Shown: positions 1 through 64,000 of the stretch, piece by piece | Numbering within the stretch: the stretch's first letter is position 1 | How the letters are laid out: each line of letters opens with the position of its first letter | Origin: a virus | DNA: 64,000 nt | Direction: 5' to 3' (one strand) | IMG/VR virus record: IMGVR_UViG_3300034759_000344 | Span: 1-64,000 of that record | Notes under the pieces: generated by a model | The model's input: the letters and a program-made list of their open reading frames with translations, nothing else | Told to the model about the DNA's origin: nothing | Databases searched by the model: none | Program-made: the position numbers and the translations under genes

Positions 1-80
1 AGATGCTTTGAGATATTATGGGATAGAGTAAAGAGGAGACGTCCAAGGAGGTAAAAAGGAACGAGAGAAAACATACTTAA

Positions 81-278
81 CCTTGGATTGCAAATCGTGG
101 TTATTACTATTCCTGTAGCCACGCCACAGACGAGGAAATCGAGGCTATGGTGCGCAGTGCGTATCGCAGGATGAAGAATGAAACTGGCGAAGCGATTGCG
201 GGAGAGTCCTCGGGTATTCACATCGGTTACCACATCACAGACGAGGAAATAGACGAGGAAATTGAGGATTTTGAATAA
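81..278 (+). pseudogene. C-terminal fragment resembling an LLH-type holin tail
   Basis: An open frame from 81 ends in TAA at 276-278 but has no credible start; the first in-frame ATG is at 147 and has no ribosome-binding site. It encodes ATDEEIEAMVRSAYRRMKN and later HITDEEIDEEIEDFE. The first stretch resembles the C-terminus of the holin-like gene at 48598-48945 (SDEEIEAEVRTAYQ). A strong AAGGAGG at 50-56 is not followed by a start codon, so this may be a decayed gene remnant. The rest of 1-300 shows nothing else I can support. Confidence 0.35.
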
Positions 279-300
279 AATAGAAAGGTGGTGAGTCTTA

Positions 301-1425
301 GTGATTAATAATATAATTTTCGAAAATCCAGAATACGTTAAACTACATATCGATTACGACACACCAGATAAAGTAACTAATAGTAACAAGCCGCTTATTC
401 AGGGATTAGGTAAGGAGTCTACATTAGTGTTACCTAAATTAGATAGGGATATAATATTCCAAGCTATAGACTACCAGTTACAGACTACAAATAAGTTGAA
501 AAAATACAATGAAACCATAGGAATAAATGAAGTATGGGTGGATAACCTGCATAAAGTGAATTCGACATTTACAGCCAACGAAGAGCTTATGGAAAATCTC
601 AGAAAAGTAATGTTTGCTGGATTAGTATTTGTTAAAGAATGGATGTCAATACTTGAGAACAGGTATAAAGGCGAAGTCATGCAAAAGTTTACAGTAAGTA
701 CCGACATTACTATAAATAATACTAACAGCTTTGATTATGAAAATTATATCAATTTGTACATTGGTTACGGCTCTTATCCGAAAGCAACAAGCGCTTACAT
801 AGCTGCTACCTACGAAAACGGAAAGCTACCTATACGAAAGTATGTACAGAGAACTGTACACTACTATGAAAGAGGTGAACAACCAAATAGGAAGAGCGTA
901 CTGGACATTAGATTAAGTGGATTTGAGCCAGAAATAGCAGCAAATTTCTTCCAAGACAAACTAATGTCAGAATACATCAGGATATACTACAATCCTGTAA
1001 GAGTACGCTCATTTAGTCTCACTAAAATAAGTAAGGTGAAAAAAGCAAAGAGGCTTCCTATGTCAATATCTGAATGGCTGGACTACAATAGAACCATCGA
1101 AGAGCTAAAAACCGATAAAGTAGTTGGTGCTCTCAACATACACCACTACATGAGAGGCAGCCTTCCGAAAGAATATGTGAAATTGAAGAGCAGACTGTCT
1201 ACAATAAGATCCTATACAAAGCACGACATAAATGCACCTGTCCGTGTTAGACGTCTATCAATCAGTGAAGACTTAAGACCAGGCGGATCATCAATCTTTG
1301 AAGCCATAGTTGATTACGAAAATGAGGAAAACATGCTGCATTTAATTAATCCAAAGACAAGTAGATCTGTTATGCAAAAAATAAATGATGAGGTAAGGGT
1401 TTACTGCGGATTAGCAAAGATATAA
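301..1425 (+). CDS. hypothetical protein, tandem paralogue A
   Basis: 374-residue protein of unrecognised family, started at GTG 301 behind AAAGGTGGTGAG. It is clearly paralogous to the next gene: both begin MIN, share FEnPEYVkLhIDY near the N-terminus, QTTNKLKKYN around residue 60, LRKVMFAGL around residue 100, and a C-terminus ending YCGLAKI. No transmembrane segment or catalytic motif is evident. The gene plus its downstream hairpin look duplicated as one unit. Function unknown. Confidence 0.8.
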   Translation: MINNIIFENPEYVKLHIDYDTPDKVTNSNKPLIQGLGKESTLVLPKLDRDIIFQAIDYQLQTTNKLKKYNETIGINEVWVDNLHKVNSTFTANEELMENLRKVMFAGLVFVKEWMSILENRYKGEVMQKFTVSTDITINNTNSFDYENYINLYIGYGSYPKATSAYIAATYENGKLPIRKYVQRTVHYYERGEQPNRKSVLDIRLSGFEPEIAANFFQDKLMSEYIRIYYNPVRVRSFSLTKISKVKKAKRLPMSISEWLDYNRTIEELKTDKVVGALNIHHYMRGSLPKEYVKLKSRLSTIRSYTKHDINAPVRVRRLSISEDLRPGGSSIFEAIVDYENEENMLHLINPKTSRSVMQKINDEVRVYCGLAKI

Positions 1426-1443
1426 GCAAAGATATAATCCTTT

Positions 1444-1490
1444 CCCCTCTCGGGGTGAGGAGAGAAGCTTCGCTTCTCTCCTCTTTGGTC
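1444..1490 (+). terminator. probable intrinsic terminator, copy 1
   Basis: A perfect 12-bp stem (1457-1468 with 1472-1483, loop TTC) is followed by TTTGGTCTTTT. A smaller CCCC/GGGG hairpin precedes it. An almost identical block lies after the paralogous gene at 2650-2695. The T-tract is imperfect, so it may also be an RNA-processing or attenuating hairpin. Confidence 0.6.
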
Positions 1491-1522
1491 TTTTGAATAA
1501 ATTAAGAAAGGTGGTGTATTTA

Positions 1523-2641
1523 ATGATTAATGGTGTAGCTTTTGAAAAGCCAGAATATGTTAGACTACAAATTGACTATAACATTCCGCTTACAGAAGGT
1601 GCTGACAAAGAACTAATTGATGAAGTGGGAATGGAAACAGTAGTAACAATTCCAGAACTGAACAGGGATAAAATATTCCAAGTTATAGATTATCAGCTGC
1701 AAACTACAAATAAGTTGAAAAAATATAACAAAAACATAGAAATACATGGAATATGGATAAGCAACCTGTATAAAGTGAATGTCGCATTTGTAACTAATAG
1801 CGAACTTATGGAAGATCTAAGAAAAGTAATGTTTGCTGGATTGGCACATGTTGCAGAATTGGAATCAATACTTGAAAATAAATATAGGTATTCTGAAGGC
1901 GTACAAAAGTTTACGGCAAGCTCTACCATTATTATAGCTAACTCTCATAGCGGTGATCCCGGGGATTACATTAACTTGTACATTGGCTACAGTGATCACC
2001 CGAAAGAAACAAGCGTTTATATACTTGCTAGACGTGGAAAGCGGTTGCCGCCTCTACGAAAGCGGGTACAAAGAGCAGTATACTACACTACGCATGAAGG
2101 ACCGATGAAAAAGCAGGGATCAGTAGAAATCAGATTCTATGGATTTGAGCCGGAGTTAGCAGCAAATTTTTTCCAAGATAAAATGTTGACAGAATATATC
2201 AAAATATATTACCAGCATAGTGCGAATACAAAGATATTTGGGATTGCAAAAATGAGCAGTATACAAGGAGCAAAAAGATTGCCTATGATGGTACCCGAAT
2301 GGCTGAATTGCAACACAACCATTGAGGAGTTAAAAACCGATAAAGTAACAAATACACTCAACGTACAGCATAGCTTTGAAGACGAGCTGCCAAAAGAGTA
2401 TATGAAATTGAAAAGCAGGCTGTTCGCAATGAAATCTTATACAAAGCACGCTTCAGATGTAAATGCACTTATTCACGTCGTACGCTTGTCAGTAGCAAAC
2501 GAGTATCCGCGTGTGGAACTCATAGTTAATTATGAAAATGAGGAAATCATGCTGCAGGTAATCGATCCCAAAACAGATAGGTCTACGATTAGAAAAATAA
2601 ACGATGAGATAAAAGCTTACTGCGGATTAGCAAAGATATAA
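1523..2641 (+). CDS. hypothetical protein, tandem paralogue B
   Basis: 372-residue paralogue of the preceding gene. Start ATG 1523 is chosen because it lies behind AAAGGTGGTG and matches the start of the other copy (MINGVAFEKPEYV versus MINNIIFENPEYV). Conserved blocks include YQLQTTNKLKKYN, ANFFQDK and the C-terminal YCGLAKI. No recognised domain. The tandem duplication with repeated terminator suggests recent amplification followed by divergence. Confidence 0.8.
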   Translation: MINGVAFEKPEYVRLQIDYNIPLTEGADKELIDEVGMETVVTIPELNRDKIFQVIDYQLQTTNKLKKYNKNIEIHGIWISNLYKVNVAFVTNSELMEDLRKVMFAGLAHVAELESILENKYRYSEGVQKFTASSTIIIANSHSGDPGDYINLYIGYSDHPKETSVYILARRGKRLPPLRKRVQRAVYYTTHEGPMKKQGSVEIRFYGFEPELAANFFQDKMLTEYIKIYYQHSANTKIFGIAKMSSIQGAKRLPMMVPEWLNCNTTIEELKTDKVTNTLNVQHSFEDELPKEYMKLKSRLFAMKSYTKHASDVNALIHVVRLSVANEYPRVELIVNYENEEIMLQVIDPKTDRSTIRKINDEIKAYCGLAKI

Positions 2642-2649
2642 TCCTTTCC

Positions 2650-2695
2650 CCTCTCGGGGTGAGGAGAGAAGCTTCGCTTCTCTCCCCTTTGGTCT
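2650..2695 (+). terminator. probable intrinsic terminator, copy 2
   Basis: 10-bp stem (2663-2672 with 2676-2685, loop TTC) followed by CTTTGGTCTTTT. It is nearly identical to the block at 1444-1490 and is part of the duplicated gene-plus-hairpin unit. Confidence 0.55.
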
Positions 2696-2749
2696 TTTGA
2701 ATAAAAAAAACATAAAATGAATAAAAAACATAAAAGGAGGTATGTAAAA

Positions 2750-3769
2750 ATGGAATTGAATTTCACTGTTACACCAAATGAATTGAAAGAAAGGCTTATG
2801 CGTTTGACAGGAATGGATGAACCACCAGCAGTATTCTTATGGGGACAGCCGGGTATTGGAAAAACTCAAGTAGTTTATCAGGTAGCAGAAGAAGCAGGGC
2901 TGGAATGCAAAGTAATGGTATTGTCCTTGATGGATCCAGTAGAGCTTAAAGGATTCTTGTTCCCAAATAGAAAAACCAAAGAAGCTGAGTATTTCCCGTT
3001 GAGCTTTCCTAAAGAGAAGTTCATACTGTTTTTTGACGAGTTCAATACTGCCCCAGTTGCTGTGCAGAATGCAGCTATGAGAATTGTACTGGAAAAGAAA
3101 ATAGGAGATTATGCGTTGCCTAAAGGAACACTGGTTATCTGTGCCGGCAATCGTATGAAGGACAAGGTAAACGTATCCAAGATGTCGTCAGCAATGGTAA
3201 ATAGGGCTATCCACTATGGAGTAGTTCCCAGCTTTGATGATTTCAAGCAGTACTGGTATAGCAAAAAGTTAGCACCAGAAGTAATAGGTTACTTGGAAAT
3301 GTATCCAAGCGATTTGTGTCATGAACCAAGTGTAGATATGCCGTTCCCAACTCCCAGAACTTGGGAAATGGTAGCCAGATATGGAAAGTTTGATGACGTA
3401 CCAACCATTAGCGGATTGCTTGGAGATAGTACTGGATTGAAGTTCGCTAAATTCGTTGAGAATTGCTATGGAATAGATGAGGTAATCAAGGAAGTAATAA
3501 AAGGTGAAAAGATATATCCCAAAGAAGAAGAAACTGAAAGAAGCTACATGCTTATATCTTCGTTGGTTGATTTGACTGATGAAAACAACCTACCAACTAT
3601 AGTGGAATACGTAGTAGAGGCTCCAGATTACTTCTCACCATTTGGTATAGCTTTGATAAAGAACTTGAGGCTCAAAGGAATACAGCCACAAGCATTCTTG
3701 AGTCCAAAATGCAAAGCAGTAACCACCAAGTTGTATAAGAAATTCAAGTTTGCTTTTGAAAATGCTTGA
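2750..3769 (+). CDS. MoxR-like AAA+ ATPase
   Basis: 339 residues from ATG 2750, which sits 9 nt behind AAAGGAGG. Walker A GQPGIGKT at residues 32-39 and Walker B ILFFDEFN at about 92-98 are followed by a CAGN sensor-like stretch and an NRAIHY motif typical of MoxR/CbbQ ATPases. Such proteins usually act as chaperone-like ATPases with a VWA-domain partner, and the next gene is exactly that. Role in the phage is unknown; metal-dependent remodelling of a target protein is an inference from family behaviour. Confidence 0.88.
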   Translation: MELNFTVTPNELKERLMRLTGMDEPPAVFLWGQPGIGKTQVVYQVAEEAGLECKVMVLSLMDPVELKGFLFPNRKTKEAEYFPLSFPKEKFILFFDEFNTAPVAVQNAAMRIVLEKKIGDYALPKGTLVICAGNRMKDKVNVSKMSSAMVNRAIHYGVVPSFDDFKQYWYSKKLAPEVIGYLEMYPSDLCHEPSVDMPFPTPRTWEMVARYGKFDDVPTISGLLGDSTGLKFAKFVENCYGIDEVIKEVIKGEKIYPKEEETERSYMLISSLVDLTDENNLPTIVEYVVEAPDYFSPFGIALIKNLRLKGIQPQAFLSPKCKAVTTKLYKKFKFAFENA

Positions 3770-3786
3770 TTTAAGAGGTGGTTAAG

Positions 3787-5133
3787 ATGACAAGGAAAAC
3801 ACCGAAACAGATAATCCGGGAACACATAGGATTGATGGTGATTAAATATCCAGCGCTGGCACTTCCGCTTTTGAAGTGCCAGCTGGTAGTTGAGGATATA
3901 AAGCCGGGATTTGTAGCAGCTATAGATCCTGTACATAAGAAGCTATACGTATCGCCAAGTTTAGCTGAGCACAAGAGTGAAACTATATGCTTTGTGTTGG
4001 CTCATGAAGCACTCCACGTTATAACTGGAACTCATGGAAGAAGAGGAAACAGGGATCCTTTCTTATGGAATATCGCCACCGACCTCGAAGTAAACTGGGT
4101 TTTAATCGATGATATGAAGTTGAAACCAGCTAATTTTACTGGATATGTGAACGAACAAACAGATTTATCTCCACTATATAATGCAAAATACAAACACGTG
4201 TATGCTGAAAAGATATATGAGGAAATACAGAAGTTTACCAAGCAGATATCGCCAAGGGTAACTATTGATGCGCAGGGAAATGTTATGATTGATTTGGGAT
4301 TACCTGATGGAAGCGGTCAAGAAAGTGGCCAAGAAGGTGAGGAAAAAGACCAACAGCCTATCCCAGGAACTGTGCATGTGGATAGTGACGGAACGATTAC
4401 CGTAATTGGAAAAGATGGAGAAATAATTGCCAGAGGAAAGATAAGTGATATATACAAACAACCAGACAGCAATGAAGAATCCAGGAAATTGAAACAGGAA
4501 GAACGAGAAGCTGCAGTAAACGTAAGCCAGATGGCTAAAAAAGGCATAGGAAAAATTCCAGCAGGATTGCAAAGATTAGTAGACAGATTGGTAGACTCAA
4601 AAGTATCCTGGAAGGACTTGCTGGAAGACGCCATAACCACGGTAATGGAGCGCAACGACTACTCGTATAGAAGACCTAACAAGTTGTATATGATGGATGA
4701 CTTCTATGTTCCAACTTTGTTAGGTGAAGAGCGCAATATTGTGGTAGTAGTTGATACTTCAGGGAGTATTGGAGAAGAAGAGTTAAGAACCTTCTTATCC
4801 GAAGTTAAGGCACTGATTGAAATGTATAAAGTAACCTATATAGCTTGCGATTGTAGTGTGTACAGCGTGGTTGAAGATGTACAAGATATGCAAGAAGTGT
4901 TTGAGAATACTCACGGAGGTGGTGGTACTTCCTTTGCTCCAGCATTTGAGAAGATAAGCGAACTGGATAAAGATAAGATAATAGTGATATTGATGACTGA
5001 TGGATACAATGGGGAACCGGAAATGGTATATAAGCCAGACAATGTAGACAAAGTCATAGCATTAACTACAACTGATAAAGCTCCTGAAGATATAGAGTAT
5101 GATATATTGATTAAAATCAATGATGAAGAATAA
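3787..5133 (+). CDS. VWA-domain protein with N-terminal putative metallopeptidase domain (DUF2201-like)
   Basis: 448 residues from ATG 3787 (ribosome-binding site AAGAGGTGG). The N-terminal part has HEALH at residues 73-77, a zincin-like signature as in DUF2201_N. A charged, Glu/Gln-rich linker follows. The C-terminal domain carries the MIDAS motif DTSGSIG (about residue 322) and later GGGGTSFAPAF and LMTDGYNG, as in von Willebrand A domains. It forms a classic MoxR/VWA pair with the gene 17 nt upstream. Its stop lies directly before the retron-type RNA array, so read-through transcription into the array is possible. Confidence 0.87.
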   Translation: MTRKTPKQIIREHIGLMVIKYPALALPLLKCQLVVEDIKPGFVAAIDPVHKKLYVSPSLAEHKSETICFVLAHEALHVITGTHGRRGNRDPFLWNIATDLEVNWVLIDDMKLKPANFTGYVNEQTDLSPLYNAKYKHVYAEKIYEEIQKFTKQISPRVTIDAQGNVMIDLGLPDGSGQESGQEGEEKDQQPIPGTVHVDSDGTITVIGKDGEIIARGKISDIYKQPDSNEESRKLKQEEREAAVNVSQMAKKGIGKIPAGLQRLVDRLVDSKVSWKDLLEDAITTVMERNDYSYRRPNKLYMMDDFYVPTLLGEERNIVVVVDTSGSIGEEELRTFLSEVKALIEMYKVTYIACDCSVYSVVEDVQDMQEVFENTHGGGGTSFAPAFEKISELDKDKIIVILMTDGYNGEPEMVYKPDNVDKVIALTTTDKAPEDIEYDILIKINDEE

Positions 5134-5140
5134 AGAATGC

Positions 5141-5261
5141 GGTGGTAAAACCTGGCAGGAAATAAACTGCCATAGGTTGATGCTGCGTCAACCGAGAGAA
5201 GCCTAGCTACCGCGATGGCATCGGCTTGGATGGATGACTGTCGCCGGTGGATCATATCACC
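5141..5261 (+). ncRNA. retron-like unit 0 (diverged)
   Basis: a1 GGTGGTA 5141-5147 can pair with a2 TATCACC 5255-5261 (one G-U). A hairpin GGCAG/CTGCC replaces the first core hairpin. The second hairpin, GGTTGA (5175-5180) with TCAACC (5188-5193), keeps the 7-nt loop and shows a compensatory change relative to units 1-3 (GGCTGA/TCAGCC). A long hairpin around CCGCGA and TCGCCGG follows, and CA precedes a2 as in every other unit. The sequence core is lost, so this assignment is structural. Confidence 0.5.
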
Positions 5262-5268
5262 ACAGATG

Positions 5269-5430
5269 TAAACTTGGGTAACACTAAAACAACATAAGAA
5301 GCTTAAACAAAGCAGTATATATCAGGCTGACGTTTCGTCAGCCAATGTACCAAAAGATCCTACCTGAAGCCTTCCTCGGGTGTGTGAACGCACACGTTCA
5401 CACGTTGGAGAAAGGACATACCCAAGTTTA
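5269..5430 (+). ncRNA. retron-like unit 1
   Basis: a1 TAAACTTGGGTA at 5269-5280 is perfectly complementary to a2 TACCCAAGTTTA at 5419-5430 (12 bp). Core hairpin GGCTGACG/CGTCAGCC at 5325-5332 and 5336-5343. The unit-specific msd-like hairpin has a perfect 9-bp tip GTGTGAACG/CGTTCACAC at 5382-5390 and 5395-5403, with further pairing CCTT/AAGG below. CA precedes a2. Confidence 0.75.
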
Positions 5431-5441
5431 AAAGTATCCAG

Positions 5442-5590
5442 GTTTGGGTAACATTAACGCAAAAAACAACATAAGAAGCTTAAACAAAGCAGTATACATC
5501 AAGGGTGATGCTTCGTCAGCCGATGTATCAAAAGAACCTGCTAAAAGCAAGGTCTTGACCGCTGAGCCAGCGGTCAGTCCATACCCAAAC
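5442..5590 (+). ncRNA. retron-like unit 2
   Basis: a1 GTTTGGGTA at 5442-5450 pairs perfectly with a2 TACCCAAAC at 5582-5590. The core hairpin GGGTGA/TCAGCC (one mismatch) is flanked by TACATC/GATGTA, extending the stem. The unit-specific hairpin TGACCGCTG/CAGCGGTCA (5556-5564 with 5568-5576, loop AGC) is short and perfect. CA precedes a2. Confidence 0.75.
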
Positions 5591-5595
5591 GTAAA

Positions 5596-5767
5596 GCACA
5601 GGTAACGTAAAAACAACATAAGAAGCTTAAACAAAGCAGTATACATCAAGGCTGATGCTTCGTCAGCCGATGAGAGATAAGTAACATCCATTGGTAAAGA
5701 ATGTGCCAGGTCCTCGGACCGACCTTTGGGTCGTCCTGCGGTGGCGCATTCTTTAGCATACCTGTGC
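5596..5767 (+). ncRNA. retron-like unit 3 (RT-proximal)
   Basis: a1 GCACAGGTA at 5596-5604 pairs perfectly with a2 TACCTGTGC at 5759-5767; its sequence differs from units 1 and 2 but the complementarity is kept. Core hairpin GGCTGA/TCAGCC. The unit-specific msd-like stem pairs 5695-5708 with 5742-5755 (14 bp, one G-U), topped by CGACC/GGTCG. CA precedes a2. The RT ribosome-binding site starts 9 nt downstream. Confidence 0.78.
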
Positions 5768-5797
5768 AAGAAATAGGAAGGAGGTGCAAAAATATAA

Positions 5798-6733
5798 ATG
5801 GGTAAATCATTTATAGATCCTAATAATCCTGGTAACTGGAACATCTTTAAGGTGAAGAAAAGAGGAGGTGGTTGGAGAATCATAGAAGAGCCTAAACCGG
5901 CATTAATGGAGCAGTATAAGAAACTGTTCGATGAACTGATGAGGAGCAATGTGATTAGAAACCGTTTGTTCTGTCCTTTTAGTCATGGATTTGTGCCGGG
6001 AAGAAGCATAGCAACTAATGCACAGCCGCATGTAGGTAAGAAGTATGTAGCAGCTATAGATATCAAAGACTTCTTTGGATCCATATCCGTAGATAAACTC
6101 TACGGTCTCTATCCTCAAGTCGGTACAGAAATAGCTGATATAGCAAGATCCATAGTCAAACGTCCGTATCTTGAACATGTAAAAGAAACGCTGACAAATA
6201 CTGTGTTTAAAACAAGAGAAAAAAATGGGGAGGTGGTAACTTATCTACCGCAGGGAGCACCAACTTCTCCCATCATAGCTAATTTGTATATGTCCAGGTT
6301 TGACTGGAAGTTTGGAATGACCTGTGCTAAACACGATATAGCTTACACCAGATATGCAGATAATATAACCATATCTGGAGATGATCCTCAAAAGCTGAGA
6401 GAAATGCTTAAGTATGGGTTAGGGCTCATTAAGCACGATATGCAGTTAAGAGTTAAGTATGTAAGAGTTATGCCTTACTGGAAAAAACAGAAAGTGTGTG
6501 GAGTGGTAGTTAACAGCAAGCTGAACGTAGACCGTGAATACCGAAGAAGAGTAAGAGCTATGCTGCATCAAATAAATCAGAAAAGCGAAGAAGAAAAGAG
6601 GAAAATACTGGGAATGGCAGCATATATCCACAGCGTCAGAAGACTAAACGAGGCAAATCCTGAAGACCTTCCCATCAGCAATGCAGAATACTACGCATTG
6701 AAGAGGGCTGAAAAAGCTCTTAATAAGATGTAG
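5798..6733 (+). CDS. retron-type reverse transcriptase
   Basis: 311 residues, a normal retron RT length, ATG 5798 behind GGAAGGAGGTG. Retron-diagnostic NAxxH is present as NAQPH at residues 74-78. Catalytic Asp of motif A is in AAIDIKDFF (D88), motif B-like PQGAPTSP is at 151-158, and the YxDD box reads YADN (186-189), so the second Asp is Asn. The VTG motif of retron RTs appears as VCG (233-235). QGAPTSP rather than a GxxxSQ signature argues against a diversity-generating RT. Directly upstream lies the tandem RNA array. No obvious toxin-like effector is fused or adjacent, so a phage-serving role (decoy, counter-defence or superinfection exclusion) is only inference. Confidence 0.9.
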   Translation: MGKSFIDPNNPGNWNIFKVKKRGGGWRIIEEPKPALMEQYKKLFDELMRSNVIRNRLFCPFSHGFVPGRSIATNAQPHVGKKYVAAIDIKDFFGSISVDKLYGLYPQVGTEIADIARSIVKRPYLEHVKETLTNTVFKTREKNGEVVTYLPQGAPTSPIIANLYMSRFDWKFGMTCAKHDIAYTRYADNITISGDDPQKLREMLKYGLGLIKHDMQLRVKYVRVMPYWKKQKVCGVVVNSKLNVDREYRRRVRAMLHQINQKSEEEKRKILGMAAYIHSVRRLNEANPEDLPISNAEYYALKRAEKALNKM

Positions 6734-6766
6734 TGTGATGATGGAGTTGACTAAACTATGCTGAAG

Positions 6767-6795
6767 TTGAAAATTAAAATGAACAATGGTATAGT
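6767..6795 (+). promoter_or_regulatory. putative sigma-A promoter after the RT gene
   Basis: TTGAAA (6767-6772), 17-nt spacer, TATAGT (6790-6795). It lies in the gap after the RT and would give a leader of about 90 nt for the 6891 gene and its followers, so the downstream genes need not depend on the retron transcript. Confidence 0.5.
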
Positions 6796-6828
6796 AATAA
6801 AAAAAATGTCAGCCTCCTTCACCGGTGA

Positions 6829-6856
6829 GAGCAAAAGCTCGTACGAGCTTTTGCTC
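6829..6856 (+). promoter_or_regulatory. perfect 13-bp hairpin in the 5' leader
   Basis: GAGCAAAAGCTCG (6829-6841) and its exact complement (6844-6856), loop TA. No T-tract follows, so it is not a normal terminator. It lies in the leader between the promoter at 6767 and the ribosome-binding site at 6875 and may be a dyad operator or mRNA-stabilising stem. Confidence 0.45.
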
Positions 6857-6890
6857 CACCAAGAAAACTAATGGAAAGGAGTGGATGCTG

Positions 6891-7334
6891 ATGTATGAAA
6901 ACATCAAAGAACAAATACTGGAATTGGTTGGTGAAGTGCATGAGAGGGAAGAGAAATTGGATGCGGAAACCGATCAGTTAAAATCCGAAATACAAACCTT
7001 AATACACAAAGTGAATGAAGCAGCTGCAAAGCTTGGTAGGGAATTTGTAGATGCACTAGTAGAAGCAGGATGTAAACTTCCTATATGCATAGGCAACGTG
7101 GTAGTAGATGAGTCAGGTAACATAGTTTACCACCACGACGGTATAGTTGGAAAATCTGCGGAAGCTTCCATATCTTTTATTCAGGATTTGAAGGAAGGAG
7201 AATTGATAAATGCACTACGTAAGGAAATGAATGTGGCAGTAGAGGAGAAAGAACTAAAGAACGAAGAACTAAAAAGATATGTAGCCCATTTGAGAAAGCT
7301 CCTGGATAGCATAAAAAACCGAAGGGAGGGTTAG
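6891..7334 (+). CDS. hypothetical coiled-coil protein
   Basis: 147 residues from ATG 6891, chosen for its spacing to AAAGGAG at 6875-6881; an in-frame ATG at 6885 is possible. The N-terminal 50 residues and the C-terminal 45 residues are charged heptad-like helices. A middle segment (IGNVVVDESGNIVYHHDGIVG) is predicted beta-rich. No known family recognised. Confidence 0.7.
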   Translation: MYENIKEQILELVGEVHEREEKLDAETDQLKSEIQTLIHKVNEAAAKLGREFVDALVEAGCKLPICIGNVVVDESGNIVYHHDGIVGKSAEASISFIQDLKEGELINALRKEMNVAVEEKELKNEELKRYVAHLRKLLDSIKNRREG

Positions 7335-7336
7335 TT

Positions 7337-7522
7337 GTGTCTCGTGAAAAACAAGCATTTGCCAAGCATCTTGAAGAAAATAGAAATAAGTGCATGGTGT
7401 GTAAAAAACGTACTGGTAAAATACGTATATACGGGGTATGGCTATGTGAAGAATGCGTTGAGTGCCTCAACCACGATGCATTCTCCTTATATACAGCGCA
7501 TACCGTTGGTGTGGGCAAATAA
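7337..7522 (+). CDS. small zinc-binding protein
   Basis: 61 residues from GTG 7337, two nt after the previous stop, with GGGAGGG at about 7322 as ribosome-binding site. CMVC and CEEC pairs 17 residues apart suggest a zinc ribbon/treble-clef fold. Ends just before an intrinsic terminator. Function unknown. Confidence 0.6.
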   Translation: MSREKQAFAKHLEENRNKCMVCKKRTGKIRIYGVWLCEECVECLNHDAFSLYTAHTVGVGK

Positions 7523-7558
7523 CCGAAAATGTGTAAATGATAACAAGGAATTTAAAAG

Positions 7559-7588
7559 GCGGTAGGCAACACAAGCCTACCGCTTTTT
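7559..7588 (+). terminator. intrinsic terminator
   Basis: GCGGTAGGC (7559-7567), loop AACACAA, GCCTACCGC (7575-7583), then TTTTT. A textbook Rho-independent terminator separating the RT-linked genes from the next operon. Confidence 0.88.
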
Positions 7589-7612
7589 GATTATTAAAGG
7601 GAGGTGAATGCA

Positions 7613-7834
7613 TTGGCTACTATAACTGAAGTAGTTGCTTTATATCGAATGTTAGGTATTGAAGAAACAATAGACCAGGAAGAAGGGCTTTTATCCCTGG
7701 ATATGCCTATGGAAACTTATTTGGCAAAAGTGGAAAAAGTAAAAATGCTCTTACTCAAGAAGCTGATTGAAGCCAACGTACTTAAAACTAAGATAGATGA
7801 AAATGGAATATCTCTTGAAATTACTATTGTTTGA
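7613..7834 (+). CDS. small hypothetical protein
   Basis: 73 residues from TTG 7613, 7 nt behind AAAGGGAGGTG; a GTG at 7604 would lie inside that ribosome-binding site. Helical N-terminal half, charged; no recognised family. Confidence 0.6.
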   Translation: MATITEVVALYRMLGIEETIDQEEGLLSLDMPMETYLAKVEKVKMLLLKKLIEANVLKTKIDENGISLEITIV

Positions 7835-7881
7835 TTTTCGTTCAACTAAACTAACTTTTAGTATAGGAGGTGATAAATATT

Positions 7882-8487
7882 ATGCCGCTTATAAAATTAG
7901 GAAACCACAAACTAGGAAATAAAATAGCTGTGTTTTCACTACCAGCACAGATAACTTGTCCAGGAGCAACTACATGGTGTAAGAATAACTGCTACGCAAG
8001 AAAAGGCAGATACCTTTTTTCCAAAGTGAAAATAGGGTTACTTCGCAGCCTAGAGCAAACTAAGCAGGCTTCGTTTGTAGAAAATGTAGTAAAGGAACTG
8101 AACGACTTAATCAAAAAGCACGGAATAAAAGCAGTAAGAATACATGCATCTGGAGATTTCTATTCTCAAGAGTACCTCGATAAGTGGAAGGAAATAGCTT
8201 TGCAATTACCGCAGTTGAAGTTCGCTGCTTGGACCAAATCCTGGATGCTGGATTTTAAGAACTGTCCGGAAAACATAACCATATTTTACTCTATGGTACC
8301 AGATACTGAAAAGGTACCCAGCAATATAGTCAGAAGAGCATATGTAGATTACCCAGAACTGGATCCGGAGATAAGAAGGACGGGATACTACTGTCCTTAC
8401 CATGAACTGAAAAAGGGTGTCTGTCAGAAATGCGGTGTTTGTTACAGCGAAAATCCCCCTGAAATTGTGATATTCAAAAAGCACTAA
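7882..8487 (+). CDS. gp88-family protein
   Basis: 201 residues from ATG 7882 (ribosome-binding site TAGGAGGTGATAA). Cysteines C26, C33 and C37 in CPGATTWCKNNCYARKGR, the signature of the phage gp88 family (named after a mycobacteriophage gene product), plus a C-terminal cysteine cluster (CPYHELKKGVCQKCGVC). HASGDFYS in the middle is also typical. The cysteine pattern suggests a metal or Fe-S cluster; the biochemical role is unknown. Confidence 0.8.
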   Translation: MPLIKLGNHKLGNKIAVFSLPAQITCPGATTWCKNNCYARKGRYLFSKVKIGLLRSLEQTKQASFVENVVKELNDLIKKHGIKAVRIHASGDFYSQEYLDKWKEIALQLPQLKFAAWTKSWMLDFKNCPENITIFYSMVPDTEKVPSNIVRRAYVDYPELDPEIRRTGYYCPYHELKKGVCQKCGVCYSENPPEIVIFKKH

Positions 8488-8524
8488 AAGTGGTAAAATG
8501 TATATATGTAAAGGTGGTGTTACC

Positions 8525-9196
8525 ATGCAAACAATGAAAAGCTTTGAGTCCGAAAAAGCTATAACTGACTTCTTGAATACCTCAAGGATGCACACGAGAT
8601 TTCATTACAGATACGGTTTAAGCAAACCTCCGGACATGTATGAGGTTACCAAGAAACTGAATGACTATATATATAATGACGATCCCCTCTTTGACCATCC
8701 TGCTATAGATAAGTTTACGCTAAATGAAGGACTGCTTTGGGACGTATCTCCGTGTGAAGGAAATCCAGAAAAACCAAATACCAAACCAGCGGTAGAGTAT
8801 GTAGTATGCAGAATAAAACAGCTCATACCAGAATATCTTGCAGACAAGAAGCTCACAGGATCTTACGACTTAGAAAGCTTAAAACGCTGTGTAGGCATTG
8901 TACGAAAGATGTATCCAAAAAAAGAGTATCCTATCTTCAGTATACCGAATCCAAATAAACTAACTAAATCCACAGAGAAATGTAAGTATGGCGATCAGGA
9001 CACTTATATCTGCTATACTACAATACTGGTAATAGACAATGTACCAATAAACTACGAAGAAGCTTTATACTACTTAAAAGCCTACCGCGACATAATCTGT
9101 CTTACCTACTACGAACTCGGCAATCTCAAAGTGAAAAAGCTGCTTAGTGAAGTCCTACCGGATTTAATAACCACATACAATCTCTATAAGCTGTAA
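8525..9196 (+). CDS. hypothetical protein
   Basis: 223 residues from ATG 8525 behind AAAGGTGGTG. Soluble, Tyr/Lys-rich, with no recognised motif. Tightly coupled to the next gene. Confidence 0.7.
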   Translation: MQTMKSFESEKAITDFLNTSRMHTRFHYRYGLSKPPDMYEVTKKLNDYIYNDDPLFDHPAIDKFTLNEGLLWDVSPCEGNPEKPNTKPAVEYVVCRIKQLIPEYLADKKLTGSYDLESLKRCVGIVRKMYPKKEYPIFSIPNPNKLTKSTEKCKYGDQDTYICYTTILVIDNVPINYEEALYYLKAYRDIICLTYYELGNLKVKKLLSEVLPDLITTYNLYKL

Positions 9197-9207
9197 AGGT
9201 GATGCCT

Positions 9208-10008
9208 GTGAAGTATCCTTTAGAAATAAAAGATGAAGAAAGAACGGTAGCCGTAGCAACTTACAAAGACAAAGAACTGTACGGTAATCAGTATTTCTAC
9301 ATGTTAAGGAACCTTGTAGCTGTAGTCCTTTTATCTGGAAAAGACTACATTCCCGTTAAAGAATTCATAAAAGCAATGCAAAACCCGGATCCGGAAACTT
9401 ATTTTACTCTAATTACCGATAGACCAGAAAACGGCGTAATAGTTTACCGCAGTCAGAACAACAGTATAACCCGAGCAGTAATTGTAACTGCAAGAATAGA
9501 AGGTCAGAAATTAATCATAGATAAAGGCAACAAACATCCTGCTTTAAACATATCTGTAGTCAATGACCTTTACTTGAAAATACTTCCGCATATGTACCAG
9601 CTGCATTCCTTTGTAGAAAGGGTTTATCCCAGTGTTACTTTTCTGGAAGATAATATAGGTGAGCTGGTTATGGATGTAGCTATTGCTGCAAGCCACAAAT
9701 GCTACGCTAAAAGTGAAGAAACAATATATATATCTGAATTTGCCAAAGAACTCAAAAACATTGAAAGCCAGTACCTGCATCCCGACGAAGAAGAAATAGT
9801 TAGAACTGTAGTCATTCACAACCCCAAAAATACTAAAATTGATAAAGTAGAGGTACAGCTGCTTAGTGAAAAAGCCTTAACCACAGACAAAATAGTGGAA
9901 GCTGTGCGGGTGCTGTTTTATATGTGTCTACCTAAAGACCAGCAAAAGAAAATAAGCAAGCTGTACCCAAATGTTGCTATACATGCACAGCTTTTCAAGC
10001 TGGGATGA
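9208..10008 (+). CDS. hypothetical protein
   Basis: About 266 residues. GTG 9208 gives the best spacing to AAAGGTG (9195-9201); ATG 9202 is an alternative. Soluble mixed alpha/beta protein with no recognised family. Follows the preceding gene within 11 nt, so they are probably co-translated. Confidence 0.7.
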   Translation: MKYPLEIKDEERTVAVATYKDKELYGNQYFYMLRNLVAVVLLSGKDYIPVKEFIKAMQNPDPETYFTLITDRPENGVIVYRSQNNSITRAVIVTARIEGQKLIIDKGNKHPALNISVVNDLYLKILPHMYQLHSFVERVYPSVTFLEDNIGELVMDVAIAASHKCYAKSEETIYISEFAKELKNIESQYLHPDEEEIVRTVVIHNPKNTKIDKVEVQLLSEKALTTDKIVEAVRVLFYMCLPKDQQKKISKLYPNVAIHAQLFKLG

Positions 10009-10019
10009 TGTGGTATAAT
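9992..10019 (+). promoter_or_regulatory. weak promoter candidate
   Basis: TTTTCA, 16-nt spacer, TGGTATAAT extended -10 at 10011-10019. It would serve the 10085-13754 operon. The -35 is poor and the left part overlaps the preceding gene. Confidence 0.35.
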
Positions 10020-10084
10020 AGTTTTGTAAACTTATTCAACTAAATGTGCCTTTAAAACTAAAGTTAATTAGGGAGGACTTAAGA

Positions 10085-10408
10085 TTGAAAAATCCAGCCA
10101 GGGCAATCAAAGAATTGTTTACACAGATAACTGGAAAGAAAGCCAGTAGAGTTAAAGAAGCTAAAGGAACTCCGTACTATCTAACCTGTTTCAGATGTGG
10201 AAAGTCCAAAGCTGGAGAAGACCAGAAGTTTCTGGTCGTATATCAGGGTAAATACCGGCATGCTGTGGAAGTAACCCTGTGTACAGCGTGCTGGGAAGAA
10301 TTGTTTGAAGAAAAAGAGGAGGTGAAAAACAATGGCAATAAAAAAGCAAGATGTTCTGGTGGTAATAAGAGACGGCGTGGTAGACAGGGTGTTAAGCAAC
10401 GATCCTGA
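10085..10408 (+). CDS. small CxxC zinc-finger protein
   Basis: 107 residues from TTG 10085, 7 nt behind AGGGAGGA. CFRCG and CTAC pairs about 35 residues apart suggest one zinc site; the C-terminus is strongly basic (KRRRGRQ). Its last 77 nt overlap the next gene in another frame. Confidence 0.6.
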   Translation: MKNPARAIKELFTQITGKKASRVKEAKGTPYYLTCFRCGKSKAGEDQKFLVVYQGKYRHAVEVTLCTACWEELFEEKEEVKNNGNKKARCSGGNKRRRGRQGVKQRS

Positions 10409-10559
10409 CGTAGTGGTTACCATTGTTAACTTTGGTTTGGGTGATGAAGGAGAATATCATGAAGTCAAGCAGTATGTGTATCCAGACCACGAATGGGACC
10501 CTTATGAAGTTAAGGAAATTCTTGATGAATACAACACAAAATTTGAGAAAGGAGTGTAG
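10332..10559 (+). CDS. small acidic hypothetical protein
   Basis: 75 residues, ATG 10332, 8 nt after AGGAGGTGA. The start lies inside the end of the preceding gene. Beta-rich N-terminus (DVLVVIRDGVVDRVL). Family not recognised. Confidence 0.6.
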   Translation: MAIKKQDVLVVIRDGVVDRVLSNDPDVVVTIVNFGLGDEGEYHEVKQYVYPDHEWDPYEVKEILDEYNTKFEKGV

Positions 10560-10566
10560 TTAAACT

Positions 10567-11502
10567 ATGCTTACTGATATCATTGACAGCTACCTACAGA
10601 GCAAAGCTCAAGAACAGGAAGCACCAACTGATAAATTTCGGGTTTCCGATGCTGGAAGATGCAAGCTGATGCGCTACTGGAAAAGAAAGGGAGTAGAGCC
10701 TACTAATTCACCTGAAGCAAGAGTCATGCGGGTATTTGAAGTAGGTAACATATTCCACCGCTGGCTGCAGAACATCCTTAAAGAGCAGGGTAGCTTAATA
10801 CACGAGGAATACGAAGTGGAAGATGAACACCGCAGGGGACATATAGATGCCGTTGTAGAAACTCCGGCTGGAAGATACCTTATGGACTTCAAAACTGTGC
10901 ATTCCAGAAAATTCAACTATTTAACTACCGATGTAGATAACCACTACCTTTACCAGATAATCACTTACTATCTCATGTACCCGGACAACATAGATGAGCT
11001 ATTCCTGGTATATGTATCTAAAGATGATTTAAGAATCAGGGAAGTAGCTATAAAAGCAACCATGCCTTTTGATATGCTGGTAGATATGGTTAAGCGGGAT
11101 TGGGAAGAACTCATAGAGCATTGGGAAAAGGATAAAGAACCAGAACCCATACCCTACCACAAGTGGGAATGTGCCTACTGCATTTATCAGGCCAAATGTG
11201 AATCCGAATTCAAAAAAGACGAAGAAGAAAAGGTAGTTCCTTTTTCCAGCAATTATTTGGAAGGATTGTTAGCAAAAAGAGAAGAGCTTCTGGAATATGT
11301 AGAAGAATACAGCAAAGTGGATAAAGAAATAAGGGAATACATAAAGAGCCTTCCCTTGAGCAAGATAAAGGTGGGTAACTACTACATAGAAAAATCTCTA
11401 ATCAACCGCAAAACTTACAACATTCCAGAGGAAATCAAGGAGCAGTACTTGGAAGTGACACCCCACGAGAGGATATACATAAAGAGTGTAGAGGATATAT
11501 GA
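10567..11502 (+). CDS. Cas4/RecB-like PD-(D/E)XK exonuclease with Fe-S cysteines
   Basis: 311 residues. Nuclease core: H64, GHID (91-94), DFKT (107-110) and a QxxxYY-type motif near 130. Four cysteines, C32, C202, C205 and C211, are arranged as in Cas4/AddB Fe-S nucleases (one before the core, three after). Such phage enzymes resect DNA ends or assist recombination. There is no CRISPR array nearby, so CRISPR adaptation is not implied. Confidence 0.8.
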   Translation: MLTDIIDSYLQSKAQEQEAPTDKFRVSDAGRCKLMRYWKRKGVEPTNSPEARVMRVFEVGNIFHRWLQNILKEQGSLIHEEYEVEDEHRRGHIDAVVETPAGRYLMDFKTVHSRKFNYLTTDVDNHYLYQIITYYLMYPDNIDELFLVYVSKDDLRIREVAIKATMPFDMLVDMVKRDWEELIEHWEKDKEPEPIPYHKWECAYCIYQAKCESEFKKDEEEKVVPFSSNYLEGLLAKREELLEYVEEYSKVDKEIREYIKSLPLSKIKVGNYYIEKSLINRKTYNIPEEIKEQYLEVTPHERIYIKSVEDI

Positions 11503-11515
11503 GGAGGTGAATTTG

Positions 11516-12733
11516 ATGGCTCGCAAAAGTAATCCTTACGTTAAGCAAGTGCTGGGAACCATATGGAAGAAAAAGTGGACGGGAGAACTGTTAGACAATT
11601 ACCGGTTTTTCTATGTATTACACCCAGAAAATCAGGTTGTATACAACATAAAAACGAGGTATGTTCAGGAGTATCTCAAGAGGTTGAGGCAGAAGCGCCA
11701 GCACTTTCCGCAGCTTGCACGAGGAGAAGTGTATCCGGAAACCAAGAAAATACTGGAAAAGATAATGAAAGATTTCGAAAAACAGCTCAACAGTATGTAC
11801 CATTTTGGATGTGCAATATGCGGTGAGAAGTTTGCAGCATCATATGTTGGATATAAGATATTTGAACCTTCTCTATACAAACCAGCGGCTATGAGGTTAA
11901 TCGTGTATACGGACTTCTTAAACGACGGTATCAAGGAGATAATAAAGCACCTGGAAAGCAAGCATCGAAACTATTTAGAAAAACATAAAGTTACGGCTCG
12001 TAAAGCAGCAACCATAACTTTGCATCGTATACTTGGTGAGTACACCGAACTCAACTATGAGCTAAACGAATTTAAAAATCAAATAATTGTAGACAGACCT
12101 AACCGCAAAAAAGGACTGCAGTTAATGTTTACTGAAGAGAAAGAGCTGGAAGCTATCAATCAAGAAAGCTATATAGATGAGGAAGTGAAAAACCGTATAG
12201 AGAACAAGCTGTATGGAGAAAAGACGAAAGAAGCTGAAGACCAGCCGCTGTGTTTGGCAAACGGTACCGGCAAAAAGATGTTAATAAGCAAGCTTCACGA
12301 TGCCTATGCCAATATCATTGAAAGCTTAAAAGAGCTTCCCAAGCGTGCAGTATGCAGAGAACACAAAGTAGTTATGGAGGATTTAGAAGAAATCCTGAAC
12401 CATTTGGTAGAAGAACATCCTTATATAAGGCCCTCCAAAGAAAATGTAGCCTATCTTTGGCATGCTTTGGGAGACTGGAGGGCAGTAGCTGACTTACACC
12501 ACCGCTACGTAGCAAGAGTAGATGAGTACTATATAGCTATAGAAGAAGATGACTTAGAAAACAGCTATGTTTTAGTGTATCCACAGCCAATGCACAAAAA
12601 CAAAGGCTACCGCAACCAGTATGCTAAAGATACCTATTTCACCAGAGGAAAAGAAGCCCAAGAGGTGTTTCACAGTGAGCTGGCAGATAGGGAAATAGTC
12701 ACCATCTTCTCTACTGAAGATATAAAGAGTTAG
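11516..12733 (+). CDS. hypothetical protein with zinc-finger-like Cys/His sites
   Basis: 405 residues from ATG 11516 (GAGGAGGTGA at 11501). CAICG near residue 97 is followed by HLESKHRNYLEKH about 45 residues later, compatible with a C2H2-type zinc site. A second CREH...HLVEEH occurs near residue 290. Charged and helical; function unknown. Confidence 0.7.
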   Translation: MARKSNPYVKQVLGTIWKKKWTGELLDNYRFFYVLHPENQVVYNIKTRYVQEYLKRLRQKRQHFPQLARGEVYPETKKILEKIMKDFEKQLNSMYHFGCAICGEKFAASYVGYKIFEPSLYKPAAMRLIVYTDFLNDGIKEIIKHLESKHRNYLEKHKVTARKAATITLHRILGEYTELNYELNEFKNQIIVDRPNRKKGLQLMFTEEKELEAINQESYIDEEVKNRIENKLYGEKTKEAEDQPLCLANGTGKKMLISKLHDAYANIIESLKELPKRAVCREHKVVMEDLEEILNHLVEEHPYIRPSKENVAYLWHALGDWRAVADLHHRYVARVDEYYIAIEEDDLENSYVLVYPQPMHKNKGYRNQYAKDTYFTRGKEAQEVFHSELADREIVTIFSTEDIKS

Positions 12734-12744
12734 GAGGGATATGT

Positions 12745-13383
12745 ATGTTTGGAGTTTTAATATTTTTAGTATGGGTATTTTTCATTTACCTATTCATAAT
12801 AGCACCAAATTTAGAGCCCTGGATACCTTCACCAGAACCAGAAGAAGAAGATAGAAAAAAGAAAAAACCTGCTAAACCTAAACGTCTTGATGAAGAAACG
12901 ATAGAGAAATTCATAGAAGGATTTGCAGGACCTGCTGACATAGAAGGTATAGTAGGTAAAGTGTATAAAAACCATTTAGGAATACCTACCATTAGAAGTT
13001 ATGATTTAAAAGAAGTGGACGATAAGTTTGGTCATGATGCTTTGGATTTAGCAACAGCTACAGCACCACAGCATAGAGTACTGAACAGATTAAGGAGGGA
13101 CTACACACTACCTATAAACTACCGACTAGATGACTATCGACCATTGCTTTCCTGCTATCTGCTGCTGCGTACCTTACCGGAGAATGTAGAACCAAGTACC
13201 GAAGCTATCCAGCAGGAAGTGTATAATGAAGAAGTAGAACGCTGGAAAGAAATGTGGTTTACCAAGTGGATGCAGAGGTGGAAAGACCAGATACCCGAAA
13301 AGTACCGAGAAGAAATAAATGCTTTATACCAGAAAGAAACTGGAAGGAGGGAAGAGGAGTGGGTAGCATCGATCCAGAAATAA
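12745..13383 (+). CDS. membrane-anchored hypothetical protein
   Basis: 212 residues. Residues 3-21 form a hydrophobic transmembrane segment, followed by a Pro/Glu then Lys-rich linker and a soluble C-terminal domain rich in Trp and charge (WKEMWFTKWMQRWKDQ). Probably N-out or N-in single-pass protein. No recognised family. Confidence 0.65.
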   Translation: MFGVLIFLVWVFFIYLFIIAPNLEPWIPSPEPEEEDRKKKKPAKPKRLDEETIEKFIEGFAGPADIEGIVGKVYKNHLGIPTIRSYDLKEVDDKFGHDALDLATATAPQHRVLNRLRRDYTLPINYRLDDYRPLLSCYLLLRTLPENVEPSTEAIQQEVYNEEVERWKEMWFTKWMQRWKDQIPEKYREEINALYQKETGRREEEWVASIQK

Positions 13384-13754
13384 GGGATTCAGTATGGTCC
13401 GGAATGCGTATGGCACTCAGAGACTATGTCAATCCCCTAATGGTGGATTTGATAGGTAGAGAAATAGCTAAAACGGTAAGCGCTGAAGTAGCACAGGTAA
13501 CCAATCAAGCTGTAAGTGATTTACAGCAGCAGATAAAAAGGGCCGTAAAGAAGATAGAAGAGAATAAAGAAGCTCGAGAAGCATTGGCAAATCATTTAGC
13601 CAGAATAGTAACCGAAGTAATATCTGAAATGCGGGAAGAAATGTACGAGCAAATGAAGAAAGAATTTGAAGAGCAGTTAAATGTACTGCGCAAGAAAAAC
13701 GACGAACTGCGCAGAGAACTGTTAAAGCTCAAAAAACAAAAAAGGCAGGGCTGA
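13359..13754 (+). CDS. coiled-coil hypothetical protein
   Basis: 131 residues from GTG 13359, 8 nt after GGAGG, overlapping the preceding gene by 25 nt. Almost entirely heptad-like helix from residue 45 onward, ending in a Lys/Arg-rich coiled coil. Last gene of the left rightward operon. Confidence 0.6.
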   Translation: MGSIDPEIRDSVWSGMRMALRDYVNPLMVDLIGREIAKTVSAEVAQVTNQAVSDLQQQIKRAVKKIEENKEAREALANHLARIVTEVISEMREEMYEQMKKEFEEQLNVLRKKNDELRRELLKLKKQKRQG

Positions 13755-13758
13755 GTAA

Positions 13759-13787
13759 AGTATACCACAGTTGACTGTGAACGTCAA
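13759..13787 (-). promoter_or_regulatory. putative leftward promoter with dyad, antisense to upstream genes
   Basis: On the minus strand TTGACG (13787-13782), 17-nt spacer, TATACT (13764-13759). The -35 overlaps a dyad GTTGAC-tgtgaac-GTCAAC. It lies between the IsrB element and the end of the rightward operon, so it would transcribe antisense to 13359-13754. It may partly derive from the IS end (GTTGAC). Confidence 0.4.
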
Positions 13788-13862
13788 CAAGTATCTTCAC
13801 AGGTAATTGCGGCTGGATGCCCCCGATTTTAATCGGGGGAGGAAAGCCGCCTAACCTCCCTT

Positions 13863-14876
13863 CTATGCAACGTATTTGTACCTCCAAGAGGCAAAACATA
13901 CAAACTTGCAATCATCTGGTTTAGCCCGTTGGGTTAGTCTCTTGCCAGTATTGATGTCATGCAGGCTTATTCTGTTGTTTATGTGCCCGCCAACATAGCA
14001 CAGGCCGTATTTTGGGTGCTTAACGTAACTGCCACGTTTGAAGCCAAGTGACCTTGTACCACCTTGTCTCCTGCGGACACCACCTTTGGCGAACTGCAAC
14101 ATATGCAATTGCCTTCGGTTAAACCGCAGTGGTACAACGACAAGCAGTTCTGTATTGTCTGGTTGAACATGGCCGCCAGTATACCAGTTAGCCAAGCACC
14201 ATGCGTCAACGCAGTGCGCGTCAAATGACTCGTCCAGTTTCCTGCTTGTTTTCTTCAACCCATGAGACTTCCTTAGCTGTTTTGTTTCCCAGCCTTCCTT
14301 TGTGTACACTTGACCAAATCTAGCTAATTCCGAGTAAAACCATGTCTTGCCTACTTCAAGTGGCGTAAAGGATTGATTCCAGCGTTTCTTACCAGGTCTT
14401 GTAGTAGCTTTGATATTTTCAACCACGAAGACAGTTACTGGGAAGAGTCTCGTTAACCATTTAGCTATCCTCAACCGCCACTGCCAACGCGCTTTCGTTG
14501 AAGGAGGTAAGTCTTTATTCTTACGGTTGTTAAACTTGGCAGGGCGTCTGCGAGTTTTGCGATACCTTCTGGCTCTGCGCATATTGCGTCTGGTTTCTAC
14601 AGCTTCCTTAACGTGCGTTACAGCGTGCGCTTGAACGTTAAGATATGTGTGTGCTTCTGACTTAACTGAATATCCTTCCATCTTGCTTCCTAGATCAATG
14701 CCCACAGCTATCGGTTGTTTATACCTAGCTGAAGGTTCAACATTGAGCCTTACACAAAACACACCTTTGCTCCAAAACGGAGTAGCTTTACCAGACTTAA
14801 TCCATCGCCTTGCCCTCGAAGGTTTTGTTGGCATTAGAGGATTGCCATTCTTATCAACAACAGGAACAAACCTCAT
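13863..14876 (-). CDS. isrB: IsrB, RNA-guided RuvC-like nickase-type protein (HNH-less IscB relative)
   Basis: 337 residues, ATG 14876 behind GGAGG. The N-terminal PLMP motif (NPLMP, residues 12-16) is diagnostic of the IscB/IsrB family. RuvC-I IGIDLGSKMEG-type (VGIDLGSKMEGYS, D61), an arginine-rich bridge helix (94-112), RuvC-II VFVVENIKA (E153) and RuvC-III FDAHCVDAW (D219/D224) are all present. Only about 65 residues separate RuvC-II and RuvC-III, leaving no room for HNH, hence IsrB rather than IscB. Known IsrB uses an omega-RNA encoded upstream and nicks DNA. Confidence 0.88.
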   Translation of the reverse strand: MRFVPVVDKNGNPLMPTKPSRARRWIKSGKATPFWSKGVFCVRLNVEPSARYKQPIAVGIDLGSKMEGYSVKSEAHTYLNVQAHAVTHVKEAVETRRNMRRARRYRKTRRRPAKFNNRKNKDLPPSTKARWQWRLRIAKWLTRLFPVTVFVVENIKATTRPGKKRWNQSFTPLEVGKTWFYSELARFGQVYTKEGWETKQLRKSHGLKKTSRKLDESFDAHCVDAWCLANWYTGGHVQPDNTELLVVVPLRFNRRQLHMLQFAKGGVRRRQGGTRSLGFKRGSYVKHPKYGLCYVGGHINNRISLHDINTGKRLTQRAKPDDCKFVCFASWRYKYVA

Positions 14877-15111
14877 GCGGTAAGCCTCCTTGTCGGAGTA
14901 TGTTCAGCCCTTCGGCCATGTCCAGCAGGCTTAGCATGGTCTTTGCCATGCGTGGCATTAAGCGGTTCTGCCGTAGAGCCTGGAGCTAGGGCGGCACCCC
15001 AGGGTACTTGGTAGCCCACTGGACGTAGCGGATTGGGTACCGCTTGGCCTAGTCAACCGTTGCCTTGCTGCCGCCATCGCAAGCCCCCGAATTTATTCGG
15101 GGGTGGTTGAC
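14877..15111 (-). ncRNA. omega-RNA region of IsrB
   Basis: About 235 gene-free nt upstream of isrB, GC-rich and full of local pairing on the minus strand (terminal CCCCCGAA/TTCGGGGG stem, then GCGGCAGCAAGGC, AGCCTGCTGG, GCCATGCGTGGC-type stems). For IscB/IsrB the guide lies at the RNA 5' end and is copied from DNA flanking the element. Here that would be the bases immediately above 15111, reading GATGATAATGAAACAAT on the minus strand. The RNA ends are not visible from sequence alone. Confidence 0.65.
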
Positions 15112-15308
15112 ATTGTTTCATTATCATCTTCATTGAAAGGAGGAATAACCTCCATGTTGGATACTGCTGTAACCTGCCAGTCATAGTCTACAAAAAAGTT
15201 AACTGCTCTAGCAAGAGTTACAAAACTGCATTCTGAAGTGTCATCTAAAAACATAGCACAATCTGCACCAAAGCATTCCTTACCGGTTAGCGGACAGTAT
15301 TTTCCCAC
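15093..15308 (-). CDS. small Cys-rich protein, 3' end replaced by IsrB element
   Basis: GTG start at 15308 behind AAGGAGG. CPLTGKECFGADC suggests a compact metal site. The natural frame reaches ...EDDNETM and then continues as STTPE-stop, encoded by the IsrB element's end hairpin, so the original C-terminus has been lost. Confidence 0.55.
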   Translation of the reverse strand: MGKYCPLTGKECFGADCAMFLDDTSECSFVTLARAVNFFVDYDWQVTAVSNMEVIPPFNEDDNETMSTTPE

Positions 15309-15326
15309 CTTAAAAACCTCCTTCCT

Positions 15327-17090
15327 TTAAAACAAGTGGTACTCATCTTCTTTTACTCTTTCCCAAAACCAGCGGTCAAACTCCTCAAGAGTAGGGATGG
15401 TAAACGGTGCCGGTATGTAAGGAGATTTACCGTGAGCAGGCTCTTCAACAAAGGTAAAGTCAAAAGAACCATGTTTTATATTATGTATTCTTTCTCTATC
15501 TATAGCTAAATAAGCATAATTGAAAGCGTGCACTAAGTGATCAGGACCATTGTTAACCACAGTTTCCGTTATCTCTCCAGTTTCTTCTTCTTCGTTAAGT
15601 ATAGCTAAATTCAAAAAATGCTGAATTAAAGGCTTTAAGTTGTTATCTATTTTCCAAAACTCTATCATACCTCTTTTAATAGCTCCAATCAACTGCATAA
15701 TGGACATGGTACGGTTAGCTCTTACTGTGAATTTGCTGGGATTCCAATTAGCCAAAAATCCTTTATCTACATACATACAGCTGTAAACCCTGCCCGGGAA
15801 GAAGTTTAGGAGCTCGGAGTTTCTATCCTGACCGTAACCGCTGTCACATACAATTACTTCCGGCTGATAGAGAGATAGTTTAGAAGCAATCAACCTCACC
15901 TGTTCTAAAGGAATGTTAGTATCCTCCACCATAAACAGGTTGAGCAGTCGAACCCTTCCAGAAGGAAGTAACCCCAAAACAACTACCCAGTTAGTCCTAC
16001 CCCAGTCAATCCCAGCAGTAACCATTACGCATTCACCACGAGCAAAGGTAGGACCGATGTTAGGATTAACTGCTTTGTAGAAGTCATCTTCAGTAAGCAA
16101 GAGACCAGTACTTTGGTATTCCAAACCTAACACGTAGTTGTAAAAGAGCTGGTCGCTGGTGTACTTAAAGCGCTTGCGCATTATTTCATCTGCTGATATC
16201 CAGGGACAGTCAAGCTGAGAAATGTGGTAACCTACAATATCTCGGTTTTCATAACTGGCTATCCACTTTCCCATGCCCATGCGGTTAAGCTCTTTCTTAC
16301 ACTTCTTACACACTATTTTATAGGAACCATCCTCTATGGTTTGTAGAGCCTCATTAACTCCCTGTGGGTTTACCAAAACCAAATTATCCTCAAAAGTAAG
16401 GTACTGCCACTCTCCACAGTGGTCGCATTTATGAAAGTAGCGGTGCTGTGTAGAAATGTTATAAAGTTTAGCCACACCGCGGTTGGGAGTAGTAGGAGTA
16501 GAAAACCTCCTCAGCAGCTTATACTTGGACGCTGAAATAGCCTCCGAGAATGCGGTCTCTACATCATCCTGCATGCGGTCGTACTCATCAAAACACAGCA
16601 TATCAGCCGACATACCTTCACCAAGCCCTGATTCCCAAGCAGATACCATAAACAGGTTGGAAGAAGTGGGCAGAAAAGCCTTTTGATATACATTACGAAC
16701 CCTAATGTTGGGAGGGCAGAAAGAAGAAATGTACTCAGAACCATCAATAGCTGGATCCACACGGGTCTTGGAAAAAGGTATAAGCTGTTTATCACGAGGA
16801 AAAGTGTATATGGCATTGACAAATTGGTGGTTGCATAAAAACCAAAGAACCTCATTAACGTGGGATTCAGAAGCTCCAATCTGACGAGCCTTCTTGATAA
16901 CTTTATCCTGGCTCATATCATCTATAATTTGAATGAAAAAAGGACGATGGAAATGGGGATCGGTTTTGGAAATGTAGCGGAACTTATGCCCTTTTAAAGT
17001 ACGGTAGAGCTGGGCAAATACTGAAGGTTTTTCCTTTGCCCGCTCCTGCAGGTATAATTCAAGAACTTCTTTCTGTATCTTCTTCGCCAT
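15327..17090 (-). CDS. terL: terminase large subunit, GpA-type
   Basis: 587 residues from ATG 17090. A Walker-A-like KKARQIGASES lies near residue 70 and Walker B LCFDEYDRM near 165. Two CxxC pairs (CDHC, CKKC) lie between the ATPase and nuclease parts, as in GpA-type terminases. RNase-H-like nuclease residues include GIDWGRTNW and VCDSGYGQD. It packages DNA into procapsids as motor and nuclease. The start overlaps the end of the preceding gene by 32 nt. Confidence 0.85.
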   Translation of the reverse strand: MAKKIQKEVLELYLQERAKEKPSVFAQLYRTLKGHKFRYISKTDPHFHRPFFIQIIDDMSQDKVIKKARQIGASESHVNEVLWFLCNHQFVNAIYTFPRDKQLIPFSKTRVDPAIDGSEYISSFCPPNIRVRNVYQKAFLPTSSNLFMVSAWESGLGEGMSADMLCFDEYDRMQDDVETAFSEAISASKYKLLRRFSTPTTPNRGVAKLYNISTQHRYFHKCDHCGEWQYLTFEDNLVLVNPQGVNEALQTIEDGSYKIVCKKCKKELNRMGMGKWIASYENRDIVGYHISQLDCPWISADEIMRKRFKYTSDQLFYNYVLGLEYQSTGLLLTEDDFYKAVNPNIGPTFARGECVMVTAGIDWGRTNWVVVLGLLPSGRVRLLNLFMVEDTNIPLEQVRLIASKLSLYQPEVIVCDSGYGQDRNSELLNFFPGRVYSCMYVDKGFLANWNPSKFTVRANRTMSIMQLIGAIKRGMIEFWKIDNNLKPLIQHFLNLAILNEEEETGEITETVVNNGPDHLVHAFNYAYLAIDRERIHNIKHGSFDFTFVEEPAHGKSPYIPAPFTIPTLEEFDRWFWERVKEDEYHLF

Positions 17091-17451
17091 CATCAAGCAC
17101 CTCAAAGGCTACTGTGTCCAAGTAGTTCAAATCCTTTTCCTCTCCTTCAGAACTCAAAAGCTCCTTAAGCTCTTCTACCATCACTTTAACATTTATCTGC
17201 TGGGTTAAAGTGTTTACCGTTTCTCTTCGCTCAGTAGCCTCTCCAGTAAGCAAAAGGTAAAGCTTAGTTAAGCTATTAATGGTATCCAGTATTTTAGAAT
17301 GATCTCTAACCGGAGCTACTCGAAGTAACCTTATCTGTTCCTGTATGGTTTCCTGCAGTTGAGCTACCAAATTCTCTATGAATACATCACGATCAGCGGG
17401 TTCTCTAGCTGCCTGTCTAAAGCCGTCGTTGATTAAGTCCTTTAAACTCAT
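17059..17451 (-). CDS. hypothetical protein upstream of terL
   Basis: 130 residues, helical and acidic at the C-terminus, overlapping the terL start. Position between terL and a candidate small terminase suggests a packaging accessory, but no family signature is seen. Confidence 0.6.
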   Translation of the reverse strand: MSLKDLINDGFRQAAREPADRDVFIENLVAQLQETIQEQIRLLRVAPVRDHSKILDTINSLTKLYLLLTGEATERRETVNTLTQQINVKVMVEELKELLSSEGEEKDLNYLDTVAFEVLDDGEEDTERSS

Positions 17452-17455
17452 ATTA

Positions 17456-18070
17456 TTACTCCCTCTCTATTTCTCCCACTTCAAGTACAATACGATTGCG
17501 CACCTTTTCAAGTAAATCCTCAGGAAGCTCTTCGGAAATAATCTGAATGATTTTCAACACCGCATCTTCGAGCTGTACTATTCTCTTTACTAAGGCATCC
17601 CGATACTTGTTCAGCAGGTTGTCTTTCAAAGAAAGAGCCTGAATAACTTCCCTCGGCGATACAAATACCTCTTGATTCTTGAGAGCCTTAAGTCCTCGCA
17701 GGACAATGCTATCCAAAACCTGCACATCATCAACCACTTCCCTTACGCTGCGGTAGGCGCTAAATTCCTTTTCCAGCCTATCCAGATAGGAAGAAGCAGT
17801 TTCTTTCAAGTAGCGGTAAACAGCATCTGCTACTGATATTCCCTGCTTCTCCGCTACACTCTTAAAGTACAGAAAGGCATCAACAGTACCTTTACCTAAT
17901 GGTACACCGTAAGTGGATGAAATCTTTTTAGCTACTGTACCAGTAGCCAGGCCCTCCTCAAGGTAAGCAGTTACTTTTTCCTCAAACCAATCACATTCAT
18001 TGATCAGTTGGTATAGTCTACGTATAGCTGGTTTACTTGGTGGGGTAAGAGATACTTCAGTACTGGTCAT
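17456..18070 (-). CDS. possible terminase small subunit-like DNA-binding protein
   Basis: 204 residues from ATG 18070 behind GGGAGAAG. The N-terminal region, VTAYLEEGLATGTVAKKISSTYGVPLGKGTVDAFL, reads like a helix-turn-helix; the rest is helical. Placement two genes before terL supports a DNA-recognition role in packaging. Inference only. Confidence 0.45.
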   Translation of the reverse strand: MTSTEVSLTPPSKPAIRRLYQLINECDWFEEKVTAYLEEGLATGTVAKKISSTYGVPLGKGTVDAFLYFKSVAEKQGISVADAVYRYLKETASSYLDRLEKEFSAYRSVREVVDDVQVLDSIVLRGLKALKNQEVFVSPREVIQALSLKDNLLNKYRDALVKRIVQLEDAVLKIIQIISEELPEDLLEKVRNRIVLEVGEIERE

Positions 18071-18596
18071 CAAACTTCTCCCTCAGCTCAGTAAATATTT
18101 TGTTGATTTCTTCGTTGAATTTCTGAGTACTTAAATCAAAAAAACTGGCTAATTCTTCATCAACACTGCAGCCATTACCTAAATAAGCAGAAAGCATTAG
18201 GTACTTCCGCTCATCTTCCTGCTTAAGATAGTCGAGCATTTCTTCAATAAGTAGTCTATCAATAATTGCATCCTCTATCTCCACGGTATCGGTACTGCTG
18301 TTCCAGTCTAAATTGTGGGAAGTAAAAACTCTTTTGTTCAGTTCTCGTTCCTTGCGTACGTAGTTGAAGAGGGCATAACGAAGCTTATGGCTGATGTAAA
18401 ACGGAAAGTCTACGCCACGCTCATACTGGTCATCAAGCGGTTTGGAGGTGTAAGCTTTGTAAAACTCTACAAATTTAACACAGGCTTCTCCATAAAGATC
18501 CCAGTAGTCTATGTGGTACTTCTTGCTGTAGCTACCACACAGCTTTAATATCAACGGCATATACTGATCCAATACCTTTTCTAAATCTGAATTCAT
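18057..18596 (-). CDS. sigma-70-like factor
   Basis: 179 residues. DLYGEACVKFVEFYKAY near residue 32 matches sigma region 2.1, and FPFYISHKLRYALFNYVRKERE near 64-85 matches regions 2.2-2.3. A C-terminal helical part with DLSTQKFNEEINKIFTEL resembles a weak region 4. It probably redirects host RNA polymerase, likely to late genes, given its place next to terminase. The stop overlaps the next start. Confidence 0.6.
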   Translation of the reverse strand: MNSDLEKVLDQYMPLILKLCGSYSKKYHIDYWDLYGEACVKFVEFYKAYTSKPLDDQYERGVDFPFYISHKLRYALFNYVRKERELNKRVFTSHNLDWNSSTDTVEIEDAIIDRLLIEEMLDYLKQEDERKYLMLSAYLGNGCSVDEELASFFDLSTQKFNEEINKIFTELREKFDDQY

Positions 18597-18631
18597 CGTT
18601 AGTTCCTCCTATAGAATGCTGTGTATCTTAC

Positions 18632-18847
18632 TCAAAATCTGCTCAACAGTTTTTCCACAGCGACTCTTACAAAGTAACCGCTACACAGAACCAGCAAGGT
18701 GTAAATGTAAAAAGCGTACAAAGTTTTCCTGCGCTCCTGCAGTGGTTGTAAGGGTTCTTTTAAACTGCGCAGGCGGAAGTAGAAGTAGGCAGCTACTGCC
18801 AAACAAGTAGCGGGAAATGCTAGTAAAGCTATTAATGATTGACCCAC
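18632..18847 (-). CDS. small two-helix membrane protein
   Basis: 71 residues with hydrophobic segments at about 5-24 and 46-64 and a basic loop between. The start overlaps the stop of the upstream nuclease-like gene. Unknown; a holin-like or membrane-remodelling role cannot be told from sequence. Confidence 0.55.
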   Translation of the reverse strand: MGQSLIALLAFPATCLAVAAYFYFRLRSLKEPLQPLQERRKTLYAFYIYTLLVLCSGYFVRVAVEKLLSRF

Positions 18848-19239
18848 TCGTCCTTTACACTCCTTTCCTGCTTCAGTTTATTCTCCAAATAAATGCGGTA
18901 GAATTCGTTAAAGAACACATCTGCAGAAAGAACCACCAGCCACTTCTTGCGATTCTTTCTACAAGCTACTATAGGTATTTCTCCTTCTCCCGCCTCACTT
19001 TCTGCCTGCTGTAAGAAGTCGTAAACATCAAACCTCTCTCTTCGCTTCACCTCCATATGTAAGAACGGAAGACCTTCCACGTCAGGGGAATCTGGCGTGC
19101 CTTTAACTTGTGCTCCTCTCCGCAGTATCATGTTTAGGCTCTTGACTAAGTCAACCAGCCAATCAAACTGGGAGCAAAAATGCACAAACTCTCTTTCTCC
19201 ACGCTTCCCCTTTTCCTTGGAAAATCTTCCGTTCTTCAT
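18832..19239 (-). CDS. Holliday-junction-resolvase-like PD-(D/E)XK nuclease
   Basis: 135 residues. GKRGEREF, RGAQVKGTPDSPDVEG and HMEVKRRERFDVYDFLQQAESE form the pattern of Hjc-like/phage resolvases (Glu, Asp, ExK), with a following hydrophobic strand. It could resolve replication or recombination branches before packaging. No good ribosome-binding site precedes ATG 19239, because an IS end begins 10 nt upstream; translation may be reduced. Confidence 0.65.
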   Translation of the reverse strand: MKNGRFSKEKGKRGEREFVHFCSQFDWLVDLVKSLNMILRRGAQVKGTPDSPDVEGLPFLHMEVKRRERFDVYDFLQQAESEAGEGEIPIVACRKNRKKWLVVLSADVFFNEFYRIYLENKLKQERSVKDEWVNH

Positions 19240-19242
19240 CAA

Positions 19243-19515
19243 AATTAAGGCGTGGAGACCCCAACTTCTTTAAGTTGGGGAGGAAACGCCTTCCCTCCTT
19301 TCCCATAATAATGTTTTTCTTTTACTCAATAGTTTTAAATCTTTGTGACTGCTCCCACGACTAAAGTCGTGGGCTTCTAGGGGATAACCCCAAGCCTTGC
19401 AGCCCCAAGGCTAAAATGTTCAGTGCCGCATTAACGTCGCGGTCTAAAACCATACCGCAACACGGCAACTTGAGCTTTTACAAGCTCCACCCTCTATAGG
19501 GTGGGGTAGTTGACA
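19243..19515. mobile_element. composite of IS200/IS605 remnants
   Basis: A hairpin CCCCAACTT/AAGTTGGGG inside AAGGCGT/ACGCCTT (19248-19292) looks like a left end. A minus-strand right end sits at 19346-19376 (CCCACGACT/AGTCGTGGG, then GTCAC). A plus-strand right end lies at 19472-19513 (CCACCCT/AGGGTGG, then GTAGTTGAC). Between them lies a TnpB C-terminal fragment. Ends in both orientations imply nested or repeated insertions. Confidence 0.6.
19361..19468 (-). pseudogene. TnpB C-terminal remnant
   Basis: Minus-strand frame reads LPCCGMVLDRDVNAALNILA and ends in TAG inside the right-end hairpin. CCG plus RDVNAAxNIL is the terminal half of the TnpB zinc finger and the RuvC-III Asp motif. No upstream TnpB coding sequence remains. 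Confidence 0.75.
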
Positions 19516-19520
19516 ATTTT

Positions 19521-19754
19521 TTACTTTCCTTTCTTGGCAGCTCTCTTTCTACCTTCGGCTGCCCATTGAGCCATTTTCTTTGCACCGTACTTCTTCCGCC
19601 CGATAGCTGCAGCTATCTTCTTTGCCGATTCTTCCGACTTTCCCTGCTTTTTAAGCTTCTGCACTAAAGCCTTAAACCTACCACTACCTGGTCCGGGAGG
19701 AGGAAGCTTTTTCCCCTCAGTTTTCTTGCTTCCTTTACCTTTACTTTTCGCCAT
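19521..19754 (-). CDS. small Lys-rich basic protein
   Basis: 77 residues from ATG 19754 behind AAGGAGG. About one third Lys/Arg, with KKIAAAIGRKKYGAKKMAQWAAEGRKRAAKKGK-type repeats (given here by position: residues 45-77). Likely nucleic-acid binding, possibly DNA-condensing; similar small basic proteins are common in phages. Family not firmly recognised. Confidence 0.6.
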   Translation of the reverse strand: MAKSKGKGSKKTEGKKLPPPGPGSGRFKALVQKLKKQGKSEESAKKIAAAIGRKKYGAKKMAQWAAEGRKRAAKKGK

Positions 19755-19804
19755 AATTAAGCAAACCTCCTTAATATACAAACACTATCCATATATAAAA
19801 TATT

Positions 19805-19832
19805 CCTAAACTAAGATTTAGTTTAGTTTAGG
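19805..19832. promoter_or_regulatory. 10-bp inverted repeat, operator-like or AT-rich terminator
   Basis: CCTAAACTAA, 8-nt spacer, TTAGTTTAGG. It lies between the broken PIN gene and the basic protein gene. On the minus strand it is followed by AATATTTTATAT, so termination is possible. Confidence 0.4.
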
Positions 19833-19859
19833 CGTATATCCAAGTGACTAACTTGTATA

Positions 19860-20312
19860 TCAACAAGCCGAACAGGTATCCAATAGACACAAACAAAACC
19901 AACAAAGCCACATTTGAGTAGAAAAGCATGCGATACGTACAAGCCGTATCGAAGTGCTCCTGGTACCGCACCACTTTATGAACCAAACCCCAGAATACTG
20001 CCAGCAGATTAAAATATCTGCATCTTTTAGGAGTTCGCCTCTTTGTTTCAAATTGGCATAGACTTTCGAAGCTATATCAAAAATATCCCGAGTGTCCAAT
20101 AGTACCAAACCAAGTGTTTTACAAAGTGATTCAAACTTTGTTAACTTAGTGGTGGCATTAGCTGCCAAAAGGCCACGCTTTATCTCATAATAACTTATCC
20201 CATTTATGAAGATTTTTTTGCCCTCTAACGCCTTTCTTCGCGCTATCCGTTTTATTTTTTCATTATCTTTCAGAATTGCCGTTATGATATTCGTATCAAG
20301 TACATATGTCAT
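19860..20312 (-). pseudogene. truncated VapC-like PIN toxin fused out of frame to a membrane-protein remnant
   Basis: The first about 105 residues are a PIN domain: DTNIITAIL (D6), SYYEIKRGLL and KDADILI. After DADILI the expected C-terminal strand with the last acidic residue is absent. The downstream DNA instead encodes, in another frame, LLAVFWGLVHKVVRY...NVALLVLFVSIGYLFGLL, a membrane protein fragment ending near 19835. A deletion joining two genes explains this; the toxin is probably inactive. Confidence 0.65.
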
Positions 20313-20557
20313 TTAAAAAGAAGTCTCCTCTTTACTGCTTCATCAAATATTTCAATTTGTTCAGGATCCAGGTCCCTCAAGAGCCCTGACATCGCTTCTA
20401 ATGCTAAAATCCGCTCTATTCTTTCATAAAGTTCTTCATCGGAAATTTCACTCAATTCAAGAGAAGTCTCACTTAGCATTTCCGAAATAGCCTTCAATAA
20501 TTCATGTTTATCTACTCCTTCAAAAAGTCTCTCTTCACGCGTTATTTTATCAATCAT
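20309..20557 (-). CDS. VapB-like antitoxin candidate
   Basis: 82 residues, acidic and helical, whose stop overlaps the PIN start (ATGA), the usual arrangement of a toxin-antitoxin pair. No clear AbrB or RHH signature, so the assignment rests on position. Confidence 0.5.
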   Translation of the reverse strand: MIDKITREERLFEGVDKHELLKAISEMLSETSLELSEISDEELYERIERILALEAMSGLLRDLDPEQIEIFDEAVKRRLLFK

Positions 20558-20605
20558 CTTTGAAATTTTAAATAAAGAAGGGTAGAAGTAACCAAAACCA
20601 CACAG

Positions 20606-20863
20606 CTACTTAACACCTCCCCGGTACAAGGGATTGAGTACTCCTTCCGGTGGGTTCCAGGTTACCGGTGCGTAGCTTAAGATATACCCACGAGAAGTAG
20701 TTAAATATATTTCATTTAAGTGTCCTCTACGCACCAATTTTTTAACCTTGCTCTTCGGTATTCCCAAAGCATCCAGCATATGTTGAGTTATAGGCCTTTG
20801 GTGTTTTTCGACATAAGCCGTTATTGCTTTAAGTATTTGTACTTCCTTAACAACAGCTTCCAC
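20606..20863 (-). CDS. small winged-helix-like DNA-binding protein
   Basis: About 85 residues from GTG 20863 (GAGAGGTGG spacing). PITQHMLDALGIPKSKVKKLVRRGHL resembles a helix-turn-helix, followed by a two-strand wing (IYLTTSRGYILSYAP). Possible regulator. GTG 20872 is an alternative start. Confidence 0.5.
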   Translation of the reverse strand: MEAVVKEVQILKAITAYVEKHQRPITQHMLDALGIPKSKVKKLVRRGHLNEIYLTTSRGYILSYAPVTWNPPEGVLNPLYRGGVK

Positions 20864-20875
20864 AAACTCCACCTC

Positions 20876-21058
20876 TCAATCACAGTAACCATCATCTTCA
20901 GATACCCATAACACTTTACGCGTATCATTAAGCTTACCCGTTATTTCCTTGTGACATTCAGAACAATACCAACTATCACCAAGACAATGCATATCCTCAT
21001 AGTGAACCAGCTTCCCACATCTCACACAAAAATCGTGAAAATCACCTGGATTAGCCAT
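20876..21058 (-). CDS. small zinc-finger protein
   Basis: 60 residues with CVRC and CSEC pairs plus HYEDMHC, typical of a two-CxxC zinc fold. The ATG lies directly downstream of an IS right-end remnant at 21074-21115, so its upstream region may have been replaced. Confidence 0.6.
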   Translation of the reverse strand: MANPGDFHDFCVRCGKLVHYEDMHCLGDSWYCSECHKEITGKLNDTRKVLWVSEDDGYCD

Positions 21059-21073
21059 TACTCACCCACTCCT

Positions 21074-21115
21074 TGTGACCTCTTCCCACCACTGAAGTGG
21101 GTGGGCTTTCCCGGC
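21074..21115 (-). mobile_element. solo IS200/IS605 right-end remnant
   Basis: Minus strand reads GGGAAAGCCCACCCACTTCA then GTGGTGGGAAGAGGTCAC, a hairpin (21085-21105) followed by GTCAC. It matches the layout of the other right ends here. No associated transposase or TnpB. Confidence 0.55.
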
Positions 21116-21156
21116 GGGAGATCGTAAGAGCAGTGAAGATGTCACTAAAAACATTA

Positions 21157-21396
21157 TCAAACATGGTTTGTACTACCTCCTTCCAATTTCCTTCCACACA
21201 AAGGGCAATACACGGGAAGAGAATTAACAAGAGGGGTTCTGCTTATTTCTCCGTTGTCGTTTATCCAGTAGTAGAACACCACCACAACGTGGTTACAAGA
21301 AGAACATTTCCTTCCTGCAAAATTTTCCTCAAGAGTTATAGACATCTTGTAGTATTCGCCTAATGTAGGATGTTTTATCGGTTCTGCAGGTAACAC
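21157..21396 (-). CDS. small zinc-binding protein
   Basis: 79 residues from GTG 21396 (GAGGAGTTAAA). CSSC and CPLC pairs flank a beta-rich segment, as in phage restriction-alleviation-like or zinc-ribbon proteins. The start overlaps the upstream gene. Function unknown. Confidence 0.6.
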   Translation of the reverse strand: MLPAEPIKHPTLGEYYKMSITLEENFAGRKCSSCNHVVVVFYYWINDNGEISRTPLVNSLPVYCPLCGRKLEGGSTNHV

Positions 21397-21605
21397 TTTA
21401 ACTCCTCCTCACTTTCCTTGACAACCTTTTGAAATTCTCTGTGCAGAAGATTGTGTACCCAGACAACTTTCTGTTCTAATTCCCTCTTAGTGCCACCTTT
21501 ACAGCTGGAAGCTATTGCCTTCGTAAGCTGAGAAACCAACTGCCTAATTTCTTCCCTGTTTTTATCATCAAGTTCTTTATCACAAATAGGTATAGTTAAA
21601 AACAA
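21375..21605 (-). CDS. small hypothetical protein
   Basis: 76 residues from TTG 21605, 8 nt after AAAGGAGG. Helical and charged (REEIRQLVSQLTKAIASS). Not recognised. Confidence 0.6.
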   Translation of the reverse strand: MFLTIPICDKELDDKNREEIRQLVSQLTKAIASSCKGGTKRELEQKVVWVHNLLHREFQKVVKESEEELKCYLQNR

Positions 21606-21634
21606 CGTGATGCCTCCTTTAGTTAATCAACAGA

Positions 21635-21701
21635 TCACAGCTTCAATTCCCCAAACAAAAGCTCATACAGTTCGTTCTTAACATCAACAAACAGACTTCT
21701 A
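21635..21701 (-). pseudogene. severed 3' end of the dATP/dGTP diphosphohydrolase-like gene
   Basis: Immediately beyond the TnpB element's right end, the minus strand encodes RSLFVDVKNELYELLFGELKL then TGA. Removing the element and joining this to ...DLPVYQKF at 23050 restores one frame if one or two ambiguous boundary bases are assigned (QKF-T/S-RSLFVD). This is most likely the displaced C-terminus of that gene. Confidence 0.55.
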
Positions 21702-23046
21702 GTGAACTACCATCCACCTTTAGAGGTGGAGGCCTCGTGAGAAGTTTGGTAGTTTTTACACTACCCTTATTCTCACAGGACGGTTCACACGCCCACTACT
21801 GACTATCTGCTTTGCAGCAGACTCGCCAGCTACTTTTGCAAGTATATTTATCGCTCCGTTTATATCCGCATTCATCACATTCCCACAATCTTTGCATACA
21901 TACAACCCTCTATATTTTCTGTTACCTTTCCTCACAACCTTGCACCTGCTACACATCTGCGATGTGAAACTTTCATCTTCTTCAATGTACTCTATACCAT
22001 ACTCTTCACACTTTGCTCTGAGTTTCCTCTTGAACTTATCATACGGTATGCTCACAAAATTTTGATTGTTTACCCTGCCAAGATTTATCTCCTGCTTTAT
22101 ATCCTTCATTTTTCCAATTACTATTGTGCCTATCTGGTTGTTCAAACAGTGCTTGGTTATTAAACTTACTGCCTGATTCAAAAAGTTGTCAACTACATGC
22201 TGCCTCTTGAGGGAAATCTTTGCAAGTTTTGAACCATATCTAATCCCCTGTTTCGAGTATATACTTTGCAGTCTTGCTCTTTCCTTGTTGTACCATCGGT
22301 TGATTGATTTTATATACCTGCCTTCTATCAAAAAAGCAGTCCCGATGGTATCAACCACCGATGCAAAGTTGTCAAGCCCAAGGTCTATAGATAAGTACTT
22401 ACTTTTGTCAAGACTATAAGACTGTTTTTCTTCCTCATACACATACTCAATTTCAAACCATCTGCCATGAAACTTTGGCAGTATCCTGACCTCTTTTATT
22501 CTCTTGCCCAAAATGTTAGCTGGCAGGTCAAAATACAAGTGCCTTACCCCAAACTCCCTGTAAAAATTCCTGCCAAGGCTAAGTCTTACTTTGTCTTTTT
22601 CTACCTTGAACTGGTCTTTCGGAAAACTGAGAAGAAACATGCCATCCTTTGGCAGATACTTCGGTGGAGAAACTTTCCAATCGATTTTTCCCTCTTTCTT
22701 AGTTGCCAGTAGTTTAAAAAACGACTTAAAAGCTTCGTCTACTGCTTGTACTGTCTGCTGGGCAACCTGTGATGGAAGCAGTCTGTAGTTTTTGTTCTCT
22801 TTTACAATGTGATATACACTTTCATATCGTAGATATTGTTGAGTATTGAAATAGTGCTGCCTTATGTGGTAAAGAGCATAATTGTACAGGTTTTTTGATA
22901 CATGGCATAATATCCGCAGTAGTCTGTATGTTTGTTTGTTGCATCTTATATGATTTTTCTGAGTTTTGTACATTTTACATCACCTAAAGAATATTATATC
23001 GTATTCTTTAGCAATTCATCTCCATCTTAGAGAAGATGGAGTCTTC
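21702..23046 (-). mobile_element. IS200/IS605-family element with tnpB only
   Basis: The right end at 21702 is GTTCAC with hairpin CCACCTCTAAAGGTGG. The left end carries TCCATCTT/AAGATGGA (23021-23028, 23033-23040) and an inner AAAGAATA/TATTCTTT hairpin (22986-23009) that contains TATAAT for tnpB expression. The 3' end of tnpB plus the right end would encode the omega-RNA, with the guide just beyond 21702. No tnpA. Confidence 0.8.
21756..22973 (-). CDS. tnpB: TnpB, RNA-guided RuvC nuclease
   Basis: 405 residues. RuvC-I SIDLGLDN (D197), RuvC-II EEDESFTSQMCS (E334), a four-Cys zinc finger (C341, C344, C360, C363) and RuvC-III NADINGAINIL (D370) are all intact. Normal TnpB length. Known homologues cut DNA guided by an omega-RNA and promote retention of the element. 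Inserted in the 3' end of a nucleotide-hydrolase gene, with the same orientation as the phage operon. Confidence 0.92.
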   Translation of the reverse strand: MYKTQKNHIRCNKQTYRLLRILCHVSKNLYNYALYHIRQHYFNTQQYLRYESVYHIVKENKNYRLLPSQVAQQTVQAVDEAFKSFFKLLATKKEGKIDWKVSPPKYLPKDGMFLLSFPKDQFKVEKDKVRLSLGRNFYREFGVRHLYFDLPANILGKRIKEVRILPKFHGRWFEIEYVYEEEKQSYSLDKSKYLSIDLGLDNFASVVDTIGTAFLIEGRYIKSINRWYNKERARLQSIYSKQGIRYGSKLAKISLKRQHVVDNFLNQAVSLITKHCLNNQIGTIVIGKMKDIKQEINLGRVNNQNFVSIPYDKFKRKLRAKCEEYGIEYIEEDESFTSQMCSRCKVVRKGNRKYRGLYVCKDCGNVMNADINGAINILAKVAGESAAKQIVSSGRVNRPVRIRVV

Positions 23047-23399
23047 TTGCTGAATTTTTGATAAACTGGTAAATCATTCAAATCTATCCTTCCCAGTTCT
23101 TCAAAATGCATAATGGCAAACACATTCCAGGCTGCAGCCGCCAGGTGGTCTTCATCACTCATACCCATCTGGTACTTGATTAAATGCCTCAATGCTGAAT
23201 CCAAAAACCTTGAAAAGGGCATACCCTTTTCCCAATTGCGTTCCGAATATTTTTTAGCCCCCGCTTCATACCATTTAGCCAAGCGCATCAAAGCAAAAGG
23301 AGAAACTAAATCGAACCTACCCTTACCTTCTCTAATATCTCTTACTGCACCAGTTGTGAACTCCTCTCGCTGTCCAGAATCTTGAATTGCATAAGACAT
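23016..23399 (-). CDS. dATP/dGTP diphosphohydrolase-like protein (DUF5664), C-terminus disrupted
   Basis: Start ATG 23399 behind AAGGAGG. GRFDLVSPFALMRLAKWYEA, YSERNWEKGMPFSRFLDSALRH, and DHLAAAAWNVFAIMHFEE match the DUF5664 dATP/dGTP pyrophosphohydrolase N-terminal domain with its acidic/His metal sites. Such enzymes trim dNTP pools in phages. The last residues SKKTPSSLRWR and the stop are encoded by the TnpB element's left end; the native tail lies at 21635-21701. No PurZ gene is seen, so a Z-genome pathway is not supported. Confidence 0.7.
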   Translation of the reverse strand: MSYAIQDSGQREEFTTGAVRDIREGKGRFDLVSPFALMRLAKWYEAGAKKYSERNWEKGMPFSRFLDSALRHLIKYQMGMSDEDHLAAAAWNVFAIMHFEELGRIDLNDLPVYQKFSKKTPSSLRWR

Positions 23400-23400
23400 A

Positions 23401-23982
23401 TTACCTACCTCCTTCCTCTGAAGAATCTTCCCTGAAAGCTCTTTTCTGAAGCATAGTAGAACATCGAATCTTTCCCAAAGGCCAAGTTTCAACAACGTAC
23501 AACTCCTGACGTCCGTGTACAGCTATACTTACTGAAGCACCAGAATTCATAACACCGCAGATATACTTACCTCCTTCTTCAAGCCATATATCTACATCCT
23601 CTATCCAATCTGCATATTGAGGAGGTGCATTAGTACGAAAAATATCTAAGTAATTTTCGGTATAGACTTTCAAAAACAGATCCAAGTCGCGTTTGCTTTT
23701 CAGATATAAAAGAAACCTGCGAATAATACTTGCTGGAGTTAGGTAGCGGTTGTAGAAGAGAGTATCCACCAACCTGAGGTAGCATTCACCTTCAGAAGTA
23801 AAGTCAAACATAAACCTCTGTCGCAAAGTGTTTATTTCTACTTCAGCATAACCACCAAGATACTTACTGAGCAATCCTACCCGTAGCAAATCATCATCGG
23901 GATGTGGAGACCAACCCAAAAGCATATGTTTAAAATTACCTTTGAAAACAATATCCCCTTCTTTAAAAGCTTCTAAATACAA
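23401..23982 (-). CDS. hypothetical protein
   Basis: About 193 residues from TTG 23982, spaced 9 nt from GAGGAGGA; the in-frame GTG 23991 abuts the ribosome-binding site. Mixed alpha/beta, with IEDVDIWLEEGGKYICG. Coupled to neighbouring genes. Not recognised. Confidence 0.6.
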   Translation of the reverse strand: MYLEAFKEGDIVFKGNFKHMLLGWSPHPDDDLLRVGLLSKYLGGYAEVEINTLRQRFMFDFTSEGECYLRLVDTLFYNRYLTPASIIRRFLLYLKSKRDLDLFLKVYTENYLDIFRTNAPPQYADWIEDVDIWLEEGGKYICGVMNSGASVSIAVHGRQELYVVETWPLGKIRCSTMLQKRAFREDSSEEGGR

Positions 23983-23987
23983 GTGGC

Positions 23988-24701
23988 TCACTCCTCCTCT
24001 CCTATCCTGGAAAGCTGCATCCAAAGTATCAATTCATCTTTGAGCATTTCAGCTACATCTTTTGAAATATAAACACAGCGATCAGTTACTCCAAAAATAA
24101 TTCCTAAAACATTACATATCTTGCACAAACTGTTAACCAGTTGAGTCCTTATGTACTCGCCAATTTCATTTATAGATACATCTTTAAAATAGAAAGACTC
24201 CAAATCCACTTTAACCAAAGCTTCAAAGCCGCTAGTAGTAATTTCCACCTTACGCACTTGACCTATACGGGATTCACCGCTTAACTTATTGCTGGGACTT
24301 GTTTCCAAGTATATGTCGGGAAGTCCGCTTTTATTAGAAAAAAGGCTATCCACTACTTTCAAGCTGTACGGCTCTTCCTCAAGATAAGAATTTAGGAACT
24401 CTATCAAACGAGCAAAAAAGGTAGCAGCCTGTTGATGGAATGCGCTACCATTTGGGTTGTCAGTAACCCATGTCTTCCAAGCAGAAAGCAAAGGTTCTTT
24501 AAAAGCATTTACAGTACACATCAAGTAAAAAGGGAAGCGGTAAATAGGCTTATTAACCTCAACAGTAAATCGAAAATCTTCACGAACTGGGTCCCATACC
24601 ACAACAAACTCCTCCGAAGATAAAAGCTCGGGAAGAGATTTCTTCAACTCTACTTTTAATTCCCTAAATACAAACAACCACTCCGCATTAACCGAGAACA
24701 C
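23988..24701 (-). CDS. hypothetical protein
   Basis: 237 residues from GTG 24701 behind GGAGGG. Soluble, Phe/Leu-rich, no motif recognised. Sits between the RNR block and the dNTP hydrolase gene. Confidence 0.65.
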   Translation of the reverse strand: MFSVNAEWLFVFRELKVELKKSLPELLSSEEFVVVWDPVREDFRFTVEVNKPIYRFPFYLMCTVNAFKEPLLSAWKTWVTDNPNGSAFHQQAATFFARLIEFLNSYLEEEPYSLKVVDSLFSNKSGLPDIYLETSPSNKLSGESRIGQVRKVEITTSGFEALVKVDLESFYFKDVSINEIGEYIRTQLVNSLCKICNVLGIIFGVTDRCVYISKDVAEMLKDELILWMQLSRIGEEE

Positions 24702-24727
24702 CTCTTAACCCTCCCAGCGTCTCACAA

Positions 24728-24955
24728 CTACAGCTCCCGTTTTAGTATTCGAAACAAGCACCCACTACTGTCTAAACTATGAAAGTCCTCAATGAGAAAA
24801 TCTTGGCTGGTTTGATTTCCCACGTTAACAAAGACTACTGCCTTACCCAACATACCTTTAATCTCTTCTAAAAGAGCATTCTGTTTTTCAATAGCTTCCT
24901 TAAGCTCCTGCACCAGCTTAAAAAGCTCTTCCGGTTTCCTCCTCTTTTTAAGCAC
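24728..24955 (-). CDS. small coiled-coil protein
   Basis: 75 residues from GTG 24955 (AAGGAGG upstream; TTG 24964 is an alternative). Heptad-like helix over residues 8-38, then a short hydrophobic/beta segment. Unknown. Confidence 0.5.
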   Translation of the reverse strand: MLKKRRKPEELFKLVQELKEAIEKQNALLEEIKGMLGKAVVFVNVGNQTSQDFLIEDFHSLDSSGCLFRILKREL

Positions 24956-25000
24956 TACAATCAATACCTCCTTACAGCCGGGCCCTTATCGAGCCCGGTG

Positions 25001-25348
25001 CTATCGATAAATATGTACTGAGCTGTTTCCACGCTCGTCTCCTATCGTAACTTGGACGCTAGCAGTCCACCAAGATAGGAGTCCTACATCAACAATATCC
25101 AATATCTTTTTAGACAATATTTGGTTCAAGTATCCGCTTACTTCAGATAACTTCGGACAGGATCTGACCTCATCTGCCACGTCCGTAAACAATTTGTGAA
25201 GAGCATCTGCATACTTTTGCATCTCTTCATCAATAACTGGATCCTTAAATTCCAAAGCAACATCCATAATCAAAGTGACAGGTACTGAAGAATCGATATT
25301 CTCTTTGAAAGCAAAGTTAACTCCTACTGAATACTCTTTAGATCCCAA
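25001..25348 (-). CDS. hypothetical protein
   Basis: 115 residues from TTG 25348 behind AGGAGGTG. Beta-rich N- and C-terminal parts around a helical middle. Lies directly downstream of the RNR gene. No family recognised. Confidence 0.55.
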   Translation of the reverse strand: MGSKEYSVGVNFAFKENIDSSVPVTLIMDVALEFKDPVIDEEMQKYADALHKLFTDVADEVRSCPKLSEVSGYLNQILSKKILDIVDVGLLSWWTASVQVTIGDERGNSSVHIYR

Positions 25349-25363
25349 AAAAACGACACCTCC

Positions 25364-27745
25364 TTATGAACACTTACTCTCACCGCAATCCAAACAGGTG
25401 TAGCATCCTTCAATGGTGGCAATAGTGCCTCCACACTTAGGACATACAGCGCCACCAGTTGCTGCTTCCTCAGCGTCTTGAGGATCTTCTACTGACTCGC
25501 TATTAACCGCTTCCAAAAACACCACATGGTTACTCAACACTCTAGCTAAAGCATCCGCACAGGAAAACACCTCCTTTCCCTGGGCCATACACACAGGACA
25601 GCGAATTCCCTTTAACTGGTGCACTATTTGCTGTAAATTAACTCCGGAGCGGAGCAGTATAGAAGTTAGCCTGGAAACTGCTTCAATATTTGCTCTACAT
25701 ACACCCCCTTTACCGGTATTCAAGAAAGTCTCTAAAGGACGTCCTTGATCGTCAATGTTTAAAGTCACGTAGAGGGTTCCGCAGGCAACGGCGAACTCGG
25801 TCGTGAATCCTCGGGTGGTTTTGGGTCTTGGAGAGGGGTAGATTTCGCTTCTACAGCCTTCACCAGCCGTACTTCCACAACATATTCCTCCCCCAGAAGC
25901 TGCCGAGCTTCTCTGGTAAGTTGGGCTTGAATTCTGGCTAGACTTTCCCGAATCTGCTCTATAAAGTACTTGCTCTCCTTTGCACCCATCTCTAAATACA
26001 GTCACTCCTTTACATCCCTCTTTCCAAGCAGTCCAGTAAACCTCAGCAACTTCCTGTTTAGTAGCATCGTGAGGTAAATTGATGGTTTTAGAAACACCGT
26101 TAGATATGTATTTCTGCCAAGCTGCCTGAACCTTAATATGATTGGAAGGTGGAACGGTATGAGCATCCACAAAGTATTCTGGAGGAGTTGCATGCTCTCC
26201 ATGCTTTTTAATCCATTCCTCATATAAAGGATCTAAAACTTCCATTTCTTTGGTTTCTTCTCCGTCAATGTACTTTCTAATATGCTTCAAAGCAAAAACA
26301 GGCTCTATACCCGAGGAAGTATCGCATATCAGCGAACAGGTACCTGTAGGTGCGATGGTATTCCAGGTGGCATTGCGCAGTCCTATATCCAAAAAATCAG
26401 TAACTGACAAGCCGTTATCAATACAAAATTCCTTAATAATACGGGAATTGCTTAAAGCTTGATAGCTGTCCTCATACCCTAAAAACCTTCCATAGCGTTT
26501 AGCCAGCTCCTGTGAAGTTCGAATACTGGTATCTCTTAAGAACCTGCCCAGCTTATGCACCAACTCTATACACTGCACATCGCCGTAGGTATAACCGAGC
26601 TTAAACAGTAAGTGAGCAAACCCCATAACTCCCAAACCCACTGGACGAAACTTGCGGGTACGGTTGCCTATATCCTCAGTAGGAAATACCGCTACATCGA
26701 TTACCCGATCAAGAGCCTTAATACCGAAGCGTATCAACCGATGAAATCTGTCCCAGTCAAATTCACCGTCAGCATTAACCAATTTAGACAAGTCAATGTG
26801 TCCTAAGTTACAAGAAAGGTTACTGTAAGTAGGTATCTCCCCGCAAGGATTAGTAGCTGTAATGTATTCCCCTGTAATGAAAGCATCTTGATTGATGTTT
26901 TCAAAGAACAAAACACCGGGATCTCCAGTTCTCCAGGCACACTCCACTATGGTGTCCCAAACCTCATGAGCTCTTATCGTCCTTACTACTTCTTTAGTTC
27001 TGGGGTCTAACAAAGGAAATTCTTCGTTCTGGGATACAGCTCTCATAAACTTGTGGTTCACCATAACTGAAATGTTGAAAAACTGTAGATTGTTGGGATC
27101 CAGTTTGCTGGTTATAAACTCCATGATGTCGGGATGGTCAACACTTAAAACTGCCATTTGGGCAGAACGCCTTCTACCTCCCTGAAGAATAGCCTGGGCT
27201 GAAGCATCAAAAAGCTTCATAAAAGATACCGGTCCAGAGGCCACTCCCACCCCAGAATCCAAAGGTCTTCCTTTGTGAGAAAGTTTTGAAAAATCATAGC
27301 CAACTCCGCCGCCTACTTTACTGATCACCGCTGCATTAAACAAAGCGTTGTAAATACCCTCAATGGAATTCTCTACAGGAACCACAAAGCAGGCAGATAG
27401 GTTATGACGATAGTTGCGGCTGTTGTAAATCTTTTCGTAGTCAGCACGAGTCATCTCTTCAACTGACTTATAAAGAAGATGGGGATCTATACCTAAACCA
27501 GCATTGAAAAGGCAGGGAGAATTGAAAATAAATACCCGCTCTACCAAAGCCCTGTACAGGTCCAATTCAAAATTGACAATATCCTCTAAAGTTTCGCAGT
27601 CGTGAATGACTCCTCCAGAAGCCACGAAGCGAGCTATCCTTTGACACACATCGCTCCAAGAACTTTCACCTTCCAGCAAGTAGCGTGCCTTCATGATAGT
27701 TTCTGCATTTTTGCTCATAGGAGTAAAGAGAGTTGCAGCAGCCAT
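25364..27745 (-). CDS. nrdJ: adenosylcobalamin-dependent (class II) ribonucleotide reductase
   Basis: 793 residues, ATG 27745 seven nt behind AAAGGAGG. Catalytic barrel motifs include GGVGYDFSKL, ILQGGRRRSAQMAVL, NPCGEIP, NLSCNLGHIDLS and APTGTCSLICDTSSGIEPVF. A TSCPD domain (CGTLYVTLN, GKGGVC, GIRCPVC) follows, and the protein ends in a CPKCGG...CLDCG zinc ribbon. It makes dNTPs without oxygen, fitting an anaerobic host. The linker before the TSCPD domain (about residues 590-640) is Ser/Gly-rich and overlaps a 74-codon open frame in another register. Confidence 0.92.
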   Translation of the reverse strand: MAAATLFTPMSKNAETIMKARYLLEGESSWSDVCQRIARFVASGGVIHDCETLEDIVNFELDLYRALVERVFIFNSPCLFNAGLGIDPHLLYKSVEEMTRADYEKIYNSRNYRHNLSACFVVPVENSIEGIYNALFNAAVISKVGGGVGYDFSKLSHKGRPLDSGVGVASGPVSFMKLFDASAQAILQGGRRRSAQMAVLSVDHPDIMEFITSKLDPNNLQFFNISVMVNHKFMRAVSQNEEFPLLDPRTKEVVRTIRAHEVWDTIVECAWRTGDPGVLFFENINQDAFITGEYITATNPCGEIPTYSNLSCNLGHIDLSKLVNADGEFDWDRFHRLIRFGIKALDRVIDVAVFPTEDIGNRTRKFRPVGLGVMGFAHLLFKLGYTYGDVQCIELVHKLGRFLRDTSIRTSQELAKRYGRFLGYEDSYQALSNSRIIKEFCIDNGLSVTDFLDIGLRNATWNTIAPTGTCSLICDTSSGIEPVFALKHIRKYIDGEETKEMEVLDPLYEEWIKKHGEHATPPEYFVDAHTVPPSNHIKVQAAWQKYISNGVSKTINLPHDATKQEVAEVYWTAWKEGCKGVTVFRDGCKGEQVLYRADSGKSSQNSSPTYQRSSAASGGGICCGSTAGEGCRSEIYPSPRPKTTRGFTTEFAVACGTLYVTLNIDDQGRPLETFLNTGKGGVCRANIEAVSRLTSILLRSGVNLQQIVHQLKGIRCPVCMAQGKEVFSCADALARVLSNHVVFLEAVNSESVEDPQDAEEAATGGAVCPKCGGTIATIEGCYTCLDCGESKCS

Positions 27746-27758
27746 CCATATTCCTCCT

Positions 27759-28469
27759 TTAACGGCATGAAAATGGGTATTTATCTCGTTTATCTATAAA
27801 TGCACACACATCTTGGATAGCCTCAGCTACTTCCTGCACCCGCATGGAAAGCACTTTACTTTCCACTTCATAAACTGGAATCCAGAAGGGAAGAGTGCCG
27901 TACAGCATGGAGATAACTATATCCTGTATCCGCTGATTTTCCACTGCAGCATCACAGCAGTCGGATTCTTCCCCACGCTCTTCAGGAGTTAGATAAGGGA
28001 CATGTACTATCAAATCGTAAGGACAGCTAATACTGTTTACATAGTGGTATATTTCATCAAGCAAATAGCTCAGTTCCTCTTTATTCTCCCTGAAAGTTCC
28101 CCACAAAAGAGCATATACGGCTACATCTAAAACAGTGCGATCGGCTATTACTATGTCGGCTTTAGATTCCAGAGCTTTGCGTTCCTCAGCAATTTTCCAG
28201 TTTAATAAGTCAGTCTCAAACAACATGTACAGTCCGTACTTCCTGAGAAAAGGTATAGATACCTTAGACTGATAATCAGCAGGAAAGAAGCTGCGGTAGG
28301 TATCCAGTACCCGGTCCACACCTTCTTCCACCAAGTACACCCGATATCCTTTTTCCTGGTAGTAGTTGTAAAGCTCTTTACAAAGAGTAGTCTTTCCAGC
28401 ATTACTGGAACCACATAGAGCAACAAAAAAAGGTTTATCAGCTTTCCTGAGCATTATGTTTGTGATCAA
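27759..28469 (-). CDS. NadR/AAA_28-like P-loop kinase
   Basis: 236 residues from TTG 28469, spaced 7 nt from GGGAGGAG; an ATG at 28475 abuts the ribosome-binding site. Walker A GSSNAGKTTL, then a lid-like region with DRTVLD and a C-terminal helical part. Placed between ThyX and RNR, it is likely a (deoxy)nucleotide or nucleoside kinase; the substrate is not readable. The start overlaps the thyX stop. Confidence 0.7.
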   Translation of the reverse strand: MITNIMLRKADKPFFVALCGSSNAGKTTLCKELYNYYQEKGYRVYLVEEGVDRVLDTYRSFFPADYQSKVSIPFLRKYGLYMLFETDLLNWKIAEERKALESKADIVIADRTVLDVAVYALLWGTFRENKEELSYLLDEIYHYVNSISCPYDLIVHVPYLTPEERGEESDCCDAAVENQRIQDIVISMLYGTLPFWIPVYEVESKVLSMRVQEVAEAIQDVCAFIDKRDKYPFSCR

Positions 28470-29130
28470 GAACATCTCCTCCCTCTATCTCTTGGTGGAT
28501 GGTAACCGGTTTAACATCTAACTGCAGGTCTTCGTAGAACCAAGGATGTATTTTCATTACCTGTTGGTACATAGCAGAGGCTAATTCATGAATCTCATCT
28601 GAAGCATGTTTAGAACAGCGCAAACGTAAAAAGTTCCTAAGGCTTCGAGCGTTGAAGGTGTATAAAATATTGGTACTGGTTGCAGTAGGAAGCAGGTACC
28701 GTGCACTATCTGGAGAAACTCCTATTTCAACTAAACTATTGTATACTTGAGTAGTTGTATCCAGAAGGCGGGTAGCTAAATCTCGCACCTTTTCATCCTG
28801 GTGGTGGTAAATCTCATCAGGAACTATGAACGATAAACGAGCATCTCGTGAACGGTGAGAATACTGAGAATAAGAAGCTATCCGGTGCCTGACCAGCTGA
28901 TGAGTCAAGTTACGGGACACACCCACAGCCAGCCAAGTGTAATGAACATGTTCCAGCGGAGACTCATGACCCTTAGCAATATACTTTTTAACCATTTCCA
29001 TATCCGGCTGTATCTCACCGTTAGCCAGCTTCAAAGCCAAAGGAACAATGTCTTTAGTACGGCAAACTCGATAAGCAAGGTACACAACTTGCGGTGCGCT
29101 TTTGTCATAATTAACCAGGTATAAATCCAC
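28438..29130 (-). CDS. thyX: flavin-dependent thymidylate synthase
   Basis: 230 residues from GTG 29130 (GGGAGGTAGATGAA). The ThyX signature RHRxxSxxxxSxR is present as RHRIASYSQYSHR (81-93). ESPLEHVHYTW and LPTATSTNILYTFNARSLRNFLRLR are also typical. It methylates dUMP using CH2-THF, FAD and NADPH. Works with the adjacent RNR and dUTPase in dTTP supply. Confidence 0.95.
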   Translation of the reverse strand: MDLYLVNYDKSAPQVVYLAYRVCRTKDIVPLALKLANGEIQPDMEMVKKYIAKGHESPLEHVHYTWLAVGVSRNLTHQLVRHRIASYSQYSHRSRDARLSFIVPDEIYHHQDEKVRDLATRLLDTTTQVYNSLVEIGVSPDSARYLLPTATSTNILYTFNARSLRNFLRLRCSKHASDEIHELASAMYQQVMKIHPWFYEDLQLDVKPVTIHQEIEGGDVLDHKHNAQES

Positions 29131-29131
29131 T

Positions 29132-30139
29132 TCATCTACCTCCCCACATAATTTGATCTATGGTCTCTTTCAGTTCCTGGTTGATAATGTTTTTAAAATC
29201 ACCAGCTCTAAACTTCTTGCTGTGAAATTTTTGGTAAGGATCTGCCAACTGGTACCAGGAACCAACTCGCTCAACGATTCCCAGTTTCAAGGCAACATCC
29301 ATATAACTGGCAGGGATATCTATACCTTCCATAAAGTTAATGTTGATTTCTGTCTTTCTAAACGGAGGTGCTAACTTGTTCTTTTCAACTTCTACCTCAC
29401 AGGTGATACCAAGCGGTTCGTCATCTGAAGAATGGTATATTCCGGTTTTCTTTATTTTCAAAATCAAGGAAGCATAGAACTTAATGGCTCTACCTCCAGG
29501 CATAACTTCCCTGGGACCGTACAAAACTCCCACGTTTTCACGAATCTGATTAACCATTACAAAAGCTATCTGCTGAGCAGCTATGGAACGTATAAGCTTG
29601 CGCAGATTAGTAGAAAGTACTTTAGCCTGCTGACCTGGCTGTAAGTCGTAAAAGCGGTCTTTTTTGCTAATTTCACTAAATACTGGGGTGGCAGTTACTG
29701 AGTCCCACACCACCAAAATGGGAATATCCGGTTCTTTTTCTCTAAACTGAATTATCTTGTCCAAAGTTTCAAAAACCTCTTCCATGGTCTCCGGACGAAG
29801 GAGGAGCAGGGAAGAGTTGTCCACTCCAATTCTTTCAGAGCGAGCAGGGTCGTAAGCGTATTCGGTATCCATTAACACGCTCAATCCGCCCATGCGTTGA
29901 CACTCAGCCAATAAATGGGTAACTAAAGTAGACTTACCGGACCCTTCGGTTCCGTACACTAAGGTTACTCGAGCAGAGGGAATTCCCCTCTGCCCGATTA
30001 TCCAGTCCAGGGAGGGAGCTTGAGTGGATATGTAATATTTAGAGGTGATTCCTTCCTGGAGAGCTTCTTTATCAAATAAGAGGTCTTCATCTATACTGCG
30101 TATCTCCTTAATTAGCTGCTGGAAGGTGTCCTGGTTCAT
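29132..30139 (-). CDS. recA: RecA/UvsX-type recombinase
   Basis: 335 residues. Walker A GTEGSGKST (63-71), Walker B region ILVVWDSVTA, and the L2-like MVNQIRENVGVLYGPREVMPGGRAIKF block identify a RecA-family strand-exchange protein. Length is near bacterial RecA. The ssDNA-binding protein and UvsY-like gene lie directly upstream in the operon, forming a T4-like recombination set. Confidence 0.93.
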   Translation of the reverse strand: MNQDTFQQLIKEIRSIDEDLLFDKEALQEGITSKYYISTQAPSLDWIIGQRGIPSARVTLVYGTEGSGKSTLVTHLLAECQRMGGLSVLMDTEYAYDPARSERIGVDNSSLLLLRPETMEEVFETLDKIIQFREKEPDIPILVVWDSVTATPVFSEISKKDRFYDLQPGQQAKVLSTNLRKLIRSIAAQQIAFVMVNQIRENVGVLYGPREVMPGGRAIKFYASLILKIKKTGIYHSSDDEPLGITCEVEVEKNKLAPPFRKTEININFMEGIDIPASYMDVALKLGIVERVGSWYQLADPYQKFHSKKFRAGDFKNIINQELKETIDQIMWGGR

Positions 30140-30152
30140 GCCCCACCACTCC

Positions 30153-30947
30153 CTACACCTGGATCATGGTCTTTACACATTTCTTTCTTACCGAGCAGTC
30201 CATGCAGCGTTCGTCTTTAGCCGAGAAACTGCCGAAACAAGACGGAACATCTTCTTCCTCAGGTTCAACATTGGCTCCAAAAGGAACCTCGGTAGGATCC
30301 TCTTCTGCATCCTCTTCAGGCTGTAGTCCTATCGTCATGTAGCTTTTTATAGTTTTATAATCTTCAACTGCCACCAAAGCATCTAAATCGTACAGCTGGT
30401 CCAAAATGGATTTATCAGGAAGTGGATATCTGGCAGCTGGATATACAGAATACATAGTAGTTCTAATATCTCCAGGATTTTTCATAGTACGGATGATGCG
30501 TATCAGATATCCATTATCGGGATGAGTAAAATCACCGTAATTAGGGTCTCTCAAAAATTGAGCCAAGCTGTCTCTAACCGTGCTCGGGAAGGAAAGCACC
30601 AGCACTCCAGCATCTGGGTTATCACCGTCTATAATGTTGGCCAGGAACTTAACCTTAGGAAGGTAGCGCTTAACAGCGTCGTCTTTAAAGGTGTACCCCT
30701 TGCGCAGCAGCTTATCGGCTTCCTCACAGATGGGGCAGGGAGACCCTAGCATTTTGCGGGGACAGTTAACCTGCTTTTGGTCTAGACCTACGCCGTAGTG
30801 AACCCAAACTTCCTTAACAATATCCCCTTTTGGAGACCAGGGAGGAAGGAAGCGAATACTGTTGGTATCCTTCCACTTATAATATTTAACATTGGACTCG
30901 TTAACACCTTCCAAAAACTTTTCCAATTTTGGTTGGTAATATGGCAT
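30153..30947 (-). CDS. gp32-like single-stranded DNA-binding protein
   Basis: 264 residues. RFLPPWSPKGDIVKEVWVHYGVG and CPRKMLGSPCPICEEADKLL are typical of gp32-like SSBs with a zinc-binding subdomain (C-x6/7-C-x2-C). An acidic stretch near residue 210 (EEDAEEDPTE) is followed by an unusual C-terminal Cys cluster CFGSFSAKDERCMDCSVRKKC. Binds ssDNA for replication and recombination; neighbours RecA and UvsY-like genes. Confidence 0.8.
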   Translation of the reverse strand: MPYYQPKLEKFLEGVNESNVKYYKWKDTNSIRFLPPWSPKGDIVKEVWVHYGVGLDQKQVNCPRKMLGSPCPICEEADKLLRKGYTFKDDAVKRYLPKVKFLANIIDGDNPDAGVLVLSFPSTVRDSLAQFLRDPNYGDFTHPDNGYLIRIIRTMKNPGDIRTTMYSVYPAARYPLPDKSILDQLYDLDALVAVEDYKTIKSYMTIGLQPEEDAEEDPTEVPFGANVEPEEEDVPSCFGSFSAKDERCMDCSVRKKCVKTMIQV

Positions 30948-30964
30948 TTGGCATCTACCCCTTT

Positions 30965-31429
30965 CTAAACAATTGAATTCTTCAACGCGCGCATATTGGC
31001 ACTGTAAGTTATCAACATTTCCTTCTTGACATTCAGCGCACTTGCCATTGCGTTCAACTTACCTATCGTGTAATCCATAATCATTAAGTTCTTAACCATC
31101 TCACCATGTTTTTCATCATTACTAATGTAGCTTTTAATTGTAGCTTCAGTAGCTTTGTCTAAGGAGGCACGAAAATAAAGGTACAATCTGGATTCGTAGA
31201 CATCAAATAACTGTTCATACATACCCCTCACTTTCTTAGCTCTTGATATCAGTTCATTTATATAATACATCAATCCAGGTATACTTACAATAGCATCTTC
31301 AAGATTATGTATATCAATACTAAAGTGTAACTTAGTATCAATTTCAGCTATTTCTTTTCGTAGTGAATCGTGTTCTTCAAGTAAAAGTTCCTCTACCGGT
31401 TGCAAGTCGGAAAAATCCACACTGCTCAT
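30965..31429 (-). CDS. UvsY-like recombination mediator (tentative)
   Basis: 154 residues, all helical. The C-terminal half (IKSYISNDEKHGEMV, IGKLNAMASALNVKKEML, SANMRALKN) follows the layout of T4 UvsY, which loads UvsX on gp32-coated DNA. Location between SSB/RecA and dut supports it. Sequence similarity is weak, so this is an informed guess. Confidence 0.45.
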   Translation of the reverse strand: MSSVDFSDLQPVEELLLEEHDSLRKEIAEIDTKLHFSIDIHNLEDAIVSIPGLMYYINELISRAKKVRGMYEQLFDVYESRLYLYFRASLDKATEATIKSYISNDEKHGEMVKNLMIMDYTIGKLNAMASALNVKKEMLITYSANMRALKNSIV

Positions 31430-31869
31430 CGCCCAGTACTCCCGAAACCTCCAGTTCCCCGTTCAGTTTTCGAAAGTTCATCAACTTCCACTATTTCTAC
31501 TTTAGGAACCTCACGTAAAGCACCTTGAGCAATACGTTCACCTTCACGTACCACATAAGGAGCAGAAGAGTGGTTGAACACTTTAACCATCCACTCGCCA
31601 CGGTAGTCAGAATCAATAGTACCTAAATGTACCTGCAGGGAGAAATCAAAAGCATGGCCGCTACGGGTACGTATCACAACCTCGTAGCCTTCAGGTATCT
31701 CGGAAGCAATACCCAAAGGAATAGTGGCTGCCTGGCGGGGAGGAATAACTAAAATAGTAGGGGAGTACAAATCAAAACAGGCTGCGCCCTTACTTTTGAA
31801 CGCAGGGAGCTTAACATTGGAACGCAGCCTTTTAATCTTCAAAGTTACTACCTCTTCTTTCTTACTCAT
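31426..31869 (-). CDS. dut: dUTPase
   Basis: 147 residues from ATG 31869. Trimeric dUTPase motifs in order: AACFDLYSP, RTRSGHAF (motif 2, SGHAF rather than SGLA), GTIDSDYRGEW (motif 3), GERIAQG (motif 4) and RGTGGFGSTG (motif 5). Converts dUTP to dUMP, feeding ThyX and keeping uracil out of phage DNA. Its stop overlaps the next start (ATGA). Confidence 0.93.
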   Translation of the reverse strand: MSKKEEVVTLKIKRLRSNVKLPAFKSKGAACFDLYSPTILVIPPRQAATIPLGIASEIPEGYEVVIRTRSGHAFDFSLQVHLGTIDSDYRGEWMVKVFNHSSAPYVVREGERIAQGALREVPKVEIVEVDELSKTERGTGGFGSTGR

Positions 31870-32155
31870 CTTGATTATCACCTTCCTCTTCCGTTATTTG
31901 ATGCAATCTGTACATTCCTCCAGCTATCATAGTTGCATAGCCGTTAAAAATACTTAAAGCAATGTCCCGATTAACTTTTTCATCCTTATCCGGAATTTGC
32001 TCCAGTACATATAACATAGCTGAAAACCAGTTTGTTCCATACTGTAGCGCAGGAATAATCTGATTTTTCAACACATCGACCAATTCCTGCACAGTCATGT
32101 CTTCACACTTAATTTTTCCTACGTCAATCAAGTTTTCCTGCTGTTGACTTTGCAT
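31862..32155 (-). CDS. hypothetical protein, first gene of the leftward metabolic operon
   Basis: 97 residues, ATG 32155 behind GGGAGGTG. Helical, with VQELVDVLKNQIIPALQYG and an acidic tail. Directly downstream of the promoter at 32185-32212. Function unknown. Confidence 0.65.
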   Translation of the reverse strand: MQSQQQENLIDVGKIKCEDMTVQELVDVLKNQIIPALQYGTNWFSAMLYVLEQIPDKDEKVNRDIALSIFNGYATMIAGGMYRLHQITEEEGDNQDE

Positions 32156-32184
32156 ATTTACACCTCCCTAACGTGTTCAAGTAT

Positions 32185-32212
32185 ATTATAGTTGAAAATA
32201 AAACTTTGTCAA
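32185..32212 (-). promoter_or_regulatory. sigma-A promoter for the leftward operon
   Basis: TTGACA (32212-32207), 16-nt spacer, TATAAT (32190-32185), 30 nt ahead of the ATG at 32155. Back-to-back with the rightward promoter at 32242. The spacer end reads TTCAAC next to TATAAT, a combination also seen near 44446. Confidence 0.8.
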
Positions 32213-32241
32213 CATGTAGTATAAAAATTTTTGGGAAAAAC

Positions 32242-32270
32242 TTGATTAAATCCACATGAATCAATATAAT
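32242..32270 (+). promoter_or_regulatory. sigma-A promoter for the rightward replication operon
   Basis: TTGATT (32242-32247), 17-nt spacer, TATAAT (32265-32270). The predicted start near 32277 leaves a very short leader in which GAGGTG at 32276 would be almost 5'-terminal. This rules out an ATG at 32256 as the gene start. Confidence 0.75.
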
Positions 32271-32288
32271 AACTATGAGGTGATGGAA

Positions 32289-33725
32289 TTGATAACCATC
32301 GAGATAACCAACACTCTCTCCAGGGTAAAGTTTGATAACCCACGCAGCCAGATAAACAAAGCAGTAGCCAAAAAACTCTACGACCGTTTAGCATACAAGC
32401 AACCCGGATATCAATACACTTCTGCCTACCAGAATGGTACCTGGGATGGGTACATACGTCTTTATAATATGTATTCAGGAAAGTTTCTAACTGGGCTGCT
32501 GAACAGGGTAATTTCCATTCTGGAAGAAGAAAATATAGCTTACCGCATAGAAGATAAAAGACGTAAACCACAAGTAGAACTGAAAGAGATAAACCTAAAC
32601 GGAGTAACTTTAAGAGACTATCAAATCGAAGCAGTAGAAAAAGGAATTCAGGCAGGAAGAGGTATATTCGATATGAGCGTAGGAGCCGGTAAAACAGAAA
32701 TAGCCGCAGCATTAATTCAAAGACTGGATGTACCCACCCTGTTCATAGTGCACATGCGCACCTTGCTCCACCAAACTAAAAAACGCCTTGAAGAAAGGCT
32801 GAACACCGAAGTTGCACAATTTGGAGATGGTAAGTATGAGTGGGGCAAGATAGTAGTAGCTTCCATTCAGTCTTTACACCGCTACATCAAGAATCCTACT
32901 CTCAAAGAATTAGTAAAGAATATGAGCATGGTAATTGTGGATGAAGCACACCATGTTGCCAACAACACATATAAAAATATTCTTCAAATATGTGACGCCT
33001 ATTACCGCTTTGGTTTATCAGGAACCCCTCTTGACAGAGAAGACGGAGGTTCTATGATAACTGTGGGTTATCTTGGTGAAGTCATCTATCAAACTAAAGC
33101 TTCGGACCTTATAGAAAGAAACTATTTAGTAGTACCAGAAATAAGGTTTAGTATTGTTCCCGAGGAAGCCATACCTTTACAGTACCGCCTGGAATACAGA
33201 AGGAGCAGCGACTGGAGAGAAGTCTACGAACTAGGCATAGTAAGTAACGACTACCGTAACCAGATGATAAAGGATGAGTTGAAAAACTTGTTAAAAGAAA
33301 AAAGACATATTTTAATAGTTGTCAAAGAAATAAAACATGCTATAATACTGTTCGAAGACTTGGTTAAAGAAATAGACAAAATTACCTACTTAACAGGCCA
33401 AGAAAGCAGTACTAAAATCCAAAAAAGCATTAAGGATTTCAAAAACGGCAAAATTCAAGTGTTAATTGCCACTCCGCTTTTCGACGAAGGAGTGGATATA
33501 CAAGAAATAGATGCTATTATCATGGCAGGGGGTGGTCAAAGCACTATAAAAACCATTCAAAGACTGGGACGTGGAATTCGTAAGACCAAGCAGAAAAACA
33601 GCGTAACCATAGTAGACTTCTTAGACCTGCATCATCCCATCCTTTACCGACACTCAATGAAGCGGCTGCGCATTTACCAGCGTGAAAGAGCTTTCAAAGT
33701 CCTGGTTCCTGAAAAAATAACTTAA
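32289..33725 (+). CDS. SF2 DEAH-box helicase, UvsW/RecG-like
   Basis: About 478 residues from TTG 32289 (GAGGTG spacing); ATG 32283 is an alternative. LRDYQIEAVEKGI, Walker A SVGAGKTE, VIVDEAHHV (DEAH), LSGTP, and a helicase C-terminal half with TPLFDEGVDIQEIDAI and QRLGRGIRKT. The fold matches phage UvsW-type branch-migration helicases. First gene of the replication operon. Confidence 0.88.
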   Translation: MITIEITNTLSRVKFDNPRSQINKAVAKKLYDRLAYKQPGYQYTSAYQNGTWDGYIRLYNMYSGKFLTGLLNRVISILEEENIAYRIEDKRRKPQVELKEINLNGVTLRDYQIEAVEKGIQAGRGIFDMSVGAGKTEIAAALIQRLDVPTLFIVHMRTLLHQTKKRLEERLNTEVAQFGDGKYEWGKIVVASIQSLHRYIKNPTLKELVKNMSMVIVDEAHHVANNTYKNILQICDAYYRFGLSGTPLDREDGGSMITVGYLGEVIYQTKASDLIERNYLVVPEIRFSIVPEEAIPLQYRLEYRRSSDWREVYELGIVSNDYRNQMIKDELKNLLKEKRHILIVVKEIKHAIILFEDLVKEIDKITYLTGQESSTKIQKSIKDFKNGKIQVLIATPLFDEGVDIQEIDAIIMAGGGQSTIKTIQRLGRGIRKTKQKNSVTIVDFLDLHHPILYRHSMKRLRIYQRERAFKVLVPEKIT

Positions 33726-33741
33726 GAAAGGGGGGTTATTG

Positions 33742-33978
33742 TTGTTAGAAACTTTACGTACCAAAGTACCCATGGAAAAGGTGGATAAAGTATTCGGTGA
33801 CGTGTTACTAAACAGAAAGCAAGTTAGTAAATTACTGAACCTATCTGAAGTATATATATGCCAGCTAACTAGAGAAGGTAAAATACCCGCCTACCGCATC
33901 GGAAGGAGAATACTGTATTCCCTGAACGAAATAAAAGAATGGTTAGCAACCAAAAAGATAAAAAAGGGTGAAAGGTAA
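33742..33978 (+). CDS. excisionase/MerR-like HTH protein (HTH_17)
   Basis: 78 residues from TTG 33742 behind AAAGGGGGG. LLNRKQVSKLLNLSEVYICQLTREGKIPAYRIGRRILYSLNEIKEWLA is a clear HTH_17 DNA-binding domain (residues about 22-70). Its stop overlaps the next ATG. With no integrase nearby, a regulatory or replication role is likelier than excision. Confidence 0.75.
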   Translation: MLETLRTKVPMEKVDKVFGDVLLNRKQVSKLLNLSEVYICQLTREGKIPAYRIGRRILYSLNEIKEWLATKKIKKGER

Positions 33979-34805
33979 TGCTAACTGGAGTAAGAGTACA
34001 CGATGTAGGAAATGCCTCAAGTACCGTACGAGGAAAGGAACTTTTGGAAAAAATATGCAGCAGCATAAATACTTTACAGTATATTGTAAACCAGCGTATT
34101 AAAAAATGTGAGTACTTAAAAGTAGTTTGTGATGACACAAACAAAAATATTATTGAAAAGTACAACCAAGTTTTAAAGGATTTGTGCATAGAAACTTTAC
34201 ACTATGAGTACCACCACCACTGTATCAGCGAGCTCACCACCACTTATGGAATACACTACCACCACGGACAGTTCAGCTTCCCAATATCCATGACAGTACT
34301 GGTAAGTGGATATATAACTCCAGGACTCACCATCAAAACCCTTAAGGACTTCTGCCAATCTCTTAATGCAGTATACGGAATACAGGAAATGCAAAAAATA
34401 CTCAGCACCCAGTATGCGGATCAGTTAGCTTACCTATGGTTAAACCAACCGGCAACACTCAAAGACTACAAAACCTACATAGACGAAGAAGTGTTAAGAC
34501 AGGCAGTAAACTTGAACTATCCCTTTGCGCTATGTTACCAAAAACAACCCCTGTACATTTCTAATTTACTAACCGTAGATAAAGAAGAAAAACAAAAAAT
34601 AGCTGAAATCATAAACCATATGTACCGGAAAAACCTAAGAGTACTCAGCACCGTAAAGCTCCCCAAGAAAGAAGATGAGAAGCACACCGTCGTCCTTGTT
34701 CCTCTTTATCATTTAGAAACTACTTATGATTGCTTTCTGTTTGTGCCTCACAGTTTAACTGCCAATATGGCTATTCCTACTTCAGGGGGTCCTCAACCGT
34801 GCTAA
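33978..34805 (+). CDS. hypothetical protein
   Basis: 275 residues with ATG overlapping the preceding stop. His/Tyr-rich central stretch (HYEYHHHCIS, HYHHGQF) could bind metal. No recognised domain. Between the HTH gene and the helicase gene. Confidence 0.65.
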   Translation: MLTGVRVHDVGNASSTVRGKELLEKICSSINTLQYIVNQRIKKCEYLKVVCDDTNKNIIEKYNQVLKDLCIETLHYEYHHHCISELTTTYGIHYHHGQFSFPISMTVLVSGYITPGLTIKTLKDFCQSLNAVYGIQEMQKILSTQYADQLAYLWLNQPATLKDYKTYIDEEVLRQAVNLNYPFALCYQKQPLYISNLLTVDKEEKQKIAEIINHMYRKNLRVLSTVKLPKKEDEKHTVVLVPLYHLETTYDCFLFVPHSLTANMAIPTSGGPQPC

Positions 34806-35263
34806 GCGAAAAAGAACAAAAGGAACGAGCCCTGCTTTTAGGCAGGGCTTACGAATCTAACTATTTCCGGTACTACAAAAGACACCGCAAGGTATTCGGA
34901 AAGAACCCTGAAAAATCTAAATACTGGAACCGAATACTGAAATTTATTTCCCTACTGCAGAAAGAAGGAATCAACAACCCTGCTTATTATGTAGAACAGG
35001 TATTCAAAGAGTTTCACAGCTACTTTCCCAAGAACAAAATATGCACTTTGTATCTGGTAACTTCAGAAAAGGGTATCGAATTTTTTCAAAAAAGTCAGCG
35101 TAAAGTATACATTCCTTCAGAATTAAACGCTATTACAGTTGAAATAGATAGTGAATACATATATAATACTTTAAGTAAAGTAGATGAATCCATCAAAGAA
35201 AATCCAGTTCTACGCAAACTGCTAAAAATCAAGATGGGGAGAGATATTTTCGGTGAAGATTAA
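34799..35263 (+). CDS. hypothetical protein upstream of DnaB-like helicase
   Basis: 154 residues from GTG 34799 behind AGGGGGT. Basic N-terminal half (SNYFRYYKRHRKVFGKN), helical. Position just before the replicative helicase, overlapping it by 11 nt, makes a helicase-loader role conceivable, but no motif shows it. Confidence 0.55.
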   Translation: MLSEKEQKERALLLGRAYESNYFRYYKRHRKVFGKNPEKSKYWNRILKFISLLQKEGINNPAYYVEQVFKEFHSYFPKNKICTLYLVTSEKGIEFFQKSQRKVYIPSELNAITVEIDSEYIYNTLSKVDESIKENPVLRKLLKIKMGRDIFGED

Positions 35264-36527
35264 ACAACACGAACTAGCTTACCTAATAACTTTCAATAGA
35301 GAACTGTACCTCCTGGCCACAGAAATAGGAGGGGAACAGCTTTTTGAAAGCCACATTCTCAAAGATATCTACCGTACTGCATCTGAATTCTATGACCGCT
35401 ACGGAACATCTCCAACCTTCGAATCCTTCTTTACAGCGTTTGAAAAGCACTATAGCAAAAAGTACCAACTACTGGACATAGTTGCCTTAAAGAAAAGCTT
35501 TCAAACTCTGCGAGACAGCATACAACCGGAGTTAGCAGAATTTTATGCTGACCACTTAAAAGAGCTCTACAGAAAAAAGCAAGCAGAGGAAGTAATTCGC
35601 AGAGGAATTTCTTACATAGAAAGTGGAAACATAGACAGCTTTGTGCACGACGTAGTAAAACACCTTTCCCTGGAAAACAAGTACATAAGATCCGGCAAAC
35701 TGCTCAGCGATGCGGAAGAAATAGGTAGATATCTACAGAACATTGAGGATACCAGGATACAAACTTTGATACCCATCCTGGACAAAGTATTGGGAGGAGG
35801 GTTTGCTCCACGAGAGCTGGTAATTGTTCTGGGAGGAACTGGAGGAGGAAAGACTGCCTTCCTGATTAACCTGGGATGGGCAGCGGTTATGCAGAAAAAG
35901 AGGGTGCTTTACTACACTTTTGAAGTAGCTATGGAAAGAGTTTTGGCTCGAGCTATCTGCCACATCCTGCAAAAACCCTACCAGGAAATCATAAGAAATC
36001 CTAAAAAAACCAAACAGCTTCTTGAAGAGCACCGCATGTCTCCATACATGGACAATTTTAAAGTTATCGAAGCCCCTACTTTTACCATGACCGTTCCCCA
36101 GCTAGAAGCCCATATTGAAATGGAAATCATCAAAGAGGGCAAACCGGATATGATAATCGTCGATTATGCAGATATCATGCTTCCTTCACAACACTACAGC
36201 GACCGCTGGCTGGAACTTGAAAACTCCTACATGTACCTGCGAAGCATTGCCCAAAAACACGATGCCGTTTTGATTACTGCTTCTCAGGTAAACCGAGAAG
36301 GAGCTCAAGCTACGAAAATAAAGAACGAACACATTAAAGGTGCATACGGTAAAACTCAAAATGCCGATGTAGTAATCGCCCTCAACCGCTCAGCAGAAGA
36401 TAAAGAAAAGGGAACGGTAAAGATAAGCATCAACAAAAACCGCAATTACGTGGCTGACCAAGTAATTGAAGTTATGGTCAATTTTGAAACGATGACTTTT
36501 TATCAGCCGGTAACCAGAAATGCTTAA
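35253..36527 (+). CDS. dnaB: DnaB-like replicative helicase
   Basis: 424 residues from GTG 35253. A DnaB-N-like helical region is followed by a RecA-type core: Walker A GGTGGGKTAF near residue 196, YYTFEVAMERVLAR, Walker B MIIVDYADIM and ITASQVNREG, then the KNRNYVADQ arginine-finger region. It unwinds DNA ahead of the phage polymerase. The stop overlaps the primase start. Confidence 0.88.
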   Translation: MKIKQHELAYLITFNRELYLLATEIGGEQLFESHILKDIYRTASEFYDRYGTSPTFESFFTAFEKHYSKKYQLLDIVALKKSFQTLRDSIQPELAEFYADHLKELYRKKQAEEVIRRGISYIESGNIDSFVHDVVKHLSLENKYIRSGKLLSDAEEIGRYLQNIEDTRIQTLIPILDKVLGGGFAPRELVIVLGGTGGGKTAFLINLGWAAVMQKKRVLYYTFEVAMERVLARAICHILQKPYQEIIRNPKKTKQLLEEHRMSPYMDNFKVIEAPTFTMTVPQLEAHIEMEIIKEGKPDMIIVDYADIMLPSQHYSDRWLELENSYMYLRSIAQKHDAVLITASQVNREGAQATKIKNEHIKGAYGKTQNADVVIALNRSAEDKEKGTVKISINKNRNYVADQVIEVMVNFETMTFYQPVTRNA

Positions 36528-37482
36528 GGAAAGCTTAATAAGAATTTTGGAAAATTACGGAATTGAATATCGAGAAACCTCAAAAGAGGATGTGCGCATC
36601 GACTGCTTCTTCTGTGGAGATGTTAAAAAGCATCTTTATGTAGCTCCCAGCAAGGGATTTAACTGTTTTAGATGTGGAGAGCACGGATCGTTTAGGCGCT
36701 TCTTGAAAGAGCTGGGAAAGGTCATCAACGTGCAGCTTCAAGATGCCGAAAGTGAAGAAGAAAGTTCCGAACCAGAAAAACCGGTACTTCCCGATGCTTA
36801 TCAGAAATTCAGCGATGAACCCCCCGGATGGTTTGAAGCGCTTACCTATCTTCTAAAACGAGGAATTACTCCTCCACAAATAAAAGAGTACCAAATAGGT
36901 TACTGTGCGATGGGGAAGTATGCGGGAAGGATTATCTTTCCCATCTTCCACCATCAAAAAATAGTCAGCTTTGTAGCTCGAGCAGTTTCTCCTAAAATGA
37001 TTCCCAAAATACTCAACCCATCCAGCTATGAAGCACCGCCTCCCAACCGCTTTCTATACAACTTTGATAAAGCAGTATTCTTCCCCAATTTAGTACTCAC
37101 CGAAGGCGTTTTTGACTGCCTTACCGTAGACCGTATAGGATTTGAAGCCTGTGCTGTAGCCACTTTCGGTAAAAAATTAAGCAATGCACAACTGGAATTA
37201 ATCATCGAAGAAGGAAGCTTCAAAAAGATCATCTTTGCCTGGGATACCAGAGATGCTATACCGGAAATCTATAAGCACGCTAACTACCTATCCAACTTCT
37301 ACGACGTCTATGTAGCTTCCTTTCCAGGCGAAGAGGATCCTAACTCATTGGGAAGAGATCTGGCTCAGCATTACATAAAGCGTGCTGAGCCATTTGACAA
37401 GATAAAGATGCGCCTCTACGCACATGTTAAAGGAATATTAAATAAGGGGGAGATAAATTTTGACCAGCTTACAATTGCTTAA
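36520..37482 (+). CDS. DnaG-like primase with zinc and TOPRIM domains
   Basis: 320 residues. N-terminal zinc finger CFFCGDVKKHLYVAPSKGFNCFRCG; TOPRIM domain with VLTEGVFDCLTV and IIFAWDTRDA as acidic metal sites. Short compared with bacterial DnaG, lacking a helicase-binding C-terminus. A second, AEP-type primase lies two genes downstream. Confidence 0.85.
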   Translation: MLKESLIRILENYGIEYRETSKEDVRIDCFFCGDVKKHLYVAPSKGFNCFRCGEHGSFRRFLKELGKVINVQLQDAESEEESSEPEKPVLPDAYQKFSDEPPGWFEALTYLLKRGITPPQIKEYQIGYCAMGKYAGRIIFPIFHHQKIVSFVARAVSPKMIPKILNPSSYEAPPPNRFLYNFDKAVFFPNLVLTEGVFDCLTVDRIGFEACAVATFGKKLSNAQLELIIEEGSFKKIIFAWDTRDAIPEIYKHANYLSNFYDVYVASFPGEEDPNSLGRDLAQHYIKRAEPFDKIKMRLYAHVKGILNKGEINFDQLTIA

Positions 37483-40087
37483 ATGTGAAAAGTGCCCTCT
37501 GCAGGGCAAAACCAAAGTCGTCAGGAAGGACTACGGAAAGGATGTAAAGGTTTTGATAGTGGGAGAAGCTCCAGGAGTGGAGGAAGAAATACAGGGAGAA
37601 CCCTTCATAGGTAGAGCCGGACAGCTGCTAAGGGAGGTACTCCAGGAAATTGGAATAGACATAAACAGTGTAAGCATCACCAACACCTGCCTTTGCCGCC
37701 CCTCCGATGCTAACGGTAAAAACCGACCTCCCACTCCCGAAGAAATAGAGTGCTGTAAAAGCCGCCTGCTTGATGAGGTAAGAACCTCTCCAGCAAGAAT
37801 AGTGCTTCTTTTGGGTAATGTAGCATTAAGGGCGGTACTCGGAAAAAACGGAATCAAAAAGCACGCTGGCTACGATATATACGACCAGGATCTCAAGAAG
37901 TGGATCATTGTAACCTACCACCCAGCAGCAGTACTCCGTAACTATAACCTGCTTTCAGCTTTCAAATCCCACATCAGCAAAGTCAAAAAGTATTTAAACG
38001 CTGAAAAGGATACCACAGAATACGCAGTAGTCCACAATCTGGAAGACTTCCTTTACTACTACGGAATACTTAACCAAAGTACGGTGATTGCTTACGACAT
38101 AGAAACCAACCAGCAGCTGTCACCATTTTCTGAAGAAGCAGTTATCACCACCATAGCTTTCTCCTGGGATAAAGGCAAAGTAGTATGTATACCTTTAAAC
38201 TACCAGGAAGCTAAATACACTCCAGAAGAAATAGCTAAACTGAAAAGAAAGAAACAGCAGGAACTCAGGAAGCAGGGACTTCCAGCGGAGGAAAGGAAAA
38301 AGATAGCTGATGAATACGAATACCAGCTGCTTAACGAAAAGAAGGGGGAGCCTTACCTTTCCCAAGAACTGGTAAACAGGCATATCATACCAAGACTGCA
38401 CAACTTGTTCTCCAAAAAGGACGTAATATTTGTGGCCCACAACGCTATGTTTGACGCCCTGTGGCTTAACGTAAAATACGGAATTCCCTGCAGAATGGAC
38501 TTTGATACCAAAATAGCCGGGTTTATGATTAATGAAAACGACCGCAACAATCTAAAGTACTTAGCATCTCTTTACACCGATATGGTAGAGTATGAGGCTC
38601 CTATGGAAGTTTTCGGCAAATACCAGTTCCTGCTGGCCACTCCTGAGGTGTTTTTCAGGTACAACTGCTCGGATGCCGATGCTACCTACCGCCTCTATCT
38701 GGTCTTAAAGCAGAAGCTAAAAGATGAAGGAGTTGAAAGAGCATATCAAATGGTGTTGAAATTTGCTGAATCACTATTGCAAATTCAAAGAATAGGGTTT
38801 AAAATAGACCAGAGGGGGTTGGATAGGTACATGGCCCGAATAGGAGAAAAACTCCTCGAAAAATTAGAAGAAATAAAAAACCGGCCGGAAGTAAAATCCT
38901 GGGAGTCCCGCAACCAGAAAGAGTTTCTTCCCCATTCCAGTCAGCACGTATCGGATATTCTGTTTAACTGCCTGGGTCTTACCCCTCATAAAACTACGGA
39001 GGCTGGAAACTACTCGGTAGACAAGGAAGTACTTAGCAAGCTGGCTGAGCAGCACCCGCTTCCCAAGCTCATAGATGAGTATAAAAAACTGCACAAGTTT
39101 TACACTTCATTTTTATGCAACCTCAAGAAAGCCAGTGCTTACGACGGCAGAATCCATACTTCCTTCAATCCGGTAGGTACCAAAACCGGACGCATCTCTT
39201 CTTCAGAGCCCAATCTGCAGAATATCCCGGCCCACGAAACCAAGGATATCAAGAAACTGTTCATCCCTACTTATCCGGATTGGTACATCATGCAGTTTGA
39301 CTACTCTCAAATGGAACTAAGGGTGCTGGCCTCTTTAGCCAACGAGGAAAAGATGATAGAAGACTTCAGGTCCGGAAAAGACATTCACCGGGCTACCGCT
39401 CAACGCGTCTTTAATACTGAAGAAGTAACCGATGAACAGCGCTCTTTTGCCAAAAGAATTAACTTCGGAATCGTATACGGCATGAGCGCCAAAGGTTTAG
39501 CAGAACTGCTGAATATACCGCTTGAAGAAGCTCAAGGTTTTATCAACGCCTATTTTGAAACTTACCCAAAAATAAAACAGTACATCAACGAGTACTGTTA
39601 CATGGTAAGAACTTACGGATACGTAACTACACCATTTGGAAGGAAAAGGAGGTTACCAGAAGTCATGTCCGGGAATCGAGGAGAAATTGCTTCCGCAGAA
39701 AGAAAAGCTATCAACGCTCCTATCCAGGCTACTGCCTCGGATATAACTCAAATAGCTATTTATAACATTCAAAAAATATTAAAAGCTCAGGGCCTCCAAG
39801 CACGAGTGGTGCTTACCGTTCACGATTCTATAGTACTTGAAGTTCCAGAAGAGGAGGTAAGAGAGGTGTACTACTTGGTAAAAGATATTATGGAAAACCT
39901 TCCCTTAGACTTCATGAAAGTTCCTTTGGTGGCGGATGCCGGCATCGGTAAAAATTATGGAGAGCTGGTGGACGTCGAAGGAGACATCCACCAGGCCTTA
40001 GAGGCGGTTCTCTCCTCCCCATCAACCTCGCCGCCAAGGACAGGGAAGTCAGAGAGTGAGGAGACAGAAAGGAGGAACCTCCAATGA
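37460..40087 (+). CDS. polA: uracil-DNA glycosylase (family 4-like) fused to family A DNA polymerase
   Basis: 875 residues from TTG 37460. Residues 1-190: UDG with Fe-S cysteines C9, C12, C77/C79 and C98/C99, GEAPGVEEE and TYHPAAVLRNY. Residues about 200-420: 3'-5' exonuclease (AYDIETN, AHNAMFDALWL, NCSDADATYRLY). C-terminal Pol I: TGRISSSEPNLQNIP, DYSQMELR, KRINFGIVYGMS, LTVHDSIVLEVP. Phage SPO1 polymerase has a comparable UDG-like N-terminus. Probably the replicative polymerase, with uracil surveillance built in. Confidence 0.93.
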   Translation: MTSLQLLKCEKCPLQGKTKVVRKDYGKDVKVLIVGEAPGVEEEIQGEPFIGRAGQLLREVLQEIGIDINSVSITNTCLCRPSDANGKNRPPTPEEIECCKSRLLDEVRTSPARIVLLLGNVALRAVLGKNGIKKHAGYDIYDQDLKKWIIVTYHPAAVLRNYNLLSAFKSHISKVKKYLNAEKDTTEYAVVHNLEDFLYYYGILNQSTVIAYDIETNQQLSPFSEEAVITTIAFSWDKGKVVCIPLNYQEAKYTPEEIAKLKRKKQQELRKQGLPAEERKKIADEYEYQLLNEKKGEPYLSQELVNRHIIPRLHNLFSKKDVIFVAHNAMFDALWLNVKYGIPCRMDFDTKIAGFMINENDRNNLKYLASLYTDMVEYEAPMEVFGKYQFLLATPEVFFRYNCSDADATYRLYLVLKQKLKDEGVERAYQMVLKFAESLLQIQRIGFKIDQRGLDRYMARIGEKLLEKLEEIKNRPEVKSWESRNQKEFLPHSSQHVSDILFNCLGLTPHKTTEAGNYSVDKEVLSKLAEQHPLPKLIDEYKKLHKFYTSFLCNLKKASAYDGRIHTSFNPVGTKTGRISSSEPNLQNIPAHETKDIKKLFIPTYPDWYIMQFDYSQMELRVLASLANEEKMIEDFRSGKDIHRATAQRVFNTEEVTDEQRSFAKRINFGIVYGMSAKGLAELLNIPLEEAQGFINAYFETYPKIKQYINEYCYMVRTYGYVTTPFGRKRRLPEVMSGNRGEIASAERKAINAPIQATASDITQIAIYNIQKILKAQGLQARVVLTVHDSIVLEVPEEEVREVYYLVKDIMENLPLDFMKVPLVADAGIGKNYGELVDVEGDIHQALEAVLSSPSTSPPRTGKSESEETERRNLQ

Positions 40088-42027
40088 CAGATATTATTAT
40101 AAAAACAGCTCAAGCATTTGTCAATAGGGGATACCATGTAGTTCCAACAAAAAATAAGGCGGCAACCATCAAATGGGGGAACCTCCTGGAGAAAGAACCA
40201 TGTCTACCTCCTAATATAGAAGAGGAACTAGCTTTGGTACTCGGCGAGGATCTAATAGTACTGGACTTTGAAACGGAAGAAGTTTACCAGAAGTTCTTAA
40301 CCCTTTGTGAGGCATTTAAAATTGATTTAAACACCACCTGGCAGGTAAAAACTAAACGTGGATACCACATCTACTTCAAGAGCAGCATCATCTGTACCAA
40401 TCCAGTAAAACACTCTTCCGTTTGGGGGGAATTTGAACTAAGAACTGGAAAGCAGTACTGCCTCATACCACCTTCTAAAATAACTCAAACTGGAGCAGAA
40501 TATAAATGGATAGTTAAACCTAACTTCCTAGATAACTCTGAATGTGAAGAAGATAATCTAATGGAATTCCTAACTGTAAGACCAGTATACCGTCTATTCC
40601 TAGACTTACTAACTGAAAATAGTGCTGAGAAATCTGATACTGGTAATGAAAAAGGAATGGTAGGTGAAAGTTCTTCTTCTGTTTTTAACACAAATAAAGA
40701 GCAAAATATCTTTACTTGTGTTAAAAACAAAGACAACGTTCAACTTAAAAACAGTTTAGTGAGAGAGGAAGTTAGGTTGAACAACAACTCCAGTTTGTGT
40801 TTTAAGGCCTTTCAAGAGTTCTTTGGTATTGATGTGGATTCTAATATGGGAAGCTATATTCACTGTATCTTTAGAGATGAGACCAGACCTTCTACTAAGT
40901 TTACAGTTTTAGAGGACGGCCACATAGGTTATAGAGAGTATCACGGTACTGATGGTATTTACACTTATAAGTGGGAGACTGCTTTTTATGCTTTACTATA
41001 TGGAATCCCTCTTTGTGAGGTTAAGATAGAGGATAGAGAAGATTTTAGAGATAAGTTAAGCTTTATTATTAGGGGTTTAGAAGGTTATTTTAAGGATATG
41101 GAAGCTGAAAAGGGGAGCTATCGCAGGATTAAGCTTCTGGCTAAAATACTTTCTCATTTAAATTTGAGCGATGAGGACAGGGATTTGCTTATTGATGCCT
41201 GGAAAATGGTGGAATTGAGCTATCACGGAAGTGGAAGCCGGACGGTTTTTTGGCTTTCCTGCAGGGATTTAGCACGCATGCTTAGGTTGTATACTCCAGG
41301 TGGAAATTTGAATATATACAAAGCTAACCGCATACTTAACTTTTTCTGCATATTGGGATTGCTTAACAAAGTAGGGTGCACCAGCAGAACCCATGCTGAT
41401 GAATACGTATTTGGTGATGTTCGTGAAGGCGTAATTGAGAAGCTGGCTGGGTACAATACTTATTCTTTCTCTAAGGCAAAAGCAGCAAAGATTATAGGTG
41501 AGTATGAAGCAAGTTTGATATATAGAAGGAATTGTGTTAAAATAGATGATGTAGATATAAACGATGTATATACACATTTAGTAAGTAGAGAAAGAGGTGA
41601 GAGTGTTGGAGGAGAGAATTCCTGCGAAGAACTTGGAAGCTGTGGATCAGTCGCTGTCTGCACCGGAGGAGAAGACGATGGAGGAGGTGATGGAAGAGGA
41701 GGAGGAGATGCTGTCGGGGAAGGTAGCGTATTGCACGGTGAAGGAAGTGGCCGAGGAATTGAATATGAGCCCTTTGACGATAAGGAGCTATATTCGGAAT
41801 GGCAAGCTGCGTGCGAAGAAGATAGGAAAGTCATACTACGTTTCGGAGCAGGACTTGGAGAGGCTCAAAGAAATGCATCAGGTGGCAGGAAGAAAAAGAA
41901 AGGAAGAAAGGAGTTCACTGTCAGTATCCGCCCTAACCGATACCGAAAAATTTTACGAGGAGCCGCCGGGAAAGCCCACCCTTTTAAGGGTGGGATGAGA
42001 GGCGGCAAGGCCTGGCCTGGGCCCTGA
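40084..42027 (+). CDS. AEP/Prim-Pol-type primase, reading frame extended at the 3' end
   Basis: 647 codons. Residues 1-160 fit a bifunctional primase-polymerase domain: RGYHVVPTKNK, GEDLIVLDFETEE (acidic pair), GYHIYFKS, RTGKQYCLIPPSK. A CHC2/VirE-like central part (FFGIDVDSNMGSYIHCIFRDETRPS) and a helical part follow to about residue 510. From about 41600 the frame is low-complexity Gly/Glu and lies wholly over the HTH gene at 41603, ending inside IS-derived DNA. The original stop was probably lost, so the last about 140 residues are doubtful. Confidence 0.75.
   Translation: MTDIIIKTAQAFVNRGYHVVPTKNKAATIKWGNLLEKEPCLPPNIEEELALVLGEDLIVLDFETEEVYQKFLTLCEAFKIDLNTTWQVKTKRGYHIYFKSSIICTNPVKHSSVWGEFELRTGKQYCLIPPSKITQTGAEYKWIVKPNFLDNSECEEDNLMEFLTVRPVYRLFLDLLTENSAEKSDTGNEKGMVGESSSSVFNTNKEQNIFTCVKNKDNVQLKNSLVREEVRLNNNSSLCFKAFQEFFGIDVDSNMGSYIHCIFRDETRPSTKFTVLEDGHIGYREYHGTDGIYTYKWETAFYALLYGIPLCEVKIEDREDFRDKLSFIIRGLEGYFKDMEAEKGSYRRIKLLAKILSHLNLSDEDRDLLIDAWKMVELSYHGSGSRTVFWLSCRDLARMLRLYTPGGNLNIYKANRILNFFCILGLLNKVGCTSRTHADEYVFGDVREGVIEKLAGYNTYSFSKAKAAKIIGEYEASLIYRRNCVKIDDVDINDVYTHLVSRERGESVGGENSCEELGSCGSVAVCTGGEDDGGGDGRGGGDAVGEGSVLHGEGSGRGIEYEPFDDKELYSEWQAACEEDRKVILRFGAGLGEAQRNASGGRKKKKGRKEFTVSIRPNRYRKILRGAAGKAHPFKGGMRGGKAWPGP
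41603..41998 (+). CDS. HTH_17/MerR-like DNA-binding protein
   Basis: About 131 residues from GTG 41603 (AAAGAGGTGAGA); GTG 41597 is in frame too. YCTVKEVAEELNMSPLTIRSYIRNGKLRAKKIGKSYYVSEQDLERLKEM is a full HTH_17 domain near residues 44-92. The last residues GKPTLLRVG and the stop come from the IS hairpin at 41975-41994. Its whole length is overlapped by the primase frame. Confidence 0.75.
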   Translation: MLEERIPAKNLEAVDQSLSAPEEKTMEEVMEEEEEMLSGKVAYCTVKEVAEELNMSPLTIRSYIRNGKLRAKKIGKSYYVSEQDLERLKEMHQVAGRKRKEERSSLSVSALTDTEKFYEEPPGKPTLLRVG

Positions 42028-42172
42028 ACAGGCCGTAGGGCTGGACCGGCCCGAACTTAAGCCTTCGGAGAGAGAAGCCGCTGTGCGGGTGCTGGGGAGC
42101 AACCCCTACATCCGCGTAAGCTTTCCTCGGTGAAAGAGGAAGCCCACCCCTTTAGGGGTGGGAGGAGGTCAC
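41971..42172 (+). mobile_element. MITE-like IS200/IS605 remnant with TnpB-type omega-RNA scaffold
   Basis: Hairpins CCCACCCTT/AAGGGTGGG (41975-41994) and CCCACCCCT/AGGGGTGGG (42143-42162) bracket a GC-rich region (GGCGGCAAGGCCTGGCC, AGAGAAGCCGCTGTGCGGG) typical of TnpB right-end RNA scaffolds, ending AGGAGGTCAC at 42172. No TnpB coding sequence is left. A guide, if transcribed, would begin at 42173. From 42173 to 42315 I see only AT-rich sequence. Confidence 0.6.
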
Positions 42173-42315
42173 AGCTTTGGGATAAGCACCGAAAGCAGGC
42201 AGCTTCAGGTTCTCAATGATAGCTTTTCAGTTCTTGAATAAAAGTTTTTCGCAGCTTGAATAAAAATTTTACATAATGTAAATTATGGGAACTAAAAATT
42301 TTTTGGGATTACCTG

Positions 42316-42344
42316 TTGACACATGGGCATATAAGTTATAAAAT
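42316..42344 (+). promoter_or_regulatory. sigma-A promoter for a short structured RNA
   Basis: TTGACA (42316-42321), 17-nt spacer, TAAAAT (42339-42344). The predicted start at about 42351 coincides with the first base of a 13-bp stem. No protein gene follows on this strand. Confidence 0.65.
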
Positions 42345-42350
42345 ATAATT

Positions 42351-42514
42351 GCTTCCTGGTTGTATCCCTCTGCAAGGCAGAGGTACCTATCCAACCCCAA
42401 GACAACCAGGAAGCAATTTACGGGGACGGAACAGCCCTTTGAGCGTGGGTAATCTGGTAACAGAAGTTACCTTGACCACGAAGCCACCACCTCTACAGGT
42501 GGTTGGTAGTTCAC
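42351..42514 (+). ncRNA. putative stand-alone omega-RNA-like transcript or MITE
   Basis: GCTTCCTGGTTGT (42351-42363) pairs with ACAACCAGGAAGC (42402-42414), enclosing CCTCTGC/GCAGAGG (42367-42383). A GGTAAC/GTTACC hairpin (42456-42471) and the right end CCACGAAGCCACCACCTCTA then GGTGGT...GTTCAC (to 42514) follow. That right end closely matches the TnpB element at 21702. Beyond 42514 lies the 3' end of the 43017 gene, which would be the guide. Confidence 0.55.
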
Positions 42515-43017
42515 ACCTTTCTACCGTAAGAATCTATTAAGCGGTCAATAAGTTCCAGCTCTTCGGTGCTGTCTTCCTCTTCCTGAACATCCAGATCTTC
42601 TAGCATCTCTTCTTCCTCTTCTTCAAACTCTCCCTCGGCAGCTGCTATGTTCAGCTTCATATCGGAAAGATCTTCTATCCTGGATAAAGATACGAAAACA
42701 ACTACGTTTCCCTTTTTAGAAGATTTGGATTTTTTGTTTCTCAAGTATACGTATCTTAACACTCCCTCGGAAGCTAAAAGATCCAGATACTCGCTGATTC
42801 TGGGTATTTTGCGGAAAGGCAGCTCTTCTATAAACAGGTCATAGGTTGGAGGTTTACACACCACTTCTCTTTTGTAATTGATGCCTTCTGCATGTCTTAA
42901 AAGCTGGATCAGGAAAAGTTTAGCCGCACTCCATCCTTTGCGATAATCAGCAGAAGTATTCATTCTGCAGATAGCATTAACGATATCCGGTATGTTTAAC
43001 AGGTTACTTTCTGCCAT
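42511..43017 (-). CDS. hypothetical protein with acidic C-terminus
   Basis: 168 residues. N-terminal half resembles a winged-helix layout (YDLFIEELPFRKIPRISEYLDLLASEGVLRYVYLR); the C-terminus is highly acidic (EFEEEEEEMLEDLDVQEEED). Possible regulator. The stop codon (TGA in GTGTGAAC) is supplied by the IS right end at 42514. Confidence 0.6.
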   Translation of the reverse strand: MAESNLLNIPDIVNAICRMNTSADYRKGWSAAKLFLIQLLRHAEGINYKREVVCKPPTYDLFIEELPFRKIPRISEYLDLLASEGVLRYVYLRNKKSKSSKKGNVVVFVSLSRIEDLSDMKLNIAAAEGEFEEEEEEMLEDLDVQEEEDSTEELELIDRLIDSYGRKV

Positions 43018-43582
43018 AGCGGTTCACCTTAGCTTGGTTCAGTATTTTACGCAAATCAGTATCCATTTTACTTTCTTTGATAATTAGTTCCGGTATGGAA
43101 AGAAAAGCACGATTTTCTATAAGTAGGACGGCATTGTTAATATTGTATTCCAGATCCCCGAAGATTAGCTTGGTGGCGTGGGGTGTGGAAACGACTTGTA
43201 GGTTTACCGCTAAATGGTCGTTACCGCTGGATAGGATGCTTACTTCCGGAAATAGGCTTTGTTCCAATACGTTGAGCCAGCGGGTGTAGGATATGTAGTT
43301 CTTTAAATACTTTCGAAGCAGGATACTGCGCCTGATCATCAGGAAATTATTGAGGTGCAAAGTTAAGTTTTCATCTTTTCTCTTTTTAGAGAAGTTTATC
43401 ACTTGTTCTATAGATTGAGCTATACTAATAGTTCGCTTACTTTTAGTAAGTTCGCTTAGTATGTACTGGCTTATGTAGCACAGCTCGGTCTTTTCATGGT
43501 ACAAGATGTGGGGAATCACCCCTATCCACTTTACCTTCTCCTTAGGCATTGGTGCTTGGTGGTATTTTATTTTTATGAACAT
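43004..43582 (-). CDS. hypothetical protein
   Basis: 192 residues, ATG 43582 behind AGGAGG, overlapping the next start by 14 nt. Basic, helical middle and beta-rich C-terminal half. Not recognised. Confidence 0.6.
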   Translation of the reverse strand: MFIKIKYHQAPMPKEKVKWIGVIPHILYHEKTELCYISQYILSELTKSKRTISIAQSIEQVINFSKKRKDENLTLHLNNFLMIRRSILLRKYLKNYISYTRWLNVLEQSLFPEVSILSSGNDHLAVNLQVVSTPHATKLIFGDLEYNINNAVLLIENRAFLSIPELIIKESKMDTDLRKILNQAKVNRYGRK

Positions 43583-43594
43583 ACCCTTCCTCCT

Positions 43595-44422
43595 TTACAG
43601 TTCACAGGTTTTGATTTCGATTCTTCCTCGGTACTGCCTTTTAGGACCGTAAGGGCTTTCAGTTCCGTAAAAAGTTATTTCATTCATACATTGTGCAGGG
43701 GGTGGATAGCCATGCTTTCTGGCATATCCACCGTAATTCAGGAAGGAGGGAGTGAGTACTATAAATTGTGATTTCTCAATTACGTTGAGGTTGCGAAGAT
43801 CTGGAAGGTGATAACTGGTAGTAATTACCTGGGAAGTGTGCAGGTGGGAGACTACTACCACATCGGCCAGTATGGTTCTTCCGAACCTTTCCATCATGTT
43901 GGATTTGGCTCCAGCGGTTCTTCCTCCCCCGTATCCATGTGTTTGGTACAGAGTGTACACAAAAGGTTTTTTATTGTAACTTTTTGACCCTACTCTTACC
44001 ACATGCAATATGGATACTGGATTGAAAGGTACTCCCAGTATGTAGGCAATCTCTTTTCCGTAGTCGTGGCCGTCGCTGCGCTTGTCGTGGTTTCCGGATA
44101 CAACTCCTAATATCTGGTCTTTAATAGGCTTCAGGTACTCTAAAGCTACATCCACTTGTTGGTCTGGTGAGGTGTACTTGAGCTGGTAGATGTCTCCCTT
44201 TGAAGTTCTGGTAACACATTCAACAATGTCTCCATTGATGAGTACTAGGTTGCCGGTTTCCTTGATGTAGCCGATGACTCTTTGCAGCATCTTTTCGTCG
44301 CACAGTGGGCTTCCAATGTGGATATCAGAGAGGACGTTAATAGTGAGTAGCTCTTTATCAGGGAAATCCCAGCGAAGTATTTCGATGGATGTGTCCAACG
44401 TCTTCTTTGACACTTCCTGCAT
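43595..44422 (-). CDS. calcineurin-like metallophosphoesterase
   Basis: 275 residues from ATG 44422 (GGAAGGGGGG). Motifs in order: LSDIHIG, LINGDIVE, VVSGNHDKR, QTHGYGGG and VVSHLHTSQ, the full di-metal phosphoesterase set. Could be a nuclease or phosphatase in DNA metabolism; the substrate is not readable. Transcribed from the promoter at 44536-44564 through a terminator-like hairpin. Confidence 0.85.
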   Translation of the reverse strand: MQEVSKKTLDTSIEILRWDFPDKELLTINVLSDIHIGSPLCDEKMLQRVIGYIKETGNLVLINGDIVECVTRTSKGDIYQLKYTSPDQQVDVALEYLKPIKDQILGVVSGNHDKRSDGHDYGKEIAYILGVPFNPVSILHVVRVGSKSYNKKPFVYTLYQTHGYGGGRTAGAKSNMMERFGRTILADVVVVSHLHTSQVITTSYHLPDLRNLNVIEKSQFIVLTPSFLNYGGYARKHGYPPPAQCMNEITFYGTESPYGPKRQYRGRIEIKTCEL

Positions 44423-44467
44423 ATTCCCCCCTTCCATTATCTAAACTATGTTATAGTTGAACGGGCC

Positions 44468-44500
44468 TTAACAAAAGAAAAGGGAGCCTTTCAGCTCCCT
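44468..44500 (-). terminator. intrinsic terminator or attenuator in the phosphoesterase leader
   Basis: Minus strand AGGGAGC-tgaaag-GCTCCCT (44500-44481) followed by TTTTCTTTTGTT. It lies between the promoter at 44536 and the gene. ATAGTTGAA upstream and TTCAACTAT downstream are complementary and bracket it, so alternative folding is possible. Confidence 0.65.
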
Positions 44501-44535
44501 GCATTCAACTATTTAGTTATAGAAACTCTAATTAT

Positions 44536-44564
44536 ATTATATGTGTAAACAGTCATTTTGTCAA
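44536..44564 (-). promoter_or_regulatory. consensus sigma-A promoter
   Basis: TTGACA (44564-44559), 17-nt spacer, TATAAT (44541-44536), on the minus strand. Perfect consensus in both boxes. It overlaps the stop of the small gene at 44561-44677. Confidence 0.88.
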
Positions 44565-44677
44565 CAGTATTTTAACTTATCTAATTTCTCGTCCGTTTCC
44601 CATTGCTTCCTTTTGATGTGTTCAAGGTCATTTTTTAGAACAGCAAGTGTTATTCTCCCGTTGTTGTTCTCAGCCAT
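44561..44677 (-). CDS. 38-residue XhlA-like small protein
   Basis: ATG 44677 behind GGGGGTG. Encodes MAENNNGRITLAVLKNDLEH and a charged helix ending EKLDKLKYC. The ITLAVLKNDLEHI...DEKLDKL pattern resembles the N-terminal coiled coil of XhlA-like lysis-associated proteins but lacks their membrane segment. Its stop sits in the promoter at 44559. Confidence 0.5.
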   Translation of the reverse strand: MAENNNGRITLAVLKNDLEHIKRKQWETDEKLDKLKYC

Positions 44678-44706
44678 CGCCACACCCCCTAATACAAGCA
44701 GGATAG

Positions 44707-45111
44707 CTATCCAAGCAGTTTTTCCAGCACAGCTTCAAAGATTTTTTGGTCAGCATACTGCCAGGTAAGTTGGTCTACGTGCTGATTGGCTATGACAAGT
44801 ACATTGTCTTTGGTCATGGGGATAATTCCTGCTTGGAATGGATCATGTGGCTGAAGGTATAGAAGTTTTCCATCCACATACACGAGATATACTTCACCAT
44901 CATCTGGAACGTCTTCACGAGCAACGATTTTTTCTGGTGGAACACCGTTGATAGGAGTTTGTTTATCCCAAATCTCAATTCTAAAGCGAGAACGCTCCTG
45001 CTCAAATATGGCTTGCTGATCTACTTGAGACAAAGCAGTTTCGATTTCAGATAGAGTTTTAGTTATTCCAACTTCATTTAAACGTTGCCAAACTTGAAGC
45101 TCAGTTAACAT
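44707..45111 (-). CDS. hypothetical tail-associated protein
   Basis: 134 residues. Helical first half, then VYLVYVDGKLLYLQPHDPFQAGIIPMTKDNV. Last gene of the tail-fibre string; may be an XkdX-like or chaperone-type accessory. Not recognised. Confidence 0.55.
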   Translation of the reverse strand: MLTELQVWQRLNEVGITKTLSEIETALSQVDQQAIFEQERSRFRIEIWDKQTPINGVPPEKIVAREDVPDDGEVYLVYVDGKLLYLQPHDPFQAGIIPMTKDNVLVIANQHVDQLTWQYADQKIFEAVLEKLLG

Positions 45112-45135
45112 AGTTTCACTTCCTTTCGATATTCT

Positions 45136-46083
45136 TTATGCTTTAATGGACAGATAAGATAACAAGGTATTTAACCCTACAATAATAGAAGAAGTGATAT
45201 ATTCTTCATTAACACTAAGATAGTTACTACCGTAGCCACCTATAGCATAGATTTGATTTTTAACAGGTGATACTGCTACTAACCCCCCTCTTGCAGTAGG
45301 CATTGAGGGTTTTGAAGACCATGTATTGGTATCAGAATCATACACTTCATTAGTGGAAAGATTTCCCGGATTTATGCCACCTATGGCATAGACTTTACCG
45401 TCTCTTGGGGATGTTGCGGCAAGAACATTCCTTGCGGTAGGCATTGGAGCTTTTGTAGTCCAAGTATTAGTATAAGGGTCGTATTCTTCATTAGTAGCAA
45501 GATATGAGCCGTTATAACCACCTATGGCATAGATTTTACCATTTCCTGGTGACGCAGCTGCCAAAGCATTCCTTGCGGTGGGCATATTTGCTTTAGCAGT
45601 CCACGTGTTGGTATCAGGATCATATTCTTCATTAGTGGAAAGGTAAACACTGTTATAACCACCTATGGCATAGACTTTATTGTTCACCGCTTCTGCAGCA
45701 AAAAATGACCGCACAGTGGACATATTTGCTTTAGCAGTCCACGTGTTGGTATCAGGATCATATTCTTCATTAGTGGAAAGGTTTGGGGTGCCACTATTTC
45801 TTCCTCCGATAACATAAACTTTACCATTTCCTGGTGATACAGCTACTGCACCTTCTCGAGCAGTAGGCATTGGAGCTTTAGTAGTCCAAGTATTAGTATA
45901 AGGGTCGTATTCTTCATTAGTAGCAAGATATGAGCCGTTATAACCACCTATGGCATAGATTTTACCATTTCCTGGTGACGCAGCTGCCAAGTATCTTCTT
46001 GCGGTAGGCATTGGTGCTTCTGTGGTCCATCCCTCTCCCACACTTTTCAATTTCTTAGCCAAGGCATATCCTATTACATCCAT
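45136..46083 (-). CDS. kelch-repeat tail fibre / receptor-binding protein
   Basis: About 315 residues. Six kelch repeats of about 48 residues (APMPTAR...GKIYAIGGYNGSYLATNEEYDPYTNTW) predict a six-blade beta-propeller. The start is uncertain: ATG 46083 follows AAGGAGG at a long spacing, while ATG 46110 lacks one. Located among fibre genes, so likely a host-binding head. Confidence 0.75.
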   Translation of the reverse strand: MDVIGYALAKKLKSVGEGWTTEAPMPTARRYLAAASPGNGKIYAIGGYNGSYLATNEEYDPYTNTWTTKAPMPTAREGAVAVSPGNGKVYVIGGRNSGTPNLSTNEEYDPDTNTWTAKANMSTVRSFFAAEAVNNKVYAIGGYNSVYLSTNEEYDPDTNTWTAKANMPTARNALAAASPGNGKIYAIGGYNGSYLATNEEYDPYTNTWTTKAPMPTARNVLAATSPRDGKVYAIGGINPGNLSTNEVYDSDTNTWSSKPSMPTARGGLVAVSPVKNQIYAIGGYGSNYLSVNEEYITSSIIVGLNTLLSYLSIKA

Positions 46084-46128
46084 CGATGTTGTTTCTACCT
46101 CCTTTCCCATTACGGTCGAGGTGGTTGA

Positions 46129-46590
46129 TTACGATACACTCCTTGTTATAGAAGTTACGTTTCCGTTAGCATCGTAACTGAGTGTAGTAGTTATTGTCTG
46201 ACCTGCCACTTCCTCGGTTACCGTAGTGAGATTTCCGTTCGCATCATAAGTTAGGGTTGTGGTTTTCACAATTGTTTCTCCATTTTTTTCAACCACAGTA
46301 GACACGTTCCCACCGGCGTCGTAGGTTACTTCTGTTGTTCTGGTGTCAATCTGTTGGTTGAGAGCCATAAAAAGATTAACATCCTGGTTGCTACTTCCAA
46401 GTATGGCATAATCCCCGCCACCGCCTCCAGAAGGAGCGTCGATAAATTCCAGCCCGTCCTCAGTAGCCTTGACAGCAACAACCTTTCCACCAGCCCCAGT
46501 ATATGAGCTGGGAGTATCGGAAAGAGAAGCAAAGGAGGCAAGAATTTCTTTCAAATCTCCTGACGTTTCATCGAGGATTATCACTTTCAT
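46129..46590 (-). CDS. tail fibre protein with RHS/YD-like repeats
   Basis: 153 residues. The N-terminal LSDTPSSYTGAGGKVVAVKATEDGLEFI is a common phage-fibre motif. After a Gly linker come three repeats of TYDANGNLTTV type (YD repeat). Likely a fibre shaft segment. Confidence 0.7.
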   Translation of the reverse strand: MKVIILDETSGDLKEILASFASLSDTPSSYTGAGGKVVAVKATEDGLEFIDAPSGGGGGDYAILGSSNQDVNLFMALNQQIDTRTTEVTYDAGGNVSTVVEKNGETIVKTTTLTYDANGNLTTVTEEVAGQTITTTLSYDANGNVTSITRSVS

Positions 46591-46593
46591 CGC

Positions 46594-47106
46594 TTATGCC
46601 CTCACAATCAAGAAAGTGTCTGGTTCAAACTTGATTTTGTCAGTGCTAATCGCCCTTCCGATATATTGAACAATGTTTCCAGAACCGCCTGGTGGAGTAG
46701 TCGTAACCTGTCCAGGAGTCGTGGCAAGGAAATATTTGCTTCCTGTAGTGAACCCAGAGCCGGGTAAAAATCCATCAGTATACACCGAAACATTACTGCC
46801 AGCGGTTGCTGCTTCTTTCACGTATCCGACAGCAGGTTTGGTAGCATCTGTTGCATCTGCCTTCCTGGCTTTAAGAGTTCCTGCGTCGTCGTATATATTC
46901 ACCACGTCATTAGCCGCAAGGTCCTCTCCAGCCTGGACAACGATAACTTCAGCACCAATACCCTCAGGCATAACGGTGTCATCGAGCTTCCCGTCGCTTC
47001 CAAGGGCAACGATTTTCCCAGCATCAGCCGCACCAGACGATTGAACCGTTGCCTCTACTTCCTCGAGATTTCCAGTTGTTCCAACCTTCAAATATTTTTC
47101 AGCCAT
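46594..47106 (-). CDS. tail fibre / DUF2190-like surface protein
   Basis: 170 residues. GKIVALGSDGKLDDTVMPEGI then AGEDLAANDVVNIYDDAGTLKARKADATDATKPAVGYV, as in capsid-decoration or fibre-associated DUF2190-type domains. Beta-rich and probably structural. Confidence 0.6.
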   Translation of the reverse strand: MAEKYLKVGTTGNLEEVEATVQSSGAADAGKIVALGSDGKLDDTVMPEGIGAEVIVVQAGEDLAANDVVNIYDDAGTLKARKADATDATKPAVGYVKEAATAGSNVSVYTDGFLPGSGFTTGSKYFLATTPGQVTTTPPGGSGNIVQYIGRAISTDKIKFEPDTFLIVRA

Positions 47107-47121
47107 GACTTAATGACCTCC

Positions 47122-47592
47122 TTAAGCGAGTTTAACAGGAATACCAATACTAAGTGCAAGACGTGTAGCGCTTTCTGCTACACCAACAACCAAAACGAAG
47201 CCGGTATCGGGCTTCGTATCTATGATTTCTCCGCCGTCACCGAGAAAGTAGACACTCCCCGGAGATAAGTTCCAATTCGGATTCTCTATCGCACCTATGC
47301 GATACACAAGCCCGCTCTGCCCCTCAGCAATATCTTCTACAGTCATTCCTACGATGCGGTTCATATGGGAAAGGTTATAGCAGGATGCACTCTGTATCTT
47401 ACCCTCGGTGTTGACATAAACGATGTGAAAAGCAGGAACGCCTCCAGTTCCCGCTACAAATTTCCCTATTGTGGTTCCAAAGGCATCGTCTATTTTCTGC
47501 ATGTTATCGGCAAAATCCTGAGCAAAAGAACCTACCTGTGCATTGTCGGAAGACTTTACGAGCCCAAGCTTATCGGTTCTAACTTCCGCCAT
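47122..47592 (-). CDS. tail fibre-associated protein
   Basis: 156 residues. FADNMQKIDDAFGTTIGKF is a fibre N-terminal pattern; the rest (HMNRIVGMTVEDIAEGQSG, GSVYFLGDGGEI) is beta-rich and resembles the preceding gene's domain. The start overlaps the upstream gene. Confidence 0.6.
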   Translation of the reverse strand: MAEVRTDKLGLVKSSDNAQVGSFAQDFADNMQKIDDAFGTTIGKFVAGTGGVPAFHIVYVNTEGKIQSASCYNLSHMNRIVGMTVEDIAEGQSGLVYRIGAIENPNWNLSPGSVYFLGDGGEIIDTKPDTGFVLVVGVAESATRLALSIGIPVKLA

Positions 47593-47896
47593 AGGACGCC
47601 TCCAATGTGCTCTCTACATACTCAACAACGGCATCAGACACGAGATGTATTCCATCCTGAAAATCTACCGCCACCTGGAAGGTGTAGTTTTCGTCTCCTA
47701 TATCCAAATCCCCTTCTTGAACGGTATAACGAACCTTGCCCTCAGATGCGGAATAGATTTCTGCATCTCGAACTGCAATAGTATTCCCTTTCTTGATATA
47801 GACCTGAACCGTTGTCGCTGTGGAAAGGTCATATGCGTTACCGTTTTCATCCTGCAGCACGAAAATAATATTTATCCCCTTTTCGCCTTGTTTCAT
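47579..47896 (-). CDS. baseplate upper protein (BppU)-like domain protein
   Basis: 105 residues from ATG 47896 (GGAGGGTTCGCCT). INIIFVLQDENGNAYDLSTATTVQVYIKKG and YTFQVAVDFQDGIHLVSDAVVEYVE match the BppU N-terminal immunoglobulin-like fold of Firmicute phage baseplates. Confidence 0.65.
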   Translation of the reverse strand: MKQGEKGINIIFVLQDENGNAYDLSTATTVQVYIKKGNTIAVRDAEIYSASEGKVRYTVQEGDLDIGDENYTFQVAVDFQDGIHLVSDAVVEYVESTLEASYGGS

Positions 47897-48111
47897 AGGC
47901 GAACCCTCCACGTATAATCTTTAGCAACCCTGCACACTTTGCTTACCATAGATTGAAGTCCGCATTGAACCTCGTAGAAGAACTGCAATATCCCGCTAAT
48001 CCCGAACCACGAAAATTGATTTATCTCCTGCCAGGATAATTGATTTGCTTCCGCCCAGGACAGGCCACCAACAATCTCTTGTTTATATTTGAAGGAAAGG
48101 ACTTTGTTCAT
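47893..48111 (-). CDS. small Trp-rich protein
   Basis: 72 residues. Three consecutive SW motifs (GLSWAEANQLSWQEINQFSW) of unknown meaning, spaced 9 residues apart. The ATG overlaps the upstream stop (ATGA) and the end overlaps the next gene, so it is translationally coupled. Confidence 0.5.
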   Translation of the reverse strand: MNKVLSFKYKQEIVGGLSWAEANQLSWQEINQFSWFGISGILQFFYEVQCGLQSMVSKVCRVAKDYTWRVRL

Positions 48112-48254
48112 CGCTTAAAGATGTCCACCAAAAGCAGCGTGAAAATAGCGCAGGCAATCCCGAAGGTCAACAGCGAAAAGATGTTGCCAGAACCAACCAC
48201 AACATCACCAACGCAGGCATCGTTACCGAGCACGAAAGAAAGGTTGCCGAACAT
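48108..48254 (-). CDS. 48-residue small membrane protein
   Basis: ATG 48254 directly after AAGGAGGCGGAAAC. A C-terminal transmembrane helix (LLTFGIACAIFTLLLVDIF) follows a Gly/Val-rich N-terminus. The stop overlaps the next start. Function unknown. Confidence 0.55.
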   Translation of the reverse strand: MFGNLSFVLGNDACVGDVVVGSGNIFSLLTFGIACAIFTLLLVDIFKR

Positions 48255-48266
48255 GTTTCCGCCTCC

Positions 48267-48590
48267 TTAAGCTGGATTAGCGTTTACCCACTTACCGGTT
48301 GCCCCATCGTATTTCAAAATTTGCCCATCGGCTGGACTTGTTATCTCAACATCGTCCAGGTCATTAAGCGTGGGCTTTGCGTTTATCCATTTACCGGTTG
48401 TATCATCATATTTAACGAACCATAGCAAGAAGTCTCCACCTTCTATAAGGTGGAGATGAATTGCTGGGTAATGTAATTATTGTTTCTGCAAATTAGAACT
48501 AGCTCGCTAGGATTTATTTGCTTGTACTTGTCTGACAGTTGCAGGTAGTTGCCATCTATATCCTGCACGTATACCCACTTACTTGAATTG
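48267..48590 (-). pseudogene. disrupted tail-fibre gene
   Basis: Upstream part: KWVYVQDIDGNYLQLSDKYK and following, to about 48468. Downstream part in another frame: KYDDTTGKWINAKP...DGQILKYDGATGKWVNANPA then TAA at 48267-48269, a classic fibre repeat. An IS left end (48424-48465) sits at the junction. No start codon is left for either part. Confidence 0.55.
48424..48465 (+). mobile_element. solo IS200/IS605 left end
   Basis: AGCAA...TTGCT (48424-48428, 48461-48465) enclosing CTCCACCTT/AAGGTGGAG. Nearly identical in layout to the left end of the TnpB element at 23011-23046. No matching right end nearby. Confidence 0.6.
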
Positions 48591-48597
48591 TGTCATT

Positions 48598-48945
48598 CTA
48601 CTGAGTTTCTTCTTTGTGTTTAGCATAGGGACTGTTCTGGTAAGCAGTACGTACTTCAGCTTCTATCTCTTCATCAGAGAGCTGAATGTTTACCTTAGCC
48701 AGCAGCTGCTTAGCAATATCTACTGCCTTGCGCAGTTTTTCAATTCCAGATGGTTTAGTGGCGGAATTGGCGTAGAAGTCTTCGGCAGCAGCTACTGCTT
48801 TGTCAGCAACGGTGGTGATTATCATGATACGGTTGAGAATCTCTTCCCTTTTGTTGCGGTCTTTCACATAGTAAGTGAGAATGAACGCAATAAGCATGGG
48901 AGCAATTCCCAACAGTATTTGCTGTAGAGTTTCAGACCAACTCAT
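48598..48945 (-). CDS. LLH-type holin
   Basis: 115 residues, ATG behind AAAAGGAGG. One N-terminal transmembrane helix (LLGIAPMLIAFILTYYV), then a basic helix and a coiled C-terminal region, matching the phage_holin_LLH layout. Located two genes from the endolysin; forms membrane lesions at lysis. Confidence 0.7.
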   Translation of the reverse strand: MSWSETLQQILLGIAPMLIAFILTYYVKDRNKREEILNRIMIITTVADKAVAAAEDFYANSATKPSGIEKLRKAVDIAKQLLAKVNIQLSDEEIEAEVRTAYQNSPYAKHKEETQ

Positions 48946-48960
48946 TTTAATTACCTCCTT

Positions 48961-49536
48961 TTATTTGTTAATATCCCAGTTGGGATTTTCGTGGATTCCA
49001 TTTTCATCTATGGAATATATCCAGTTTCCGTCAGGATTAACTTGGCTGGAGTACTTCTTAACTTCTCTGTTTATCTCCTGTCTGATCATCTCCTGAAACA
49101 CATAGTCAAACTTTTGAAGCTGGATTTCAAAATCCTTGCGCAGTAAATCCCCAAGCTTTTCCCGGTTGTAAACGTGAGTGTAGTACTCGATACACTGTTC
49201 AAGATCTGTGGCTACTTGGTCTACATATTTTTGCACTGTATTTGAAAACCATTTCCATCCTGATCTTTCCAGGTCTAAATACTTCCAAGTTAAGTAGTGC
49301 ATTATCCTCGGTGATATGAGCCACACTATATCCACCAAAGCCTGAATCAGTTTTAAGTACTTTACAAAGTTGTTTACGAAGGTTTCTTCATCTACTCCCT
49401 TTTCTGGAAGGTAGCGGTACAGCTTCCTTACTAAAGCTTCTACTTTCTCTGGACAGTATTCCCCTACTAAAACTAAAAGCTTGCGGGCTTCCAGAATGAT
49501 ACGAGCGTAGATGAAGAAGAGCTTGAGGTAGTGCAT
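48961..49536 (-). CDS. hypothetical protein in lysis cluster
   Basis: 191 residues from ATG 49536. Mostly helical and amphipathic (YLKLFFIYARIILEARKLLVLV at the N-terminus, possibly membrane-associated). Lies between endolysin and holin; a lysis-accessory role is only positional. Confidence 0.55.
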   Translation of the reverse strand: MHYLKLFFIYARIILEARKLLVLVGEYCPEKVEALVRKLYRYLPEKGVDEETFVNNFVKYLKLIQALVDIVWLISPRIMHYLTWKYLDLERSGWKWFSNTVQKYVDQVATDLEQCIEYYTHVYNREKLGDLLRKDFEIQLQKFDYVFQEMIRQEINREVKKYSSQVNPDGNWIYSIDENGIHENPNWDINK

Positions 49537-49540
49537 AGAG

Positions 49541-50026
49541 TTATTCCCACTTGATGTATCCCAAATCCTCAATAACTTTAGCCACTTTCTTTATCTTATT
49601 ATAATAATTAGGATCAGTAGCCCATCCCGGTTCTCCAGGTTCAGGTAAAAGGGCTTTCAGGAACTCGTCAGCATTGCCCAGGTGCTCTAAAGCATCCTGG
49701 AACCAGGGAAGGGTTTCTAACAAGTGGTAGTAGTCAAGCAAGCACTCCTGCCAGCTACGGTACTTTCTCCATCTGGCAGTTGTGCGGTACCATCCTTTTT
49801 CTTTAGACCACTCCCACGTGGGAAGCTCTACGACATCCCCTTTCCAACTTTTGCCTGCTTTAATACCAAATAAGTTGTTAGCAGCTTTGGCTAAGTAAGA
49901 CTGTCCCCAGTTACTCTCTAAAGCTGCCTGCGCAAAAATGACCGGTTTATTCAGTCTGGCACCGCGCTTGGTAGCCCAGTAAAAGGCTTTTTCCATGCGT
50001 TCTAGAAATGCTCTGCGGTAGTCCAA
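49541..50026 (-). CDS. endolysin, glucosaminidase (FlgJ-like) family
   Basis: 161 residues from TTG 50026 behind GGAGGG. FAQAALESNWGQSYLAKAANNLFGIKAG is the glucosaminidase signature with the catalytic Glu in ALESNWG (about residue 37). No signal peptide, so export depends on the holin. No separate cell-wall-binding domain. Confidence 0.85.
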   Translation of the reverse strand: MDYRRAFLERMEKAFYWATKRGARLNKPVIFAQAALESNWGQSYLAKAANNLFGIKAGKSWKGDVVELPTWEWSKEKGWYRTTARWRKYRSWQECLLDYYHLLETLPWFQDALEHLGNADEFLKALLPEPGEPGWATDPNYYNKIKKVAKVIEDLGYIKWE

Positions 50027-50040
50027 GTGGGTCCCTCCTT

Positions 50041-50238
50041 TTACAGCTCTTCTAGGTATTTGATGGGTATTTCCACTTTTAGAGCCAAGTCTTTCAAGGA
50101 CTCAGGAGTGTTAGGGTTACAATAACGGACCAGAGCCTTGTCTTTTCTGAATTCCACAATTTGACCTACCCAGGCTCGACAGTGTCTAGTCTCTGGTGAA
50201 GGGTCTGGTTTAACCCAGACAAAAGATCCTATATCCAT
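50041..50238 (-). CDS. small hypothetical protein
   Basis: 65 residues from ATG 50238. SH3-like beta pattern (GSFVWVKPDP, AWVGQIVEFRKDKALVRYCNP). Might be a cell-wall-binding or spike accessory domain; not established. Confidence 0.5.
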   Translation of the reverse strand: MDIGSFVWVKPDPSPETRHCRAWVGQIVEFRKDKALVRYCNPNTPESLKDLALKVEIPIKYLEEL

Positions 50239-50240
50239 AC

Positions 50241-50321
50241 TCAATCACCGAAGTGACTGACAGCTTCTAAAATAAGTAGGACTAGAGCCAAGATGGCTAA
50301 GAGGTACCAAGAACTGCTCAT
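50241..50321 (-). CDS. 26-residue membrane micro-protein
   Basis: ATG 50321 behind GGAGGC; residues 5-20 (WYLLAILALVLLILEA) form one transmembrane helix. The stop overlaps the next gene's start region. Small, but it has a good ribosome-binding site and coupling. Confidence 0.45.
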   Translation of the reverse strand: MSSSWYLLAILALVLLILEAVSHFGD

Positions 50322-50325
50322 GGTT

Positions 50326-50640
50326 TTAGCCTCCAATGATAACATTTGGAGAGCCAGTAGCTATTACTCCTACGTTGTTTTCACAGAAGCAAGAAAGTAA
50401 ATCCCCTACTCTGGCTGCCCCCTTTCCATTGATAAGTACACTGCTGGATCCTTCAACTACGTTGCAGGGATGCGTGGTAACGCTTCCAATGTAGGCTGCA
50501 GGATGTCCGTTGATGAATACATTAGGGGAACAGTTAGTGGCAATTTCGTTTTGTAGTACCTGACAAGAGGGGTTTCCTTCTTCATCCTCAGTTACTTCCC
50601 AGCAGGTAGTTATGCTTCCTAAGTAGGCTCCCTGTGGCAT
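50326..50640 (-). CDS. PAAR-domain spike tip protein
   Basis: 104 residues, ATG behind GAGGTGAACC. Repeated NVFINGHPAAYIGS, SVLINGKGAARVGD and PNVIIGG with His/Cys metal ligands match PAAR repeats that cap contractile tail spikes. Supports a contractile or complex tail. Confidence 0.8.
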   Translation of the reverse strand: MPQGAYLGSITTCWEVTEDEEGNPSCQVLQNEIATNCSPNVFINGHPAAYIGSVTTHPCNVVEGSSSVLINGKGAARVGDLLSCFCENNVGVIATGSPNVIIGG

Positions 50641-50648
50641 GGTTCACC

Positions 50649-50752
50649 TCAATACTTGAAGTAGTTAACTCCCCAGACTATCTTGTATCCTTCGTCTACA
50701 GGACATACCCCTTCGGAGCAAGAGGAGCTTTCCTTTTTATTCTTGCTCTTCT
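50649..50752 (-). pseudogene. duplicated 3' end of the transglutaminase-like lipoprotein gene
   Basis: Encodes KNKKESSSCSEGVCPVDEGY then KIVWGVNYFKY-stop, nearly the same as the C-terminus of the gene at 51954-52670. The upstream part has been cut off by the IS right end at 50753, so only about 33 codons remain. Confidence 0.7.
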
Positions 50753-50994
50753 GTGAACTACCCCTCCCTAACCCCTCCGGGTTAGGGAGGGGCTTCGGTA
50801 GGGTTTCCTGCTTCATCGTAACCCCAACGGGTTAGCTCCACAGGCTTGACGTCCCGTGGTTCCCACGGTAGGGAAGCTTTATGCCGCTTCCAGAGCCAAC
50901 GCTTTCTTCAGGATATTCCGGGCGGCATTTACATCCCGGTCGAGTATAAGGCCACAATAAGGGCAGTAATGAGTCCGCTCTTCTTTAAATAATA
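50753..50994 (-). mobile_element. IS200/IS605 right-end remnant with TnpB C-terminus
   Basis: Right end GTTCAC at 50753 with a perfect 14-bp hairpin (50761-50774 with 50779-50792), then an omega-RNA-like region (ACGATGAAGCAGGAAACC on the minus strand), then TnpB coding residue ends at 50879. Only the last about 37 TnpB codons remain. Confidence 0.7.
50879..50990 (-). pseudogene. TnpB C-terminal remnant
   Basis: Minus-strand frame THYCPYCGLILDRDVNAARN then ILKKALALEAA-stop: second half of the zinc finger plus the RuvC-III motif of TnpB. Confidence 0.8.
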
Positions 50995-51199
50995 TTCATA
51001 TAAGCCAGCACAGGAGACTCCATCTTCTTTAAGATGGATAGGAATGCGCTGATTCCTCCTTTCTAATATTAGTGTTTTTGCTCTTATTGTCTTTATTAGA
51101 AGATCTACGTCCGGACTGGGCGGAAGTAACGCCTGTGGAGTGGAAGTTGTCCCACGATGAAGCAGGAAGCCTTGCATTTAAATGCGAGGAGGAAGTCAC
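50995..51199 (+). mobile_element. MITE-like IS200/IS605 derivative
   Basis: Left-end hairpin TCCATCTT/AAGATGGA (51019-51026, 51031-51038) and right end CCTTGCATTT/AAATGCGAGG (51170-51189), then GGAAGTCAC at 51199. CACGATGAAGCAGGAAGCC before the right end is shared with the neighbouring remnant. No coding capacity. Confidence 0.6.
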
Positions 51200-51561
51200 T
51201 TAATGAGCTTAGAGAGGATAACCGCTACTAAAATGGGGGAAAGGATGGAAGATAGGACGGCAACTACCTTATCAGCCGTCCAGCGGTTAAGATTTCTTCT
51301 TTCTCTAAGTTCATCTTGTAGAAATGTAATGTCCTTGTCTTGTATGCTGTTTTTGTTGCTTAAATTTATGACATTGTCATTTATCTTTTCGAGCTTGTCG
51401 TATATTTGCTTTAGATTTTGTTCTAAAATAGCCGAGTAGTTAGAAGCCTCTTTACACAACCTACTCACTTCCTTTTCAAGTGAAGCTACTCTGGTTTCTA
51501 TAGAAAGCCTGGTTTCAATATAAGGACATACCTTACTGTCGTTACGTTCTTGATAGGTCAA
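51196..51561 (-). CDS. coiled-coil protein with C-terminal membrane anchor (XhlA-like)
   Basis: 121 residues from TTG 51561 behind GAGGG. A long coiled coil (residues 22-85) precedes a C-terminal transmembrane helix (VVAVLSSILSPILVAVILSKL), the layout of XhlA/hemolysin-like lysis proteins. The stop TGA lies in the IS right end, so the native C-terminus may be longer. Confidence 0.6.
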   Translation of the reverse strand: MTYQERNDSKVCPYIETRLSIETRVASLEKEVSRLCKEASNYSAILEQNLKQIYDKLEKINDNVINLSNKNSIQDKDITFLQDELRERRNLNRWTADKVVAVLSSILSPILVAVILSKLIK

Positions 51562-51575
51562 GAGAGACCCTCCTT

Positions 51576-51611
51576 TTCATATAAGCCAGCACAGGAGACT
51601 CCATCTTCTTT
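51576..51611 (+). mobile_element. truncated IS left end (second copy)
   Basis: 36 nt identical to 50995-51030 (TTCATATAAGCCAGCACAGG onward), breaking off within the left-end hairpin. It provides the stop codon of the gene at 51610. Confidence 0.6.
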
Positions 51612-51930
51612 AAAGATTTCTGTTTATAAGTCTGTAGTTTAGACTTTGAGTGTCAAAGTAGTTTTTGCACATATTTAAAAAGAGGTCAGTACTGATAGGG
51701 GAGCAGGAAAAAAGGTCTATAAATAATCGGTTTTTGTATTGACTCAATATTAGATGTGATTCAGCTATGATAGCAAATACTGTGAAGTGGTTTTTGTATT
51801 CTATAACATCTGGACCGAACACTACCGTTAACGGTAAGTCTTTTATGCATTTACAGACAAATTCCATCGCTTGACCTTTGGCTGCTGGTTCTTTGGTTAG
51901 CATATCTACCATGATTTGGGTTCCTACCAA
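51610..51930 (-). CDS. S-adenosylmethionine decarboxylase-like protein
   Basis: 106 residues from TTG 51930 (AAAGGAGGGG). GTQIMVDML at the N-terminus and AIIAESHLILSQYKNRLFIDLFSC match the prokaryotic AdoMetDC proenzyme: the self-cleaving Glu-Ser pair (57-58) and the catalytic Cys (C76) are present, but the usual HTWPE stretch is altered to SQYKN. Would make decarboxylated SAM, or might act on SAM pools. The stop is provided by an IS end. Confidence 0.6.
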   Translation of the reverse strand: MVGTQIMVDMLTKEPAAKGQAMEFVCKCIKDLPLTVVFGPDVIEYKNHFTVFAIIAESHLILSQYKNRLFIDLFSCSPISTDLFLNMCKNYFDTQSLNYRLINRNL

Positions 51931-51953
51931 TACCGACCCCTCCTTTCTTATAA

Positions 51954-52670
51954 TCAATACTTGAAGTAGTTAACTCCCCATATTAAGTAGTTGTTTACAG
52001 GGCATACCCCTTCGGAGCAAGAAGAGCTTTCCTTTTTATTCTTGCTATTCTTGTTCTTCTTTAAGCAATACGCATCAGTGTAGTAGAGTACGTGTCCTCT
52101 TTCTACTAGATAGTTGATACGGTCCCATACTGGAACTTCAAGGGTAACTTTCATATCTGGATAGTACTTGCGCATGAACTCGTCAAAGCTATTGTGGCTT
52201 CCGAAGTAATACCATAAGTTCCATACGTAGACCTTACCATCTGGCCCGTAAGCGTAAGACAGAGCATGTCCTGGAGTTCCAATATCTTTCTTTGGATATA
52301 TGTGCACATAGTAAGCTTCATACCCAAGTGCTTCTTTAGCAAGGTATGCAGTCATTAATGCCCAATCATCACAGTCTCCTTCCCATTCTGGTTTTACTAT
52401 AATACTCCCTTTATTTTTTGCATCTGGTATGCACTTCATTGGTAATTCTGCTGGTGTGAAATAATATCCATTGTATCCAGTTAGAATTTTGTCCGAATTA
52501 TATTCTGCATTTACACTTCTTAAATAGGTCTCGATCAGTTTAGGGGTAGTAATCCAATCGGGAAAGTCAAATAACTTTTGTGGTTCTGGGTCTATTGGTG
52601 TTGGTGCTATAAGGCACCCAGCTACGTTGAACAGCAAAGCAAAGATGACGATAATAGCTATCTTGCGCAT
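51954..52670 (-). CDS. transglutaminase-like lipoprotein
   Basis: 238 residues from ATG 52670. Signal peptide with lipobox VAGC (C19). The transglutaminase-like core has GDCDDWALMTAYL (Cys), GHALSYAYGPDGKVYVWNLW (His, Asp). A C-terminal Lys/Ser linker and Cys pair (SCSEGVC) follow. An exported lipoprotein from a phage suggests superinfection exclusion or envelope modification during infection; inference. Confidence 0.75.
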   Translation of the reverse strand: MRKIAIIVIFALLFNVAGCLIAPTPIDPEPQKLFDFPDWITTPKLIETYLRSVNAEYNSDKILTGYNGYYFTPAELPMKCIPDAKNKGSIIVKPEWEGDCDDWALMTAYLAKEALGYEAYYVHIYPKKDIGTPGHALSYAYGPDGKVYVWNLWYYFGSHNSFDEFMRKYYPDMKVTLEVPVWDRINYLVERGHVLYYTDAYCLKKNKNSKNKKESSSCSEGVCPVNNYLIWGVNYFKY

Positions 52671-52778
52671 TTGGACAATCACCTATTCTAAAGTAGTTTT
52701 ATAGACAGATATAAGGAAGTTAAGATTGGTTATAAGTAGTAAGGTTCTGAGCTTCTTCGGTGGTCAGCCAGGGACGCT

Positions 52779-52925
52779 TCACGAACGCAAAGCTTGTAGT
52801 ATTTCCCGTTTTTCTTCTTCAGTTAAGGATGGGTATTCAGCAAGAATTTCCTCTGCCGTTCTATTCTCGGCTTGCATTCGGTAGCGAACTACACGAACGA
52901 AAAGGGTTTTCTTCCAAGTAGGCAT
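52779..52925 (-). CDS. DUF433-like small protein
   Basis: 48 residues, ATG 52925 behind GAGGTGACATAA. AENRTAEEILAEYPSLTEEEKREILQAL matches the C-terminal helix-turn-helix-like motif of DUF433 antitoxin-type proteins. No toxin partner is adjacent. Confidence 0.55.
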   Translation of the reverse strand: MPTWKKTLFVRVVRYRMQAENRTAEEILAEYPSLTEEEKREILQALRS

Positions 52926-52930
52926 TTATG

Positions 52931-53203
52931 TCACCTCACAGATAAGTTTCCGATAAGATAAGCAATAGCTGCTTCAATATCCTTAATTCTTTCATCGGTT
53001 GGGGGCTCTGGAGGCTCGGGTGTTGGGTCGTGGTTAGCTATAACTCGCTGTGCAAGTTCCACCTCGTTTGAATCAACTTCTATCTCAAATCTACCATCAG
53101 GGTATGAAGTAACTCGTGGATTTTTTATACCAGCTTCAATCAGTTCTTTGTGAATTTTTATGTGGTTAAGGTTTTGGGCATTGATGACTGCTCGGATAGA
53201 CAT
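52931..53203 (-). CDS. hypothetical tail-region protein
   Basis: 90 residues, ATG behind GAGGAGG. Alpha/beta first half, a Pro-rich hinge (DPTPEPPEPPTDE) and a C-terminal helix. Six nt ahead of the DUF433-like gene. Not recognised. Confidence 0.55.
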   Translation of the reverse strand: MSIRAVINAQNLNHIKIHKELIEAGIKNPRVTSYPDGRFEIEVDSNEVELAQRVIANHDPTPEPPEPPTDERIKDIEAAIAYLIGNLSVR

Positions 53204-53242
53204 AAAAATACCTCCTCAATATTCCTTTACTATAATACTCTC

Positions 53243-54724
53243 TTAAACCTTATTAAAGTATGGAGAACCGAGTTCTGCCTTGTAAGTATAGCCAGCACCA
53301 GAAATGGATACTTTTAATATTGTGGTAGCGTTGTGAGGTATCCCATAAATACACCCATTGGTAGCAAGAATGCCACCGTCCCACTTGTACAAATCGGTCA
53401 AACTTCCAAAGGTGGTTATTGAGTCATCAGATGGATTTATCTTAAGAACTGTGGTAGCGTTGCTAGGTATCCCATAAATACACCCATTGGTAGCAAGAAT
53501 GCCACCTTCCCACTTGTACGAACCGGTCAAACTTCCAAAGGTGGTTATTGAGTCATCAGATGGATTTATCTTAAGAACTGTGGTAGCGTTGAAAGGTATC
53601 CCGTAAATACATCCGTTGGTAGCAAGAATGCCACCTTCCCACTTGATTGAGTCACTACTCAAACTTCCAAAGGTGGTTATTGAGTCATCAGATGGATTTA
53701 TCTTAAGAACTGTGGTAGCGTTGTGAGGTATCCCGTAAATACATCCATTGGTAGCAAGAACGCCACCAAACCACTTGTACGAACCGGTCAAACTTCCAAA
53801 GGTGGTTATTGAGTCATCAGATGGATTTATCTTAAGAACTGTGGTAGCGTAGTGAGGTATCCCATAAATACATCCATTGGTAGCAAGAACGCCACCAAAC
53901 CACTTGTACGAACCGGTCAAACTTCCAAAGGTGGTTATTGAGTCATCAGATGGATTTATCTTAAGAACTGTGGTAGCGTTGTAAGGTATCCCGTAAATAC
54001 ATCCATTGGTAGCAAGAATGCCACCAGCCCACTTGATTGAGTCACTACTCAAACTTCCAAAGGTGGTTATTGAGTCATCAGATGGATTTATCTTAAGAAC
54101 TGTGGTAGCGTCGTGAGGTATCCCGTAAATACATCCATTGGTAGCAAGAACGCCACCAAACCACTTGTACGAACCGGTCAAACTTCCAAAGGTGGTTATT
54201 GAGTCGGTTGTGCTAACAGTAGTTACGTGCTCAAGTCCATAAAGAGCTGGTTTCCACGTCCAGAAATAGCTTAACAGGTAACCGTTTTGCGACAACACTT
54301 GCCGACCTACTGTGGAGTCGTGGATAACGGAAATGGCAGTATCGCTTTCTCGAATAATGCCCATTGCGTTGCTACTTTCGGCGATAATGCCCATTGCGTT
54401 GCTACTTTCGGCGATAATGCCCATTGCGTTGCTACTCTCGGCGATAATGCCCATTGCGTTGCTACTCTCGGCGATAATGCCCATTGCGTTGCTACTCTCG
54501 GCGATAATGCCCATTGCGTTGCTACTCTCGGCGATAACACTCATAGTTTGCAGCGTTTTATAAGGTTCAAAGCCTATGCCAATGACACCACGAAAATACC
54601 GCCCAGTAGTCTTGTAGGCATCTGTAAGGGCAAGAATGTCGCTCAGGTTGCCATATAGGCCTTCAACAAACGTATTTAATTTATACGTTCCACCGCCACG
54701 CCTAACAAGTGTCCCTTCGCCCAT
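53243..54724 (-). CDS. repeat-rich beta-propeller tail fibre
   Basis: 493 residues. After an N-terminal DILALTDAYKTTGRYFRGVIG segment come six decapeptides (AESSNAMGII), then seven repeats of about 42 residues (DSITTFGSLTGSYKWFGG, TNGCIYGIPxxATTVLKINPS) predicting a seven-blade propeller. Likely the receptor-binding head. The near-identical DNA repeats invite recombinational variation. Confidence 0.8.
   Translation of the reverse strand: MGEGTLVRRGGGTYKLNTFVEGLYGNLSDILALTDAYKTTGRYFRGVIGIGFEPYKTLQTMSVIAESSNAMGIIAESSNAMGIIAESSNAMGIIAESSNAMGIIAESSNAMGIIAESSNAMGIIRESDTAISVIHDSTVGRQVLSQNGYLLSYFWTWKPALYGLEHVTTVSTTDSITTFGSLTGSYKWFGGVLATNGCIYGIPHDATTVLKINPSDDSITTFGSLSSDSIKWAGGILATNGCIYGIPYNATTVLKINPSDDSITTFGSLTGSYKWFGGVLATNGCIYGIPHYATTVLKINPSDDSITTFGSLTGSYKWFGGVLATNGCIYGIPHNATTVLKINPSDDSITTFGSLSSDSIKWEGGILATNGCIYGIPFNATTVLKINPSDDSITTFGSLTGSYKWEGGILATNGCIYGIPSNATTVLKINPSDDSITTFGSLTDLYKWDGGILATNGCIYGIPHNATTILKVSISGAGYTYKAELGSPYFNKV
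53290..54195 (-). repeat. seven long tandem repeats (about 126-132 bp)
   Basis: Each contains AAACTTCCAAAGGTGGTTAT and TGGTAGCAAGAA on the plus strand. Units are highly similar at DNA level, with two length classes (GSYKW and SDSIKW forms). They encode the propeller blades. Confidence 0.85.
54358..54540 (-). repeat. six tandem 30-bp repeats
   Basis: Plus strand GCCCATTGCGTTGCTACTCT then CGGCGATAAT, six times with one or two substitutions. Encodes AESSNAMGII. No spacers, so not CRISPR. Confidence 0.9.
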
Positions 54725-55306
54725 TTACTTCACCACCTTGGCCGTGAATGGCAAGTCTACGGTTGGCTTCTCTATAGCATAAAAGGTTATGCTATTTGTT
54801 CCAGTTACTGCCCTGTAAATGTAGCCCCATTCCTCATTTCTTATGCTGTCTGTTGCGTAGTTTCCACTCATCACGACATCGATAATTGGCTCATCATCAG
54901 CAGTAATTCCAGTAATTGAAACTGTTTGAGAATAAGGAGCAGCCGTTCCAGACCACCCAACAGCAGATAATGTTCCAGAGTAAGTGGCTACGGTGGCAAA
55001 GTCGGAAGCACTATACCCACTATCCTGTAAATTCCCCGTAGCGTCCAAAGAAGCAAGGTTGCCAGCAGTAGTGCCAGGAACCTTGTCGGCTTTATCATTA
55101 TGGGTATGTGATGCTGGTGCTGCTCCTACCTGTTCATAGGTAACCTGGTGAGGGTTATCAGTACGCAGCTCATGTGAGTTTATTTGCACCTGCAAACTGT
55201 GCAAAGTGCTGTCTATAATAGTAAAGTTGTTGTTTAATTTGTCGTCCCAGTAAGTTTCACCCTCAGAAGGAAGATATAAGTTGTAGTTAGGAGTGTAAGT
55301 AGCCAC
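54725..55306 (-). CDS. tail fibre protein
   Basis: 193 residues from GTG 55306. YTPNYNLYLPSEGETYWDDKLNNNFTIID and NPHQVTYEQVGAAPASHTH are standard phage-fibre N-terminal and collar motifs, shared with the fibre at 59371-60468. C-terminal beta-rich domain. Confidence 0.8.
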   Translation of the reverse strand: MATYTPNYNLYLPSEGETYWDDKLNNNFTIIDSTLHSLQVQINSHELRTDNPHQVTYEQVGAAPASHTHNDKADKVPGTTAGNLASLDATGNLQDSGYSASDFATVATYSGTLSAVGWSGTAAPYSQTVSITGITADDEPIIDVVMSGNYATDSIRNEEWGYIYRAVTGTNSITFYAIEKPTVDLPFTAKVVK

Positions 55307-55320
55307 CGACTATCCCCTCT

Positions 55321-55830
55321 TTAACTACAAGCTTGCTGGTACACTTCTTCAAAAGCTGAGTCCAGGAACTCCTCAGCATTTTGGGGAACTAAAACTCGTA
55401 GTGAAGTACCGCTGCTAGTATTTTTCAAAGACTCTATGGCTCGCAGTACGTTTATGCTTAACTGGGTAAGCAAACCCATAGTTGTGGTTAGTGTACTCTC
55501 GTTACTGATAATTGCTTGAGCAATTAGACGGGACATTACCAACTCGTTGAACAAGTTAGGTTCATCACTTTCTATTCCGCTTGCATCAACCAATTCTCCA
55601 AATTCTTCAGATTCCAGATAATCGTGGATTTCTTTAATGTGTTTATTGAAGCCTTCATTGAGGTGGTAGATACAGAATATATTTTTGAACAAGTAGTTGA
55701 GCTGGGCTAACTCGTCTCTGTTTAGCTGAAAAGCATTAGCTTTCTCAATTAAAGAATCTATGTGCCTATCATCGCAGTTTCCCATTAACCAATAGTAGGG
55801 TTTAAGCTCTTTACTGCTAATAGTCAACAC
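55321..55830 (-). CDS. hypothetical helical protein next to radical SAM genes
   Basis: 169 residues from GTG 55830 (GAGGTG). All-helical, acidic, with CDDRHIDSLIEKANAF. Three nt after the second radical SAM gene, so it is probably part of that cassette; could be a tail assembly factor or a partner protein. Not recognised. Confidence 0.55.
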   Translation of the reverse strand: MLTISSKELKPYYWLMGNCDDRHIDSLIEKANAFQLNRDELAQLNYLFKNIFCIYHLNEGFNKHIKEIHDYLESEEFGELVDASGIESDEPNLFNELVMSRLIAQAIISNESTLTTTMGLLTQLSINVLRAIESLKNTSSGTSLRVLVPQNAEEFLDSAFEEVYQQACS

Positions 55831-55833
55831 CAG

Positions 55834-56964
55834 TTACACCTCACATTTATTCCAAGGTAACTTTATACGCACTTCGTTTTGGTATCTCAAAAGCATTTTG
55901 CACACATCAGGTATGGGAATGGCTAAATCGCCCCAAAACTCAAGCTGTGCTCCCAAGCATCCTCCAGCACAGTACTCTTGGTTGATAGGGAATTTGCACT
56001 TATGACATATCAGATTGTTATTGCGGTGGAAGTAATAAAAGAACAGAAACTTATTGCAGTCCATGTTTTCTAAATCATGAATGCTTCCAATCTTTAAATC
56101 AGGGTATATTAAGCGGTGACAAGGATAAATACTTCCATCCCAAGCTACGGTAAGCTGGGTTTGAAAACTGCAGGTCAGCCCTCTTTTTACCATCCCTGGT
56201 GTGCGGAATAGGTTAAACTGAGTTTCTCCCAGATTGATGTTTTCTTTTTGTATATAATTAATACACTTCCAGCTTTCCTCTATAAGGGTGTTTATGCGGT
56301 CGTCGTGCCAGGTTCCTCCGTTCCTCACCTGGAGCAGGAATAAATCATCTCCTACTGGATGGTCCTTGCCTCGAACCAAGCGCACGTTATCTACAAAAAA
56401 CTTGAAAGTGTCAAACAAAGTATGCACAGTGGGAGCGTAGACCATAGGATGAAATCCACACAAATATCCTTCTCCATAAAGCTTAAAGAGGTTGTCGTAG
56501 TCAAGTTTTAAGTGTTTATACTCAGGGAGGCTGGGCCTCTGTTTTTCTTCCACATAAGGACCGTCAACTGAGAAGCTGAGGTTGAGCTTTCCGTACTTTT
56601 TATACAACCGCTTTATCTCTTCGGGATAGGTGGAGGCAACCCACCCGTTGTTGGGTATATTGACTAAAAATATCTGTGGGTCTTTAGCTGCTTTCTGAAG
56701 TACGTACTCAACCAAGTCTAACTGTAGAAGAGGTTCTCCACCGAACAAATCGATTTTAAACGGACGGTTTCGATACTGCTTTATCTTGGCTACAGCGGTA
56801 TCTATAGTTTCTATGCTCATTTTTGGAGACTTATTACCTTGATTGTGTCGGGGCATGTAGCAGTAGCGGCAGCGTAAGTTGCACTCTGGTGACAGTATTA
56901 ACTCTAAAGTCTGGAACAGTTGGTGATTTAGTAGTCTTTTAACATGCAGGAATAGTTCGTTCAA
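55834..56964 (-). CDS. radical SAM/SPASM maturase 2
   Basis: 376 residues from TTG 56964. Radical SAM cluster C28-x3-C32-x2-C35 (CNLRCRYCYM), then GGEPLL. The SPASM C-terminus has CSFQTQ...YPCHRLI and CHKCKFPINQEYCAGGC. SPASM enzymes typically modify peptides or proteins (sactipeptides, sulfatase maturation). The start overlaps the first maturase gene by 26 nt, so both are co-expressed. Confidence 0.88.
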   Translation of the reverse strand: MNELFLHVKRLLNHQLFQTLELILSPECNLRCRYCYMPRHNQGNKSPKMSIETIDTAVAKIKQYRNRPFKIDLFGGEPLLQLDLVEYVLQKAAKDPQIFLVNIPNNGWVASTYPEEIKRLYKKYGKLNLSFSVDGPYVEEKQRPSLPEYKHLKLDYDNLFKLYGEGYLCGFHPMVYAPTVHTLFDTFKFFVDNVRLVRGKDHPVGDDLFLLQVRNGGTWHDDRINTLIEESWKCINYIQKENINLGETQFNLFRTPGMVKRGLTCSFQTQLTVAWDGSIYPCHRLIYPDLKIGSIHDLENMDCNKFLFFYYFHRNNNLICHKCKFPINQEYCAGGCLGAQLEFWGDLAIPIPDVCKMLLRYQNEVRIKLPWNKCEV

Positions 56965-58084
56965 AATTGCTCTGCCCCCATTCTTTGTAGTGTTTGTAGA
57001 ACACTTTTACTATTTTGCAGAAATGAAAGTTTGGTGAGTAGTGAAGTCGGTTTAGATTGTGCATGTCCATAGGACATTGCCAGCACAAAAAGGGAAATTC
57101 TTGGTACACTTCACATTCTTGCTGTTTACAGAAAGCAGCTCTAATTAGGTCGTAGTTATATTTGAAATACACATTGCGGTAAACGGCTTTGGGATCCAGG
57201 TACTCTGCATAAACGTTCCCTAATTTGAAGTAGTCCTGCTTGGTGTTGTCTGTAGACGGTCCGTGGCAGTGGTAAATGCTTCCATCTAAATCAACACATA
57301 CTTGAGAATGACATGCTGAACAAACGTTGTTGGGCCTGTTGAAGTACACAAACCATCCCAGTTGTGCCTTTTCATTCTTTTCACAGTACTCTTTACAGCG
57401 GTAAAGGTCTTCATCAAGAGCTTGGGCAGCTTCTTCATCATAAACACTGTCTTTGACTAAGGTAACTGGAGACATAGGATGTTTTAGCTCTTCCCAAAAG
57501 AATTCGCAGGCTTTGTAGAAGTGCCCTTTTTTGACTTGTTCAGGACTTAAAGTGGACTTTATCATCAATTTACTGGTGAAATCTGGTATTTCTTTGGTCA
57601 TTATTTCGTAATGTTCCATAACTTTATGGAAAGACCCTTCTCCACCCGCTGTCTTTCTTGCGTAGTCGTGTACTTCTTGAGGTCCATCAAGGCTTAGCTG
57701 TATGCTTTCAATTTTGTCCCAGTGTTTTTTAACAAACTTGACATAACTTTCGGGAGTGGTAGTGGCATTGGTTGACCAGTTGGTGGTTACTGGACAGTCA
57801 GAGTAATTTTGGAATATGTAAGTAAGTACTTCTTCAATGGTATCCCATTGACATAGTGGTTCGGCACCCCACGGTATGATCTTGCACGGAGTGTTGGGTT
57901 TAAGTATGTTGGGAAAAACCTTTCTTATCGGCTCTAAAAGCGGAATAACTTCATTGGCTTTAATTTCTATTTGTTTGTAGGTAGCATCTCTGATATAGCA
58001 GTAAGAGCAGCGGAGATTACATTTTTTGGACATGGGAATTTCTATAACATAAATGCTTTTAAGAAATTTGGACAAGTCTACCAT
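56939..58084 (-). CDS. radical SAM/SPASM maturase 1
   Basis: 381 residues from ATG 58084 (GGAGGCATTTT). C22-x3-C26-x2-C29 (CNLRCSYCYI), WGAEPLCQW, and a Cys-rich SPASM region (CSACHSQVCVDLDGSIYHCHG, CKQQECEVYQEF, CWQCPMD). The start overlaps the end of the His/Tyr-rich gene at 58059-58379. Two paralogous but diverged maturases in tandem suggest two modifications or two substrates. Confidence 0.88.
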   Translation of the reverse strand: MVDLSKFLKSIYVIEIPMSKKCNLRCSYCYIRDATYKQIEIKANEVIPLLEPIRKVFPNILKPNTPCKIIPWGAEPLCQWDTIEEVLTYIFQNYSDCPVTTNWSTNATTTPESYVKFVKKHWDKIESIQLSLDGPQEVHDYARKTAGGEGSFHKVMEHYEIMTKEIPDFTSKLMIKSTLSPEQVKKGHFYKACEFFWEELKHPMSPVTLVKDSVYDEEAAQALDEDLYRCKEYCEKNEKAQLGWFVYFNRPNNVCSACHSQVCVDLDGSIYHCHGPSTDNTKQDYFKLGNVYAEYLDPKAVYRNVYFKYNYDLIRAAFCKQQECEVYQEFPFLCWQCPMDMHNLNRLHYSPNFHFCKIVKVFYKHYKEWGQSNFERTIPAC

Positions 58085-58379
58085 AAAATGCCTCCAATAC
58101 TGCCTCAAATGAAGGTAAGTAGCAAGGACCTTTTGCACTTACCGCATTGTTGGTACTGTTAACTCCATCTACACTACGTTGATGGTGGGCAGTAGAGTTC
58201 AAAGTGGAATAGCTCAAACTGTGCCCATCGTTACTGTATACTGCTTTGTTGTAGCTTGTGTAGTAAGAGCTGTTGTGAGTAGGACAGGCAGCTTCCAAGC
58301 TCTCTATAGCAGTCCTTAATTCAGAAATATGTACTTGTCTCACTTTTGTGGTATTAGTTATACTATCGGTCCAAGACAT
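58059..58379 (-). CDS. precursor-like protein P2 (putative radical SAM substrate)
   Basis: 106 residues, ATG behind GGAGGC. N-terminal MSWTDSITNTTKVRQVHISE then LRTAIESL matches the start of P1. The C-terminal part is rich in Ser, Tyr, Asn and His (CPTHNSSYYTSYNKAVYSND...AHHQRSVDGVNST). It ends inside the first maturase gene. Leader-plus-core layout beside two maturases suggests a modified peptide or tail component; the substrate role is inferred. Confidence 0.65.
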   Translation of the reverse strand: MSWTDSITNTTKVRQVHISELRTAIESLEAACPTHNSSYYTSYNKAVYSNDGHSLSYSTLNSTAHHQRSVDGVNSTNNAVSAKGPCYLPSFEAVLEAFYGRLVQIS

Positions 58380-58391
58380 GATTGCCTCCGT

Positions 58392-58778
58392 TTATACGTA
58401 GTGCACGCAGTTGCCACTACCCAAAGCATAGTTGTATTTAGCAGTTCCGTTTTCGCTTGAGTCGTGGCCGCTGTAGTTGGATCCGTAATCAATACTGTGA
58501 GCAGTTCCGTAGTTAGAACAGTAACCGTCGTAGCTTGAGTTATAGGAGCGTACGGTAGTATGGTGAGTACCACAGCCAACAGTTAGCGGGGTTCCATCAA
58601 CAGCAGAACGCAGGTCATTTATATGAGAAGCAAGAATTTTACTTTGCTCAGCAGTAATATTTATGGAAAGCTGGGAATACCCACGCTCACTACGCTCTGT
58701 GTTGAGCCTGGATACTATTTCGTCAATATGTATCTTTCTGATTTTAATATTGGTTAAATTAGTATCTGTCCAAGCCAT
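58392..58778 (-). CDS. precursor-like protein P1 (putative radical SAM substrate)
   Basis: 128 residues. MAWTDTNLTNIKIRKIHIDE and a second ASHINDLRSAV repeat form a helical leader-like half. Residues about 68-128 are low-complexity His/Ser/Tyr/Asn/Gly with four Cys (CGTHHTTVRSYNSSYDGYC, later SGNCVHYV). CxTHxx...SYN is shared with P2. HI(N/D/S)EL-type motifs also occur in bacterial surface proteins, so a tail-surface role is possible. Weak ribosome-binding site, probably coupled to the upstream gene. Confidence 0.65.
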   Translation of the reverse strand: MAWTDTNLTNIKIRKIHIDEIVSRLNTERSERGYSQLSINITAEQSKILASHINDLRSAVDGTPLTVGCGTHHTTVRSYNSSYDGYCSNYGTAHSIDYGSNYSGHDSSENGTAKYNYALGSGNCVHYV

Positions 58779-58781
58779 GGG

Positions 58782-59123
58782 TTAGTGGATTTGCCTAATG
58801 ACAATATCCAAATCACAAACTGGAATACCGAAGGTGAGGTTTATTTGGTCCAATAAGTAACCAGGTTCTGTGTTTCCTATAGTGTAAAAGCACTTGGTGT
58901 TGTAGTAGAGGTTCATCTCAATAGGCTTTTTAGCCACTTCGTTCAGCTGACTGGCAATGCGTACAGCATCTTCAGGAGACACGTTAATGCGTATGTGCAT
59001 TACATTTATTAAAGATCCGTCGCTGGCAATTTCTTTGTTCTGCATCATGGAAAGAAACCCTACTTCCTCAGCCAAAACTGTCTCAGTATTTTCTCTATCT
59101 ATGATTTCTATGGAATAGCCCAT
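58782..59123 (-). CDS. hypothetical tail-module protein
   Basis: 113 residues, ATG behind GGAGGTG. Alpha/beta, ends IPVCDLDIVIRQIH; INVSPEDAVRIASQLNEVAKK forms a helix. Family not recognised. Confidence 0.6.
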   Translation of the reverse strand: MGYSIEIIDRENTETVLAEEVGFLSMMQNKEIASDGSLINVMHIRINVSPEDAVRIASQLNEVAKKPIEMNLYYNTKCFYTIGNTEPGYLLDQINLTFGIPVCDLDIVIRQIH

Positions 59124-59125
59124 AG

Positions 59126-59374
59126 TTACACCTCCATGGGAATCAAATACATTTCAGAGAGTTTATGGCAGGTATAGATACTTACGGTCTTCAAGTTAAT
59201 GAAGTATGTGTTGTTTTCCCACTCTACTTCCAGGTTGTATCCAGGGTTTACGTAGTTCATAATTGACTGCAGTACTGGAAAAGATCCTCTGATGCGAATT
59301 CTGTTTCCTGTAGGCAGCTCATCTACCCCGACATAATCTACTTCAAACTCTCTTCCATTTATTAAAATATTCAT
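59126..59374 (-). CDS. hypothetical tail-module protein
   Basis: 82 residues, ATG 59374 overlapping the upstream stop. Beta-rich (ILINGREFEVDYVGVDEL, LEVEWENNTYFINLKTVSIY). Probably structural; not recognised. Confidence 0.6.
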   Translation of the reverse strand: MNILINGREFEVDYVGVDELPTGNRIRIRGSFPVLQSIMNYVNPGYNLEVEWENNTYFINLKTVSIYTCHKLSEMYLIPMEV

Positions 59375-60468
59375 CTTATCAACACCTTTATTTTCCTAAC
59401 TTCATGCCGTCCTACACTTTCCATAGCTTTAGCTACCACTTCTTGGTTGCGTTTGGCTTTTTTCAGCATCCCGTCTTTTCCTACAGTAAGTGGGTCTCCA
59501 GGTTTCACGCCTTTTTTACCACCATCCACTTTGGCATACACTTGACCTACTAAAGCTAAAGGAACTTTCTTGTGTTTTTGGTATTCTTCTTCCCAGTTAT
59601 GGGTCATACCTAAAAGCAGTCCTGGATGATAAGAAACTATACCTGCAAAGCTACCTCCATTTACTGCTTTCATAACCCTACCGTCATCTGTGAACACCAT
59701 TACTGTACCTTCTTCAGGCAGCCTAGGTTCTACAGTAATAAATCCTTCAGCAAGGTCGGAATTGTACACGGCTCCCACTAATCCGTAATCATTGACATAA
59801 GCTCTGGTAGTTCCTCCAGTCTGGAAATAGATAGTTTGCCCTGAAGGAACATTTATGCCAGTAGCTGAAGTGTTGCTTTTCCATACAAAGTCCTCAGCAT
59901 GTTTATTATCTACAGTATCGGCATTGTCAGCCTGCTCTACACTTCCATCACTATCTGGGTCATAGGTAGCTTTGGTCATCTCTCCAGCTACAGTGTAATT
60001 ACTGCCATCAGTTGAAAACTCAAGCAGGGAGCCGTTAACCCTGAAGTGGATGTTATCTACGGTATCTGAATTGTCAGCTTGTTCTACGCTTCCATCATCA
60101 TCAGGGTCATAAGCGGATTTAGTCATTTCCCCAGCTACAATGTAGTTGCGACCGTCAGTCGAAAATTCCAGCAGTCCAGCGCTGACTCTTAGGTGGACGT
60201 TGTCCACGGTATCAGCATTGGCAGCCTGAGGTACCTGACCGTAGATATCGCTACCTACATGCTGGTGCTGCGCAGGAGCAGCACCAGTTTGGTCATAGGT
60301 GACTTGATGGGGATTGTTAGTGTCATTTTTGTGAGCATTTAACAATCCAGTTAAGGAAGCTATAAGACTGTCTATAGTTTCCAAATTCCCGTTTATCTCA
60401 TCGTGCCAGTTTACGTCTCCTGGTGCTGGTAAAGCAAAATTGTAGTTCGGAGTGTAGCTGTTAGCCAT
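59371..60468 (-). CDS. tail fibre with C-terminal chaperone-like domain
   Basis: 365 residues. N-terminal YTPNYNFALPAPGDVNWHDEINGN and NPHQVTYDQTGAAPAQHQH collar, two near-identical 42-residue shaft repeats (NADTVDNxHxRV...EFSTDG), then SDLAEGFITVEPRLPEEGTVMVF and GVKPGDPLTVGKDGMLKKA, the layout of fibre C-terminal assembly domains of the Peptidase_G2/S74-associated type. Confidence 0.75.
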   Translation of the reverse strand: MANSYTPNYNFALPAPGDVNWHDEINGNLETIDSLIASLTGLLNAHKNDTNNPHQVTYDQTGAAPAQHQHVGSDIYGQVPQAANADTVDNVHLRVSAGLLEFSTDGRNYIVAGEMTKSAYDPDDDGSVEQADNSDTVDNIHFRVNGSLLEFSTDGSNYTVAGEMTKATYDPDSDGSVEQADNADTVDNKHAEDFVWKSNTSATGINVPSGQTIYFQTGGTTRAYVNDYGLVGAVYNSDLAEGFITVEPRLPEEGTVMVFTDDGRVMKAVNGGSFAGIVSYHPGLLLGMTHNWEEEYQKHKKVPLALVGQVYAKVDGGKKGVKPGDPLTVGKDGMLKKAKRNQEVVAKAMESVGRHEVRKIKVLIR

Positions 60469-60480
60469 TTAGAACACTCC

Positions 60481-63400
60481 TTACCTAAGGAGTACTATCA
60501 AGTTGGTGCAAGCTGGTTGGTCAGTTACCTGTAGGGTATTCAAGTCCACTCTAACTTTAAGTGAAGTTGCTGGACTACCTAAAGTATGAGTGTACTTTCT
60601 GCGTTCCCAGTTGTAAGCTGGAGAACCCACTAAAGTCATATTGGTGAGCTCTGTCCAATTTTGTCCGTTATCAGTAGAAATGCTTACTGTAGCACTACAG
60701 TTGGTAGCTGATGGACGGTAAACATCACACCAAAGCTCTATGTTGGTAAACTCACCGTTGGAGATTATAGTTCTTGATACATAGGTTGCTGAAGTGTCTA
60801 ATTGGTACAAAGATATCAGTAATTTGTCCGCTACTACTGGGCTCAGCCTATCAGTATTGGATTCCATTTCCAACTTCAGTTTTATGGAAGTTGCCTGGAC
60901 TTTGGGAGTATCGTTTACCAGATTGTTAGCTAACGGATACCAGGTAGCTCCATTGTCAAAAGAATAGTAGAGTTTTATCTTAGTGTTTTCTGGAATGTAG
61001 GTGGTGAGCTGGGGCAGTACTTGGAGATAGTTGTAGTTAACGGTTTCGGTAACTATGGTGGCACTGCTTGCTGTAAACTGAGCTCGGTAGATTTTGAATT
61101 TAATATCCCAAGTTTGATGGTCTGCCCAGGCTAGGGCGTTGGACGAGGAGAACATCAGTCCTTGCAAGTAAGGCTGTCTGGATATGGGAGCTCCAGTTAG
61201 TAGGTCTGATTGTCCCATTTCAGCGTAGAACACTTCGTATGCAGTACTGTCGGAGGAAATTGTTATGCAGTAGTAGTTTTCTCCTAACAGCAGGATTGGT
61301 GAGTCAAAAGTTATTACCGTTTCTGCTGAGGAATCATCAGATACATTTATTTGGTCTGGTGTAACGGTTTTGCTGGCTATAATATCTTCTCCAGGATAAC
61401 CATTCACCACATTTCTTATTTGTACAGTTACTGGGATGTTATTACTGTCTTTCTTTTTGAAGTAGAGCCCTACTGAGGTTATGAAACAGGTATCTCCTAC
61501 GTAGAAAGTTTGAGCTACAGGATCTTTTCCGTTGTTGCAAGTTTTTTTGTTTGCAGCACTACCCAGGAATCCTCCAAAAATGGCTCCAAGCAAAGCTCCT
61601 ATTGGACCAGCTACCATTGCACCTATAGCTGCTCCTGTAGCTGCTCCAACTACAGTAGAAGCTGAACTTGAAGAGCTGGATGATGATGGCTTAGGGGTAC
61701 TTGTTGGTTGGTTGGTGGGTTGTGAAATAGCGCAGTTTTGAGATGGACGGGGAATGGGACAGGGAGGTGGTGTGTAGTTTGGAGCGCTCTGGTTGTAGAT
61801 GGTTCTTTCCACTTGATTAATCTTTACTCTTTCGTAGACGTCCCTTACGCCATTGGCATAGAAGTAAGTTTCTGCGCTTTGGTAGTCGTTTTTAACCTCT
61901 ATTTTCTTAAGTCCTGTTGTAAATTTGTTGGCAGGTAAGGTTACGGTCAGAGCAAAAGTGCCGTCGCTTTTGGATTTCACTGTTCCTACATCTGTTCCCA
62001 AAGGAGTACCTTCTATAGGAGTGGCTACTAAGTTTACTCCGTCAACGTAAACTTTCAGATTATCTTGGTCGGGATAGAAGTTAGATCCTCTAATGGTTAT
62101 GGTAGTGTCTTCAGGTATTAATTCTAGTGATTCCTGACGTAGCAGTCTGTTTTCAAACCAAGAGCTGATAATTCTATCAGATACTGAGTTTCTTGGATGG
62201 AAGCGGTCGTAACGAGCGTACTTGGTGTTTATAACTACTGTTTCTGTGGATTCATTGATGATCACATCGGAGTTGTATATCTTTTCGCTTGGATCTGTGC
62301 TTAAGAATGGTTCCCGCTCGAATAGAGCATACTGGTTAACTCGAATACTGGACGAAGCTTTTGGTTGTTCTATGTAAATCGTTTCTTCATAGGGAAGGAT
62401 GTAAGCGTTTTGTGTCTTTTGAGCTGTTGAAGATGCTACAGGTAAAGCTACATGATTTACTTCGGAGTAACCAGGAACAAAAGCTTGTAATTCAGGTACG
62501 ATAGCCCCGTTCCAGTTAGGATGGTAAATGTCTGCTTTGGTGTATCCCACACAACCCTCGGAGAACATACCCACTAAGTCGGTGGGTGAAGAGCCCAAGT
62601 TTACTGGGTCGTCGAGCTGAGATAAAGCTAAATTGTATTCAAGCATTTCCACTCTGCGAATTAGCTCGTGCAGTTCAGGCATTGATATGCGTTTCAAGTT
62701 GTAGTTAGTGACTTCTAATTGATTGGAGTTAGGTGGGAAATAGATTTCGCAGAGCGGTAGAGAAGTAGATGGTGGAATAGGTTTTTTGTTGAACCCAACG
62801 TCTGCTGGTTCGCCTTCTAAGCGTGTTATGTTACCGTCTTTATCCAAATAAAGAACATCGGTTCTGGCTAAGTAGTAGTCGTAGTCAACTTCAAAGTACG
62901 AACCGTCTACTATGTTATCTACGGTGGGTAGAAACTTGATAATGGTGTCTCCTTTGGTGTCGGTAGTTACTTGGTAATCGTTGCCTTCTCCAGGAACCAG
63001 TATTTTCTGGTAGATAAAAGTTACCGTGTAAGATGTTCCTGGATTAGGTTCTGCTCCTAGTGGAGACCAATCAATTATGTTCCCATTTACAATGTTGTAA
63101 TCTGTGCCTGCAGTATAAGTGGTAGTGTCTTGCTTAACTTCGATTACTTGCAGTACGTTGTTGAAGGGTATAGTATCTGCTCCACCGATGGTTGCACCGC
63201 GTACCATGTTGTAATCGGTTACCTGAACGTTGGCTCTTACTACGTTTACAGAGGCTACAGGTTGCTTGTAAAGAGCGTAGTCGGTAGTTCCCGATTGGTA
63301 GAGGTGCATCTCATCGGTTATTGATCTGGTGGAAGTGCAGGGATTCACCGTATTAATAACTGGAGAAGGAATGGAAACTTCATATCCTAAAACATAAGCT

Positions 63401-64000
63401 TTACCTGGAGCAGTAATCAAGTCCGCTTTACCATCTTCTCGAAGCAAAGCTGAAGTAGTCAACCCTCTTACCAGGTAGTTTTCGGATTCATCGTAAGTTC
63501 TGCGGGCTAAGATGTTTAAAATGGTGGAGTATTCGGTAGCCTGGCGGTGCTGAACTAATGCACCATCTTTAAGTTCGTACAGTTTGATGGTTGGGGTGGG
63601 ACTTAACACCACTTGGGTGGTAATTTTCAAGCGGTGGGCACCAGGTTTTCCGTAACCTCTTCCACCTGGATAGATGTCTCTCAAGTCAGGGTCTTCTTCT
63701 TCAGTGACTATCTCTTCAGTTATATCAACTCCAATTATTTCCGTACCAGTTCCCGTTATGCCTAAGACGGTTTCTGCTACGGGAACTATAAACCCGTTGT
63801 AGTAAACACTCCCTGAAGTAATGGTTACTGTATTTCCTTCTATAACAATCTGACATCCTTCTACTATAGCTCCCTCTTTAAACAGAATGTTGGCTAAGTC
63901 ACGAAGCTGGAGCTGTACTAAGTGCTGTAGTTGGGAAAGTTCACGGGCTTGTATGTAACGTCCAGGTACTGCCAATATTTGGTAGTACCCTTTAGCTTTT
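60481..64000 (-). CDS. DUF4815-domain tail/baseplate protein (partial, runs off window)
   Basis: At least 1172 residues; the frame stays open past 63975 to the window end (KAKGYYQILAVPGRYIQARE), so the TTG at 63975 is not the true start. PGRYIQARELSQLQHLVQLQ and GAHRLKITTQVVLSPTP are DUF4815 features. Around 61550-61700 lies a Ser run then a glycine-zipper hydrophobic stretch (AATGAAIGAMVAGPIGALLG), unusual in a fibre. Beta-rich C-terminal domains follow. Confidence 0.85.
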   Translation of the reverse strand, partial: KAKGYYQILAVPGRYIQARELSQLQHLVQLQLRDLANILFKEGAIVEGCQIVIEGNTVTITSGSVYYNGFIVPVAETVLGITGTGTEIIGVDITEEIVTEEEDPDLRDIYPGGRGYGKPGAHRLKITTQVVLSPTPTIKLYELKDGALVQHRQATEYSTILNILARRTYDESENYLVRGLTTSALLREDGKADLITAPGKAYVLGYEVSIPSPVINTVNPCTSTRSITDEMHLYQSGTTDYALYKQPVASVNVVRANVQVTDYNMVRGATIGGADTIPFNNVLQVIEVKQDTTTYTAGTDYNIVNGNIIDWSPLGAEPNPGTSYTVTFIYQKILVPGEGNDYQVTTDTKGDTIIKFLPTVDNIVDGSYFEVDYDYYLARTDVLYLDKDGNITRLEGEPADVGFNKKPIPPSTSLPLCEIYFPPNSNQLEVTNYNLKRISMPELHELIRRVEMLEYNLALSQLDDPVNLGSSPTDLVGMFSEGCVGYTKADIYHPNWNGAIVPELQAFVPGYSEVNHVALPVASSTAQKTQNAYILPYEETIYIEQPKASSSIRVNQYALFEREPFLSTDPSEKIYNSDVIINESTETVVINTKYARYDRFHPRNSVSDRIISSWFENRLLRQESLELIPEDTTITIRGSNFYPDQDNLKVYVDGVNLVATPIEGTPLGTDVGTVKSKSDGTFALTVTLPANKFTTGLKKIEVKNDYQSAETYFYANGVRDVYERVKINQVERTIYNQSAPNYTPPPCPIPRPSQNCAISQPTNQPTSTPKPSSSSSSSSASTVVGAATGAAIGAMVAGPIGALLGAIFGGFLGSAANKKTCNNGKDPVAQTFYVGDTCFITSVGLYFKKKDSNNIPVTVQIRNVVNGYPGEDIIASKTVTPDQINVSDDSSAETVITFDSPILLLGENYYCITISSDSTAYEVFYAEMGQSDLLTGAPISRQPYLQGLMFSSSNALAWADHQTWDIKFKIYRAQFTASSATIVTETVNYNYLQVLPQLTTYIPENTKIKLYYSFDNGATWYPLANNLVNDTPKVQATSIKLKLEMESNTDRLSPVVADKLLISLYQLDTSATYVSRTIISNGEFTNIELWCDVYRPSATNCSATVSISTDNGQNWTELTNMTLVGSPAYNWERRKYTHTLGSPATSLKVRVDLNTLQVTDQPACTNLIVLLR

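Follow-up and report, generated by a model that had tools for sequence, protein, structure and literature searches.

To our knowledge, retrons are described as one reverse transcriptase (RT) with one non-coding RNA (ncRNA). The locus analysed here raises the question of whether a phage can carry several such RNAs for a single RT. It lies in a 64-kb stretch of DNA (hereafter the window) that is part of a 96,186-base virus record, with phage terminase, DNA polymerase A, ribonucleotide reductase and tail genes present. Repeats occupy the gap between the end of a VWA gene (5133) and the start of an RT gene (5798), and a sequence-only reading had taken them for a tandem array of three retron-like RNAs. 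The features of the region are as follows.

2717-3769, + strand: MoxR-like AAA ATPase, candidate partner (Pfam AAA_5, 6e-7; a homologue with the same neighbour occurs in locus L059)
3778-5133, + strand: metallopeptidase-VWA protein, candidate partner (Pfam DUF2201_N, 2.4e-28; DUF2201, 2e-14)
5138-5264, + strand: unit U0 (fold, unit finder, arm matrix); a1 TGCGGTGGTA 5138-5147, a2 TATCACCACA 5255-5264; SL1 TGGCAG..CTGCCA; SL2 GGTTGATG-CTG-CGTCAACC 5175-5193, then a variable hairpin; hairpin GGTTGATGCTGCGTCAACC
5269-5430, + strand: unit U1 (fold, unit finder, arm matrix); a1 TAAACTTGGGTA 5269-5280, a2 TACCCAAGTTTA 5419-5430; core with SL1 GCTT-AAACA-AAGC; SL2 5325-5343; terminal hairpin 5370-5415
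5442-5590, + strand: unit U2 (fold, unit finder, arm matrix); a1 GTTTGGGTA 5442-5450, a2 TACCCAAAC 5582-5590; core; SL2 about 5502-5523; terminal hairpin 5556-5576
5596-5767, + strand: unit U3 (fold, unit finder, arm matrix); a1 GCACAGGTA 5596-5604, a2 TACCTGTGC 5759-5767; core; SL2 5650-5668; long terminal hairpin 5692-5758
5798-6733, + strand: stand-alone retron-type RT, 311 aa (PADLOC, PDB and AlphaFold comparisons)

Anatomy of the array

The metallopeptidase-VWA gene ends 5 nt before U0. An unguided fold of 5131-5797 split into exactly four domains in a row. Every domain is closed by arms of its own and contains a small SL1, an SL2 triloop closed by G-C and a differing terminal hairpin. 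The SL2 stem is 8 bp long in U0, U1 and U3 and interrupted in U2. A 34-nt core (AAAACAACATAAGAAGCTTAAACAAAGCAGTATA) and the hairpin that follows it are common to U1, U2 and U3, while U0 is more diverged. The msr part is constant and the terminal hairpins are unrelated from unit to unit; all four units have the msr stem-loop and msd-type hairpin of a retron, as well as the complementary a1/a2 ends beside an RT that characterize retron ncRNAs. The core (put at about 33 nt), shared hairpin and unit-specific second hairpins of the sequence-only reading were found where it had placed them, as were its perfect arms of 12, 9 and 9 bp in U1, U2 and U3. Its three units stand, but the total is four: the diverged U0 at 5138-5264, seen by both the fold and the unit finder, had been overlooked.

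A 22-nt stretch of the core occurs nowhere else in the window and in none of 100 dinucleotide shuffles of it. The unit finder, a search for SL2 plus arms that was built after the data had been seen, recovered four units in the array against a mean of 0.22 and a maximum of 1 in 60 dinucleotide shuffles; whole-region folds of long leaders proved a poor unit counter. Since MAFFT alignment misplaces the arms of the window units, arms were compared directly. RNAduplex energies for a 5′ arm paired with its own 3′ arm versus the best other 3′ arm were −15.4 versus −9.0 for U1, −13.2 versus −9.2 for U2 and −14.1 versus −3.2 for U3. The own partner was the best pairing in every row and column of the arm matrix for the window (four units) and for two loci from other phages, L014 (four) and L043 (six), and in all three the arm differences are compensatory. 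The matrix therefore agrees with the earlier claim that the differing arms each fit their own partner.

Database comparisons returned no known family. The array gave no blastn match in phages, and at both Rfam thresholds nothing relevant was seen, with no family above its gathering score. The terminal hairpins had no match above chance in the rest of this genome or in the fetched loci. Three exact matches to the 22-nt core in viral contigs all lie within a gene of another phage group and were set aside as chance. Separately, the start of the array (5131-5141) and the U3 terminal hairpin (5745-5755) share 11 bp of perfect complementarity; this is near the chance level, though such a pairing could clasp the whole array.

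The sequence evidence as a whole speaks for a tandem array that is natural, made up of retron-type ncRNAs and paired with a single phage RT. We consider it probable that the system is viral, derives from a retron and carries a multi-template cassette, in which one RT would serve four ncRNAs and yield up to four small DNAs.

The reverse transcriptase and the priming junction

By profile, PDB sequence and predicted fold, the window RT is one of the retron RTs. It matches Pfam RVT_1; its best PADLOC profile is RT_XIII (8.2e-61), followed by other retron types, and the PDB sequences closest to it are those of the retron RTs Ec86, Ec67, Ec78 and Ec83. The AlphaFold model (pLDDT 84.6) has retron RTs as all of its 15 best structural matches (Foldseek), with group II intron, diversity-generating retroelement and DRT enzymes ranking after them. 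The NAxxH motif of the retron clade, which had been pointed out from the sequence, is present as TNAQPH. Among the neighbours scanned, PADLOC called no type XIII accessory proteins.

The active site is less conventional. The window RT has YADN where its relatives in L014-L018 have YADD; almost all of the 30 relatives in the alignment retain the second Asp of this box, and among RTs compared closely YADN was seen in the window RT only. The first catalytic Asp residues, D88 in motif A and D188 in the YADN box, are kept, as is the fold. The triplet at the start of region Y is VCG in place of VTG, a feature common to the whole L014-L018 subclade, and variants of this triplet occur in retrons Vc81 and Ec48 (PMC6868368).

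In retrons the G directly 3′ of a1 is the branching G (PMC6868368). In the window this G is missing: an A stands both after a1 and before a2 in all four units. G is present in L014, L043, L057, L130 and the canonical loci, and 28 of 37 loci, with arms picked blind to the neighbouring bases, have G after a1 together with G before a2. Retron Se72 likewise has no apparent priming G (PMC6868368). Because the window units are paralogues, the A/A change may be one event, though both positions were hit alike, and priming from A in the window phage is possible on this evidence. With the branching G, YADD and VTG all lacking, what this phage carries is not a textbook retron.

Given YADN and an A for the branching G, the window enzyme could be weak or inactive. 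Taken further, the RT might no longer, or not chiefly, be a polymerase, and might form with its RNAs an RNA-protein scaffold or an RNA sponge. This would suit a YADN box confined to the window RT among those compared closely, and an A/A junction present four times over. However, both of these Asp residues (D88 and D188) are retained, along with the fold and the RNA units, and the same base at both junction positions in four units looks like a co-adapted primer site, albeit in paralogues, so we regard this reading as unlikely.

Related RTs and arrays in other phages

Scans of viral contigs with the single RT or VWA sequence found no relative, and a single scan of genome contigs yielded only a distant Lindowbacteria RT. 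RT-alignment scans of the viral contigs recovered 97 distinct viral loci. The closest RTs, 33-39% identical, are those of L014, L015 and L018, on phage contigs of 119-194 kb, and of two smaller contigs (L016, L017).

Independent arrays also stand ahead of diverged RTs in about a dozen further phage contigs; they have between two and six units in the canonical retron arrangement, and in these large phages both YADD and the branching G are intact. The largest, in L043, has six units of the form TATA/G ... G/TATA, with unit-specific outer arms and compensatory differences. In L014, more than 1.3 kb of mostly non-coding DNA upstream of the RT holds five units, four of them starting a1-GTCT. There are three units each in L057 and L130 (at one or both finder settings), two to three each in L128, L075 and L080, and two each in L120, L101 and L065; shuffle means for the independent arrays were 0.02-0.32. 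Two further loci, L037 and L107, have two units with weaker statistics, while L088 and L141 depend on the finder settings. Canonical retrons in the same set have a single unit, which lies some 260 nt ahead of the RT match. Ec86 itself was recovered (L067), with an SL2 of GGATGTTG-TTT-CGGCATCC, the same form as the array SL2, and the junction TGCGCACCCTTA/G ... G/TAAGGGTGCGCA.

Close relatives of the window RT in L015, L018, L021 and L022 have a single unit; at L018 3941-4000, the a2 arm appears to overlap the RT start. The RTs of L016, L017 and L068 leave no room for an ncRNA, and in L016 and L017 the RT directly follows the upstream gene. On a tree of 46 RTs, ten changes of the array label are required, and well supported branches force six or more of them, which indicates that arrays arose or were lost repeatedly; within one RT clade, array size ranges from 1 to 6. 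Homologous RTs with only one unit had been named in advance as a case against the array, and many close relatives do carry one, but others carry up to six. Tandem retron RNAs are thus a recurrent and apparently undescribed architecture.

The single-unit relatives (L015, L018, L021, L022) raise the alternative that only one unit works, probably U3, which adjoins the RT, and that U0-U2 are decaying tandem duplicates, as the divergence of U0 might suggest. Decay would destroy arm pairing, yet full pairing is kept in every unit despite the sequence differences; L043 has six intact units with compensatory arm changes, and arrays recur, with at least six label changes on the RT tree. We find a lone working unit quite improbable. 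That the repeats are cis-acting RNA, acting in attenuation, processing or translational control of the RT gene with no reverse transcription, is very improbable: they do sit in the RT leader, where small hairpins are common, but the order a1-SL1-SL2-variable hairpin-a2 is the layout of a retron ncRNA, recurs before retron RTs with G/G, and is repeated up to six times in an array, which is not expected of a leader. Practically no credence can be given to another RT system (diversity-generating retroelement, group II intron or Abi/DRT), as weak cross-matches to group II maturase and Drt2 stand against best profile, sequence and structure matches that are all retron RTs, and no group II intron RNA was found by Rfam.

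MoxR-VWA neighbours

No PADLOC retron effector of known type lies beside the RT, and the MoxR-VWA pair is a candidate by linkage. The same VWA family is found upstream of the RT in L014 (8e-32) and L059 (4e-13); L059 has the MoxR gene too, and L014 has one some 2 kb farther upstream. In another phage RT clade, 10 of the 12 members have a MoxR-VWA pair of a different kind (VWA_2, ViaA-like) immediately before the RT. A scan of viral contigs for the VWA_2-type VWA gave 54 loci, with a retron RT just downstream in all of the best 18 and in two more. Eight of these 18 are contigs that supplied the queries, so the independent support comes from L120, L122, L124, L125, L126, L128, L130 and L141. An RT is absent from all 80 other DUF2201-VWA loci, making the VWA-RT link weaker in the window subclade, and Moorella phage MTATph1 has a MoxR-VWA pair with no RT nearby. 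For pairs of this kind, a part in virion assembly has been proposed (PMC7824862).

The MoxR-VWA retron clade also has a conserved gene of ~160 aa that finds no match in Pfam and overlaps the RT gene's 3′ end (L043 4741-5220, L088 4756-5247; homologues in L021, L022, L057, L087 and L089).

Other features of the phage genome

On the − strand at 13863-15111, an RRXRR protein of 337 aa adjoins a HEARO RNA (108.9 bits); we take the protein to be IsrB-like and the whole to be an OMEGA-type mobile element within the phage genome. A transposase gene (PHROG transposase) at 21756-22973, − strand, is presumably TnpB-like. Two adjacent proteins encoded in the tail gene block (55834-58138, − strand) have radical-SAM-type CxxxCxxC motifs (CNLRCRYC and CNLRCSYC), and at 19860-20557, − strand, what may be a VapC-like PIN protein has a small partner upstream; the pair looks toxin-antitoxin-like by eye.

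A proposed multi-template system

In the multi-template cassette that we favour, one transcript reaching from the VWA gene's end into the RT gene would contain the four retron-type ncRNAs. Every unit would fold separately, with its own a1/a2 clamp and with SL1 and SL2 as a shared handle for the RT, which would copy each unit's own msd-type hairpin, priming from the A after a1 in place of G. The product would be as many as four small DNAs, each different, attached to similar RNAs or held by them. A constant msr with differing terminal hairpins fits one RT reading a common handle and copying different templates, and we predict from the sequence that several DNAs are likely to be made in the window phage.

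The most likely use would be in conflict during infection, with the RT platform displaying several DNA hairpins alongside the MoxR-VWA remodelling pair. In known retrons, the msDNA holds an effector until a phage protein, SSB or a methyltransferase for example, disturbs it (PMC13158370). The array might let the phage sense competing phages through several inputs, or its DNAs might be decoys for host retrons or other DNA-sensing defences. The fullest version, a viral retron whose A-primed msDNA panel, made from a natural array, is coupled to MoxR-VWA and used for multi-input sensing or as a decoy when phages are in conflict with each other or with the host, is a tentative and, in its entirety, doubtful proposal.

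Comparison with known systems

We found no report of natural tandem retron ncRNAs in the open-access literature, to which the search was confined. The multi-unit architecture claimed as new on first reading is therefore apparently so, with priority less than certain on open-access literature only, but it is not unique to this phage, about a dozen others having arrays: it is real and recurrent. With arrays of two to six templates recurring in large phages that are unrelated, viruses would be using retrons to produce sets of DNA hairpins on a single protein platform. Such arrays also make the purpose of msDNA sequence variety directly testable, with the same msr handle and different msd in one cell, and link retrons to MoxR-VWA machines, while the window phage offers a possible retron with non-G priming.

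The window system shares with retrons (Ec86/Retron-Eco1 and relatives; nearest profile, PADLOC type XIII RT) the RT family and fold, an ncRNA just upstream, the a1/a2 clamp, SL1, the triloop SL2 and a variable terminal hairpin. It differs in having four units per RT, A for the branching G, YADN and VCG, and in lying without a known effector in a large tailed-phage genome. The single-unit phage retrons with MoxR-VWA (L021, L022, L086, L089) have the same order of MoxR, VWA, ncRNA and RT and a stand-alone RT of about 300 aa, but unlike the window they have one unit, a G/G junction and another VWA family. The jumbo-phage MoxR-vWA chaperone pairs (PMC7824862) and RavA-ViaA resemble the metallopeptidase-VWA and MoxR ATPase of the window, but were proposed for virion assembly and have no RT link. 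The RTs of Staphylococcus jumbo phages (PMC10638138) are likewise stand-alone enzymes in large phages; in the Staphylococcus phage record examined here (L012, 153 kb), a hairpin scan found no retron-type unit within 2.5 kb upstream of the RT. Lastly, engineered retron arrays for genome editing (Gonzalez-Delgado et al. 2024), as cited in PMC12405507 and PMC12548924, also place several retron ncRNAs on one RT. Compared with the engineered arrays as those papers cite them, the phage arrays are natural and viral, with diversified arms and hairpins, and would be their natural precedents.
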